Notes under the pieces: model-generated | Database searches by the model: none | The model's input: only the letters and a program-made list of their open reading frames with translations | What the model was told of the DNA's origin: nothing | NCBI GenBank assembly: GCA_963971285.1 | Contig: OZ020258.1 | Coordinates: 13,784,614 to 13,848,613 of the forward strand | DNA from: Astropecten irregularis | Taxonomy: Eukaryota > Echinodermata > Asteroidea > Paxillosida > Astropectinidae | DNA length: 64,000 bases | Direction of reading: 5' to 3' | In this document: positions 1 through 64,000 of the stretch, piece after piece | Numbering within the stretch: the first letter of the stretch is position 1 | How the letters are laid out: every line of letters begins with the position of its first letter | Translations under genes and position numbers: made by a program

Positions 1-150
1 GTCTAGCCCCCCCCCCCCCACCCCCAACAAAAACAGCTCTAGAACCGCGCCTGGTAAAGACTATAGCTAGCACGTCTCACAAAAATATACAATAGGTATG
101 GACCATCGTTTGAACGATGGATGACTATTGTCATTGCATAATCAACTTAC

Positions 151-265
151 CCGTAAGTTCACATTGAGCACAATGTAAGATCCACATCTGTATTGCCAGG
201 TAGAAGAAATAAACGCCATCTTTCCATTCACCAACCAAAGCCAGGGTGTTGCTGATGCAAACCAT
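151..265 (-). CDS. Signal-peptide exon of a third F-type lectin paralog (partial gene, continues beyond the left edge)
   Basis: A minus-strand exon runs from ATG at 263-265 to a GTAAGT donor whose GT is at 149-150, giving 38 codons plus one base (phase 1). It matches the first coding exons of gene A (25620-25734) and gene B (37519-37636): a short polar N-terminus, then a hydrophobic stretch ending in residues like MWILHCAQCELT. All three exons also share an acceptor-like TACAG just upstream (here its AG is at 280-281), which suggests an upstream non-coding exon. I infer a secretory signal peptide or signal anchor. The lectin-domain exons should lie to the left of this window. Confidence 0.6.
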
Positions 266-2401
266 TCTGTCTGTCGTACCTGTAACACGAAGGAACACAG
301 TCAAGCAGAGTGTACACTGTCAACAATTTCGGTAACATTTTCGGTAACATGTTTCCCAGTTAGGGCAACACACCATGGGCCAATTGCTTAAGCACCTTGG
401 TAAATAAAATTAGTATTACAGCCAAAACTCCTTGTGAATGTTATGCTCAGTCGATCAACAATGGCCGAACACAAGTCAAAAGCGGTCAACATCATATGAC
501 AATTTGGTTGGCAATCCTAATTGATCAAGGAAGACTTTTCATGCTTAAGCACATTTGGGGTTTAAGAGTAAGGGACTGTAAATATCAAAGAAATCTTGAA
601 AATGTTGGCGATGGCCAAAAAATTGATTTTCTATAAACTCTTATATTTGATTGACCTTAGCCCCAAACAAACAAATATGGATATATTTTTGGAAAATTAC
701 TTCGTTGCCAAAGCAACAGCCAAATTACCATTTAAAGCATTTTCCATCATTTTTCCAACTTTTTTTTAGGTGAAATTTAGCAATTTTTAAGGTTGGGTTA
801 CAACTACACAATATATACCAAATAAATTATGTTAAAGGATGTGGACAGGTTGGTCCTTAAAGCTTACATTTAATGTGTAAAAATTATAACTAAGTATGTG
901 ACTGGGTTATACCATTTATTTGGAATAGGGGTGTTTTTTTGTTTACTTTTTCAATGTGTGAAAAAATACCCCTTTTTAACAGCTCATAACCCATATGGTA
1001 GTGCTCTAATTTTCACAAATACCACATATTGTTGAGATGAAACATTGGTCTTCTAGAAAAGAAAAAAAAATAGCTGGGGGAAATTATTCCTTTTTCGCAA
1101 TATCGCTGTACATTTGACCATTTTTTCACAATTTTCCGTCCTTGAGTTATATACTAAGAAAATAGATATTAATTCTGTAAATTATTTTTTTAATACATTT
1201 GAATGGAATTCAAACCAAACTGGATCATCTATACTGGTCAGAGTTAAAAATGAACCCGTGGAGTTTGTATTTGTAGGGCTTTTACACTTTATTTGGGGGG
1301 GGGGGGGGGCAAAGCAGTATGTATATACACATTGCCAGGATACTTGCTGAATTTGTATTGTTTTATTGTTACTTACGTTCCTAAGGGTCAATGTGTTAAA
1401 AAAACAGTTTTAAAAAAATTACTGTTGCCATGGAAACGGTTGATCATAGTAACCATGTATTATACGTCTATTATGCGTATTCTTTTTGACTTCTTGAACT
1501 TTCCTTTTACAAATAGGAATGTGATGTTGAGGGTGGAAATAACAATTTGTCCTCAGAAATTCTTCTTTTTTTCAAAAACTGATTCTGACTTCAGGTGATC
1601 TTACCGTTCAAAGAGACTACTCCGATGGTGAGTAGTTACCTATAAATCAAGTGGACAATAAGAAGGAATAGAATGCCTCCTGGTAATTCAAACCAAGTAT
1701 ATGGTCTGTTTCTATTTTCTCCCTCTCCCCTTTTATTAGGCAAACTTCACCTCAAAGCCAATTCATCAATCTCATTTTGATAATAATGGCATTAGCCTAT
1801 TCAAATACATACCAAACAAGGCCTTGCCCATTGACAGCGAGTATGGGCTTAATACACAATGATCATTACATCACATAAACTATCATGTTGTTAACTGGTC
1901 TCTCGGGTGGAAGAGGAGCACACCAATATTATGCCTCCATTATTTTTCCCATCAATTTTAAATCCTACTTTTCTCTGCCATGAAACTTCCTGACTTGATT
2001 AAGTTCCCAAGGATCTTTGTGTCATAGGAGTAGCTTTGGTAATTTTTTTTTTTCATTTATCATTCATTAATGTTTACCTTTCTCCTTCTAAATTCCGTTG
2101 AAGTCTGAAAAAATGTATGGAAATTCATTTTAAATGTTGCTCTTTACATTTATTTATGTATTTTTTCATTTGAATTTAATTTATGCCAAACTCAACTCGA
2201 TCAGAACCACTGGAGTAGTAACCAAAACTTGATGATTGCTTAGCGTCAAACTTCTGCTGTGTCTAATTCAAACATTGGCCCAAGATTTAAATTAGACACG
2301 GCAGAAATTCGACGTTTGAAGCAACATGCCGGCTTTCTGTCCAAAGCACGACACGTCTAGTAGTCTTGTTCAAGACGTTGATTATGCGCTAGTCCCTCCA
2401 A

Positions 2402-2484
2402 ACAATTACCCGACCCACGTGAACAAAGTGGACCATTCCACAAACAATTACCCACCCCACGTGAACAAAGTGGACCATTCCACC
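2402..2484. repeat. Two-copy tandem repeat, unit ~41 bp
   Basis: A unit beginning ACAATTACCC and containing CCACGTGAACAAAGTGG occurs twice in succession in the unique centre of the TTAA element. Each unit holds a CACGTG E-box palindrome. No function is visible. Confidence 0.7.
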
Positions 2485-3427
2485 GCCCTACGAAATATCA
2501 ACGTCTTGTCTATTTGCTCTGGTGTCACTTGACAAAGACTGAGCGTGACCTCTGTGGGCAAAAAATGCATATTCATTGGGGTCAACAACGGGGTGCAATG
2601 CGCTGTTTTGGTCAGCGTCCAATCCACGCACGTGGTATGGCGTGATACCGTGTGCATAATCACGTAATGACGGTCGTTTGAAAGTCAGTAGCAACCGTTA
2701 TTGCCATGGAGCAATAACAACAGATAGCTCCATGGTCATTACCAAAGCCATGGGCTTGATTATAAATACTTCGATCAACTGTCATGCGGCACAAAAAGAT
2801 TTCGAGAAATTGTAGGATATGAATAAGCCGTATTTTTCAGCTTTTTGGGTTATCCTCGGGCTTTTGTCATTCGTATATTTATTGTGTATTTCATGTGTAC
2901 AGTACTTTTGTATGTTGCCAAAAAAAATGAATGAATGAAGGGTTAAATGAAATAATTTCACTGAATTAAGATACCATGGAGTCTGTTCCCGGGCTCCATG
3001 AAGACACGGAATGATTTCGAGGGGCACGGTTAGTAAATTTATTCCATTCCCAAGTCGTCTAAGAGCCTTGTTGTTCTCCGGAAAACTCTCGAATCCCCGA
3101 CATTTGTGTTGCAAAATCCAAGGCCTCCAAATTCAATACGATCCGTCCGTCAGCAGCCATGGTACGATATCAATGTAGGCCTACATGTACGGCACATGTA
3201 ATTTACAAGTACTGTAAATGCACGTGTGTATTCGTACTGCATATAATGCTTGCGACGTCGTTGCGGTACTAGACTTCAACCCTATGCAAATTTTCTAAAT
3301 ATATTAATGCAAATAAGGCTACGTCATGATGCGCCGACTACGCGGGGGGTTATTGCCCGGAATTTTCCGGGCAGTTTGGAGTAAATGGACAAGACGGTAT
3401 TACATGCTTGTGTGTGTGGCGTAGACG

Positions 3428-3540
3428 TATTGTGTCGTTATAGCGCCCTCTTGGGGCTGTGGTGGTAAGGCTCCGCCATGTTGTTTTGATTAAATTAGTA
3501 TTGGTTGTTGATACACTTGCGTCCATCCGTGCTCACTACA
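3428..3540 (+). repeat. 5' LTR of the Mag-like element
   Basis: 113 bp with canonical TG...CA ends, paired with 7967-8079. A single G-to-A change at 3429 relative to the right copy explains why the match seems to begin only at TTGTGTCG. Very short LTRs are unusual but occur in some gypsy lineages. Confidence 0.9.
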
Positions 3541-3561
3541 TATTGGCGACGAGGATTCGTA

Positions 3562-6500
3562 ATGGCCCACCTTACACCACCTCCACCATACCTTGCAACT
3601 CCAGGTAATCCTAAAATACTCTGGAGACAGTGGAGAAGTCTTTTTGAGACTTTTATTGTTGCTTCAGGAGCTGATTCTTACTCCGATGAGCGTCGTCGCG
3701 CTATACTGTTACATTGCTTGGGGCCAGAGGGGCAACGCATATACGCCACATTGCCGCCTGCTTGCATTGCGGGGTCGGGTGGAGCGGATGCAAAGCCGCC
3801 CGACGATGATTCTACCCCATCTTATGATGAAACTTTGGCACGACTGGAGGCACATTTTCAGCCCAGTGTCAATATTGTTGCCGAACGCTATCGCTTTCGC
3901 CAGAGAGCTCAGCATCAGGGCGAATCTGTGGACGAGTATGTCTCTGCTCTTCGTGCACTTGCTGTTTCGTGTAACTTCGGTGCCTTGACTGATGAAATGA
4001 TCCGCGATCAACTCGTGGAGAAGACTTCAACCGACCGAATTCGTGAGAGACTGCTCTTGGAACCAACTCTCACGCTGACATCTGCTTTGACCCTCAGCCG
4101 TCAAATGGAGGCAGCACTCCGCGAGTCCAAGTCTATTGCACAAGGAGTTGGACTTTTGCAGCCAAACCCGTCGGTCAACGCTACATATGCTCGCAATTCG
4201 AAGTCATCGGCCAAGTCCAGTGCACGTAAGTCAAAGCCACAGTCTTCCAGCAAACCCAAACTTTCACAACCGACTTCTCGCAAGATCCAATGCTATCGTT
4301 GTGGTTCTCCTGATCACAAGGCAAACTCTCCACTTTGCCAGGCCATTGATGCTACTTGTTCTGCTTGTTCCAAGAAGGGACATTTTGCTCGGGTTTGCAA
4401 GTCTTCGGCCAAGGTTAACACTGTTGCGGTTGAACACTTTGAATCTGATTCAGAGGATGAAGTTCAGATCCTAACTATAGGGTCCCCCAAGGCTCGTAAT
4501 CTTACTTGTGACATCATACTTGGCCATGATGCTCGCATTTCACTTGTCTTTGATACAGGATCTCCAGTTTCAATCTTGCCTGCGTCAGTGTTTGACAAGT
4601 ACTTTGTTCGCGAGGCTCTGCAGCCTTCACCCATAAAACTTACTACATACCTGCATGAGCCTATCACAGTCCTCGGATACATCAGCACTACGGTTCGTCA
4701 TGCGGATAGAGCTGATGCCGTGGTGAATGGCAATTTCTACATTGTGGACAAGGGTGATCCAATTCTTGGTTTGGATCTAATCCAGTCACTTCAGCTCACC
4801 CTGGACGGTGACAAGATCATTCCAGTTCGCCAGCTGTTCCCTGAATCGCCGGTTCCTACAGCGCCTACTACACCTGCAGATACTACGAAATACGAGGAAT
4901 CCCTCCGCGCTGAGTTCCCCGAACTTTTCCAGGACAAAATTGGCACAGCTCATGGATTCGCTCACTGTGTCAAAATCAGGCCTGATGTTCCACCGGTACA
5001 ACCACGGTTGCGTAGGCTACCATTCGCCGTTCGCGATAAAGTTTCCGCTGAACTGAAACGACTTGAGAATGCAGGCATCATAGAACGCATTGATGCTAGC
5101 GAATGGGTTTCCCCAATCATCGTTGCCTACAAGAAATCTGGGGATATTCGTCTTTGCGTGGACCTTCGACAAGTCAATCGTGCGGTAGTTGTCGATAGCT
5201 TCCCACTTCCAGACATGCAGGAACTGTTTGCAGAACTCAGACATGCCACTGTTTTCAGTACACTTGACCTCAATTCGGCTTATCATCAATTGGAGCTGGC
5301 TGAAGAGTCACGTGATTACACTGCATTCATCACGCACGAGGGACTGTTTCGATTCCGACGCGTTTGTTTCGGTCTCGCGTCAGCACCTTCAGCATTTCAG
5401 AAATTGATGTCATCTGTACTAAGTGGGCTTCCAGGTGTACAGGCCTACTTAGATGATGTGGTTGTGTACGGCCGAGACCAGGCGGAACATGACAAGCATC
5501 TTTCTGCAGTCCTCAAACGCATACAGGATGTTGGATTGACCCTTAACACTTCCAAGTGTCAGTTCAATTTGTCATCACTGCGCTTCCTCGGACATACTGT
5601 ATCCGCACAAGGGTTGAACCCTGATCCAGCCCATGTGGATGCAATCAAGCATGTGCCACGCCCTACCGATACAGCCACAATGCGTTCCTTCCTCGGACTG
5701 GCATCATATTATGCTCGTTTCGTGCCCAATTTCTCTTCAGTAGTTGAGCCTTTGCGTGCCATGATTCGTAAAGGAGCAGAATTCACATGGTCTCCTGCAG
5801 CGCTTCAAAGCTTCGAGTCAATCAAGCAACTGATTGCACGCTGTGCTACCTTACGGTTGTTTGACCCACAACTGCCAGTGATTGTGTCCACCGACGCATC
5901 GTCCTACGGACTTGGTGCTGTTCTCATTCAGGTAGAGAACGGTCGCGAGTATCCTGTTGCATTCGCATCTCGCACTTTGTCGTCGGCGGAGCGAAACTAC
6001 TCAGTGGGGGAGAAGGAGGCTCTTGCTTGCGTGTGGGCATGCGAGAAATGGTTCCAGTACCTGTGGGGACGCCATTTCACCCTCAAAACTGATCACCAGG
6101 CTCTCACTACACTGCTGTCTGCTCGAGGGTCTGGACGTCAATCCATGCGCATTGCCCGTTGGTCTACACGTCTTATGCGTTTCAACTACACCGTTGAGTA
6201 CTGCGCGGGTGTCAATAATTCAGCAGCTGATGCCATGTCCCGCCTTCCCATTGCTGCAACGGACATATTTGAGGATAGTGATGAGGAGGTAATCATCCAA
6301 TCCTTGAATGTTCTGCTGATAAACAGCACCATCAGCAAAACTGATTTGCAGACTGAGAGTCGTATGGATTCAACCATTCAACAAGTAATCTCACATGTGG
6401 TCAAGGGCTGGCCACATAAGTCACGCATTGATACGGCTCTGCGACCATACTTCATGATCAAGGATGAACTGTCGGTCATTGACGATTGCTTAATGCGTGG

Positions 6501-7629
6501 TGACCGTTTTGTCATCCCAGCCAGCTTGCAACGCAGCTTACTCAACCTAGCTCATGAGGCCCATCAAGGGATTGTTCGGTGCAAACAGCGATTACGCGAT
6601 AGTTACTGGTGGCCAGCGATGGATCGCATGGTTGAAGAGACAATCCGTCATTGCCTACCATGCCAAACCTGTGACAAAACAGCTCGCACTCGAAATACTC
6701 CACTCCAGCCGGTTCCTCTTCCTGAAGGTCCATGGCAGAAGGTCGCAATTGACATAACGGGGCCTTTTGTTGATGCACCTCGCGAGTGTCGTTACGCAAT
6801 TGTCTTAATTGACTACTACAGTAAGTGGCCTGAGGTCGCGTTCGCATCTCAGGTTACCTCGCGTACAGTCATCAATATGCTCTCCTCAGTCTTTGCTCGT
6901 GAAGGTTTGCCCCAAGAACTGGTTTCCGATAATGGATCTCAGTTTGTTTCCGCTGAGTTTGAAAACTTCCTTCACAATTTGGGAATTCAACACAGGAAAT
7001 CTTCACTCTATTATCCTAGAGCAAATGGTGAAGTGGAACGTTGGAACAGGGTTTTGAAGCAGACACTTCAAATTGCCATGCTGGAACACGCTTCATGGAA
7101 ACAAGCCACCATTGACCTACTGACTGCCTACCGTGCTACGCCTCACCAAACTACTGGAAAATCTCCATCAGAGTTGCTTCACAATCGCAAAATGGTGACT
7201 CGGATGAACATTCGCAATGACACCCCTAAATGCGCTGATGATTCTTCAGTTCGCGAACGTGTTGCTCACAAACAGGAACTGTCACGAAAAGCCACTGATC
7301 GTCGACGTGGAGCTCAAAAGCCAAGCTTCCGCGTTGGTGATTACGTTCGCGTCAAAACACCAAATCTCCAGTCCAAGTGTACCAGGAAATTCTCTGATCC
7401 TCAGCTCATTGTGAAAACTAAGGGACGGTTCACATACATGCTCCAGGATGGTCGGGTGTGGAATGCATCCAAGTTGAGTGCATGTCCAGCTACACTCATG
7501 ACTCCTACTGCTCAGACTGCAGCTGCTCACAAACCACAATCTCCAGTTGTGAGTCAGTCTGCTACCACACGCCATTCAACCAGGACACGTATTCCACCAG
7601 TTTGGACTAAGGACTATCACATTGGCTAA
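3562..7629 (+). CDS. Gag-Pol polyprotein of the Mag-like gypsy element
   Basis: The ORF starts at ATG 3562, 21 bases after the LTR; an upstream in-frame TTG lies inside the LTR and is unlikely. The 1355-residue product fuses Gag and Pol without a frameshift. Domains in order: Gag with two zinc knuckles (CX2CX4HX6C and CX2CX4HX4C, residues ~235-275), aspartic protease (FDTGSPVSILP, ~331), reverse transcriptase (YLDD, ~628), RNase H (STDASSYGLGAVL, ~776), integrase with HHCC zinc finger (~995-1035) and catalytic D, D, E around residues 1063, 1122 and 1158. The order PR-RT-RH-IN and the single ORF match the Mag/SURL lineage seen in sea urchins and other invertebrates. No stop or frameshift is visible, so the element could be autonomous. 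Confidence 0.95.
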   Translation: MAHLTPPPPYLATPGNPKILWRQWRSLFETFIVASGADSYSDERRRAILLHCLGPEGQRIYATLPPACIAGSGGADAKPPDDDSTPSYDETLARLEAHFQPSVNIVAERYRFRQRAQHQGESVDEYVSALRALAVSCNFGALTDEMIRDQLVEKTSTDRIRERLLLEPTLTLTSALTLSRQMEAALRESKSIAQGVGLLQPNPSVNATYARNSKSSAKSSARKSKPQSSSKPKLSQPTSRKIQCYRCGSPDHKANSPLCQAIDATCSACSKKGHFARVCKSSAKVNTVAVEHFESDSEDEVQILTIGSPKARNLTCDIILGHDARISLVFDTGSPVSILPASVFDKYFVREALQPSPIKLTTYLHEPITVLGYISTTVRHADRADAVVNGNFYIVDKGDPILGLDLIQSLQLTLDGDKIIPVRQLFPESPVPTAPTTPADTTKYEESLRAEFPELFQDKIGTAHGFAHCVKIRPDVPPVQPRLRRLPFAVRDKVSAELKRLENAGIIERIDASEWVSPIIVAYKKSGDIRLCVDLRQVNRAVVVDSFPLPDMQELFAELRHATVFSTLDLNSAYHQLELAEESRDYTAFITHEGLFRFRRVCFGLASAPSAFQKLMSSVLSGLPGVQAYLDDVVVYGRDQAEHDKHLSAVLKRIQDVGLTLNTSKCQFNLSSLRFLGHTVSAQGLNPDPAHVDAIKHVPRPTDTATMRSFLGLASYYARFVPNFSSVVEPLRAMIRKGAEFTWSPAALQSFESIKQLIARCATLRLFDPQLPVIVSTDASSYGLGAVLIQVENGREYPVAFASRTLSSAERNYSVGEKEALACVWACEKWFQYLWGRHFTLKTDHQALTTLLSARGSGRQSMRIARWSTRLMRFNYTVEYCAGVNNSAADAMSRLPIAATDIFEDSDEEVIIQSLNVLLINSTISKTDLQTESRMDSTIQQVISHVVKGWPHKSRIDTALRPYFMIKDELSVIDDCLMRGDRFVIPASLQRSLLNLAHEAHQGIVRCKQRLRDSYWWPAMDRMVEETIRHCLPCQTCDKTARTRNTPLQPVPLPEGPWQKVAIDITGPFVDAPRECRYAIVLIDYYSKWPEVAFASQVTSRTVINMLSSVFAREGLPQELVSDNGSQFVSAEFENFLHNLGIQHRKSSLYYPRANGEVERWNRVLKQTLQIAMLEHASWKQATIDLLTAYRATPHQTTGKSPSELLHNRKMVTRMNIRNDTPKCADDSSVRERVAHKQELSRKATDRRRGAQKPSFRVGDYVRVKTPNLQSKCTRKFSDPQLIVKTKGRFTYMLQDGRVWNASKLSACPATLMTPTAQTAAAHKPQSPVVSQSATTRHSTRTRIPPVWTKDYHIG

Positions 7630-7966
7630 GATTATTCATTTTGCATCAAACCGTATTTTGGCTTCCAATTATTCACTTTAATTTATACAACTTCAGGCAT
7701 TTTGCACAACGGACTCTTAAAACTTTCCTGGACTGAGAGAACTTTATTTTGCTTTGAACATTATTTTCTTATAAAGCGATCAGTATTTTTTTTTTGCTTA
7801 TGATTGTAGTAGTTTTGCTTCCCCCATACAATTTCTGCATTATACATCGTATTACAATTATCCAAGTTACAAGGTCTCACCACATCCGAACAAGGTTTTA
7901 TTTTAAAGCATAATAACTTTTGTTGTGAGAAATTTTCTACTATGCACTCATTTAAGATGGGGGAGA

Positions 7967-8079
7967 TGTTGTGTCGTTATAGCGCCCTCTTGGGGCTGTG
8001 GTGGTAAGGCTCCGCCATGTTGTTTTGATTAAATTAGTATTGGTTGTTGATACACTTGCGTCCATCCGTGCTCACTACA
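7967..8079 (+). repeat. 3' LTR of the Mag-like element
   Basis: Pairs with 3428-3540 and is preceded by the purine tract GGGGGAGA. The flanking AGACG at 8080-8084 is the right target duplication. Confidence 0.9.
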
Positions 8080-9946
8080 AGACGTTATTTCGGGTCGTTT
8101 GTTGTGTTAACACGTACACGTACGTGCGATCTGTTGGCCAGGTACAACTACGTTAAACCGTCTTGAACAAGACTACACGTCTAGCCGCTTTTATAACAGC
8201 AGAAGAGCGGCACGGCTTCAAACGTTAATTTTCTTCCATGTCTGATTCAATTGAAATGTCCCAAGTCAGTACCGTTTTATTTTGCTTAGTTGTTGCCCCT
8301 TCTTGCAAAAAATTACATCGTCAATACACAAAGATGATGCTTGAATTTAAGTGAATCTATAGGGCCTAACAATTCCATCGTGATATTCAGCAGTCATATA
8401 CACCTCATTCCCCTCCGAGCTGCTTCACTGATATTTGTTTATATCTTGCCAAAATAAGTTCCACTTCTTTTTGGTTGCCCGCAATTTTATAGTATGCGGC
8501 ATGGGAAGAGACAACTTTTGTTTTATTCTAAGGTTTACTCCACGAGGAGTGCCAAGTTTTTACCAACGATCATATCTAGCAGTAAACCTTGTTCTTGAAC
8601 CACAATGTGTGTGTGTGGTCCTAGCTTTGAGGTGAAGTTTGCCCAATAAAGGGGGAGGGGAGAAAATAGAAACAGACCATATACTTGGTTTGAATGAGGC
8701 ATTCTACTCCTTCTTACAAACCACATGTTAGCAGTCTAAGAATTTGGACTGACCACTTGATCTGTAGGTAACTACTCACCAGCGGAGTGCATGTTCTTTG
8801 CACAATAAGATCACCTGAAGTCGGAATTAGTTTTATTGTTAACTTGACGTGTACGGCATATGATTTCGAAAAAGAAGGTTGCATTTCTGTGGATCAACCC
8901 AATTTCCATCCACAACATCACACTACCTTTCACAACATATTTTTAAAAGGAAAATTCAAGAAGTCACAACGAATAAACTTAAAACGTGTATAATTGGTTA
9001 CTATAGTCAACCGTTTCCATGGCAACAGTATTTTTAAAAACTGCTTCTATAACACGTTTACCAATGGGAACTTAAATAATGATAAAACAATACAAATTCA
9101 GCAAGTATCCTGGCAAGAAAACACAGGATTTAAAATGACGGTTAAAAATCATGTAATGTGCACTTTTGCCCCCCCCCCCCTAAAAAGTGCACACTCCAGG
9201 GTTTTTTTTTTTTTACTCTGACCATTATAGATGATCCAGTTTGGTATGAATTCCTTTCTAATGTATTAAAAAATTATTTACAGAATTTAATATCTATTTT
9301 CTTAGCAAACAAGTTAAGGACGGCCTTAAGGCAAATTGTGAAAAAATGGTCAAATGTACAGCGATATTGCGAAGAAGGAATAATTTTCCCCCAGGAATTT
9401 TTTTTTTTTATTTTCTAAAAGACCAATGTCTCATCTCAACAATATGTGGTATTTGTGAAAATTGGAGCACTACCATATAGGTTATGAGCTGTTAAATAAA
9501 AGGGTATTTTTCCGCACTTTGAAAAAGTGAAAAAACACCCCTATTTCGAATAAATGGTATAACCCAGTCACATACATAGTTATAATTTTTACACATTAAA
9601 TGTAAACTTTAAGGATCAACCTTTCCACATCCTTTAACAAAATTAATTTGTTGTATATTGTGTAGTAGTAACTCGGCTTTGAAAATTGCAAACTTTCACC
9701 AATAAAAAGTTGGAAAAATTACGAAAACTGCTTTATGTGGTAATTTGGCTGTTGCCATGGCAACAAAGGTTTTTTTTTTTCAAGATTTTTGTCCATAGTT
9801 ATTAGTTTGGGGCAAAGTTCCATCAAACATGGAAGTTTGAAGAAAATCAATTTTTGGCCGTGTCCAACCTATGAGTGATATTTACAGTCCCTTACTCTTA
9901 AGCATCTCTAAGAAATTGGCCCCTGGCTAACACGACTTTGGTCCCT

Positions 9947-10133
9947 GTGTACACTAGCAACATTTGGCCAACATGTAGTACAGCGATGTTGCTGTAACAT
10001 GTTACCCAACTCATTTTGCTATGTGTATTATACACTGACAACATTTTCAGCAACAATGTACTTGGGCAACATGTTACAGAGATTGTTACCGAATATGGCG
10101 ACAGTGCAGAGTGCAAATGTTGACAGTGTACAC
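9947..10133. mobile_element. MITE with GTGTACAC termini
   Basis: The left end reads GTGTACACTAGCAACATTT; the right end is its inverted near-match ending CAGTGTACAC. Related copies lie at 25781-25928 and, truncated, from 310. The 310 and 25781 copies follow the same AGCAGA host sequence, so that insertion predates duplication of the lectin genes. Confidence 0.55.
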
Positions 10134-10399
10134 TTAAATGCTTAAATAATTTCCCCATTCCTGTGAAACAAGGAGTACTAGATGCAATCAAACAATCGGT
10201 TCAATGTAGAACATCAATGGCTCACTTACCTTTCAATTTCCACTGTTATCGGGTGCAATACAATGCAAGTTAGTTCAAGTGGTATATTAGTAGCAGAGTT
10301 AACTATGGGTTACACCACCAATACACTAACTGTGCTGAAACAGTGCCTTGCTGTTTGTTATTGCAGCGGCAAAGAAATAAATTTACAACACCACCGCTG

Positions 10400-12130
10400 A
10401 GTTATGGCAATTTCGTCACATTAATGTTTCATATTGGTCTTTGTCCTCGCGTTGTATACGAGAACGAAGCAAGTAATTAGGCATGCCTGGCGAACTGCAA
10501 ACTGTTGTCCACGGAATATCAATGGCCGTCCCATAAGAACCTCACGAAATGCATACAGCTCTCTCGTGTTTAATTTGGACCACGCAAGTGCTGCTTGCTT
10601 GGAAGGTATATAACAAAAAGAGTACGTGGTTTCAGTTACCGTGGTTACATGGCGGTTTCTGCCTACCGGTTTTATCGATTGTCGCGGAATGGCCATTACT
10701 GCACGTCCTCAGACAAAAGTTTGGTTCATCATCAGCAGACCTTGAAAACCTAGCGCGACGCAGCATGAACCACGAACGCCCCCGTAACTAATGGAATTCA
10801 CGAACGGTGTTGGTTTCTCCAGAGTGACTCTCCAGAGCCTTTTTGCATAGCATTTATGCCAAAGGAGAAAATGTCTTCAGACATGCTAAACCTGTACAAG
10901 GTTACATACATGTATATCACTTTCTGCATATTGTTTCATGAACGGATTAGGAAATTTGGAATAAAGTTTGTATGCCTCTTTAAAAAAAAATTGATTTTGT
11001 CTTATTGCTGATAATCGTGCAAATATTTTAGAAATACCATTAGAAATTCAACAGAGATCAGACAAAGAAATATAAGGTACGCCAATGTACATTTAAGGCA
11101 TGGATGCAATACACTTTTTAATCTTTAAATGAACTTGAAACAGTATTCATTCACAACATTAGAACTGAAAATGCTCTATGATTGAAACGAGAACGTGAAA
11201 CCTATAGCAACGTACATGCAAATGTACACTCCATAATGCGATAAAACTAAGGATTTGACAAAGAAAAACAACACCATCGCTGAGTTATGGCAGAATTTCG
11301 TCACATTCTCGTTTCAAATTGGTCTTTGTCCTCGCGCTGTATACGAGAACAAAGCAAGTAATTAGGCGTACCTGGCGAACTGCAAACTGTTGTTCACGGA
11401 ATATCAATGGCCGTCCCATAAGAACCTCACGAATGCACAAAGCTTTCGTGTTTAATTTGGACCACGCAAGTGCTGCTTGCTTGGAAGGTATATAACAAAA
11501 AGAGTACGTGGTTTCAGTTACCGTGGTTACATGGCGGTTTCTGCCTACCGGTTTTATCGATTGTCGCTGAATGGCCATTACTGCACGTCCTCAGACAAAA
11601 GTTTGGTTCATCATCAGAAGACCTTGAAAACGTAGCGCGACGCAGCATGCACCACGAACGCCCCCGTAACTAATGGAATTCACGAACAGTGTTGATTTCT
11701 CCAGAGCGACTCTCCGGAGCCTTTTTTGCATAGCATTTATGCTATAGGAGAAAATGTGTTCAGACATGCTATAGCATACAGGCAAAACCTGTACAAGGTT
11801 ACATACATGTATATCACTTTCTGCATATTGTTTCATGAACGGATTTGGAATAAAGCCTGTATGCCTCTTAAACAAAAAATGGAATTTGTCTTCGTGCTGA
11901 TAATCATGCAAACATTTAAGTCAACCGTTACAAACTCAACAGAGATCAGACAAATAAATATTACGTACGCCAATATGCATTTTAGGCATGGATGCAATAT
12001 ATATGATTGTTTTAATTTTGAAATTGCAAAACATTCAAAACATTAGAATTAAAATGCTCTACGAATGAAACGAGAACTTGAAACCTGTAGCAACGTACAT
12101 GCAAATGTAGACCCTATAATGCGATAGACT
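10400..12130 (-). promoter_or_regulatory. Duplicated candidate promoter region of the left-edge lectin gene
   Basis: A block around 10400-11150 is tandemly duplicated at about 11280-12130, and the same block lies once upstream of gene A at about 26200-27400. On the minus strand each of the two left blocks carries a TATA-like TTATATACC (plus-strand TATATA at 10607-10612 and around 11489) in the best conserved part. The block always lies upstream of a signal-peptide exon and outlasts divergence around it, which suggests core promoter and first non-coding exon. ORFs on both strands are not conserved as proteins. Promoter function is inference. Confidence 0.35.
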
Positions 12131-12140
12131 TATTACGGGA

Positions 12141-12487
12141 TTTAAAGGTAATATCATACTTTGGTTTTTGTCAAAGAAGTACAGATACATGGCCAAAAAT
12201 ATCAAGGAAGATATAGTAGGGCCTACCAGTCATCTGTGAAAGTTTCAGTCCCATACGGTGCCCACAGTGAAAAACGGCCACGGTATTTCTTATTAAGGAA
12301 TTCTCTCTTTTATTTTTGATCTTTAAAAAAAAAAATAATAATAATAACAAATGCTAAAAATACAGCATTTCAGGCAGAAACATTTTAATGGTATGTTTCT
12401 ACCATCAACATCTTTATACCCTGTAAATTAAAGATAAATCTGTTGAGATTATGAATACTATGATATCAAGGTATGATACTACCTTTT
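12141..12487. mobile_element. MITE of the AAAGGTAGTATCATACTTTGG family
   Basis: The left end reads TTTAAAGGTAATATCATAC and the right end is the inverted GTATGATACTACCTTTT. The interior carries shared landmarks such as CAGTCCCATACGGTGCCCAC and a central GATC...GATC palindrome (decayed here into AATAAT repeats). No coding capacity. The family recurs through the window. Confidence 0.7.
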
Positions 12488-12489
12488 GG

Positions 12490-13410
12490 GTTGAATTATA
12501 AAGCTGGCATCATAAAGCCATAAATACTACATTAAATGTACACATGTATCGCACTCAAATGGACCATGCTTTCTTATGAGGTTCCATCAACGTATCTAAA
12601 TGCATCATTAAAATGCAGCATTGAATAATTGCATTATCATTTAAAAATACAATACTTGTATTAGACTGTACATTTACTAATTACAAAATTACATAATTAG
12701 AAAAAGATGAAAAGATCAGTGCGGATTTATTTGAGCTTATAATGCGATTAGGATCAGTCACAAGGTATGTATTATGACAGTAGTCTTATATACTTGGCGA
12801 AACGCAATCGGGTCATTCCATGTCAGACCAACACACATTTCTGACCTTAGTTTTTTTTTTTCGATTTTTACAAACAATTGCATGCAAATAGTGAAGGCAT
12901 GCCAATTTTTAGTGGAATCCCTCCACCCATGTGGCCAGTACGCATGTCAATAAAATATTGACATTTCATGTTCTGACACAAAGGATTAAACCACATTTTC
13001 ACAAAAAATATGCAAATTTGGTATCAAAATGATCAGATGCTCTTGGGGACACAAATTAAAAACAACAAGTGGCTATATACACATGGTCTTTGACCTTCGG
13101 CGCTGTTTTGCAAAAAAATGTCATTCCGAAATTTCCCGAAACATCATCTTCTTGATAAGGCAGATTTTCCTCTTCAATATATTCCATTAGAATTTTGTAT
13201 GGCACTTTAAAATATATGATGTTATGGCGTTTTTCATCATTGGTGCATGTGCAATTCTGTCCCCTTTAATAAAAATATACAGTACATAACTTTCTCTATG
13301 TGATTTCCTTTACTGTAATCTTATTTTTTCCTAAGTGTCTCATTCTACTCTCTCAGTTTTGAATTGTAACATTGACCTAGCTTATCTTAATGAATTATAA
13401 CTTGTACTAA
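12490..13410. other. Duplicated 3'-flank of lectin gene A, no gene seen
   Basis: AT-rich sequence matched, with divergence, by 28570-29450 downstream of gene B; for example TGGGTCATTCCATGTCAGACC occurs in both. It belongs to the duplicated lectin unit. I see no ORF, RNA gene or conserved splice sites. Confidence 0.5.
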
Positions 13411-13414
13411 AGTT

Positions 13415-14400
13415 AAAGTTCCAAATTACAAAATTACCTAATGCAAAGTTGCAATTCCAAAATTCAAAACGAAATTCCAAATTGCTAGTTACTGGCGGAA
13501 ATAAAAGGTAATAAATACATAAAAGGTAAGATATAAATGATAAATGAGCAAGTTTCAAACATTCAACAAAATTGCAGTTTCAAAATGCAACAATTTAACA
13601 ATGCAGCTCCTAAATGTAGAAATTACCTCATGCACAAAATAATTACCATTCAAAATGCTTCAACAGAATAACAAAAAAAGTCAGTCACGGACAGACCCGA
13701 AAAAGCTCTTTAAAGCAAGTCACAAAACAGTAAATTTAAGATATTATCAAGTTTGAAACTATTTACAAAAAAAAGAAACAGTGTCAAAATGCACAAATAT
13801 AACTATGCAGTAACTAAACGTAATCATTACCACATGCAAAAATTGCCCTTTCCAAATGCTTAAACAGAACTCAAAATTGCCAATTAGTAGTAGAAATGAA
13901 AATGCTCTTTAAAAGCCAATCATAAACAGTAAGTTTAAGATATATATACACTAGCTAGTTCCAATCACTTAAGAACATAACAGTTTCAAAGTTTAACTAT
14001 TTAACTGTGCACTTACCTAATGTAATCATTACCTCATGCACAAGTTGCCATTTTAAAAAGAATTAATAATTTGTACCAAAGTGAAAGTTTCAAATTGCAA
14101 AATTTCCTAATGGAAAGATACAATTTCCAATTTCTAACAGAATTCTAAATTGCCAGTTACGGGCGGAAAAGAAAAGATTCAAAATAGAACAGTACATGTA
14201 GGATATAAACACATTAACTAGTTTCAAACATAATTGCAGTTTCAAAATGCACAAATGTAACTGTGCAGTAACTAAATGTAGTAATTACCTTATGCAGAAG
14301 TTGCCATTTCCAAATGCTTAAATAGAATTCAAAATTGCCATTTACTGGCGGATATGAGAAGCCAATCAGTTGAAAAATTCAGTTGCAAATCTCAAACAGT
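13415..14400. repeat. Degenerate ~200-bp tandem array 3' of gene A
   Basis: The phrase TTACCTCATGCA...GTTGCCATTTCCAAATGCTT...CAGAATTCAAAATTGCC recurs, diverged, near 13430, 13620, 13825, 14025, 14100 and 14280, mostly at ~200-bp spacing. The matching array lies at 29500-30480, 3' of gene B. It is non-coding. Confidence 0.6.
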
Positions 14401-14569
14401 TAATGTATTTGTGAACGGTGCAATTACTTAACAATGCACAAGAACTTCATGCAAATTTTATATAATTATCTGACGTTCATTCTAAAGTAAAGGCTTCACA
14501 TCTCGGTATTCATGTACATGAATAAATTATTGGTATATGATATCAAGTCAGGGCGATATATGAAAACAA

Positions 14570-17500
14570 TTACTCCATTGTGTTGATCGTTACACCACTG
14601 CTTGGGGTCACCACTATGTCTAATGAGGTGACGTTGTGAAGATGACACTGTCCGGTACCCAGTGCAAAGTCAAAGGAGAAACATTCAGCATACAGGATGC
14701 AGAGCTGAGCACAGAGCAGGGGAGATTTGGTCATCTCGGTCTTCAGAGGTTGGTTGTTTCCAATCAGTCCTCCCTTGTATACGAGTTTGAAGCTCAGGCG
14801 GCTATTCCTAAACTTGCCAAAACAAGGGCCTTGACCTGAAATAAAAAACAAATATCAGATTGCAAAAGACAATATGGATGTATCCATATTTGCCTAAGTG
14901 CGCTTTGTGTACAAAGGTCTTGTGAGCTTTGTGACGGTAGCCTTTTCTTTATACCAACGAAGTCTTGAAAGGAGTTATTGGAAGAAAAGAACATGCAGCA
15001 AAAGGTTTACAGATGTATGAAGTTCACCAAAACTATCAAACACCGTATAGAAAGCGAATAATACATAAAAGAACCGACACTTTTGGAATGAAATAAGAAT
15101 TTGAGGCTTATAGCTCATTCGTCAAAAGACATCGAACATATCATAATATAGTAGCATACCGAAACAGAAATCTCCAGTACAGATAAATATATAACTTTAG
15201 CCAGAAAAGAGTAAAACAAATGACCAAAAACAATGACGGTTTGAAGATAAAACAAATAATGGTCAATTTATACAGTGGACGTTTTTCACTTTTTGTTTAA
15301 AGGTCTGCACCGTATGGGACTTGGAATTACACAGATGACTGTTACTGTATCGTTCTTGCTACTTTTGCCCATGAATCTGTATTTCTTTGGAAAAAAGGGT
15401 CAAATAATACGTTTAAAAGAAACAACATATCCATAAACAAACAGAATGGCTTAACATTTCCAGACTTACCTTGTGTGCTTATAGGGGAATCCATAGAGCT
15501 CCATGTTGAAAGATCCTGTGTAGTCTGTATGGTAGCTTTGCCACTGACCGACGTAGCTGTGAAAATAAACTTAAAATGATGAACGAAAATACGAAAGCAA
15601 ATGTGAAGCTTTATGCAATGTTTACGAGCATCATCGGAAACGATATCAGATAAGACTCGAAAACTAATGAAAACATTCTAGCATTAGAAACCCAGAACAC
15701 TTAACCACATACTGAACAAATTTATGCAATCTATTTTGATTGGTTATGTTTCCAAGAATTGTGTGTCGATTTCGCCCTATAGCAGTGCAATAAAACCGAG
15801 GCTTGGATTCAAAATAGTCTGATACCCGTTTACTTTTAAGAATTGGTGTTATCTTTTTCAACGGGTATACAAGGAAGGTGACAAGATGGACGCGCTGTGA
15901 ATATGGCGTAATGGGTAGTCTGAGCATCTCTTCCTTCCTCCGTGGTCTGAGTATCACCCGTTCAATCTCCGTGCCACGCTATACTTAAGCTCGCTGTGCA
16001 GCGAATGCGTCGATCACATAGACTAAGTATTGGGTGCAGTTGGGTGAAGTTGGAGCATTATAAGCTTTCATTAATATCATTATAATTACCTTGGGTAGTG
16101 AGATAACTGGTATTGCTTTCATCATCTGTATACTCGTCTACTGTAACCTCAGCAAGCGCTAACTGTTTTCCACTGACATCGGGATTGGTGCGATCAATAT
16201 CCAAAGTCACATATCTGGCCATCCTTGGTGGATCGCACGGGAATATGATTGTTGCTCCGTTGGTGGACTGTTCATTGGTTGCTGGTACCCCGCATGCTTG
16301 GTTGTCGGCGTAGTTTGAACTGAGACCAGCTCGAGCTACTGCATCCGTGAAAGTGCGACCACCTGTTATTTCAGATGAAAATGAACGTAATTTAAACGAT
16401 TTTGATTTTGCAGGAGGACCTCGGTCTCGTAACCCATAATGTTGGATGAGATTAGAAAATGAAGGCACCACCAGAGAACATCCAGCAATATTTCTGGGTC
16501 CGTTCGACAAAAACAAAATGTCCGACACATTTTCTGATTTAATATCTGACTCATAAAAAATTAAAAAAAAAAAGGACAACTTGGTGCTGTATATACTTCA
16601 TACGAAACAAGAAGTTTGAAAGGTTCTAAAGCATTTCTCAAATTTCTCTAAAGTATGTCTCACCGCAGCAGTCGAGACGGAGAGTAACGTTGATTCTTCC
16701 CACACAGTGTTCAGTTTCCAAGTCAACTCGCCACCAGGGATGCATGTCTTGCTCTGAAAGAACGTTCCAAGTTCAAAAATTCAGGCATGAAAATTATTAC
16801 ATCAAAATTGCAAATTGTGACATACAGTGTGTATAAAAAAAAACGCAACAGGATTTAAATTCATATTTGTGAAGGTTGTGTTAGCTGTACAGCAAAGTGA
16901 GTAGTATCATGTTAAAGCCACATTTCTCCTCTTTCCAATGATATATTTTTTTATTCATACACGGTCACGGATGGCTGAGTAATCATTCTTTTTCTACAAT
17001 GGGTCAGAATGGACTTGGGACCAAGTTTTCCACACGGCTTAGAGCATCAAACACATCAATGATTCTTTGTTGGAGAGTTGCAATATCAGGTGGAGGGGTA
17101 TTAAACACTTTGCTCTTGAGATAACCCCCAGAGGAAAAAGTCACAAGTCAGATCCGGAGATCGCGATGGCCACTCCATATCATGATACAAGCAATCATGT
17201 CCAAAAACCTCAGCCAATCTGTTTCTTACTGCATCTAGTCGATGGGCTGGTGCACCATCCTGTGCCCTCCATAGGCGTCTGAACACATCCCTTTGTTGCA
17301 TAGGAAAGTTTTCCATTAATTCAGGAATCCCAATCACATTTTCATTTAAAATCTGTAAGTATCCATTTCCGTATCTGACTTGTAACTGTTTTCTTTGGCA
17401 AAGTGTTTATTACCCCTCCACCTGATTTTGCAACTCTCCGACAAAGAATCATTGATGACTTTTGTGTTTGATGCTCTAATTAAGCCGTGTGTAAAACTTG

Positions 17501-20500
17501 GTCCCAAGTCCATTCTGACCCATTGTAGAAAAAGAATGATTGCTCAGCCATCCGTGACCGTGTATGAATAAAAATCCATATCATTGGAAAGAGGAGAAAT
17601 GTGGCTTTAACATGATACTACTCACTTTGCTGTACAGCTAACACAATCTTCACAAATTTGAATATAAATCCTGTTGCGTTTTTATTGATACACACTGTAT
17701 AATGCAAACAATATCATCCTCGTAAGGTTAGCAAAATCAAGGCCACCTCGTCAAGCCTGTTTCAAAGTTCATGTAATTTAAAAATCAAAGCCAAGTAGCA
17801 ATCAATTTTTCAATGTTAAAACGCGTTCAGCTGTTAGGAATTAGGAGACACAATTTGCTTCACACGAAGCATTCGCATGAGATATGAACGGAACTTTAAT
17901 AAGGCTTACTTGTGAAAGAGAACGTATTCAAATTCCCATCCAGCGAGTCCCTTGGATGGCCATACACACTGCTCTGTGATATTTCTTTTCCACTGACAGA
18001 CAGAGGTATCAGAGCTACAGACGGTACAAAAAATGTGGGAAAACAACCGCCGTATTAACAAAAAGATGTGTCAATCTATGACAAGCAAATTTGATGTGGA
18101 GAAATGTATTTCTTTCAGGTAAATTAGCTAATTGCATGGCTACATTTACTTTACTTCAAGCGGATCATCTTGCAATCCTCGCGAGATGACAGTGGCCAAA
18201 ATAATCTGTTTCCGAAGACGAACACATTTGTCGGATTTACTTACAGAAATAGCGATTTAAACTTGTTTTATCCTAAATTGTTACGTTTGCCTATTGATAT
18301 CAGTATTGTTTTTTGTTCGTTATGAAAAGATCGACCGATGTTGCATATTGCCACTGCTGTGGCAATATTTTCGTTATTTTCGTCATTGTCGTTGTCACCT
18401 CTGTCGTCCTTGCTACTGTTTCTGTTTATGTCATTACTTCAAGCGTCGAAGTTGGCTTACCTTGGGTACTCTGTTATTGAATCTATCTTGATATTTTTGC
18501 CCATGAATCTGTATTTCTTTGATAAAAAGCAAAGTATGATATCACCTTTAATGTGCAAACTGCACTACTTCATCTGGCTATGGCAGTAGTCACGTCCATG
18601 TTAATTGACTTACTTTGGGAATCTTTGTTATTTACAATACAGTTTCCAATGTATTCGTCCACTGTCAGCTCAGCAATCTGCAATATTGCTATGGTAACAT
18701 CAGGCATGTTGGGCTCTATGTCGAATGTCACATATCTGGCCATTCTTGGTGGATCACACTGAAATATGATTGTTGCTTCGTTGTTAGCCTGTGCCCTGGT
18801 TACTGGTACCCCGCATGGCTGGTTGTCGGTGTATTTAAAGTTGAGACCAGCTCGAGCTACCGCACCGGTAAAATAAAACCCTAGGTTTTGAATATAATAT
18901 ATAAAAAAAATAAGTCGTTCCCATCAGTTAGCATTAAACTCAACATAGTTATGACTTGAAAAAATCGTATCTGTACAAAAACTATGATTATTTCAATATG
19001 CTAGCAAACAAATGTACATTCATAATGAAAGATTATATTGTACATCTCCGAGCATTCCACCATTCTAGTATAAACATGACACATGTACAATATCCGCCGT
19101 GTCAATAAATGGCCTTACCACAGCATCCTCCTCGTGGCCTGGCGGTGACTTTTCCCAAACAGTGTTCGGTTCCCAGGTCTATTTGTATCCATGGATGACT
19201 GTCTACATACCCTGAATGTTAAGGGGAAAATGACAAGGTTTGTGTTCTCACTTGAGACTATTGTTTCAAATCAATCCTGCTAGGATCAGGCCCTACTAAC
19301 TGTTAGCATTGTCTAATACGTCAGATGGGTTGTTTTACCTGTTTCTCAACATGATTTTTTGGTCAGATGGTTTCGAGAATGGATTCAAGTTGAATCTTCC
19401 CGGATTTACTCACATCCCAAAGGAGATGGCTAAATTCACATATCAAATCTGTAGGGAAAAGGGTTTATTGTTTTGTACCGTTAAAAGTAAAGCAGAACAG
19501 TTTCGTAGTGATGGGCAATATAATAACGACTGCGATCAATAACATGAACTAAAAAGACGTTGTTAAACATCATTTTACGTTTTACCAAATGAGGTATTTA
19601 TTTCTTTTACAAAATCCATTGAAATGTTAGCATAACAAACATATATATAATGATATATATTTACAATCTATGGCTTACCTGTGCTTACAAAAGTATTCGG
19701 GTTGCCGTCAAACATTTCTTGCGCAATGTTTGCATTCGAGCTTTGAAATGCTGCTTTACCAGTGACGGACAGAGCTGCAAAATTATTTTTAAAAAGGTAG
19801 GCAAGGGAAATGACAAATGACAAATGAAAAATGTCCCGTAGTGATGTCATGATGAAGTCATACCTCCCGGGCTTAGAAGCATACCAAGTTTTGTGTCAGT
19901 CAAACATGATATTGTACGTTGTATAAGTGAACATAATTATTGCCAGGTACAAAACTCTTATAGTCAGGTTGCTTAGCGTCATATTGTGAGTTTACCGTTA
20001 CTCGGCGGATAAAAGCACCATTTTTGGCACAGGGGTCCCTTAGGGCCTACTAATTAATATTAGCCTAGTAGCCCTCCGGAATTTTTTTTTTTTTAAATTA
20101 TGTTAAACACCAAATTTCCAAACACCCCCACAATGGGCGGGGCTTATTGTTAGTTTACCGCTACTTGGTGGGTAAAAGCACCATTTTTGGCACAGGGGTA
20201 CCCCTTAGGACCTAATAATTAATGTTAGCATATGAACCCTCCGGAATTTTCTTTTTTTTTTATTATGTAAAACACCAAATTTGCAAACACCCCCCTCCAA
20301 AAAAAAAAAAATAAATAAATAAATAGGCGGGGCTTATTGTAACTTTACCGGTACTTGGTGGGTAAAAGCACCATTTTTGGCACGGGGGGTGCCCCTTAGG
20401 ACCTACTTAATCACGTTAGCATCATAGGAGCACTCCAGAATTTGTTTCCTGAATAATGTAAAACAACCAAAACAATTCCAAACACCCCCAAAATGGGCGG

Positions 20501-23500
20501 GGCTTGTTGGAAAGGGCCATTTTTAAGACTACCTTTACTCGTATAGGTGCCATCTATTCGATGGAAACATGTGGATAGATCTTGTCTGGTTGTATTGACT
20601 GGGGCCGAGGTTATAACTACGGATAGGGTTGGAATGAAAGCGACAATTAATGTTGAAACCAGGGTAAATCCCAGTCACTACATTAAATTTTGACCAGCCT
20701 CTGTTTTCCTTGGTGAAGTTTGTGCAATGGAAATGGTCAAACACGCATGGTGAGAAAGTGCATGTGGTTATATGCTAGGTGGTCTGTACTCCGAAATGGC
20801 ACTCTGGAATACACTTGGGGATATCTTGGAAGGTTCTGGCTGGACTACAGCCCTCACAGAGGCAGAAGTAGCATCTTATGGCACTGCTATCACTCGTATC
20901 TGAAGGCAGCACACCTAACGCGAACAAGGCATGCCCATCAAGTCACTCTCTTGACCCATGCACAATCTTAAGATACTAGAGGGAAGCTTTCATGCTCAGC
21001 GAAGGACCCAAAGATGAAGATTCTGCCACAGCTTGGAGAAATGACATGAAGAAGAAGAGTCCTACTTTTATGTACTGGGACCTGATCATGAGATATGAAA
21101 CCCTCATACTCATCTTCATCAGGGGTCACAGAGAGAAAAATTTTGCTCTGTATGTAGAAGTCTTAGAGAAACTCACACCTCTGTTCTTTGCCCTGGATCA
21201 TGTAAACTATTCACGGTGGATCACCGGACGTGGATGCCTGTGCACATCATGGATATGAAGTCCTTGCCTGACACTATCAAGGATGAGTTTGAGAAGTGTT
21301 CTCACTGGGCCATATCCATGACCACAAAGAAAGTCTCGGCGATACCATTTTGATCTAGCTCATGAGCAGGAGAACAAGATGGTGAAAGGTCCAGGTGGTG
21401 ATGTTGGGCTCACAGAAAACCCTGTTGCTTTCCGACGTTGGATGCTTTCAGGACCAGAAATGACAAGGCTGTTGAAGGTATTTAAAAAAACAATATCTTC
21501 CCGATGAAGAAACAGATCCAACACTTCCAGCATTACAAGCAGGGTCTCTCAACACAGAAGACCTTCAAGAGACAGGTTGTCAGCCTCTCCAATACCATCA
21601 GATGAATGTTTAACCCATACGGATACAGTCCTTCCCTCCTTTCCATCTTGGATTTTGACAATCTTCATTTGCCAACTGCTAAGTCTGACCTGCTTAAATG
21701 TCTTGAGCAGCCTGGTGAAGTAGAACCACCTCCAACCTACATGTTTGACTGCAAAATCCTAGATCATGGTGTTGTCATCGTACACTCCTGCCCACTACCA
21801 ATGTCAGCACCTTCCATCCCTTATACCTGGAGAAGCAGCTGCGGCTGCGGTGAGGTGGGATATTGTGTGGGATACTTACATTCCAGACAGTTTGAAGGAG
21901 TCTACTCGGGAAAAAAAAGGCAAGGGTATACACAGAAAAGTGTCAGGCGAAACCAAACTGCCAGACAATTGGATGGATTTCCTCCGTGACCCAATCAACA
22001 CGGAAGAGCTATTGGCCTTATTGACTTCCAAGATTGAAAGGTTCAACTGGCCACCAGCCAAAGCTGTATAATTTGTATGTCGCATCATGGCAAGTTGTGG
22101 CATCCATTGGTACATTTGTACTTGCATTCCCATGGAAAACTGGAACCATGAGGAGGCGGACACCAGGATTAGTTCATGTGTTACATGCATTGAAACAAGG
22201 GAGAAAGATTTATATATATCGAAGTGCGAACTGTAGACACGGACGTTATGGTCATCCTTGTTGGTACATTCCATAATCCGATTAAGACTGAACTTTTAGC
22301 CGACATCTGGGTGGCATTTGGCATGGGCAAGAATTACAGGTTTTACCACATCAACGCCATCTGTGCAAGCCTAGGTAGAACCATGATCACGAGCATTACC
22401 TGTGTTCCACGCATTTTCAGGTTGCGACACAATAGACCTCGCCTAAAGTGTAATGCAGTGTCGGAATGGCCTATTTCCATCAAGCCCCGCCCATTTTTTT
22501 TTTTGGGGGGGGTGTTTGGAATATTTTTGGAAGTTTACATGATTAAGAAAACAAATTCTTTAGTGCTCCTATGCTAACATAATTTAGTAGGCCCTAAGTG
22601 GGTTCCCCCGTGCCAAAAATGGTGCTTTTACCCACCGAGTAACGGTAAACTCACAATAAGCCCCGCCCACTTTTGGGGGTGTTTGGATATTTGGTGTTCA
22701 ACATAATTAAAAAAAAAAATCCGGAGGGCTCCTATGCTAATATTAATTAGTAGGCCCTAAGGGACCCCTGTGCCAAAAATGGTGCTTTTATCCGCCGAGT
22801 AACGGTAATTTCACTAAGCAACCTAACTAATAAAGTCAATGTGGTTTGGATGAAAAAATACGAACCAATAAATATTTTGATTTCCCACCAAATTTTGATG
22901 CGATCGGCCTGCGCTTTGTATGTGTTATAAGAAGTAGCTTTTTTTATTATATCATGATGACGTCAGAGAATGTTTGTCTATACAGTATTCATCTACGCTG
23001 AGTACTTAAGAGTTGTCAACAGCAAATTCAAATATATCTGTTTTGACCAATGCTCCCATTTTTTCATTATATGGACTTAGTACATTCATTGTTTAAAGTC
23101 AATCTGATTGGGTTTCACAATGATGAAAATCCGAATTTAAAAGTTTCCACTTTCAACTAAGGAGATACTTCCGATTTACGATTTGCAGCCTTACCTGCAG
23201 TTACAAACATGATAGCAAACACCATTCCATCACACACACACCCATCAAAAAAAGTCAATATTTTGAAACAATAGCAAAAACTAAAACATTTTATAACAAT
23301 AGAAAAACTTCAACATTTTTCATTTACAATAATGACAACATTATTTTGGACAACACACCCATTCCCCCAAAAAAAATCAACATTTTGAAACAATAGAAAA
23401 AACTTTAACATTTTGAAACAATACAAAAAACTTCAACATTTTGAAACAATAGAAAAAATTTCAACATTTTTCATTTTCAATAAAAACATCATTTTGGACA

Positions 23501-25734
23501 ACGCACCCATCAAAAAAATATTGGGGTTCAAGCACATACTTAAAACCTTAACATTTCACGTGGACGGTCGGACGGACGGACGGACTACTACATAGGCTTC
23601 GCTTCGCTTCGCAGCTCACCAATAAAAATTGTACTTATCTGATGGCACACGATGCGGCAAGCGGTAGGCCTAGAGATAAGCGACGTTTCGTATGCAAACT
23701 GCAATACTTCCTCAGGCAATGGCAAGTGTCACGCTCGTTCTCCTTACATTCGGTTCCGGGGATTGAGATCCACATACTTCTTTCTATGAACAAAAGGAGG
23801 ACGCCGCCATGGGCAGTCCCGGTGTCAGCCGTCATCGCCAACCTAAACATGGAGATCTTCGAGGAACAAGCCCTGCAAGGGGCCCCCGGAGTGCGCCACC
23901 AGGATTTGGAAGCGATACGTAGACGACATCGTTTTCATCGCTCCCGGGCCGAGGTGAGTCATCTCCTGCATCATCTTAACGGAGAGCATTCTTCCATCCA
24001 CTTCACCATGGAGTCCGAGGCGAGCAACACCCTGGCCTTCTTGGATACTCTGGTGCACCGCGGAGAGGAGGGACTATATATTCACCACCACCGTCTACAG
24101 GAAACCCACCCACACGGACCATTACCTCACCTTCGATCCCCACCACCCAAAGGTGATCAAGCTTGAAGTTGTCAAGTGCCTTTTTGACAGAGCTTCACGC
24201 ATTGTGACCAAACCAGGCGGCACGGAGGAGAAGCGACATTTGCGGTCTGCCCTCACCACGAATAATTATCCTCTTTCCTTCCTACAGAGAACCACGAAAA
24301 CGCGGCCAGGATCACCGAAGCAGACGAGAGAGTTCAAGTTCACTGCGGTCCCGTTCGTTGATGGCGTCTCACAGGAACTCCGGCGCTGTCTCAACCAGCA
24401 TGGAGTCCGCTCAGTCTTCAAGTCTGCAACGACCCTGATGAACAACTCGGTCCATCCGAAAGACCCGGTCCCCTCGGATAGATGCGGTGGAATCGTTCAC
24501 AGGATCCTCTGCAACGACTGCAACAGCATGTACATCGGGTAGACAGGCAGGCCCATCGGCGAGCGGATCAAGGAACACCTGAGGGATTTCAAGCTCTCGG
24601 CGGTTGGGGAGCACGTCTGGGGGAAAGGTCTTACCCCGGACTGGGACAGGGTCACGTGTGTGGATAGAAAGCATCACTGGTTCACCCGACGGGTCAAGGA
24701 GGCCATCCAGATCCATCTTCACCCAGCAACATCAACAGAGACAACGGCTTCGAAATCCCTGAGGCGTGGACACGTACAGTGAGAAAGCATGCAGCACCGG
24801 CCATAGTCTTGGTCCAAGACTACACCGGCCACGGCACGGGCCAATCAGCTCGTATAGCACGCCCGGCTGTACTGCCCAATCACGGTATATCGCCACGCAC
24901 CCAGGATCCCCGAATCCGAATAAAGAGCACGAGCGTGACTACTGCCATCGCCTGTTGAAGTATTGCAGTTTGCATTCGAAACGTCGCGAATGCTACTGTT
25001 GACCACGTCGTGTGACGACAGATAGGGACAATTTTTATGTTATTTTACTTCCGATTTAATAGCTCCATGATTGAAATTATGCATATTGGTGAAATAGCGC
25101 TAAATGTACACAGTCCGGACTTGTTAAAATGCCATCGATTCCAATCTTAATCAATATTTGCACATTAGGCCTACAACTATTCATTCATATTAAGATTGTA
25201 TTATATGCTGAATAATTAACGTCTTAAAAAGGGAGGGCGTGGAGGTTACCTACCTCCAATACTTTGTCTAGCACACCTCCCTCTCCCGGCCGCAACAATA
25301 TGCAATTTAAAGAATGCTCGCAAATACGATAGTTTCAGTTATTACGTGCCAATTACTTGAAAATACGCACTGATGTGAAGACCTTATAGGTTGCTTTTCG
25401 ACTCCTACAAAATAGAAATAGCTTATAGCGAATGTTACAAGATGACGTCACGGGCAAATGGTCTAGCTTCCCCCTCCCGCAAAAAAAAAACAGCATATAA
25501 TAATACAAATTATCTCAAGAACCGCTTCTGGTAAAGACTATATAGCACGTATCACAAAATAGGTGTAGACCGTCGTTTGAACAATGGATGACTATTGTTA
25601 TTAATTGTAATTAACTCACCCGTAAGTTCACATTGACCACAATGTAAGATCCACATCTGTATTGCCAGGTATACGGCATAAACGCCATCTTTCCATTCAA
25701 GTCCCCAAGCCAAGGTGTTCCAAATGCGAACCAT
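14570..25734 (-). CDS. Gene A: secreted protein with two F-type lectin domains and a PAN/Apple-like domain (9 exons)
   Basis: Exons in transcription order: 25620-25734 (signal peptide), 19679-19774, 19119-19211, 18614-18880 (FTP domain 1); 17910-18014, 16664-16753, 16090-16362 (FTP domain 2); 15470-15556; 14570-14835 ending in TAA. All junctions have GT/AG and are phase 1; the product is 463 residues. FTP1 is about residues 39-190, FTP2 191-346. Both show the F-type lectin pattern (HPW...DL, CCG, CGVP, CDPPRMARY). FTP2 keeps the fucose-site pattern RxDx4R as RLDCCGGR across an exon junction; FTP1 has lost it. Exon 8 resembles only the first exon of an FTP domain. The last exon looks like a PAN/Apple domain (CAQLC...C...FDFALGTGQC). 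F-type lectins bind fucosylated glycans in innate immunity or gamete recognition; ligand here is unknown. Introns 1 and 5 hold transposons. Confidence 0.8.
15240..15420. repeat. MITE fragment in an intron of gene A
   Basis: It contains CACCGTATGGGAC, ACAGATGACTGTTACTGTATC and TTTTGCCCATGAATCTGTATTTCTTTG, landmarks of the left half of the AAAGGTAGTATCATAC MITE family in reverse orientation. Confidence 0.5.
16825..17697 (-). mobile_element. Mariner-type transposon with ~300-bp inverted repeats, internally deleted
   Basis: Ends read CAGTGTGTAT...ACGCAACAGG and the inverted CCTGTTGCGT...ATACACACTG, flanked by TA at 16823-16824 and 17698-17699. The inverted repeats extend ~300 bp each (16825-17117 and 17397-17697). 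The centre encodes, on the minus strand (17101-17337), a transposase C-terminal piece with QDGAPAH and WPSRSPDLTCDFFLW; the two acidic residues are 34 residues apart plus one, as in DD34D mariners. The first catalytic part is missing, so it is non-autonomous. Gene B lacks it at the matching intron position near 32590. Confidence 0.85.
19962..22829 (+). mobile_element. DNA transposon-like element with subterminal tandem repeats and an FEN/XPG-like nuclease relic
   Basis: Outer ends are inverted: AGGTTGCTTAG near 19966 and CTAAGCAACCT at 22814-22824. Inside the left end are three tandem units of ~160-190 bp (about 19988, 20152, 20342), each with TAAAAGCACCATTTTTGGCAC and GGGCGGGGCTT; inside the right end are two such units inverted (about 22480-22810). 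Between them lie broken plus-strand coding pieces (next entry). Academ elements are known to carry XPG nuclease domains, so Academ is one candidate; the target duplication is not clear and I do not assign the superfamily. It sits in intron 1 of gene A. Confidence 0.6.
20992..22434 (+). pseudogene. Decayed transposon protein with FEN/XPG-like nuclease motif
   Basis: Coding pieces in shifting frames: 20992-21258 (FMYWDLIMRYETLIL), a piece with HEQENKMVKG and LTENPVAFRRWM (about 21361-21460), 21880-22070 (KLPDNWMDFLRDPIN), then 22224-22434 with VDTDVMVILVGTF and, in another frame, FHAFSGCDT. I recognise this block order from multicopy proteins of invertebrate genomes. The acidic DTDV and GCDT motifs resemble the metal-binding core of PIN/FEN nucleases (inference). 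Multiple stops and frameshifts make it a relic; the C-terminus is cut off by the right terminal repeats. Confidence 0.55.
23235..23480. repeat. AT-rich degenerate tandem repeat
   Basis: Repeats of CAACATTTTGAAACAATAGAAAAA and variants, unit about 24-30 bp, with a longer period including ACAACACACCCATC. It lies in intron 1 of gene A, just before the Penelope-like element, and is followed by a GGAC-rich microsatellite near 23560. Confidence 0.6.
23640..25020 (+). mobile_element. 5'-truncated, decayed Penelope-like element
   Basis: A fragment of the reverse transcriptase has PVSAVIANLNMEIFEEQAL, then YVDDIVFIAPG in another frame (~23916-23945), then TVYRKPTHTDHYLTF. A C-terminal GIY-YIG-type piece follows (CNDCNSMYIG, then TGRPIGERIKEH after an in-frame TAG at 24541). 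At least two frameshifts and the stop show it is dead. About 55 bp around 23670-23735 recurs inverted at 24930-24990 (GCAGTTTGCAT...CGAAACGTCGC), consistent with the inverted pseudo-LTR arrangement of Penelope elements. Confidence 0.8.
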
Positions 25735-25780
25735 TCTGTACCCGCCGTACCTGTAATACGAATGAGCACAGTAAAGCAGA

Positions 25781-25928
25781 GTGTACACTAGCAACATTTT
25801 CAGTTACAGAGATGTTGCTGGGACATGTTATCCAACTCGTTTTGCATTGTATACACTGACAAGATTTTCAGGAACAACGTACTTGAACAACATGTTACCA
25901 AGATGCTGAAAATGTTCACAGTGTACAC
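25781..25928. mobile_element. MITE with GTGTACAC termini, upstream of gene A
   Basis: Bounded by GTGTACACTAGCAACATTT and an inverted copy ending GTGTACAC. It is the shorter relative of 9947-10133, at the equivalent site 31 bp upstream of the acceptor-like end of the signal exon. Confidence 0.55.
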
Positions 25929-26199
25929 ACTGCTTAAATGATTTCTCCATTTAATCCTGTGAAATAACACAATATAAACGAGTAGGCCAGATGCAATCTA
26001 ACAAGGTCCCATGCCGAACATATAATTGCTTACCTTTCAATTTCAACTGTTATCAGGTAACTATAAGACAGGATGCAAGAGGTTTCCAGCGGTATGAGTA
26101 ACAGAGTCAAGTATCGGCCCGACCACTAATGTATTAACTGAAGTGAAACAGTGCCTTGCAGTTAACTATGGCAGCAGCAAATAAATACAACACCGTCGC

Positions 26200-26600
26200 T
26201 GAGTGAAGGCAGAATTCCGTCACCAGAACGAAGCAAACAATTAGGCATGCCTGCCGAACTGCAAACTCCTGTCCCGCGAATATTATTGGCTGACCCGTTA
26301 GAACGTCACGGACAGCTTTCGTGTCTTATTTGGATCACACAAGTTCTGCTTGCTTGGAAGGTATCAAAAAAACGTGGTGAGTACGTGGTTTCGGTCAAAA
26401 GGGTTACATGGCGGTTTCTGCCTACCCGCTTTATCGATTGACTCAGAATGACCATACTGCACGTACGCAGGCAAACGTTTGGTCCATCACTAGACCTTGA
26501 AAACCTCGTGCGACGCTGCATGCACCACGAACGCCCCCGTTACTAATGGAATTCACGAACAGTATTGGTTTCTCCACAGTGACTCTTCATTTTCATAGCC
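26200..26600 (-). promoter_or_regulatory. Candidate promoter region of gene A
   Basis: The best conserved part of the block also found at about 10480-10830 and 11380-11720, upstream of the left-edge paralog. It lies ~500-850 bp upstream of the gene A signal exon. The TATA-like TTATATACC of the other two copies is replaced here (plus strand GGTATCAAAAA near 26360), so this copy may be weaker or use another start. No direct evidence of transcription. Confidence 0.3.
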
Positions 26601-26722
26601 TTTTTTGCATAGCATTTACTACTATAGACGAAATGTCTGTTAAGACATTCTTCAGGCATTCTACAGGCAAAACCTATGCACATTGTTCCATGAAAGGATT
26701 TGGAATAAAGTCTGTCTGACAC

Positions 26723-27143
26723 TTCTTAAAAGTAGTATCATACTTTGGTAAGAAAGCAAAACAGAAATGTTCACAGATTTACGTACAACTTACAGGGAAT
26801 AAAGATGGTAGTGGTAAAAACATACCGCTAAAATGTTTCTGACAGATTTTGATATTGATTCAACCGACCTAAACGTGTCATAAAGTGTAGCAAAGTGAAA
26901 GTTTCAAAAAGTAAAATTACCTAATACAAAGTTGCCATGTATTGGTGTATCCTTCAATACAAAAATAAGCATCCGTGATGAAAATGTAAATTTTTCAACA
27001 AAGGAGTTTGTTTTTGCAAATGAACTCTTCGTATGGAAATGAGATTTTCACTGATGACTGTTACTGTATCTGTCTTGGTATGTTGGTTTTTTGCCCATGA
27101 ATCTGTATTTCTAAAAGAAAAAAGTATGATACTACCTTTAATA
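26723..27143. mobile_element. Split MITE of the AAAGGTAGTATCATAC family
   Basis: The left terminus is at about 26725 (AAAGTAGTATCATACTTTGG), the right at 27124-27140 (AGTATGATACTACCTTTA). Between the halves, 26860-26940 matches the start of the 3'-flank tandem array (compare 29440-29520), so the two repeats have recombined or one inserted into the other. Confidence 0.5.
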
Positions 27144-27714
27144 AAAATGAAATTTGTCTTCGTGTTGATTACCATGAACACATTAAATTCCATTAGAAAC
27201 TCAACAGAGATCAGACAAAGAAATAATACGCCAATATGCATTTTAGGCTTGGATGCAATACACCTTTTTAGTCTTTAAATGAACTTGAAACAGTATTCAT
27301 TCACAACATTAGAATTGAAAATGCTCTATGAATGAAACGAGAACGTGAAACCTATAGCAACGTACATGCAAATGTACACTCCATAATGCGATATAACTAA
27401 GGATTCGACAAAAGGAATAAAACAGTTTTGGTTAAATTGTAAAGCTTGTAGGGGAGCGAGTGCTCAAGAACAAGTTATGGACTTGAATTATTAAACGACA
27501 CAAAACAAAAAAGAAAACTAGGCTGAATTTCAGAAGATTCCACTACAATTTTAGAGTAATGTGACTATAACACGAGTTTTCACACGATCAGACAAAATTG
27601 CGGTACAAAAGAGATAACCAGGATTTAATGGACAATAAATGTATGTCTAAAGTCGGTGATAACCCAAAGAACTTCAAATCAACCAAAAGCACAGGAATAT
27701 CATAAGTTTAAACA

Positions 27715-28310
27715 TAAAAGTGTCCAACCGTTCTTACTCGCCTGTCAGGGCGAGGCGAGTTGTCGCAATCAGCGACTGTTCATTGTTCATGATCCAGAGT
27801 TCACTGGGAAACCGGAGTGCGAAAGGACGAACGCTGGGAGCTCACCGGTGTTCAGACGAAGTACTTCTCAGAAGAACTCACGAGACTTGTGAAGTTCAGT
27901 CTCGGCGAATCGGGTGAATTGCCGTTCGTGCGAAACAGCTCCGAAATGGTGAGAGTCAAACTGCTCAACGGCGAGGGTGATGAATCCTTAGCTCCTCTGG
28001 TCCTGCCGAACTTCTGGGCCCGCAGTGTTATCGGGGTGTCGGCACAGACTTGACCGAATGGAGGTTGATGGAGCCACTGCAGACTGGATCTTGGCCCGGT
28101 AACAACCAGAGTGGAAAAAACGGTGGGGGGTGAGGTGTGGCTTGGTGTTTGCGCCTGGATAGCGCCGAACTGCGCTAGACGAGTCGTGCTGATGTAATGG
28201 CGCGTTGCAGCAACAAGTTCTGGAGAACTTACACAGGCGACAAAAGAGAATGCCAGTCGCCACGGTCGGACGAACTCATGTGTCCAGCAAAACCGTTGCA
28301 GTAACACTTA
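27715..28310. other. GC-richer block of unknown origin
   Basis: This stretch differs in base composition from its AT-rich neighbours and has no counterpart in the matching interval between gene A's 3' flank and the left-edge promoter (12130-12600). It has overlapping ORFs on both strands, the longest on minus (27852-28307, 151 codons), with no protein I recognise. It is probably an inserted mobile-element fragment. Confidence 0.35.
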
Positions 28311-28569
28311 ACAAAAAAAAGGGTGTGGTTGTAGTGAAAGGAACAAATACCTCCGCAAGATAAATGAGATGTAAAAATTCTGGTCGAGGTTGGGAAAGGT
28401 ATTTACAACAATGTGGTGAGTACTTAGGTGCGGCTTGCACGCAAGTTATAAATATCCATTAAGTTACGAAAAAATTGTTTGGATGTCTAACTCAGTGATG
28501 ATTATCATACGTACAAAAAAACAACAACAACAAATATTTTACTTGGTCACTACAAGCTGATATCATAGC

Positions 28570-29450
28570 CATTCAGACTACATGCAATATACGCATGTAT
28601 CTAACTCAAAATTTAGGTATATGATTGGGTAAAAATGGGCTATATGCCTTTATAATAGTATGGAATTCCATTAACTCATCGACATGTATTTATGCAACAT
28701 TAATTAATGATAGTTTCACATTTGTAATACTGTACCTTTACTATCTACAAAAAAAAAATAAATAAATCATTGTGGATTTATTTGAATTTGAACATTGTGT
28801 ATAATGCGACTAGGTTCTGTCACAAGGCATGTATTTTGACATAAGTCTTATACTTTGTGAAACGCAAGTGGGTCATTCCATGTCAGACCAACATACTACC
28901 TGACCTTATTTTTTTCCGATTTAAAAAAAATGGTATGCAATTAAGTAAAGCAAAAATGAGTAATGAATGCATGCCAAATGTAAGTGGAACACCATGTGGC
29001 CGGTACTAATATCCAACAGATATGGACACGTTCATGTTTATCTTTTCAAAGAAGTAAACTATATCTCGGTCTCATATTACTACAAACATATACAAATTAG
29101 GTATCAAAATGATCCAAATCAGATGTTCTACGTAAGGGATACAACCCTGAAATAAAAATCATAAAGTGGTTAAACACATGGCCTTTGACCGTTGACATGT
29201 TTTACACACACAAAAAATGTCATTCCGAAATTTCACGAAACAACATCTGCTTAATAAAGCAGAATTCCTTTACAAGATTCCATTGAAGTTTTGTTGTGCA
29301 CTATGAAATTTTCCTGATTGGTGCATGCTGCTTTGTCCCCTTCATCAATATTACGCAGCATATAACTTTCTTTGTGAGATTTCCTTTACTGTACATCTTA
29401 ATAATTGTTTGTGTATCATTCTCCTCTCGGTTCTGAATTTCGATATTTAT
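28570..29450. other. Duplicated 3'-flank of gene B, no gene seen
   Basis: Diverged copy of 12620-13400 near gene A. I see no ORF or RNA gene of interest. Confidence 0.45.
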
Positions 29451-29499
29451 TCAACAGACTTATCTTAAAGTGTCATAACGTGTAACAAATTGAAAGTTT

Positions 29500-30480
29500 C
29501 AAAATTCAAAATTGCCTAATGCAAAGTTGTTATCTGCAAATTCAAAAACAGAATTCAAAATTGACAGTTACTGAAGGAAATGAAAAAGTTGAAAATCGAA
29601 TCCAAAACAGTAAGATATGAATACATTACCGAGTTTCAAAGATTTAACAAAATAACATTTTTTTTCTGCAGTTACTTAATGTATAAACTGCTTACCTCAT
29701 GCAAAAATTTTCATTTCCAAATGCTTCAACAGTATTCAAAATTCCTATTTAATGGCAGAAATGACAAGGTTCTATGAAAGCAAAACGAAAACGTTAAATT
29801 TACTATATAAATACACTAGTTAGTTTCAAACATTTAATAAAAAGCAATTTCAATATGCACCTATTAAACTATGGACTTACTTAATGTAATAATTACCTCG
29901 TGCACAAGTTGCCATTTTGAACAGAATTCAAAATTGCCAGTTACTGGCAGAAATGACAAGGCTCTGAATCAAATCCAAAAACAGTAAATGTAAGATGCAA
30001 ATACATTTAGCTAGTTTCAAATAGTCAACAAAGTAACAGTTTCAAAATGCTCAAATAAAAAAACTGTGCAGTTACTAAATGTAATAATTACCTCATGCAA
30101 AGTTGCCATTTCGAAATGATTAAATATAATTCAAAATTGCAAATTACTGGCGGAAAATGACATGGTACTATACCAAATCAAATATATTAAATGTAAAATA
30201 TTTACCTAATTACCTAATTTCACTCATTTAACAGTTTCAAAATACAATATTTCAATGTGCAGCTACTCAGTGCAGTCATTACATCAAGCAAAGTAGCAAT
30301 TTCCAAATGCTTAAATAGAATTTAAAATTACTGGCGAAAATGAGAAGTAAATCAGTTGAAAATAGCAAATATCAAACAGTGAATGTAAATTGTATAAATA
30401 CATGAGCAAGTTTCAAATATTTAATAAATGTTTCGAAATGGACATTTGCGAACGGTACAATTACTAAAACAATGCACAAG
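29500..30480. repeat. Degenerate ~200-bp tandem array 3' of gene B
   Basis: Units marked by TTACCTCATGCA...GTTGCCATTT begin near 29513, 29690, 29888, 30088 and 30277, spacing ~177-200 bp. It is paralogous to 13415-14400, so an array existed before the gene duplication. Confidence 0.6.
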
Positions 30481-30750
30481 AACCCCATGCAAATGAAATG
30501 CAAATGACAGATCCAAATTGCCCGTGTGACTGGTGGAAATTACAAGATTCGAAATAAAGCAAAGGGCAAACTGAAAAATGTATAACCACTTTAAATCTGC
30601 CATTTAACTGTAATAATCATTTCACATAATTTTATATTATTATCTGACGTTCATTCAAAATGTATAAGGCTATAAATCTTGATATTCACGTGCATGGATA
30701 CATTATCAGTATGATTATCACATCAGGGCGATACATGTATGTGAAAATAA

Positions 30751-33700
30751 TTACTGAATAGTATATATCAGGACACCACTACTCGGAGTCAACTCTATGT
30801 CTGCTGAGGTGACGTTGTGAAGATGACACTGTCCGGTACCCAGTGCAAAGTCAAAGGAGAAACATTCAGCATACAGGATGCAGAGCTGAGCACAGAGCAG
30901 GGGAGATGTGGTCATCTCGGTCTTCAGAGGCTGGTTGTTTCCAATCTGCCCTCCCTTGTATTCGAGTTTGAAGCTCAGGTGGCTATTCCTAAATTTGGCA
31001 AAACAAGGGCCTTGACCTGAAATAAAAAAAAAAACACGTATTCAGATTGAAAAAGATTGACAAAGGCGGTCTTTGTGTAGAAAGGTCTTGTATATAGCCT
31101 TCACTTACCGACGTAGTCTTGAAAGGAGTTATTAAGACATGAACATGAACTAAACGGTCAAAGAAGCATGAAGTTCACCAAAAGAACGAACCGTCAAACA
31201 ATGAATAGGAATCAAACTACACCGGAACTATAACCTTGTGCACCTTGTGTGCTTATGGGGGAATCAATAGAGTTCCATGTTGAAAGATCCCGTGTAGTTT
31301 GTGTGTTTGCTTTGTCACTGACAGATGGAGCTGTGAAATTCAATGAAAAGAGATGAACGGGAATTCGAAAGCCAAGATGAAGATTTATGCATTGTCTACG
31401 AGCTTCATCGGAAACGATGTCAGATAAGATCGAAAACATTCGAGCAATAGATACCCTAGCACGCTTATACACATACTGATAGACATAATCCAACATGTTT
31501 GCAATCTTTTTGTTTCGAAACGTTGTGTGTTGCGTCTTAAACACCCTATATAGCCTTGATCACGGTGCATCCATCCTACATTCGAAGCAGTGGAATCAAA
31601 CCGAAGCTTGGATTCAAAATAGTCTGATAGGCCTACCCGTTTCCTTTTTTAGAAATGGTGTAGTCTTTTCCAATGGGTATACAAGGATCGAAGATGAAAA
31701 CATGGACTGAGTCTGAGTATCACGTGTTTTTTCTCCGTGCAACACTATACTTACGCTCGCTGGACGGTGAGTGCGTCTGGTACACAGACTACATACTGGG
31801 TGAAGTTTTTTTTTTTTTAATATTATTATAATTACCTTGGGTAGTGAGATAACTGATGTTGCATTCACCACCTGTATACTCGTCTACTGTAACCTCAGCA
31901 AGCGCTAACTGTTTTCCACTGACATTAGGATTGGTGCGATCAATATCCAAAGTCACATATCTGGCCATCCTTGGTGGATCGCACGTAAATATGATTGTTG
32001 CTCCTTCAAAGGACTGTTCTCTGGTTGCTGGTACTCCGCATGGTTGGTTGTCGGCGTAGTTTGAACTGAGACCAGCTCGAGCTACTGCATCCGTGAAAAC
32101 ACGATCACCTGTTATTTCAGATGAAAATGAACGTAATTCAAACGATTTTGATTTTGCAAGAGGACCTTGGTCCCCTATACCATAATGTTGGATGGGACTA
32201 GATAATGAAGCACCACCAGAGAACATCTAGCAATATTTCTGGGTCTGTTCGTCAAAAACATTTTGTCAGACACATTTTCGACACGGAGCCGTACTTCTGA
32301 TGCACAGTTGGTCATTCTGATTTAATATCTGACTCATCAGAATATTGAAAAATTACAACTTGGTGCTGTTTGTATTTCATACGAAATAAGAAGATTGAAA
32401 GGTTTTAAAGCATTTCAACAAAGTATGTCTCACCACAGCAGCCGAGACGAAGAGTAACGTTGACTCTTCCCAAACAGTGTTCAGTTTCCAAGTCAACTTG
32501 CCACCAGGGATGCGACTCTTGCTCTGAAGGAACATTCCAATTTCAAAATTCAGGCATAAAAATTATCATATCGAAATTGCAAATTGTGACAAATCATGTA
32601 AACAATATCATCCTGGTAAGGTTAGCGATATCAAGGCCACCACGTGAAGGTCCCAGGATTTCCCGATTCTAATCTGACCTAAGAGTAAAGAAGTAAAACA
32701 TTTTAATTTTAAAATTGCTCATTATTCTGCATGAAGCTTGGAAGCCTCAATTTAGTATCTTGCATGGAAAATGTTTGAGCTTTATTATCATGCCATCAAC
32801 TTTATCAGAAATCTTTTCAGCCCGTTTTTGTTCTATATGTTCGCTACTAAAAATACGTTTTAACCCTTTCGCCAAAACTTGGGTAACGAATCTACAAATG
32901 GAAACGTAGGTCATTACGAATGCGATGGTTATTCTTATAGGTTATCGATGTTTATTTTGGTTCTAATATTTTGCAGAATAATTTCATTGAAGGTGAACAA
33001 AGAAAAATTTACTGGAGCGTGATTCGAACCGGCGACATCAAGAATACTGTGCAGGTGCTCTACCAACTGAGCTATCCAGCCCTACGTTGGTGGTGTCCGT
33101 AATTTTTCGTTTGGCAGTCATAAGCCGTGAAACCACTGATCATTATATCGATCGATACTCCCAGCAACACTGCAACCTACGGTACATGGGGATCACTTAA
33201 AGAGATTGCGCGGCATTACAATTTCAATGAAAGGATGATTGAGACTATAGTGATTGTAATCCAGAAGTTGATAGTTTAAGGATTGTGGATCGGTTTGCGG
33301 AAACACCATGTAAGAATCCTTCGTACTTTCGCACTTGTTTCGTTCGCACTTCTCGTAAGGATGTGAGGTCCTTTTATATGATTGCTTGGGATCCTGTTCC
33401 CTGGAGGACCCTTGTGATTGGTGCTCACTGAGGTGTGAAAGGATGGGATGTGTGGAAGGGCTTTTGGTGCTCAGTGTAGTATGTGTGGATCCAGTTGCAG
33501 CCTCGCTGGGGCGTATAGTGGGAGTGAGGATTGCCTGTTCGGTCAGGTGTGTCAATAATAGGCTGGACACGGCTTTGGCTGTGTGGGAGGATAGGGTGCC
33601 AAATGTTGCTCAGAAAAAGATCAATGTCCTGTGGGACTGTATCATGCTTGTGTGTCTCTACGGCTTCTCTGATGCTCTGAGTGTGTCAATTAGATTCTAG

Positions 33701-36700
33701 TTTAATGATTGTGGGGGAAAATTATGATTGTAACAATTGCGGCTTTGTTGCTGGTGGTAATGGTGATGTTCCTGATGATATCAAGCCTGTTTCATATTTC
33801 ATGTAATTTAAAAAGCAAAGCAAAGTAGCAATCAATCTTCCAATGTTAAAACGCGTTCAGCTTTTAGGAATTAGGAGACACAATTTGCTTCACACGAAGC
33901 ATTTGCATGAGATATGAACGGTACTTTAATAATGCTTACTTGTGAAAGAGAACGTATTCAAATTCCCATCCAGCGAGTGACTTGGATGGCCGTACACACT
34001 GCTCTGTGATATTTCTTTTCCACTGACAGCCAACGGTATCAGAGCTACAGACGGTACAAAAAATGAGAAAAACAACTGCCTTATTAACAAAAAGATGTGT
34101 CAATCAATGACAATTCGAAAAACCAAGCAAATTTGATGTGGAGAAATGCATTTTTTTATTAGGTAAATTATCTAATTTCGTATAGTTACTTTACTTCAAG
34201 CGGACCATCTTGCAATGCTCTCGAGGTGACAGTAGCTAAAAGAAACCACTTCTGAGGACGCACACTTTTTGTGGTATTTAGTCACCGAAAGCATTTAACT
34301 TACATAGGTTGGCAGTAATCAAAAATCATATGAAGTTAAATACATCTGTATTGTTATAAACCTCAACCTGTCTATCATTGTTTGTGCTAAAAAAAAATGT
34401 GTAAATAAAAAAAGGGAGGTATTGTAGACCCATAATTTAGCACCCCACTTTTCCCGACGAAAAACGTTGTTTACGTCATATGCAGAACACCACGCAGTAT
34501 ACTGTGTCGCTTCCAGGGGAGGGGGGGGGGGGGTTCAGGGGCATACATGTACCGATTTTGTAACTTTTTGGTCAAAATTAAGCACTTACATACAAATATA
34601 AATTTGAGCAATTATTATTTGAATAATTATTAAGCAATAATCTTAAAACACTTTCATCCCTTTTTCAAATGTGGTAAACCTTTAAGTCCTAAACCAAAAG
34701 GTAGTTTATTGTCATTGTACCTTAAAGATATCAGTATATTGATTGTTTGTTTTCTTGTTCGCTGTGAAAAGACCGTTGTTGCATTGTCACCGCTGTCAAC
34801 GGTCGTCTTTCACATCCGTTGTCATTTTCGTCATTGTCGTTGTCACCTCTGTCGTCGTTGCTACTGTTTCTGTTGATGTCATTAATTCAAGCGCCGACGT
34901 TGGCTTACCTTGGGTACCTGTGTCATTTGCAGTACAGTTTCCAACGTACTCGTCCACAGTAAGCTCAGCAATCTGCACCATTGCTTTGGTAACACCGGGC
35001 ATGTTGGGATCAATGTTGAATGAGATAAATCTGGCCATCCTTGGTGGATCACACTGAAATATGATTGTTGCTCCTTCGAAGGACTGTGCTTCGGTTGCTG
35101 GTACCCCGCATGGTTGGTTTTCAGCGTAGGTTGAGTTTACACCAGCTCGGGCTGACGCACCGGTGAAACGATTTGCTAAATAACAATTAAAGGGAGCGGT
35201 AACATACCCAAACAGAAATGTTGACAGATTTACGTAAAACTTTCATGGTATGAAGATGGTGATGGAAGAAAAATACCGACCTTTAAACTATTTGCACCTG
35301 AAATGGTGTATTTATCCACAAATTAGTAAAACAATGACCGAAAACAGATTTGATCTCGGGTAAGATCAAAACCATTCTTTATGTTTTTTTACTCAGTCGG
35401 GTTTTCGCTAAGTTATCGTAACTCAGAAGTCCGATTGAGCTCAATTTTTCACAGTTTTATTATTTCATGCACATTATGGTGTTTTTATCCATAAATAAGT
35501 AAAACAATGACCGAAAATAGTTTTTTATCTCGAGGTAAGATCACAACCATTAATTATATTTCATAAGAAATACTTAGTCGGTTTTTCGCTATTTTCTTGT
35601 GACTCTGATGTCCGATTGGGCACAAATTGTCACAGGTATTTTATTGTATGTACATTAGATTAGACAAAGAGTGAGTGGTACGTGTTCTGTTACCTTTACC
35701 AATCATGTATTATACCTTTATGTACTTTTATATTATCATTTGGGTTCCAGATCTATTTTAAATTGCTCTGGAATCTAGAATACTCAGAGTTAGGACGGCC
35801 CGACATATCGATACTATTAGGATCTCCCTCGAAGATTCAAAAGCCATAACCGTTGATAAAGATGCTGTTAGGTTCGAAACGTCATGCCCTCCAAACTCTG
35901 TTCATCCTTCTAACTTTGACGATTTCAATTTATTTGGGCATAAATTCAATTGTGCTCCCCGACAAGGAAACAAAGGAAGCAAGTGAAACGTATTTGCAGA
36001 GCAGAGAACATGTTGCAAATAGTACCACAACTAGATAAAAAATAACCCATGAACAATCCACTATTTGTGAATTACATACGTACCGCAGCATTGTGTCCGA
36101 AGCAAGACGGTGACTCTTCCTAAGCAGTGTTTTGTCTCCAGGTCTATTTGTATCCATGGGTGGCCATCCCCATAGCCTGCAAAGTACAGAGAAATGTGAG
36201 GTTTCAGTATTGATATTCGTTTCCATTTATAAGAAGCAATGCATTGTTAGTGGTGGCTTCCAGGTTTTATACGAAGGATTGACTTAAAGATGATTTCATA
36301 CTTTGGTAGCATACCAACACAGAAATCTTTACAGATTTACCTATGACGTATGGTATAAAGATGGTCATGGTATAGTAGAAACATTCTGTTAAAACTTGTC
36401 TCCCTGAACAATTAGCATGGTGGCTACATATAAACAATTGTATAAATGTTCTCCACACAGGTCAATATTTCACAGATTGGGTGTTCAAAGTTCACGCGAT
36501 CTTTTCATGGAAATGACCAAAATGAGAAACTATAACAGTGAGGGCTTACCTGTGCTTATGTATGTTTCTGCGTTGCTGTCCACCATGCGTTGTGCAATGA
36601 AAGCATAGGAGCTTTGTGATGCTGGTTTACCACTGACAGACACAGCTGTAGAGTGAGTTCCATACAAAAATCGAAATGTTTCAATAAGGTTGACGAAAAT

Positions 36701-37636
36701 AATAGCAGCAGTGCTATTTCAGCACAAATAAAGAAGTGTTCCTTATTGTAACATTATACTCGCAAAAACTGAACAAACTCAAAATGCTTTTGATCGAGTG
36801 CACATGAAAAAATAATGCGCTGGCTCAGATGGGATTCGAACCCATGACCTGCAACTTACTAGTGCAGGGGTCGATTTCACAAAACTCATCGTAACTTACT
36901 ATCAATCATAGGACTCATAATGCATTGCAGCCCTATCCTTCGTAACTCGAGTTACGATCGATCGCAGGGCTTCGTGAAATCAACCCCAGATGTCATATAG
37001 TGGGCCACCAAGCTTGCTGGGGTCAGCAGAGGGAATCGAATCCCTTTTTCCGCGGGTGCCATAATTAATCTTTGTTATTAGTGATTTGGGGTCAGGGAGA
37101 TAGAATATGCAAATAATTTATTAACCTTCACCGACGTAGATCAGCACTTAAGTGCTTTTTGAGTGCACGTGAAAAAATTATACCCTGGTTCAGTTATGCA
37201 TATCGGTCAACCATTGTTGTTTGTATACAAATGCATTTGAAATACAACAATCGTTTTGCATATGAAATACAACAACCGTTTTGCATATGAGATGTACATG
37301 CACACGTAAAAATGGAATAATAATTGTTTTGCTAAACTAACACATTTTTATGAAATCATGGACAATGTCAACGCATGACTTTTCATTACGAAACACCTCT
37401 TGGAATAGTTACATTTCCTTCAAAGGAGTTAATTCGTCCATTAGCTTAATATTAAGCCTTTGCTCTAAACGAGCTAACATATTAGACCATTGTTTGTCAT
37501 TTTAAGCATGCAGCCTACCTGTGAGTTCACATTGAACACACTGTAAGATCCACATGTGTATCAATGTGTATAAGACGTGCAGACCTTCTTTCCTGCTCCG
37601 ATCCCCGTAGAGAATCTTGCGAATCGTCCGCATCAT
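30751..37636 (-). CDS. Gene B: tandem paralog of gene A, two F-type lectin domains plus PAN/Apple-like domain (9 exons)
   Basis: Exons in transcription order: 37519-37636 (signal peptide), 36550-36645, 36084-36176, 34909-35175 (FTP1), 33940-34044, 32434-32523, 31836-32108 (FTP2), 31244-31330, 30751-31016 (PAN/Apple-like, TAA stop). Exons 2-9 have exactly the lengths of those in gene A and all are phase 1; the product is 464 residues. The signal exon reads MMRTIRKILYGDRSRKEG followed by a hydrophobic segment. The fucose-site pattern is degraded in both domains: RTQCCG in FTP1 and RLGCCGDR in FTP2, where the Asp is Gly. The donor after exon 8 reads GTGCAC instead of the GTAAGT of gene A, so use of that junction is uncertain; read-through ends in a stop near 31212 and would omit the PAN exon. 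Confidence 0.78.
32642..33782 (-). mobile_element. 1.1-kb insertion with tRNA-like promoter in an intron of gene B
   Basis: Gene A's matching intron runs straight from CAAGGCCACC to CAAGCCTGTTTC (17738-17765), while gene B carries ~1.14 kb between these landmarks. Part of the insert (33010-33085, minus strand) has a Pol III A box TAGCTCAGTTGG and B box GGTTCGAATC. An ORF at 33386-33700 is not recognisable. It may be a tRNA-related SINE inside, or fused to, another element. Confidence 0.5.
33010..33085 (-). repeat. tRNA-like sequence (SINE head or tRNA pseudogene)
   Basis: Minus strand reads GGCTGGATAGCTCAGTTGG, then GAGC, then CCGGTTCGAATCACGCTCC, so A and B boxes are at tRNA spacing. The T stem and acceptor stem do not pair cleanly, so it is not a functional tRNA. 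Similar CCAGCCCTACGTTGGTG text recurs at 50114-50131. Confidence 0.6.
34290..34690. repeat. Dispersed repeat family (AATCATATGAAGTTAAATAC...AATTAAGCACTTA), copy 1
   Basis: Contains TCAACCTGTCTATCATTGTTTG, a TAGCACCCCACTTTTC segment, a GC-rich segment with a G-run at 34517-34532, and GTAACTTTTTGGTCAAAATTAAGC. Copies lie inverted at 48560-48980 and direct at 50150-50600. It is in an intron of gene B. Confidence 0.55.
35190..35660. repeat. Diverged long MITE-related repeat in gene B
   Basis: Two successive copies of ATCTCG(A)GGTAAGATCA...ACCATT...GTCGG(G)TTTTCGCTA and CCGATTG(AG/GG)C. Relatives occur at 50940-51240 and 55505-55800. The start (CAGAAATGTTGACAGATTTACG) matches the right half of the AAAGGTAGTATCATAC MITE family. 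Confidence 0.5.
36815..37045 (-). repeat. tRNA-like sequence interrupted by a small MITE
   Basis: Minus strand has B box GGGTTCGAATCCCATCTGAGCC (at 36821-36842), preceded by an anticodon-like hairpin. The 5' half (CCAGCAAGCTTGGTGGCCC) lies beyond a 121-bp insertion. A second B-box-like GGGATTCGATTCCC follows near 37030. Unpaired stems and the interruption make it a SINE or tRNA pseudogene. Confidence 0.5.
36867..36987. mobile_element. 121-bp MITE with GGGGTTGATTTCACGAA-type termini
   Basis: Left end GGGGTCGATTTCACAAA, right end inverted (TTCGTGAAATCAACCCC). A related element lies at 60083-60270. No coding capacity. Confidence 0.65.
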
Positions 37637-37644
37637 ATCCGCAC

Positions 37645-38225
37645 CTGTGTAATACACGAATACACTACAGAATACATCAACTGCGTTTCCAGCCATGTAC
37701 GCAAACTTTTCTTTTTTGAATTTCCTCACACGCGATACAACTCGAAACCAATTCGCGAGGAGATTTTTGAATGAAGCTTTGCAGAAGGAGAAAATGAACT
37801 CTGCTTAACCTCTGCCATATCGCTCAACTCAAAGTAACGATATGGGAACGCTATAATAATCACAAATGGGGTATTAGAGGGTCACGTTAGCGTTTATAGT
37901 GGGCATTATGAGACATCGGAACTTAGGGAGACTTTTCGATGTCTCTTTAAGGTACCAGCTACCTTTAGAGATTTGTTTTACTGTCCATATTTTAATGGAA
38001 GACAGGGAATGCTCTCAATATGAACATAATGTCAATTTCAAGTTCATTGGTTTGGACTAGGATGTTTAAAAATAGGTAAGTAAAGTTTGTGCACGACCCT
38101 ATAGGAAAGTCTCCCTAAAAGTTCAATCCTCGGTTATGGTAAGACATGATGTAATAATAATAATGATAACAAAGTTTTTCAACCATAGCACAACACACCA
38201 AAGTCTCTATGGCCGATTTCATTTT
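37645..38225. other. Region upstream of gene B, no gene seen
   Basis: Should contain the gene B promoter, but it shows no similarity to the promoter blocks of the other two paralogs at 10400-12130 and 26200-26600. I see no ORF or repeat I can name. Confidence 0.3.
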
Positions 38226-38227
38226 AA

Positions 38228-38750
38228 AGGGCGGCTGCAGTGCTTTTTTTAGTCAGGTTATTTTATTGCCTTCATACAGAGAATATACTGACAAATAATG
38301 AATGGCAAGTCTTATTTTGGTTTCAAACCAGCATTTGGTTTTCTCTTGAACGGCTTTGCAAAATGGGGGATTTTCATGCATACTCATGTAGGGAACCAAC
38401 AGCCAAAATATAATGAAAAAGGCAAACATGACCCCCAGAAATGGTTTGTCAAAAAAATTACACCACCAGTTGAGTGAAAGGAACATATTCAGCACAAAAA
38501 ACCCATTGAGGGGGAAAATTTTGTCAGAAAACCTATAAAACAGCCGCAACTTTTTGTGCACAAATCAATTGAGTTACTGCTCTCAGTTCCCCAGATGACA
38601 TCACAGTTTTGCTCATGAATATGGAAATGCTAATTAGCATACAAACTGAAAAACCTGTTTTTAACCCTGAATCAGTGTGAGGAAGTGGGTAAAATCACAA
38701 TCCCCATGTACATTTTTTTTTATTGGCACATGTTCAGGCCATAATATTCG
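38228..38750. repeat. ~540-bp dispersed repeat, copy 1
   Basis: Runs from GCAGTGCTTTTTTTAGTCAGG to CACATGTTCAGGCCAT. The reverse complement, diverged, is at about 47235-47780 (for example CCACTTCCTCACA and AAGACTTGCCATTCATTAT in both). The two copies flank the CsRn1 element at a distance in inverted orientation. Confidence 0.65.
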
Positions 38751-39515
38751 CATTGCAGAGACCCTTTAAAACCATACTGCCAGACATTTTGTAACGATAG
38801 TCATGCATACAGGACGAATGAATTGAATTGAATTGAAAAAGAATTTAATTTAATACAAGGACGTCTTACTTTTTTTTATAATTTCAGTTATCAGCTGGTT
38901 AATTCCCCAACGAAGTTGTATCACACCTTCATTTGTTGTACTTTTGTACAATTTGTATCACAACGAAGCAACTTATGAGAAGCGTCTTTGTGTAGCAGTC
39001 TACAAGACTCATATAGGCCTGATCCGAAAAATTGCTACATCTGTGGCTGTTGGTGTTTTTAGACGCGTCTATGCTTTGTTACAAGCCCGCGAGCTGTTGC
39101 CCTTAATTAACAGTCGTAGCTGTAGTTTTAGATAAAGGCCTATAGCCGTAAGTTCAGGATATGAACTCGATATTGGTATTCCTAAAAGACTCATGGTCCC
39201 AGTGCATAATTATACATGTAGCCATAATTATCATTTTGCTATACACGTTGTGTTTGCTCTTCGGTCTAATTTGTCCCCCGACGTTCCATGCCACTGCTGC
39301 ATTGATTTGCACAGCAACGTGTGATGTGGTCGTTGTGTTCCCGAGAAGGCCTAATAGAGAACTGTTTTCATCTTGACGGTGTTCTAAATTCAATAACCGT
39401 GCTCATTTTTCACAACCCACGCTATAGTGTGTCGAGGCGTTGTACACCAGCCTCGGCCTTTATTTTAGGTTTGTTTGTATGTTTTTAAACGATGACAGCA
39501 TTTCCACTGACCTTT

Positions 39516-39893
39516 TCTTTAAAGTTTATATCATAGTAATCAAACTTTGTTTTTTGTCGAAGAAATACATAATTATCGGCAAAAATATCAAAGAAGATAC
39601 AAAAACAGTCATCTGCGAAAATTTCAGTCCCATCCGGTGCCCACTTTTTAAGAAAACAGTGAAAACGGCCACAGTCTTTTGTTAAGTCTTTTCTCTTTTA
39701 TTTTTGATCTTTAAAAGATCAAAAATAATTGTGGTCACTAGTTTTACTCTTTTCTGGATAAATACACCATTTCACGCAGAAATATTTTAACGGTATGTTT
39801 CTACCATCACCAACTTTATACCCTGTAAGTTATAGGTAAATCTGAGGTGAAAAGTTCCGTTTCGGTATGCATGCTACCAAAATATGGTACTAC
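39516..39893. mobile_element. MITE of the AAAGGTAGTATCATAC family, split by the CsRn1 element
   Basis: Left end near 39518; the body carries CAGTCCCATCCGGTGCCCAC and the palindrome TTTTGATCTTTAAAAGATCAAAA. The right terminus stops at GGTACTAC (39893), and its missing end CTTTAAG resumes at 46198 after the second ACTAC. It is the pre-insertion target of the retrotransposon. Confidence 0.8.
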
Positions 39894-40569
39894 TGTAGTG
39901 AATTGCTTTATTCCCAAGCCAGGAGTGCTGGCAAGTAGGGCTTAACCCCTTTCCTTTTGTACAGGTATATATTCCTTAAATGTTATAAGTATTTATAGAG
40001 TAGATAGGCTAATTAATTCACTCCACCCAGGCCAGAGAGAGACTTAAGTAGGCAACACCAGTAGTTGTGTAAATCCTCCTTTTGTTAGCCTGGTAGGGCA
40101 CAATAGCCTTATTGTTATACATGCTTGGAGGGGAGAAAAAGCACATTGCTTTTTCTGCCTTGCAAGCCAGTCTTCAGCTACTCATCAAGGGAGCAACACC
40201 TAAGTTTAATAGTTCATCATACTTTAGTATAGATACTTATAGTTGGCCAGAAACAGGGGTGGAAACTGATTTGGCAGTGTACACTCCTACACAGCAACTG
40301 TCCCTGTGGAAAGCCAACTTATCAACTTACAGTTATAGTGTATATATTCTTCATCTAGCTTATTCTCAAGTATTTAGGTAAGTTAATTTAAGTAGGTACA
40401 TGTAGTTTAGTTTAAGATATCAAAATTAAAAATCACTATTCCAAGCAACTCTGTGGAGAAACTCAGGCCGTCCATAGGCCATGTGCTGCTCCTTGTGTTC
40501 CCTCCGACGGCGACGCTGGATTAGGGTAAGCGTAATCCTACACATAATTCTAACCTATCAAATCCCTAA
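39894..40569 (+). repeat. 5' LTR of the CsRn1-type element
   Basis: Begins TGTAGTGAATTG and ends ATCCCTAA; it does not end in the usual CA, and a one-base ambiguity at the A-run leaves 4-bp CTAC as an alternative target duplication. It contains a consensus splice donor TTTAGGTAAGT at 40374-40384 and an 89-codon ORF (40112-40381) present in both LTRs. Confidence 0.9.
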
Positions 40570-40654
40570 AACTGGTGACCCTGACGTGATTTGTACGTTT
40601 TTGTGTGTATGATATATTCTTTTTCGGAAAGGCACAATCAAATTTCGTAGCTGA

Positions 40655-41383
40655 ATGACTCATTTCTTGTTCGTTGCCGATTCTCGTGGCCATTATTTTA
40701 ACAAATACCCAAAGCCTGGGGAATTTTCATTTACCGCAGAATTTATTACATTGCGTGGTGCCAAAATTTACAATTTAGTTGGACCAGTCATCAACAAACT
40801 AAAAAAATATAGTAGTTCTGACAAGGTTGTCATAAGACTGGCAGCTGGAATCAATGATTTAACTACTTTCGTTTATGATTCAACTCACGAGAAAAGAGTT
40901 CTCAAACCTTCTGCGCATACGGCAGATAGCATTTTTACCGAGCTCTTGAATTTCAAAGAGGCAATTTTGACTGCTCGACCTGAAAGTCCTACTTTTGTAA
41001 TTTTCACTACTATTCCACCCGTTTCTTTTTCCAAATTTCAAGCGAGCAAGAGACTCGCGGTGCCAATTCTTTCAGTTGAAGAAATTAATACATTCCAGCT
41101 GAAATTCAGCGACATAGTAGATAGTGTAAATGCTAAAATAATTGAACATAACCAACTTCCACAGCAAGGAATTTCATTTACAACATTGTTTTGGCATAAT
41201 TCTGTCAGAAAGACAGCAAAACGCACACGTCGTGGCAAAACCAAACACGTCGTTAGGAATCACTTTGCTCATTTGTACGACGGTCTGCACGGAGATCCCA
41301 AGCTAAAACGACAGTGGTTTTTGTTGATGTATAAGGCTTTTCATCAGGACTGCAAAGTTTTGTCCGAAATTAAGCCCTCTTAA
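40655..41383 (+). CDS. SGNH/GDSL hydrolase-like accessory protein of the CsRn1-type element
   Basis: The 242-residue ORF begins at ATG 40655, between the primer-binding site and gag, and ends TAA. Three features match the SGNH hydrolase fold: FLFVADSRG near the N-terminus with the candidate nucleophile Ser10 (block I), LAAGINDLT with Asn67 (block III, GxND), and YDGLHGD near the C-terminus with Asp209 and His212 (block V, DxxH). RGAKIYNLVG (residues 34-43) is a plausible block II. A basic patch (KTAKRTRRGKTK, ~186-197) precedes block V and could bind nucleic acid. SGNH-type esterase domains are known in ORF1 of some CR1/L2 LINEs; one upstream of gag in an LTR element is unusual as far as I know. 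Substrate and activity are unknown; catalytic residues appear retained. Confidence 0.7.
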   Translation: MTHFLFVADSRGHYFNKYPKPGEFSFTAEFITLRGAKIYNLVGPVINKLKKYSSSDKVVIRLAAGINDLTTFVYDSTHEKRVLKPSAHTADSIFTELLNFKEAILTARPESPTFVIFTTIPPVSFSKFQASKRLAVPILSVEEINTFQLKFSDIVDSVNAKIIEHNQLPQQGISFTTLFWHNSVRKTAKRTRRGKTKHVVRNHFAHLYDGLHGDPKLKRQWFLLMYKAFHQDCKVLSEIKPS

Positions 41384-41444
41384 TTTACTATACAGTGTAT
41401 ATATATTTGCGTAGGTTAGCGTACACATTAACCTAGGTTTAAGT

Positions 41445-42305
41445 ATGTCTAAACCTGGTCCATCTGAAGCTCCTGACCCACCAGTGCCTGTGTCAGCTGT
41501 CAGCCTTAAGTTACCTCCTTTCTGGCCCCACGATCCCACAATATGGTTTGCACAAGTTGAAGCACAGTTCCAAACGCGAGGTATTACACAGCAGATAACC
41601 AAATACTCTTATGTTGTTTCCTCACTGCAACCTGAGATAGCCCAAGAGGTCAGAGACCTACTCATTTCTCCACCTGCTGTAGAACCTTACGATGTTATAA
41701 AATCCGAACTGATCAAACGTACATCACTATCGGAACAAAAACGTCTCCACCAACTCCTAATATCCGAAGAATTGGGTGACAAAAAACCCTCCCAACTTCT
41801 TCGCAGGATGAAACAGCTGCTTGGTGAAAACCAGCTTGAAGCTAGTATTTTGAGACAACTGTTTTTACAGCGTTTACCCCAGAATGTACAATTGATCCTT
41901 GCCTCCTCAAGCGATTCGGTTGATGTAGAACAGCTAGCTCTGATTGCTGACAAAATTGTAGAAGTTGCACAACCACCTTCATTAGCTGCTTGCTCAGCAG
42001 CCCCACCGAAAGATCAGGCAGTTGACACACGCATAGGTGAATTACAAGCCCAAGTCAATCAGCTGACTACTTTAGTCCAGGGTTTAGTCACAAGCACACA
42101 GAGAGATAGAGATAGCCGTAGTCGTAGCCGTGACCGTAGACGTAACCCGGGAAATTATAGCAACCAGAAAGGTAGGCATAGGAGCAAATCTAGAGCTAGT
42201 GACATACCTCGTGCTGGGTCCGAATGCTGGTATCACTGGCGTTTCGGAAACCAAGCAACAAAATGTGTAAAACCTTGTTCCTTTGATTCAAATCAGGAAA
42301 ACTAG
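41445..42305 (+). CDS. Gag of the CsRn1-type element
   Basis: 286 residues from ATG 41445 to TAG 42303-42305. The N-terminal half has the CsRn1-type capsid pattern ([56 protein letters not shown]). An arginine/serine-rich stretch (~215-250) precedes an unusual zinc finger CX2HX9CX3C (CWYHW...CVKPC) instead of the CCHC knuckle. The protein packages genomic RNA into particles. It ends 18 bases after the pol frame opens. Confidence 0.92.
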
Positions 42306-45300
42306 AATGCCAGCAACTGGGGACGACAAGTTCGTCTGGCAAAATCCAGAGTCGTCTTTTCTATGTGACCGATAAAACCACCGGCACTAAATTGTTAGTA
42401 GACACAGGTGCAGAAGTTAGTGTTTTACCACCTTCCAACACAGATAAACTTAACAGTAGCTCGTATACATTACAAGTAGTTAACAAGTCTCCCATATCCA
42501 CTTATGGAGAGAAATCGATGACTCTTAATATAGGGCTGAGACGTTCTTACAAATGGATATTTATCATTGCTTCAGTGCCATTTCCTATTCTTGGTGCCGA
42601 TTTTCTAAGGCATTTCTCCTTAGCAGTTGATGTTAAGAACCGCAGGTTAATTGATACAGTTACTGAGTTGAAAGTTGTAGGATGCAGTTCATCTGCAGTT
42701 TCACCTAGCCCTATGTTCGCCATACCTAAATGTGACAGCACTAGTCCTTTACTCAGGGAATATGCAGACATAACTAAGCCAAATTTCCAAGAAACGTCAG
42801 TAAAGCACACTGTTACTCACCATGTTGTTACCAATGGCCCACCAGTTAGCTCACGCCCTAGACGACTTTCACCAGAGAAATTACAAATAGCCAAAGCAGA
42901 ATTCGATCATATGCTGGAACTAGGGATAATACGCCCATCCAAAAGCCCTTGGTCATCACCATTACACATGGCACCAAAGAAGACTGGTGATTGGAGGCCG
43001 TGCGGTGATTACCGTGCCCTAAACAACATTAGCGTGCCTGATAGGTATCCAATCCCCCACATTCATGACTTTACGTCAAATGTTCATGGCAAGAAGATTT
43101 TCAGCAAAATTGATCTTGTGAAAGCTTACCATCAGATACCTGTAGAACCGCAAGATATTCCTAAAACTGCCATTACTACACCTTTTGGCCTCTTTGAATA
43201 TGTTCGAATGCCTTTCGGGTTAAGGAACGCTGCCCAAACGTTCCAGAGGTTTATTAATCAGGTTTTACACGGTCTTGATTTCGTCTACGCTTACATTGAC
43301 GACTTACTTATTGCAAGCTTTGACGAGCAAGAACATGAGCATCACCTACGGTTACTTTTTGACCGTCTCAGAGAATTTGGCGTAATCATAAACCCTAGTA
43401 AGTGCCAATTTAATGCAACTAGCCTTGAGTTTCTAGGACATCACATTGACTGTCATGGCATCAAGCCCCTAGACAGCAAAGTCAAAGCTGTGCAAGATTT
43501 CCAAGCACCAACCTCACTCCGCAAGTTGCGAGAATTTCTGGGAATGCTTAATTTCTATCGACGCTTTATCCCCCACTGTGCCGACATTTTGCAACCATTG
43601 ACAGATCTGCTTTGCTGCAAGGCGAAAAACAAGGCAATTCAACTCTCGGAGAACGAACTTTGTGCATTCCACAAAGCTAAAACAGTGCTAGCCGAAGCAA
43701 CATTACTAGTCCACCCTACCATAGATGCACCACTGAGTTTAATGGTAGATGCGTCAGACGTAGCAGTTGGCGGCGTCTTACAGCAATGCGTTGACAATAC
43801 AATGAGGCCAATTTCATTCTTCTCAAAACGCTTACAACCAGCAGAGACCAGATACAGCACATTTGGTCGCGAGTTGCTGGCTGTATACTTAGCAATACGC
43901 CACTTCAAGTATGTATTAGAAGGTCGTAACTTTTACATCCTTACTGACCACAAACCTCTCACTTACGCATTCAATGCTAAACCAGACCGATACTCGCCTA
44001 GAGAAGTTCGCCACTTAGATTATGTCTCTCAGTTTAGTACTGATATACGCTACATCCAAGGAAAACAAAACCTTGAAGCAGATGCTCTCTCAAGACAAGA
44101 TGTAAATGCATTTACCAACCTACCTAACTCTAGTGTAGATTTTGACCAAATTGCCCTTCAGCAGAAGACAGACACAGAACTAACCAAGCTTCGCGAATCG
44201 TCTAGTCTTCATTTTGAAGAACTGCCAATTTTGACATCTCATAATACAATAGTCTGTGACACCTCTACTGGACATCCAAGACCTTATATCACTCCGGAAT
44301 TCAGACGTAGAGTTTTTGATTCAATGCATTCCTTATCACATCCAGGAATCAGAGCCACCCAACGCTTGATCACCCAACGATTTGTATGGCCATCCATCAA
44401 TAAAGATGTCCGAACTTGGACCAAACAATGCATTCAATGTCAACGGGCCAAAGTACACCGTCACACAGTGACACCATTAGGTACTTTTGCCAACCCTGAC
44501 TCTCGCTTCAGTCACATACATATTGATATTGTTGGTCCACTACCGCCATCCAATGGTTTCTGCTATTTACTCACGTGCATAGACAGGTTCACACGTTGGC
44601 CTCAAGCTATACCAATCACTAACATTACGGCTGAAACAGTGGCTAAGGCATTTGTCGAACACTGGATTTCGACTTTTGGAGTACCTGCAGTAATTACCAC
44701 CGACAGAGGCAGACAATTTCAATCCAAATTGTTTGAACAACTTTCACTATTACTAGGTAGTAAACACATCTACACTACTGCTTACCATCCATCTGCTAAC
44801 GGGTTAGTGGAACGGTTCCATCGACAACTCAAGTCCGCCTTCAAAACACAAAGCGAGCCAAATCGATGGACTGAATCACTACCGCTTATATTACTTAGCA
44901 TCCGTTCAGCCCTCAAAGTCGACCTAGGATGTAGCGTGGCAGAATTAGTATTTGGTTCGACGCTAAGACTGCCGGGTGAACTATTAGTCCCTGCTGACAA
45001 TTTTGACAGCATAGATCCCGCCAGTTATGTCGACCGCCTACGTCGACAGATGTCTGAATTAACACCAACATCCACAAGACCTAACCAACGCAAAAGCCAA
45101 ATACATAATGATCTCTTCACATGTACCCATGTCTTTGTACGCGTAGATGCAGTCAAGAAACCGCTCCAAGCCCCTTACAACGGCCCATACCCCGTTGTAA
45201 AGAGAAACAATAAGTTTTTTGTTCTGGACATTAATGGCAAAGAAGACTCAATCAGTGTTGACCGATTAAAAGTGGCCCACACTAATTACATAACCAAGAC

Positions 45301-45436
45301 ACCAACATCTAAACCTGACCTTACACATCCTTCGCCCAGTGCACCCCTAACAGATAAACCAGATCGAGTTACTCGCTCTGGAAGGCGTGTGCGCTGGCCG
45401 AGTAGATATTTGCAGACAGTAATCATTGATAGATGA
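42287..45436 (+). CDS. Pol polyprotein of the CsRn1-type element (PR-RT-RH-IN)
   Basis: The reading frame opens at 42287, in the -1 frame relative to gag, and is uninterrupted to TGA 45434-45436. I see protease ([21 protein letters not shown]), reverse transcriptase with YIDD (~43290), RNase H ([13 protein letters not shown]), integrase with an HHCC finger (HSLSHPGIR...CIQCQRAK) and the D, D, E catalytic residues ([23 protein letters not shown]), then a GPY/F-like NGPYPVV module. No ATG precedes the protease, so expression probably needs a -1 frameshift in 42287-42305; G-GAA-AAC lies directly before the gag stop but is a weak slippery site. Confidence 0.93.
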
Positions 45437-45516
45437 ACCCTTGTATATAGATTTAATTTTCAACCTTTATTAGCGATCACATTTTGAGGTATAATTTGTG
45501 ATCTTGAAGGGGGCTA

Positions 45517-46192
45517 TGTAGTGAATTGCTTTATTCCCAAGCCAGGAGTGCTGGCAAGTAGGGCTTAACCCCTTTCCTTTTGTACAGGTATATATTCCTT
45601 AAATGTTATAAGTATTTATAGAGTAGATAGGCTAATTAATTCACTCCACCCAGGCCAGAGAGAGACTTAAGTAGGCAACACCAGTAGTTGTGTAAATCCT
45701 CCTTTTGTTAGCCTGGTAGGGCACAATAGCCTTATTGTTATACATGCTTGGAGGGGAGAAAAAGCACATTGCTTTTTCTGCCTTGCAAGCCAGTCTTCAG
45801 CTACTCATCAAGGGAGCAACACCTAAGTTTAATAGTTCATCATACTTTAGTATAGATACTTATAGTTGGCCAGAAACAGGGGTGGAAACTGATTTGGCAG
45901 TGTACACTCCTACACAGCAACTGTCCCTGTGGAAAGCCAACTTATCAACTTACAGTTATAGTGTATATATTCTTCATCTAGCTTATTCTCAAGTATTTAG
46001 GTAAGTTAATTTAAGTAGGTACATGTAGTTTAGTTTAAGATATCAAAATTAAAAATCACTATTCCAAGCAACTCTGTGGAGAAACTCAGGCCGTCCATAG
46101 GCCATGTGCTGCTCCTTGTGTTCCCTCCGACGGCGACGCTGGATTAGGGTAAGCGTAATCCTACACATAATTCTAACCTATCAAATCCCTAA
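45517..46192 (+). repeat. 3' LTR of the CsRn1-type element
   Basis: Reads the same as 39894-40569; preceded by GAAGGGGGC and followed by the target duplication ACTAC at 46193-46197 and the remaining MITE end CTTTAAG. Confidence 0.92.
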
Positions 46193-46203
46193 ACTACCTT
46201 TAA

Positions 46204-47230
46204 GATAGTATTCAAAAATCAATTCCATTTCAACCGTGCGTTCCATTATTTTTTGCTTTATCATAACCCTGTAAAAAAAAGTATTGCTCTTCAAAATGCA
46301 AAGAAACTTTTTGACTTAATCCTAATTACCGTGTTTGGTTGGTTGGTATGATTGTTTGTACTGTTCTAATGCCCATGTGACCAGGAGTGTTTGTACAACT
46401 TTGCATAATCATAAACACAACGGAAATTCTTTCAGTTAAGAGCTGAAGTAAATATACCATTTTGCTTACATGTTTACATTGTTACGTTACACAAATAATT
46501 ATGGAAAATAAAAATGCTCGATATTCGCAGCGTGTATCCTTCATGGCACCTCATTTTGTTTTTGTGTTGGGTTTTGTATTTAGCAAAATAACGAAGGTTG
46601 CTTAAAATCAACATTATGGGACCATCCAAACATCAATTTGCACTTACTACTATGAAACTGTCAGTGCTTTTCCAGGTCCGTTATCATTATCATGAGTACT
46701 GTGAATTTCCATGCATACATTCCACGACAAAATTGGTTTCACTCTGCCACAGTACCTCAAAAACAAAACAATTAATAATGCACACACTGTGAGCTGCAAA
46801 CTGTTCTTCTATACTGGCAATATTGGTTGTTCTTTGAAAACGTCATGCACGCATATTGCTGTTGTGTTTAATTGGTGTATAATTGTGTCCGTATTGGAGA
46901 TGTGTACAATGGTGTACAACACTATCTAAGCTATTGTTTAAAACAATTGTGTATGCATCTCAACCACCAGCAAGGCCAAGCCCGCGAAAACACTAAACAG
47001 AGGCTATTTGAAACATGGATCAATATTTTTGGTCAATTTCAGTTATAAAGAACCCAACCCTAAGACCCTTCGGCGATTGCAACGTCCATGTAGTGCGTAT
47101 GTTCCGAGATCATAGTGACTGTATGGGATAACTCTGATAAAATACATCTGAGCAGATAATCAACAATTTCTCTATCTACCATATACCTGTCTTTTGTCAG
47201 TTTTACATGTGGATGCCATAGTTAAAGTGT
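46204..47230. other. Intergenic region, no gene seen
   Basis: AT-rich single-copy-looking DNA with only short, unsupported ORFs and no splice-flanked coding exon that I can recognise. Confidence 0.3.
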
Positions 47231-47234
47231 CTCC

Positions 47235-47780
47235 TCTGTAATAGGAATACCATGGCTTGAACATGTGCCAAAAACCAACTGTTTTATGGGGCCTGTGATT
47301 TTACCCACTTCCTCACATTTTTTCAGGGTTAACAACAGTAATTTTGGTTTGTATGCTAATTAGAATTTCCATATTCATGAACAAAACTGTAATGTCATCT
47401 GGGTAACTGAGAGCAGTAACCCAATTGATTTGTGCACGAAAAGTTGGGGTTGTGTGACAGACCTTTTCCTCCTCAATATAGGTTTTATTGTGCCTAATAT
47501 ATTCTTCCTTTCACCCAACTGGTGGTGTATTATTTTGCCAAACCATTTCTGTGGGTAAAGTTTGGCTCTTAATTTTTGTTTAATGTTTTTTCATTATACT
47601 TTTGCTGTTGGTTCCCCACATGAGCATGCGTGAAAATCCCCCATTTTGCAAAGCCATTAAAATGAAAACCAAATGCTAGTTTGAAACAAAAATAAGACTT
47701 GCCATTCATTATATGTCAGTATATTTGTCTCTGTATGAAGGCAATAAAAATAACCTGACTGAAAAAAAACACTACAGTTT
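47235..47780. repeat. ~540-bp dispersed repeat, copy 2 (inverted)
   Basis: Reverse-complement relative of 38228-38750, adjoining at 47780-47965 pieces of two AAAGGTAGTATCATAC MITEs joined at a shared CCTTTAAAGG. Confidence 0.6.
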
Positions 47781-48559
47781 CTACAATCACCATCTTTAAA
47801 CCCTGTAAATTTTATATAAATCTGTGAAGATTTCTGTCTCGGTATGCTACCAAAGTATGATAGTACCTTTAAAGGCAATATCATTTTTTGGTTTTTGTCA
47901 AAGAAATACAGATTCGTGGGCAAACAATATCAAGGTAGATACAGTAAAAGTAGTTTTACTAGTTTTACCGAGGCGGTTTTTTCGTGGTATTGTGTGCGCT
48001 ATATACACGGCGGTCAATGGGGGAAATTCTAGTTTTGTAAAGTATAATTGCGTATGGAGACAACATCGATCGACGGGTGTCAATCTCCATGAAACTGAAT
48101 AGTTACTTCGCCGTTTAGGAAATTGATTGCGTTCTTTTATACATATGCCAAGATTTTTGGAAAAGACACTAAACCCAGCATCTGATGAACCAAGATTTCT
48201 CATGGTGACTGTTTGCACTGTTTACGAACTGTTCAGTCCATTTTCTGTCTCGAACTCAACTTGATAGTTTTTTAGGCCTTGCAAATCCTGTTATGCTGCA
48301 TTTAAGTGTTCATTAAACCACTTGAATGTCTTATTTTGTGCCAATCAGGAAATACATGATGGATACAAAATTTGTGGACAATGGCGATGCAATACAAAAG
48401 ACATCATAAAAATATATAACAAATGTCGCCCATATTCAAAATTAATCATTGAGTAGGAAAAAATACACCACCAATTTAGTGAGCCTCGTTTTATGTTTGG
48501 AAGAACTATAGGAATATCACACTGGTCTGCATTGAGTACATGTAATCAAACTGTAATCA

Positions 48560-48980
48560 AATTTGGCAAAGGAGTGAATTAGTGTTTTAAAATTATTGCT
48601 TAATACATTATTAATGACTATATACATTTATATTTTTTATGCAAGTGCTTAATTTTGACCAAAAGGTTACAAAATCAGTAAATGTTTGACCCCCCCCCCC
48701 CCTTGGAACCGATCAACGCGATAAAAGCGTGTTCCGTCACCTACAGAACTATTATAGGCTGGCACCACAGTATGCTGCGTGGCGTTCTGCATGTGACTTA
48801 AGCAAGGTTTTTCGTCGCGAAAAGTGGGGTGCTAAAATATGGGTCTAAAATACTGCCTTTTTATATATACAATATTTGTTAGCAGAAATGATAGACATGT
48901 TGCGTTTTATAACAATACAGATGTATTTAACTTAACATGAGTTTTAATTACAGTTAACCTTTAATGGGAGACTTTTGGAG
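48560..48980. repeat. Dispersed repeat family, copy 2 (inverted relative of 34290-34690)
   Basis: It carries GTGCTTAATTTTGACCAAAAGGTTAC, a C-run at 48690-48702 and GTTCTGCATGTGACTTAAGC in reverse order relative to copy 1, and ends ATTACAGTTAACCTTTAA. Confidence 0.55.
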
Positions 48981-49344
48981 AGTTGGTCTTGAGTCAACAA
49001 CGCACGCGCACGCACTTTTATAAGGGGCCAATCCAAAATATATAGACAACTAGTCCTCGGCTATATTCAAGAAGAAAAAAAAAATCAACTTACAATTTTC
49101 ACGTTTTAGAAGGAAACCGTCTCAAAATGGCGTTCGTGTCAGCGAAGCGTTCCTTGTACGTGCAGTGGAGCTTGGTCGCTTGGGTCCAGTTGCTCGTAAA
49201 CAAATTGCCGCGCGTGACAACGAGGTCCGCGTGGTAGCGACTGCACGTGCGTGTTCCTGCCAAACTTGAGGTAATGTCACAGTGTCACTACGCAACGATC
49301 GACCACTTTCAGCGAATTTCCAGCGACGGCACCCGTTAAGTGGG

Positions 49345-49690
49345 CTATAGACGGGTTTACACTTCTAAAAAAGCGCATGCGTGGTAGTGCCTCGTTTCAA
49401 AGTCGCGATCAAAACCGCCGAAGTGTAAACCCGTGTATTGTCTTCGACAATACACGGGTTTACACCATGGCAGCCATCTTAGATTTTCATCGCAACTTCA
49501 AAACGAGGCACTTCCACTCATTCGCACTTTCCGAAGTGTAAGCCCTACTACGCATGCGCTTTTTTAGAAGTGTAAACCCGTGTATGGACGGGCTTACACT
49601 TCGGAAAGTGCGCATGAGTGGAAGTGCCTCGTTTTGAAGTTGCGATGAAAATCTAAGATGGCTGCCATGGTGTAAACCCGTGTATTGTGA
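49345..49690. mobile_element. Foldback element with near-perfect ~100-bp palindrome arms
   Basis: About 49446-49547 (from AATACACGGGTTTACACC) is mirrored almost exactly by 49588-49687. A further GTGTAAACCCG-containing segment at 49345-49440 is related. Arms include AAGATGGCTGCCATGG and AAGTGCCTCGTTTTGAAG. No coding potential; the RNA or single strand would form a long hairpin. Confidence 0.7.
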
Positions 49691-50149
49691 GCTCAAAACA
49701 TCCACTCGAGAAAAAAAACACAAAGAAACACGGGCAGGTTTTTTTTTAACAAAGTAATTGAGCGTTCTTGTATTCAATCCACCACAAGAGCCATCATGTG
49801 CAGCCACAACAGAGGAGCGCCGTTTTTGACATGACTCCAAGTGAATTTCTTTTCAGTATACTGTAAAGGAGGTGTCTGGTTACGGTGTAACTACTGTAGT
49901 AATGATGCCTACAAACCAAAACGTGCCAGTGCATCTTTGCTATATAGTCTCTGCACGTTATAATGCTCGTACATTCATAATTCATAACGTGCACTTTATT
50001 ATACTTCAATAAATAATTAAATCATCAAATAACCACAAGTGGAACTGATTAAAGTTTAAAGTCATTGAAAAATGACCTCCTGAATACCTTACAGGCGATA
50101 CCAACTGATATGTCCAGCCCTACGTTGGTGATGACCCCAATAGTCAATT

Positions 50150-50600
50150 TTTTCAAAGGTTTACTGTAGTAAAACTCATATGAAGTTCAATATATTGGTA
50201 TTGGTATAAAACTCAACCTGTCTATCATTGTTTGTGGTAAAAGATATTGCATAAAAATAGAAAAAGGAGGTATTTTTGACACCTAATTTATAGCACCCCA
50301 TTTTTCGCGAAGAAAAACCTTTCTTACGTCACATGCAGAACGCCAGCAGTATACTGTGGTACGAACCTATACTAGTGACGTCACACGTTATTGTTGCGTG
50401 TATTGGTTCGATGGGGGACTTCTGTGGGAGCGGGCCATACATGTACTGATCTGATTTTGTAACTTGTTGGTCATAATTAAGCACTTATATAGAAATATAG
50501 ATTTATATTGTCATGAATTATATATTAAACAATAGAGCCCTTTCACCACTTTCCCAAATTTTATTACAGTTAACCTTTAAAAAACAACCCTGTAGGGAGA
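50150..50600. repeat. Dispersed repeat family, copy 3
   Basis: Direct relative of 34290-34690, bounded by inverted AAAGGTTTACTGTAGT (50154) and ATTACAGTTAACCTTT (around 50565-50580), which look like terminal inverted repeats of a MITE. Confidence 0.6.
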
Positions 50601-50939
50601 ATAAGACGAAAAGCTGAAAACAAATATGTACGAACAATGCAATATTGATATCGCTATCTTTATTATAATTTTAGTAGTTCATTTCAAATTGAAAACCATC
50701 ATTGTATTAATCATGAACATGAAAACGTATACAATTTACAATTCTGATCATTCTTGCAGTAATTTATACGCAGTCAATCGATAATCTTTTTCAAAACTAA
50801 AACCACGACCATATACTTTAAAAATTTAATTTTTTGAAAGTATGAAATGATAGGGTGCCTAAAAAGCAAGGATTATTCTCTGAACCAATAGAAGTATAAT
50901 GATAAATTCAATACTGTTTTAAAGATACAGTATACAGAA

Positions 50940-51240
50940 TTGGTAACATACCGTGTTCACAGATATCCGTATAACTTTCAGGGTATGAAGATGGTGCTGG
51001 TAGAAACATACCGTTAAAATACATCTGCCTGAAATGGTGAGTTTAACCAGAAATTGGTAAAACAAAGACCGAAAATTGATCTCGGGGTAAGATCAAAACC
51101 ATTCTTCATGTTTTATAAGAAAAATTGAGTCGGGTTTTCGATGTTTTTTCGTGACTCACACGTCCGATTGAGCTCAATTTTTCACAGGTTTATTATTTCA
51201 TGTACATATTGGATCAGACAAAGTGTGAGTGCTGCTTTGT
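50940..51240. repeat. MITE-related repeat
   Basis: It shares ATGAAGATGGTGCTGGTAGAAACATACCGTTAAAAT and GATCTCGGGGTAAGATCAAAACC with 55505-55800 (the first phrase interrupted by mismatches) and with 35190-35660. Confidence 0.5.
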
Positions 51241-51605
51241 GACCTTTAAATAATAAGGTTGACTAAAAAGCAATGAAATGCATTATTCGCTGAACAAGTA
51301 TACTGAAGATGACAATTCAATATTATCTTAAGACATTTAAATGCGCGGATACACGAGTCGTCGAGTACGAATGACGCAACCCCTTGTCTATGTCATTATG
51401 CATTGCAAAATGTCAACCAATGCTATAGTTCTAGTCTATATGAGAAAGTCGTTCACATCACCCATCATGATTATCAGTTAGTCCAATTAATTATCCAGCA
51501 CCGCAAATGCAATGAAGTGGTTTCTCCTGAAAGCACCGTAAGTTACACTCGGCTGCTTAACTAATTGGCAAAGCCTCGTAATATGCCATTATGAGTTTGA
51601 ATATA

Positions 51606-52079
51606 CAGGGTTAGTCAAAAGGAACTTGACCGGGATTGGTGATGTTTTTAAAAAGAAACAAATGGCACTGAACCGTTTAGTGAAGCATATATTTAACAAG
51701 CATTCTCTAGCAGCCTATTAGAAAACAATAATGAAACAAATGTATAGGAGGAGTTAAAGAAGGACTACTCATTTTGCAAGTTGTCCATGGAATACTTAAC
51801 AAAACCAAAAAGTACGCATTTAAGCTGTGTACGTAGTTAAAATAGCTCTTAAATACCATTCAAATGTTTAGATTCAGTCAAGCATTAACATTTTTATGGA
51901 CAGCTTGCAAAATGGGTACCTAACTTATATACATTTGTCCTCTTAGGAATTTGTTTCGTTTTTTCCTAAGAAGCAGGAGAGAATGCTTGTTAAAGAAATG
52001 CTTTTATACTTAACTTTTCAGCGTAATTAGTTTCTTTTTAAAAACATCACCGATCCCGGTGAAGTTCTTTTTGACCCTG
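51606..52079. mobile_element. 474-bp mariner-type MITE with ~55-bp inverted repeats and TA duplication
   Basis: Starts CAGGGTTAGTCAAAAGGAAC and ends with the inverted GAAGTTCTTTTTGACCCTG; TA flanks at 51604-51605 and 52080-52081. TIRs extend through GGTGATGTTTTTAAAAAGAAAC. Internal sequence also folds back. No ORF. Confidence 0.8.
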
Positions 52080-52186
52080 TAGTCAGAGCTGATTCGCTAC
52101 CAAATTGGACAAAGCCTTCTCTACAGAATCTAGTATAAATGGAAACATAAACAGGGCACAAAATGTTCACGAGATATGTATGCTTG

Positions 52187-52455
52187 TTTAAAGGTAGTAT
52201 CATACTTTGGTAAGAAACCAAAACAGAAATGTTCACAGATTTACGTATAAATTACAGGGTATTAAGGTGATGGTGGTAGAAGCATCCCGTTAAAGTTTTC
52301 CGCCTGAAATGGTGTATTTATCCAGAAAAGAGTAAAACAACGTCCGAAAAACTTTTGAAATTTTCACAGATGACTGTTATTTTATCTGTCTTGATATTTT
52401 TGCCCATGAATCTGTATTTCTTTGATAAAAACCAAAGTTGGTATTACCTTTAAAT
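52187..52455. mobile_element. MITE of the AAAGGTAGTATCATAC family
   Basis: TTTAAAGGTAGTATCATACTTTGG on the left and inverted ...GGTATTACCTTTAAA on the right, ~270 bp, just downstream of the SUEL lectin gene's last exon. Confidence 0.7.
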
Positions 52456-52560
52456 AGCCTGAATATTTGCAATAATCAGTTATATTACAGTGCTTTACGA
52501 GAATATTTCAAAATGGCGGCTTGGGCTTTGTCCATCCGCTCCAGATAAACTGCAATATAA

Positions 52561-55500
52561 TTATTTGCAGACATAAAGAACGACAAGGTACTTTGGGATA
52601 TTTGGACACGGATCTCCACCGAAGTAGGTGTTGGTGACATGGATCTTACAGGTCTGCTTCCCCTGGCATTCTCCACGTACCTTGGAGAGCGACTCGGTCT
52701 CATTACCGCAAGGCTGTGCGGTCTCCGGGCCTAACCCTTGCATACAGTCGTTGGCGCCGTCTTGTCGTCCGTAGAGTGCCCACTGGACATCAATCGCCTC
52801 GCTGGCGGAACACCCGATGGAGTGATCCGATTTCTCGCATACAAGTTTGCGTATATTTCCTGCTAACAAAATGTACAAAGAAAGAAAGCTGTTTGGTAGT
52901 ATCCATACTTTGGTAAGAGACCAAAACAGAAATGTTCACAGATTTACGTATAACTTACAGCGTATGAAGATGGTGGTGGTAGAAACATACTGTTAAATGT
53001 TTCCGCCTGAAATGGTGTATTTATCCAGAAATTAGTAAAACAACGACCGAAAATCTTTTTGATCTTTTAAAAGATCAAAAATAAAACACTTAAGAAAAAC
53101 TGTGGCCGTTTTTCGCTGTTTTCTCAAAAAGTGGGAAACGTAGGGAACTGAAATTTTCACAGATTACTTTTACTGTATCTTCATTGACATTTTTGCTCAC
53201 GAATCTGTATTTCTTTGACAAATCCCAAAGTATGATACCTTTAAAGAAACGAAAATATAGACATTGTGGTTGTGGGAACAACCACTAGGTGTTCGGGGTC
53301 TCATTTGGTAGTGGAACTGTTATGTAAACAAAACATACGTTGGGACGTATGTGATCAATCGTCCCTAGTATAATGGCATATTGAAAAACACTGAACTGCG
53401 TTACTGAACAAATACTGATTATGCTAATTGCTGTATTTGTACACTGACTGACAGAGCATAGAAAATGGCATCTCCTTTAAATATATACAATATTGTCTGG
53501 ACAATAACTTTCAGTTAGTTCATCACAGCAAACTGAACAAGTCAATGAGTGCGTACAATGTAAATATTTTGCAATTTTTACTAATGCACGTCATGTAATT
53601 ACCGAGTAAATGGCATTCGAAAAATAACGTCATAGTCCCTTAAAAAACCCGGTTGAATGACCTCACAGATTTTAAACTCCACAAACCCGAACACCTATTA
53701 TCAGTGATTGAGTAGAGTCCTCAGATCCGAGTACCGAGTACTCCGAGTACTTCAAGGTCCGAGCACTTCGGGGAGTCCGAGTACATTGCTGTCGAGTCCA
53801 AGTCCTAAGTATCGAGTCCGAGTACTTCAAGGTCCGAGTACAGGGGGGAGTCCGAGTACCAAAGTCCGAGTCCACGTCCAAGTACAGTACCAACGCACAG
53901 TGCAAAAAATTGCATTTTGTTTCACAAAGATGTTTAGAATTGGATGTTGTGCCACTCTTCTCAAAAATTTTTGTTTTTCAAACCTTGCAAATGACACTGT
54001 GATGCTTACTCCATGCATGGGATACCTAAACTCCCGATGATCTTCATACATTGTATAATTTATCGGAAATCGGCCATGAAATTGTAACGATAAAATGAAA
54101 TGTGCACTAAATGATCAAGTACTCCCAAAATTCGAATACATGGAATCGAGTACGGGCCAAGTACATATTTTCGAGTACTTTTTATCGAGTACGGGCCAAG
54201 TACATTTTGTGTTCGAGTACTTTCTTATCGAGTACGGGTCGAGTATTTTGTCTGTACTCGAGTTGTACTCGAGTACGAGTCGAGTACGAGTTTTCCAACA
54301 CTGTTAAGCTGCAAGTTTTGGCTACAGTAACCTACCTGGTTGTGTTGGTGTTACCGATGAAGTTGGAGGCGGTGGCTGAGCTGCGTTTTTCCCCGGGCAA
54401 TTTTTGCGTATCTCCTGCATGGCTTGTTTCATCCAGTGATGGGGGTTGGGGTTGTTGGGGTCAGGCTCAGGTGGGGGACCGAAGTAGCATGTCCTTGCCT
54501 CGCCACACACAGAGTTCAAATGTGCTTTATAATCAACAGGAGAGAAAAAGGAGACATCCATTCATTTATAACAATCTCACATTTGTTTTAATCAAGAAAG
54601 GATCTAAATGATATATCAAACTTGTGGTAAGTTTTCTTCGACTATATTGCTTTAAAGGCAATGCATACGTTTGGTAATGACTCTGAAAATTTATGGTAAT
54701 AAAAACTTAATTGGTGAGAAGTACAGCTGCTTTGGATAGTATAATGCATATTGAGAAACGTTCAATTCGAAGTACCGCGGTTATGGAAAATATGTCACTT
54801 TTTATCTCCAAAAATTATGAATCTGAGAAGCGTTATGGCCGTAACGCTTCTCAGCTATTGACTTACTGTTATCTGGCGTGAAATAACCGCTCTAGTTTGT
54901 CGCCAAAATCTCACAAACGCTACCACCTTTTGAATTGAAACTTTCACAGGTTAGTTTTATGGTATATATATACAATTATATTGGTTTGAAACAAACAATA
55001 GGCTCAAATTACCAAACGTATGCAATCCCTTTAAGAACAGTGGAAGCAGTTTCCCAACTACCTCACAGTTTTCGTTCATCACCGATTTCTGATATATTTC
55101 TGTTAATTGATGTGATAACCATTATTACACGTCTTTGCTTAAAGGTAATATCATACTTTGGTTTTTGTCAAAGAAGTACAGATTCATGGGCAAAATATCA
55201 AGACAGATACAGTAACAGTCATCTCTGAAAATGTCAGCCCCATACGTTGCCCACTTTTTGAGAAACTTTTAAAAACGGCCACAGTATTTCTTAAGTCTTT
55301 TTCTTTTATTTTTTATCTTTAAAAGATCAAAAAATTATTTTGGTTACTGGTTTTACTCTTTTTTTCTCTGGATAATACAGCATTTCAGGCAGTAAAAAAA
55401 TTTGAACGGTATGTTTCTACCATCACCATCTTAATACCCTGTAAGTTATAGGTAAATCTGTGAACATTTCTGTTTTGGTATAATACCAAAATATGATACT

Positions 55501-55910
55501 ACCCAAGCACAAATATTCACAGATTTACGTATAACTTTCAGGATATGAAGATGGTGCTGGTAGAAACAAACCGTTAAAATGTTTTCGTTTAAAATTTGGG
55601 TTTTATCCACAAAGACCGAAAACAGTTTTTGATCTCGGGGTAAGATCAAAACCATTCTTTATAAGAAACATTGAGTCAGATTTTCGCTATTTTCTTGTGA
55701 CAGATGTCCACTTGAGGTCAAGTTTTCACAGGTTTATTATTTCATGTACATTCTTGATCAGTCAAAGTATGAGTGCTGTTCTATGACTTTTGTACCAATC
55801 ATGTACATGTATTATACTTTTAAATAAGATAAAAAGATAAAAATGGGTAAATTCAACTTACCTAAGATGATGAGCACAACTAGGGATGGGGAGTCCTTAC
55901 GTTGAAACAT
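52561..55910 (-). CDS. Secreted SUEL-type (rhamnose-binding) lectin, three exons
   Basis: Exon 1 (55862-55910) encodes the signal peptide MFQRKDSPSLVVLIILG and ends in a GTAAGT donor. Exon 2 (54336-54524) encodes a 62-residue linker with three cysteines and a Pro/Asn-rich stretch (PPPEPDPNNPNPHH). Exon 3 (52561-52859) encodes a complete Gal_Lectin/SUEL domain and the TAA stop. All junctions are phase 1; the product is 178 residues. The SUEL domain shows the expected YGR motif (WALYGRQD), DPC motif (GGDPCPN), KYLVVLYVC end and eight cysteines. The family, named for the sea urchin egg lectin, binds L-rhamnose and D-galactose outside the cell. The exon 2 acceptor (ATTATAAAG) has a poor pyrimidine tract, the weakest point of the model. 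Confidence 0.82.
52891..53244. mobile_element. MITE of the AAAGGTAGTATCATAC family in intron 2 of the SUEL gene
   Basis: ~355 bp; right end CAAAGTATGATACCTTTAAAG, internal perfect palindrome TTTTGATCTTTTAAAAGATCAAAA (about 53067-53082 core). One of the best-preserved full-length copies. Confidence 0.75.
53700..54302. mobile_element. GAGTAC-rich repeat element, copy 1
   Basis: Two flanks (53700-53890 and 54115-54300) consist of variants of CCGAGTACTTCAAGGTCCGAGTAC and CGAGTACGGGCCAAGTAC. The ends read CAGTGATTGAG and the inverted CCAACACTG, a CAGTG terminus as in many hAT elements. The middle contains TTTGTTTCA(C)AAAGATGTTTAGAATT and GTTGTGCCACTCTTCT, found again at 63940-63995. No target duplication was recognised. 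Confidence 0.55.
54823..54854. repeat. Perfect 13-bp-arm palindrome
   Basis: CTGAGAAGCGTTA, a 6-bp loop, then its exact reverse complement TAACGCTTCTCAG, within intron 1 of the SUEL gene. Confidence 0.8.
55139..55504. mobile_element. MITE of the AAAGGTAGTATCATAC family in intron 1 of the SUEL gene
   Basis: Left TTAAAGGTAATATCATACTTTGG; right GATACTACC. It holds the full set of family landmarks and is followed directly by the related repeat 55505-55800. Confidence 0.75.
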
Positions 55911-56913
55911 CCTACATGTATAATGTTCAGTAGAAGGTTTTAGAAATGTCCACGGCTGATATTATAGCTAGTAATTCAGCTAGTATTATTTTGTCTCAGT
56001 CTGATCGATTTGTTCAAGGTGATAGTGACTCAACCGTCAGATACTAGACGAGCAAAATTTGATATCAAGAGCATAAAATTTAATTCGGTCTTTTCCTAAT
56101 TAAATTTTGCTCCAGTTGCATGAGACTATTACAACGCCTGCTTAGTTCAATAACAAATAGCAGAGAAATATTTCCTGCTGTATATCGGTGTTGAGGCCAC
56201 GAAGAGAACCATACAAAAAGACACGTCACGGGGCCATCACTGAGTGACAGGTTTAATTGCTACAGAGTGGGCTAGTGTTGTTGTCAAGGACGAGGGAATT
56301 ACAATAATGAAAAGATATGATAATGGACGGATAATGAATTAAAATTGGAGGACACATTTGGTAGTCCTCGTATATTGTTGAAATGCAAACAACGTGAATG
56401 TGTCATTAAAATGAAGCCGTTTGCATTATTATTTGCACTTCCCAAATTAATGTTCTTTTATCCGTAATAGCAAGGTGCTCTAATAAAAGAGGCGCCGTAA
56501 TTGGTTTAAAAGCACAATCATAAATGAGCTACATTACTACACGCTGACAGTAGAATATAAATACAATAATTATACTTCATCACCAGTTTCGCATAAGGAC
56601 ATTATTAATGAGTATTTTTTAACCCTGGACAATTCACACATGAACTCAATAGATGCATTTCAGGTTGAATATTACTGATGAATTGGTTACAAAGCGTTTT
56701 GCAATGAATAATGTTGAATGCACATAAGTGCAAGGGAACATTGCTCATTTTCAGAAATATTTTTTGCGCTAAACTGTAGGCCTACATAAACAAAACAATA
56801 TGCCTCAAGATGTTCATCAAACTGTTTGCTTTGACTGGGTCATTTGATTTATATTCCACGGCCACATGTATAATTTTGCTCTTCCCATCCCATGAGACAC
56901 ATAAAGTCAGCCA

Positions 56914-56936
56914 CCCCCCCCCCCCCCCCCCCCCCC
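56914..56936. repeat. Run of 23 cytosines
   Basis: An uninterrupted C homopolymer. Similar C/G runs occur at 6-19, 1297, 9170, 34517, 48690 and 63464. Confidence 0.9.
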
Positions 56937-56939
56937 TCA

Positions 56940-57193
56940 GAATCCTGGCTAGGCCGCGGTACCGTTACCAGGGCTGCCCCGTATGGAAGCTAAACGAACG
57001 CACCAACACCGACAACAAAATACTTGTTGTGGCCCTTTTAAGCTTCCGTAGTACTCGAGTCGTCAATGGTGCAACCATAAACAATATGGCCACCGTCATT
57101 GACTGAGTTTTCTTTGAGTTGCACGATGTCAATTGTGCTCTAGATTTGAAACGAAGAGCTCATTTTCTATTAAAAGACGGGTGGAGGAAGATC
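56940..57193 (+). promoter_or_regulatory. Candidate 5' non-coding exon of the ANKRD66-like gene
   Basis: A GC-richer stretch with AACAATATGGCCACC (YY1-like) ends at a consensus donor, GAAGATC followed by GTAAGTT at 57194. It lies ~1 kb upstream of the first recognised coding exon, on the same strand. A short ORF from ATG 57087 ends within 7 codons, so it would be untranslated leader. Only the donor and position support it. Confidence 0.25.
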
Positions 57194-57499
57194 GTAAGTT
57201 CGCTGATATATGAAGTAAAAAAAAAAGAGTTCATGTTGCTGAGTGCTGGTGCATGCAGTTCACATGCATGTTGCCCAAATTCCGGACATGTTATTGTTAG
57301 CGATTTTTAACGTTACATTTTTAGTTTAATAACTTAATGTTTTGTTTGGCCTTTTACTTAGATTCTATATTGAATCCTGGAATTGGATTGGATTTTACAG
57401 TGTTCCCGTTATTGCGACCACCTAAGAACACATCGATTATTTAAGTTCTTAAAGAGTTCTACTGTTTCAAATGAGATTTGTGACAAACTTTGACAAACT

Positions 57500-58160
57500 T
57501 TCAGGGACGATTGTTGTTGAAAGTCGGATCCCGAATCTGATCGATCCGACGTTTCTGGATCCTCGCCATAATTTCTTCTGTTCCACCCGATTAATCTAAA
57601 AAGTGAGATTTTCCGTTTTTTTGTACCTACAATTATACACTTCGATAGCCATTTTTATCAAAACCGCCTCTGTTGGTCCCATTAGGTTTGTGCACAAGTG
57701 ATGGCCGTCAGTGGAATTCTTTCCATATTCTTGTTCGCGGTACGGATGGCAGTCTAGTTGCGATGATCGGAATTCCCTAGGTCTGACATGGGGACTGGGA
57801 GTTTGACCCTAGGTCCCATGTCCCCATGTCAGACCTAACGTGGTTAGGGTTACGATCATTGCAACTATATTACTGCCATCAGTACTGCGAAAAAGAATAT
57901 TAAAAAAGCAAGGAAAACTTACCTTACTTTGAGGAAATTACTCATACAAAGAATTCCACTGACAGACGTGTTATGGAAAAGCTTGTTAAGTTATGGTGAA
58001 CCTCAGTCTCAGTTGTGTAAAACTGAAAAATGAGTTTTTTCGGGGTGGTACAATGATCACTTCAAAGCCATTTTTGTTTTAATCAAGTTCTCAAAACGGC
58101 CTCTGTCCCACATAGGGTTTTTGGACAGGGTGTTAAAGTGACATCCATCAGTTCAACTCT
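57500..58160. repeat. Foldback repeat with short perfect palindrome
   Basis: TAGGTCTGACATGGGGA near 57778 is mirrored by TCCCCATGTCAGACCTA near 57821. Further out, CCGCCTCTGTTGGTCCCATTAGG (57665) resembles CGGCCTCTGTCCCACATAGGG (58097) in direct orientation. Non-coding. Confidence 0.5.
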
Positions 58161-58242
58161 TTCCCAGGTTTATACTTCAGTCTTTAGTTTTTAGTCTTTT
58201 TTGTTTCATTTTATTCACAAACAGGTAGAGTTTCTGCATGTT

Positions 58243-61034
58243 ATGCCTCAAAATGCTGAGTTCCACAGAGGACCCGCTTTGACCTTTGACATGGAAGGTC
58301 CCATTATGAGTGAGGTGCATGAGGCTGCAGCAGCAGGGGATAGTGAGCAGATTCTCAACCTCTTGAATCTTGGGAAATATGACGTGAATCAGAAGGACTC
58401 TGAGTGGCACGATAGGACGCCCCTGCACTGGGCTGCAATCAAAGGTATGCCTCAATTTTCGCAGATTTACATGTACATGTAAGGCGGTTCTAGAGCCAAT
58501 GTTTTGGGGGGCTAGAACCAAAGATCTTCAAAGCACAAGATACATGTAGGACACTGCCTATCTGTTTGCATAGGGCGCAGTGAAACAGCGATGCTATATG
58601 CAGATACATCTCTATTTTCCTTGCCCAACGTAACAGGCCCTATTCCCCCATTGAATTGGGAATAACGCCACTTACGTTGGGCAAGTAAAAATGTGTGGAA
58701 ACTATGCAGACGCCCAATTCCCTGCACTTCCCAGTAGTCAGGTTCTGTTGTTTCACTTTATACGGCAAGAGTCCTTTCTTGTGCTTTTAAGATCTTTGCT
58801 AGAACTTAGAAGACTGAGTCAACATTTGTTTTTTTTTAGTTTTTTGTTTTTTTTTGGGGGGGGGTCCTGAAAAGCCAATATTTCGCACGTAGTGTCATCT
58901 TCTAACATTTTGTGTCTGCTATGTCTTATTAGGAGGAGAAAAGCAACCTATACTTAGGCAATTTTTCAAGTAGTTGGCAAGTAATAACTGAAAAGATCCA
59001 GTATCCGTTACTATCATCACGACACTGCGTGACATCATGATCACCTTTTTTCTTTATCTGTGTCAGCTACATGTACCATGATGAATAACACTTTCCTTTC
59101 TATTGAAACAATGTATGGATACAAATAAATTACTAGTCGGGAAAAAAAAACCTGTTATTTTCAAATGTGATTAACGGTTTCTTAATTTGTATCAATCAAG
59201 CAAATCCAATCACAAATTTGTCTTTATTTAGTTATTTGTTTATATTTTCATTTGATGTGAACATGGTGATACAAGTTTGTCAAGATTGGTTTTAATAAAT
59301 GGAATTCAACTTTGACAAACAGAAAATGTTTGAAATGGAAAAATTAGTGGATTATAATCACTAGGCACGTTCACACACACCAAAAAGTGCAACTATTTGG
59401 GTCGCGATTCAAATCACGACCCCAGTAGACACGCTTTTTAGTGTGCTCACACAGGCAAAAAAAGCGCAACCAAAATCGTATCGGTACGATTTCTTATTCA
59501 AACTGCGCATGCCTGATTCTAATGTGAACGATTGTGTGCACGATCAATTGCAGCTGCCTATATAGCCGTGCCTTGCATGATGGGATATACAAAAAAAATA
59601 TGGTTTTGTTTTGGTGCACACAGCAAATAATCGTGACTATTTGCAAAAAGACGCAATATTAGTGCGATTTGATTCGCGCTCCAAATCGTGATTATTTGTG
59701 TCCACACAAAATTAAGAGTGACTATTTGGGTCACGATTTGGAGTGCGACCCAAATAGTCACGCTTTTTGGTGTGTGTGAACGTGCCTAATAACATCCATT
59801 TCTATTTTGTTTTAAATGTAGGTCATGCTGAGAGCATTCGTATTCTTGTGGACTATGGTGCTAATGTGGATGCCGTCACAGACAATGGATGGACACCTGC
59901 ACATTTTGCCGCTGAAATTGGCAAGATTGGGGCTCTGAAGGCCTTACACAAGCTAGGAGCCAACATTGAGATTTGCGATTGTTGTGGAGACAAGGCCAGG
60001 GACGTAGCCAGGGTTTATGGACAGACAGAATGCGTGGAATTCCTTAAAGTGTCAGTATAATCACAACATCAAATAAAATATCTGGGGACTGATTTCACTG
60101 AGGGACTGAAGTGCTAAGACTGATCTTAAGATCAATCTCAATTGCTAAGCAAAGTGTGATGTTAAAATAAAAATCACTATGGTGATACTAATCAATCAAT
60201 CGATCAAAAGACAAAGTGCCAACTCATAATAAGATTAATCTTAGTGACAAGTGTTTTGTGAAATCCAGCCCAATACATTTCATTTCATTTTAAGAAATTT
60301 ATAGTGCAAATGCAGTACTACATTTCATTTTCATTGCCATTTGTAAGACATAGAGTGCAAATGCATTTAAAACAAAATTGCTTGATATAAAAGGTATGAA
60401 TTAATTATGAGTGGGCCTAATAGCAAGGAGAAAATTGCTTGTTGAATACAGCCTCATTTAAAACAACTTATTATTATCATCAAACTAATCTCATTTTGGG
60501 GCAATTCCACTTTAACTTATACATTACACGTTAAGCATGTGTTGTTTGACTTTGACTTTGTTCTTGATCAATCATTCTTGAAGGTCTCCTGTTAAGGAAT
60601 GTGTTATTGGAATCAGCATATGTACCACTTAGGATTCCTTAAAATATATGCATATATGCAAAAAAGAGGTAACCTACTTAACAAAATCCACACCCGAAAC
60701 CATGGAAATGCCCTTTGTTGTATTTCTCTATGATGAGGTCATTTGTTACACTTTTGTCATTTCTCACATTGTCTCAAATAGGGCCGAGTATGAAGACAAG
60801 ATAAAACGAGAGAGGGAAAAGCAAGACAAGCTGCTGCAAGAGGAACGAGACCGCCAAGAAGAGAAACGGAGACAACGAGAAGAAGAACTCAAACGACAGA
60901 GAGAACTGGAAGCAGAGAAACGACCCAAGGAAAAAGCAAAAGAAAAGAGCAAGAAAGGAATAAACAGCAGTGGAAGTAAAGGGAAGAAGCTTAGTGGTAT
61001 AGGAAGAGCAGTTCTACTTATGAATGCCAAATAG
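58243..61034 (+). CDS. ANKRD66: ANKRD66-like ankyrin-repeat protein
   Basis: Exon 58225-58444 (acceptor ACAG, donor AAAG/GTATGC) and exon 59822-60060 (acceptor AATGTAG) join in phase 1 and encode three ankyrin repeats: MSEVHEAAAAGDSEQILNLL...TPLHWAAIKG, GHAESIRILVDYGANVDA...TPAHFAAEIG, and a third ending VYGQTECVEFLK. The order and wording resemble vertebrate ANKRD66 as I remember it. A further exon (about 60781-61034) encodes a charged coiled coil (EREKQDKLLQEERDRQ) and ends in TAG. It needs a phase-1 donor, but exon 59822-60060 offers only phase-0 GTs before its own TAA, so a small exon is missing from the model or the transcript ends at 60060. Start could be ATG 58243, 58291 or 58306; the frame is open to the acceptor. 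Function is unknown. Confidence 0.7.
59362..59788. mobile_element. MITE with TAGGCACGTTCACACACACC termini
   Basis: Left GGCACGTTCACACACACCAAA and right inverted TTTGGTGTGTGTGAACGTGCC, flanked by TA. Long subterminal repeats contain ACTATTTGGGTCGCGATT. It ends 33 bp before the acceptor of an ANKRD66-like exon. Confidence 0.8.
60083..60270. mobile_element. MITE with GGGGACTGATTTCACT termini
   Basis: Left GGGGACTGATTTCAC, right inverted TTGTGAAATCCAGCCC, ~188 bp. It is related to the 121-bp element at 36867-36987 and begins 23 bp after the stop codon of exon 59822-60060. Confidence 0.6.
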
Positions 61035-61139
61035 GTCATACAATCTAGAGAAAGATCCTTCTCGGGCCCTCCTAATTCCAGACATGTTACATATTTCATG
61101 TCATTATTTTGCTGAGAGTAAGGATCGAGGGCCAGACGT

Positions 61140-61385
61140 TCTGAGCCTTGATTTTTAAGGAGAGTGAGAGTGATCACTCTCCTTTGCTCTCCTTAATTTT
61201 CTCCAAGGAGAGGGAAAAAAAGATCCTTAACAATTTAAGGAGAGCTGCCTTTTTTCAAAACATCACATACATCACATACGAGATTTAGCAAGAGCAAACT
61301 GCTCTCTTAATTCACTATAATGAGTAGGCCCTACGTTAATTTAAGGAGAGCAATTTGCAGCTCTCCTCATTTTTATTAGAATGAA
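61140..61385. repeat. AAGGAGAG-rich foldback sequence
   Basis: Repeats of TTAAGGAGAG in both orientations, including GAGAGTGATCACTCTC. Probably a decayed MITE downstream of the ANKRD66-like gene. Confidence 0.45.
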
Positions 61386-61550
61386 GGCCTGTAGCAGGAT
61401 CATTTTCAAAGGCTTATTGCTCTAATTGTGTAGAGGTCATTATTTTGGTTGATGAGCTGTTTGCAGCAGGTTATTGGTTATTTGAAAATCATTTTATTTG
61501 ATGATAATATTAATTAAACACCTGTTTTATCCTTAACATGATACAAAAAC

Positions 61551-61894
61551 TTAAAGGTAATTTCATACTTTGATTTTTGTCAAATAAATGCAGATTAATG
61601 GGCAAAAAATATCAAGAAAGCTACAGTAACAGTCATCTGTGCCTACTTTGTGAAAAAAGTGAAAAATGCGCACGGTATTTTCAAATCTATTCATAGGAGT
61701 TTTGATTTCCTTCTGAGATCGAAACTGTTTTGGGTCTTTGGTTAAGTACTCCTGTTGTGATAAATACAGCAATTGAGGCAGAAACTTTTAATGGAATGTT
61801 TCTACCATCACCATCTTTATTCCCTGTAAGTTATATAGGTAAATATGTGTGACGATTTGTGTTTTAGCATGCTACCAAAGTATGAAATTACCTT
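61551..61894. mobile_element. MITE of the AAAGGTAGTATCATAC family
   Basis: Left TTAAAGGTAATTTCATACTTTG, right CCAAAGTATGAAATTACCTT; ~345 bp with the family's interior landmarks, diverged. Confidence 0.65.
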
Positions 61895-62411
61895 CGAACA
61901 AAAGTGTGCTAAAGAAGTTACTTACAATTGGAGGCAGAACAAAAATAGAAATAATTATTGGGCATTATTTTGTCATGATACACACCACCATATTGGGTAG
62001 TCTTCTTGTACTTCCAGTCAAGAATGCATTTCCTTTGGTTCTATTTAAATTTGTTCATAAAAAACACAATGAGCAAGAATGCAAGATTAAGGCATTGAGG
62101 TTTTGTATGTGATATTTATACATATAATTATAATTTTGTGTATACCGGTAGTTCAGTTTTTCAGAATTTCTGTTGCTTATAAATCTGTGTCTTCGTACAC
62201 ATGTGTATACATGGTACACATGTATATATTTTCGTAACAGATGCTACATGTATGAAAGGTTTTTGTGCTTTGTTTTCAGGTATGTGTGTTATTAATGATA
62301 AATTAGTTGTTTGGTGTGTTTTGTCATCAACATTCTTTTTTTAAAGTAAACAATTCATAACTCCGTCCAATAAGCCATTTGTGAGTTAAATCTGAATAAT
62401 AACCGCCACAC

Positions 62412-62640
62412 AGTGCGTTTACGATACAGAGGCTCGGCCTCCGGCTCCATTTCGTGAATCCATTCTGAAATAACTGGTATCAAAATAGAGGCTTTTGGCT
62501 GCAGTTCTGAAGTAGATTTTCTGGTTTGAAAAGGAAAACAGAGTTTCATCTTCAATGAAAAACCGAAACCTATATTTTCAGCACATGGATGTCAGAGCTG
62601 GAGCCTGAGCCTAAGCCCCTGTTTCGTAAACGCCCACAGG
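62412..62640. mobile_element. MITE with GTGCGTTTACGATACAGAGGCTC-type inverted ends
   Basis: Left GTGCGTTTACGATACAG...GGCCTCCGGCTCC is matched by inverted GGAGCCTGAGCC...CTGTTTCGTAAACGCCCAC at the right, arms ~35 bp, element ~225 bp. No ORF. Confidence 0.55.
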
Positions 62641-63760
62641 CTTCTTTCATTGCATATAAACACCCCAATTTGAATTTCCCAGCCTAAAGACTCTGTTGCT
62701 ATATCACATGAATTGGGACAAGCTTTCGCATAGGGATACCCATATCTCTGGAATGGACTGGTTCCTTTGTGCCATTGTTATCCATTATGAACAGTGGATT
62801 GGTGCAAGACGTCTGTTTTGTAACCAAGCAAAAGCTTGCCCTGAATCATTTGATATACATGTAGCAACAGAGTCTTTAGTCTGGGAAATTCAGGTTTTGA
62901 TGTGTACGTACAGTGAAAGAAATAAGTGTACCAGATATTGTTCAATTTTAACTCGCGAAGGCTTATTTTTTAACCTTATTTATATTGAAGCCTTATTGAA
63001 AATAAAAAAGTTTGCGGAAAAAGGATTTATGATAAATATCTATGAAGAATCACATAATATATAATACCTGGAATTACCAATTGTGTCTTCAAAGTTTTTA
63101 ATTGTTCCAAAACATACTTAGGCTTATACAATATATGTATATATTTTTTTGAGATAAAATAAAACTACAGCAAGAAGCGTGATATTATAATCTATCCATG
63201 TCATTTTATTGAAGCCAATGTCACTTGAATTCCATTTTATTTTATGTATGGCTCAGCTGACCAGTTATTATAAAATGAAAAATTTAAATATCATAATTTC
63301 ATACATTTTCAATGTATACATTATTACATGTACGTTCCCATAGCAACATTATATGATGCAATACTTTAGGCAAATTCATCATTTTGAAAATTGCAAAAAT
63401 CTGGGCACAATTTAAAGGGTTTGGGTTAAAGGTTATGAGCAGACTGTGGATGATACTTTTGGGGGGAGGGGGAGGGGGGGGGGGGGGGGGTGGGGAATGG
63501 CAAATAAACTATAACAACTATAATTTCATTTCATCACATGCTGCAAGACGGACATGAAATTTTTGAAATGTTGCAGCAAATTTGGTTGTAGTATTGCAAC
63601 ATAATTTCCAGCAGATTCAAGTAAATGGAAATCCAATCAAATCAAATAATAATGAATTACGATGAGAAAGTACCAGAGATATTCCAATCTATCTTTGAGA
63701 CGTGAGCTCTGCTACAATCTGCTGCAAAAAGTAGAGGGGGAAATAGTTTGCCCAGAAAAA
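62640..63760. other. Intergenic region, no gene seen
   Basis: AT-rich with a G-rich tract at 63460-63491. A 122-codon plus-strand ORF (62696-63064) has no recognisable features or splice context. Confidence 0.3.
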
Positions 63761-63764
63761 GTCC

Positions 63765-64000
63765 AGTTTTGGAGTCAAGTCCGAGTATAGAGTACTCCGA
63801 ATACTTCAAGGTCCGAGTACTGGGCCGAGTCCGAGTACATTGCTGGCGACTCCAAGTCCAAATATTGAGTCTGAGTACATTCAAGGCCCAGTACAGTGCC
63901 TAGTCCTCGTCGAGTACAGGCACAGTGCCAAAAAATGCAGTTTGTTTCAGAAAGATGTTTATCGAATTTGAAGTTAGACGTTGTGCCACTCTTCTTGGAA
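63765..64000. mobile_element. GAGTAC-rich repeat element, copy 2 (cut by the window end)
   Basis: Shares CCGAGTAC units, GTACATTGCTG, and the non-repetitive tail GTTTGTTTCAGAAAGATGTTTA...GTTGTGCCACTCTTCTTG with 53720-53970, in the same orientation. Confidence 0.6.

What the first reader, a model, noticed from the sequence alone, without database searches (positions are those of the whole stretch)
40655..41383. LTR retrotransposon carrying an SGNH/GDSL hydrolase-like gene upstream of gag
Seen: an uninterrupted 242-codon ORF between the primer-binding site and gag of a fresh gypsy element, with ADSRG (Ser10), GIND (Asn67) and DGLH (Asp209, His212) in the order and spacing of SGNH blocks I, III and V. 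Known: SGNH esterase domains occur in ORF1 of some CR1/L2 LINEs, not standardly in Ty3/gypsy elements. Inference: a captured hydrolase serving the element, perhaps on membranes or lipids or as an RNA-binding scaffold; the basic patch before block V fits the latter.
Basis: partly seen in the sequence, partly recalled or inferred. Interest (0 to 1): 0.85.

Follow-up and report, generated by a model that had tools for sequence, protein, structure and literature searches.

The report
Hydrolase gene inside gypsy-type jumping genes
A group of retrovirus-like jumping genes in this genome carries, ahead of its usual genes, a conserved extra gene predicted to fold like an esterase enzyme; jumping genes with such enzymes are known, but this placement was not seen in the papers searched.

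The parts
39894..40570 (+). 5' LTR, 677 bp
   Evidence: identical to 45517-46193
39890..39893 (.). target-site duplication CTAC (5' copy)
   Evidence: CTAC also directly after the 3' LTR
40573..40591 (+). primer-binding site, 19 nt complementary to the 3' end of host tRNA-Trp
   Evidence: host tRNA-Trp gene found by ARAGORN in L082, 19 of 19 bases
40655..41383 (+). ORF0: SGNH-fold accessory protein, 242 aa
   Evidence: open frame; homologues upstream of gag; model and structure matches
40682..40684 (+). Ser10 codon, block I nucleophile (ADSRG)
   Evidence: 20 of 20 rows of A1 that hold the position
40757..40759 (+).
   Evidence: 22 of 22 rows
40853..40855 (+). Asn67 codon, block III (AAGIND)
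   Evidence: 22 of 22 rows
41186..41278 (+). conserved basic insert before block V (residues 178-208, TLxWHxSVRKxxKR...RN)
   Evidence: net +7 to +9 in seven representatives; low pLDDT in the model
41279..41290 (+). Asp209 and His212 codons, block V (DGLH)
   Evidence: His 22 of 22; Asp 15 of 22
41445..42305 (+). gag, 286 aa, DUF7041, CHCC zinc finger CX2HX9CX3C
   Evidence: Pfam E 3.1e-33; motif read in the translation
42287..45436 (+). pol: protease, RT, RNase H, integrase; in the -1 frame relative to gag
   Evidence: Pfam (protease match RVP E 0.0026 is below its cut-off), ORF list
45506..45513 (+). polypurine tract GAAGGGGG (read by eye)
   Evidence: sequence
45517..46193 (+). 3' LTR
46194..46197 (.). 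target-site duplication CTAC (3' copy)

Best explanation
ORF0 is an SGNH-fold accessory protein that a subclade of CsRn1-type Ty3/gypsy elements acquired, probably once, and has kept as the first long cistron of its RNA because it helps the element's replication cycle. Shown: the ORF, its fixed place, the predicted fold, the S-G-N-H residues, purifying selection between families, and absence from five sister elements. Inferred: it is a working ester or thioester hydrolase, and it acts at membranes, with the conserved basic loop next to the active site docking on acidic phospholipid (or nucleic acid), for example in moving or releasing particles or RNPs. My odds: SGNH-fold accessory gene under selection 0.95; catalytically active 0.7; membrane/lipid role 0.4.
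Against: No expression or activity data. Residues 182-192 and 194-212, which include Asp209 and His212, have pLDDT under 50, so active-site geometry is not shown. Foldseek TM-scores on the query are only 0.24-0.46, and two PTS IIA proteins (6fmg, 3ipr) are among its 50 rows. Asp209 is Gly in 7 of 22 rows: six satellite relics and one element copy, L026. Sequence-level support is thin: no GDSL match of the window ORF at E <= 1, Lipase_GDSL in 1 of 22 members at E 0.0055, while an unrelated family (SQS_PSY) matched 6 of 22 at best 0.011; hhalign probability only 42%. ORF0 changes faster than gag and PR-RT (42-67% against 70-90% and 62-79% identity in nine family pairs). No membrane anchor or coiled coil is evident by eye; no predictor for these was run.
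Confidence: 0.6

Rival explanations
1. SGNH fold kept as a non-enzymatic scaffold: the basic loop binds the element's RNA or acts as a nuclear localisation signal, and catalysis is unimportant.
For: Conserved, strongly basic, low-confidence (perhaps flexible) insert in every family representative; Asp209 lost in 7 of 22 rows; PMC3905857 reports RNA crosslinking of a ZfL2-1 ORF1 fragment holding an arginine-rich motif and suspects such basic peptides of binding RNA; the LTR element Cer1 needs an extra nuclear RNA-export protein, CERV (PMC10309623, passages).
Against: Ser10, Gly35, Asn67 and His212 are kept wherever the position exists in the 22 rows; the basic ZfL2-1 esterase domain itself bound acidic liposomes and not oligo-A RNA (PMC3905857).
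Confidence: 0.25
2. Envelope-independent transmission factor: ORF0 lets particles pass between cells (soma to germ line), in the way proposed for upstream-of-gag sORF2 of Drosophila MDG1-group elements.
For: Same 5' location and purifying selection in an element without a further ORF between pol and the 3' LTR; MDG1 precedent (PMC11952523, passages); membrane penetration suggested for bdelloid GDSL ORF3 (PMC5408684).
Against: No transmembrane or myristoylation feature evident by eye (no predictor run); sORF2 is about 70 aa and a different kind of protein.
Confidence: 0.15
3. Neutral passenger: a recently transduced gene carried along by one active family.
For: Copies inside the window family differ by too few changes to show constraint.
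Against: Six families, saturated synonymous sites, pN 0.20-0.43; 16 full-length uninterrupted copies outside the C9 array among 73 matches.
Confidence: 0.02

Closest known systems
GDSL/SGNH ORF3 of bdelloid rotifer Vesta LTR elements (PMC5408684, passages and outline)
   Same: SGNH-type ORF inside an LTR retrotransposon, separate from gag and pol
   Different: there ORF3, after gag and pol, in a bdelloid lineage; here before gag in CsRn1-type elements; the sequences could not be compared here
Ngaro-type SGNH ORF (amphibian Ngaro, PMC9210276, passages; L064 and its 150 matches in this genome)
   Same: retroelement-borne SGNH; block order; RGA-like block II in L080 and L081; distant profile match
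   Different: Ngaro ORF follows the tyrosine recombinase, has GDS and GTND and is recognised by Pfam GDSL_2; ORF0 is not and has the extra basic insert. The recombinase in L064 was recognised by eye from the translation, not by a search
Esterase domain of CR1/L2 LINE ORF1 (ZfL2-1, PMC3905857, passages and one section)
   Same: SGNH fold, basic, gag-side position
   Different: non-LTR element, one domain of a coiled-coil ORF1 protein; ORF0 is free-standing beside an intact gag
Upstream-of-gag sORF1/sORF2 of Drosophila MDG1 group (PMC11952523, passages)
   Same: accessory ORF at the same place in a gypsy element, with low nonsynonymous to synonymous rates
   Different: sORF2 is a short transmembrane FAST-like protein, no hydrolase fold

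Membership tests
CsRn1 clade of Ty3/gypsy | tRNA-Trp primer-binding site | tested here: met
   19 of 19 bases complementary to a host tRNA-Trp gene plus CCA; feature named in PMC2582038
CsRn1 clade of Ty3/gypsy | CHCC gag signature CX2HX9CX3C | tested here: met
   CWYHWRFGNQATKCVKPC in the gag translation fits the pattern in PMC2582038
CsRn1 clade of Ty3/gypsy | RT phylogeny with named CsRn1 members | not tested
   no named CsRn1 sequence was at hand
SGNH/GDSL hydrolase superfamily | alpha/beta SGNH fold | tested here: met
SGNH/GDSL hydrolase superfamily | S, G, N, H in blocks I, II, III, V | tested here: met
   kept wherever the position exists among 22 rows
SGNH/GDSL hydrolase superfamily | catalytic Asp three before His | tested here: met
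   present in the window ORF and in 15 of 22 rows in all
SGNH/GDSL hydrolase superfamily | match to a Pfam GDSL model (usual, not strictly defining) | tested here: not met
   window ORF: no GDSL match at E <= 1; 1 of 22 members, E 0.0055; no ORF0 place among 124 genome matches of PF13472, 150 of 166 candidates scored
SGNH/GDSL hydrolase superfamily | ester hydrolysis | not testable with these tools
   needs an enzyme assay
Ngaro-type retroelement SGNH | common ancestry with that ORF rather than with other SGNH enzymes | tested here: inconclusive
   hhalign probability 42%, score above all 100 shuffles; no other SGNH profiles compared

The most novel reading that the evidence does not exclude
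An envelope-less gypsy lineage replaced an envelope with a lipid-acting SGNH enzyme placed before gag, whose basic loop docks on acidic membranes and which opens or remodels membranes for particle transfer between cells; SGNH enzymes would then be an exchangeable membrane module that retroelements of several classes have taken up independently.
Probability: 0.12. Interest if true: 0.85.

Novelty: new variant of a known kind. Interest (0 to 1): 0.57.

Why it matters
It adds a second LTR lineage, and a new position, to the pattern that very different retroelements carry SGNH hydrolases, with between-family evidence that the gene is kept by selection; for the bdelloid LTR case the intragenomic variation looked mostly neutral (PMC5408684). 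A free-standing 242-aa protein with a clear candidate nucleophile makes the open question of what esterases do for retroelements testable outside LINE ORF1 proteins.

Tried and rejected
Single-sequence AlphaFold: pLDDT 36, useless. phmmer and profile search against PDB sequences: no SGNH hit. PHROGs and NCBIfam: nothing credible. Viral contigs and prokaryote genomes: no relative. No collection of other eukaryotes was at hand, so the spread of ORF0 is unknown and the host was not identified. L064 first looked like a second element with an SGNH ORF before gag; the SGNH ORF belongs to a Ngaro-like element beside a CsRn1-type element without ORF0. Alignment A1 holds the window and 21 of the 30 ORF0 loci; left out were L009 (the window itself), L011, L020, L035, L036 (identical) and L014, L018, L031, L033 (interrupted). 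First tree: 26 of 30 gag loci (L055, L061, L067, L068 dropped, under 60% filled); it put L062, a partial copy without detected PBS or ORF0, inside the carriers, and the AU test rejected one clade (p 0.0007). Without L062 (25 rows) the carriers are one side of a branch, 90/90. dN/dS inside families: too few changes. Script 83 stopped with an error at its seventh element (L052), so leader distances are for six. Paper searches: nothing seen on an SGNH ORF upstream of gag or in the CsRn1 clade; only open PMC papers are held, and searches listed 20 of 906, 15 of 45 and 12 of 597 papers. Cited papers were seen as passages, outline or one section, none whole.

Full report
The observation. The window lies in a 475.7 Mb, 168-contig genome; the host was not identified. 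At 39894-46193 sits a Ty3/gypsy element with two 677-bp LTRs without a difference and a CTAC target duplication. Its primer-binding site pairs over 19 of 19 bases with a host tRNA-Trp, its gag matches DUF7041 and carries CX2HX9CX3C, and its pol holds RT, RNase H and integrase. tRNA-Trp priming and CHCC are what PMC2582038 gives for CsRn1-like elements (passages). Between PBS and gag lies one open frame of 242 codons, 40655-41383; 2000 shuffles of that stretch gave at most 133 codons.

It is an inherited gene of the lineage. A protein search of the same genome gave 73 matches at E <= 1, a lower bound; a search with the L025 relative gave 80. Sixteen of the 73, outside the C9 array, run from query residue 4 or earlier to 234 or later without a stop. 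They fall into six families: window (4 copies), L013, L016, L017, L023 and L025. LTR pairs were checked in three: window, L013 (99.6%) and L017 (99.8%). Further copies lie on contig C9 (4.94-5.59 Mb) with partial gag; the 10-kb sample read there is filled with a repeat of about 31 bp. All 30 ORF0 loci cut out have a gag match just downstream, partial in the C9 copies. Conversely, of 74 DUF7041 matches the best 30 were cut out; 22 have an ORF0 match upstream (three of them, L039, L057 and L068, clearly partial) and 8 do not. Of those eight, L045, L060, L065 and L066 have a PBS about 100-220 bases before the gag domain match, L064 has a variant PBS directly after its LTR, L061 and L062 show no PBS-like site, and L067 is only 17% filled and was not checked for one. 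In the six families measured ORF0 starts 31-96 nt after the start of the PBS, and gag starts 24-100 nt after the ORF0 stop.

Selection. Between seven representatives (six families and one C9 copy) synonymous differences are saturated (pS 0.73-0.91) while pN is 0.20-0.43. Codon positions 1, 2 and 3 differ at 73, 51 and 142 sites between the window and L013, and the window LTR aligns with the LTRs of L013 and L017 only in pieces of 16-20 bases. Within the window family there are only 1-2 synonymous and 1-3 nonsynonymous differences, which say nothing. ORF0 changes faster than gag and PR-RT in the same nine pairs. Trees of ORF0 and gag-RT agree except for the order of the window, L013 and L016 families, weakly supported in both. 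Carriers form one clan (90/90) when L062 is left out, but not with it. One acquisition, kept since, is the simplest reading; ancestral presence with loss in sisters is not excluded because the tree is unrooted.

Relatives. Pfam shows no GDSL match for the window ORF at E <= 1, Lipase_GDSL in 1 of 22 members (E 0.0055) and an unrelated family in 6 of 22; no ORF0 place is among 124 PF13472 matches in the genome. The genome is however rich in another SGNH ORF, found in L064 behind what looks by eye like a tyrosine-recombinase C-terminus, as in Ngaro elements (150 scored matches). A profile of that ORF and three of its relatives aligns with ORF0 over blocks I to III in order: GDS with ADS, GGA or RGA with RGA, GTND with GIND (21% identity, probability 42%, score 33.6; 100 column shuffles reach at most 23.0, reversed 12.3). 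A common retroelement SGNH source is possible, not shown.

How it may work. What is shown ends at a conserved, predicted SGNH-fold protein encoded first on the element. The kept nucleophile and oxyanion residues argue for catalysis. The conserved basic insert beside block V suggests docking on acidic lipid or nucleic acid. [quoted passage not shown] I lean to lipid on this one precedent. Extra ORFs before gag in Drosophila MDG1 elements have been tied to cell-to-cell transfer (PMC11952523, passages), which makes a transfer role worth testing. How gag is translated behind a 242-codon ORF is unexplained.

Known or new. SGNH ORFs are on record in LINE ORF1, Ngaro, Penelope-like and bdelloid Vesta elements (PMC3905857, PMC9210276, PMC5408684). 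PMC6431247 places captured ORFs of LTR elements downstream of pol (passages). An SGNH ORF before gag, or in the CsRn1 clade, was not seen in the listings of eight searches of the open library. I rate it a new variant of a known kind.

Noticed in passing
L064 184-813 / L072; genome C10:4816447-4817076: Classical SGNH ORF behind what looks by eye like a tyrosine-recombinase C-terminus (Ngaro-like), directly beside an LTR element without ORF0; 150 scored matches of this SGNH ORF in the genome.
   Followed up: partly
C9:4.94-5.59 Mb, sample L069: Many ORF0 copies with partial gag; the 10-kb sample is full of a repeat of about 31 bp, and the catalytic Asp is Gly in the six C9 copies aligned.
   Followed up: partly
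L046-L049, L051 at about 1386 (gag side) and 596 (PBS): In all five copies of the L017 family ACTGGTGAC of the PBS recurs between the ORF0 stop and gag (13 identical bases in L046, read by eye), perhaps a scar of how ORF0 was inserted.
   Followed up: no
L002/L055 (C15:16717115): A near-identical copy of the window element has gag joined in frame to the later part of RT by an internal deletion (892-aa open frame) while ORF0 is intact.
   Followed up: no
window 3499-7626: Second gypsy-type element: single 1376-aa frame with CCHC knuckle, RT, RNase H, integrase.
   Followed up: no
window 40609-40650: A 13-codon upstream ORF ends four bases before the ORF0 start codon; not seen in the leaders of L046 or L042.
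   Followed up: no
window 38244-38760 and 47234-47767: Sequence flanking the element holds inverted repeats (arms 21-175 nt, 77-100% complementary, about 8.5-9.5 kb apart), so the element appears to sit inside an older inverted-repeat structure.
   Followed up: no
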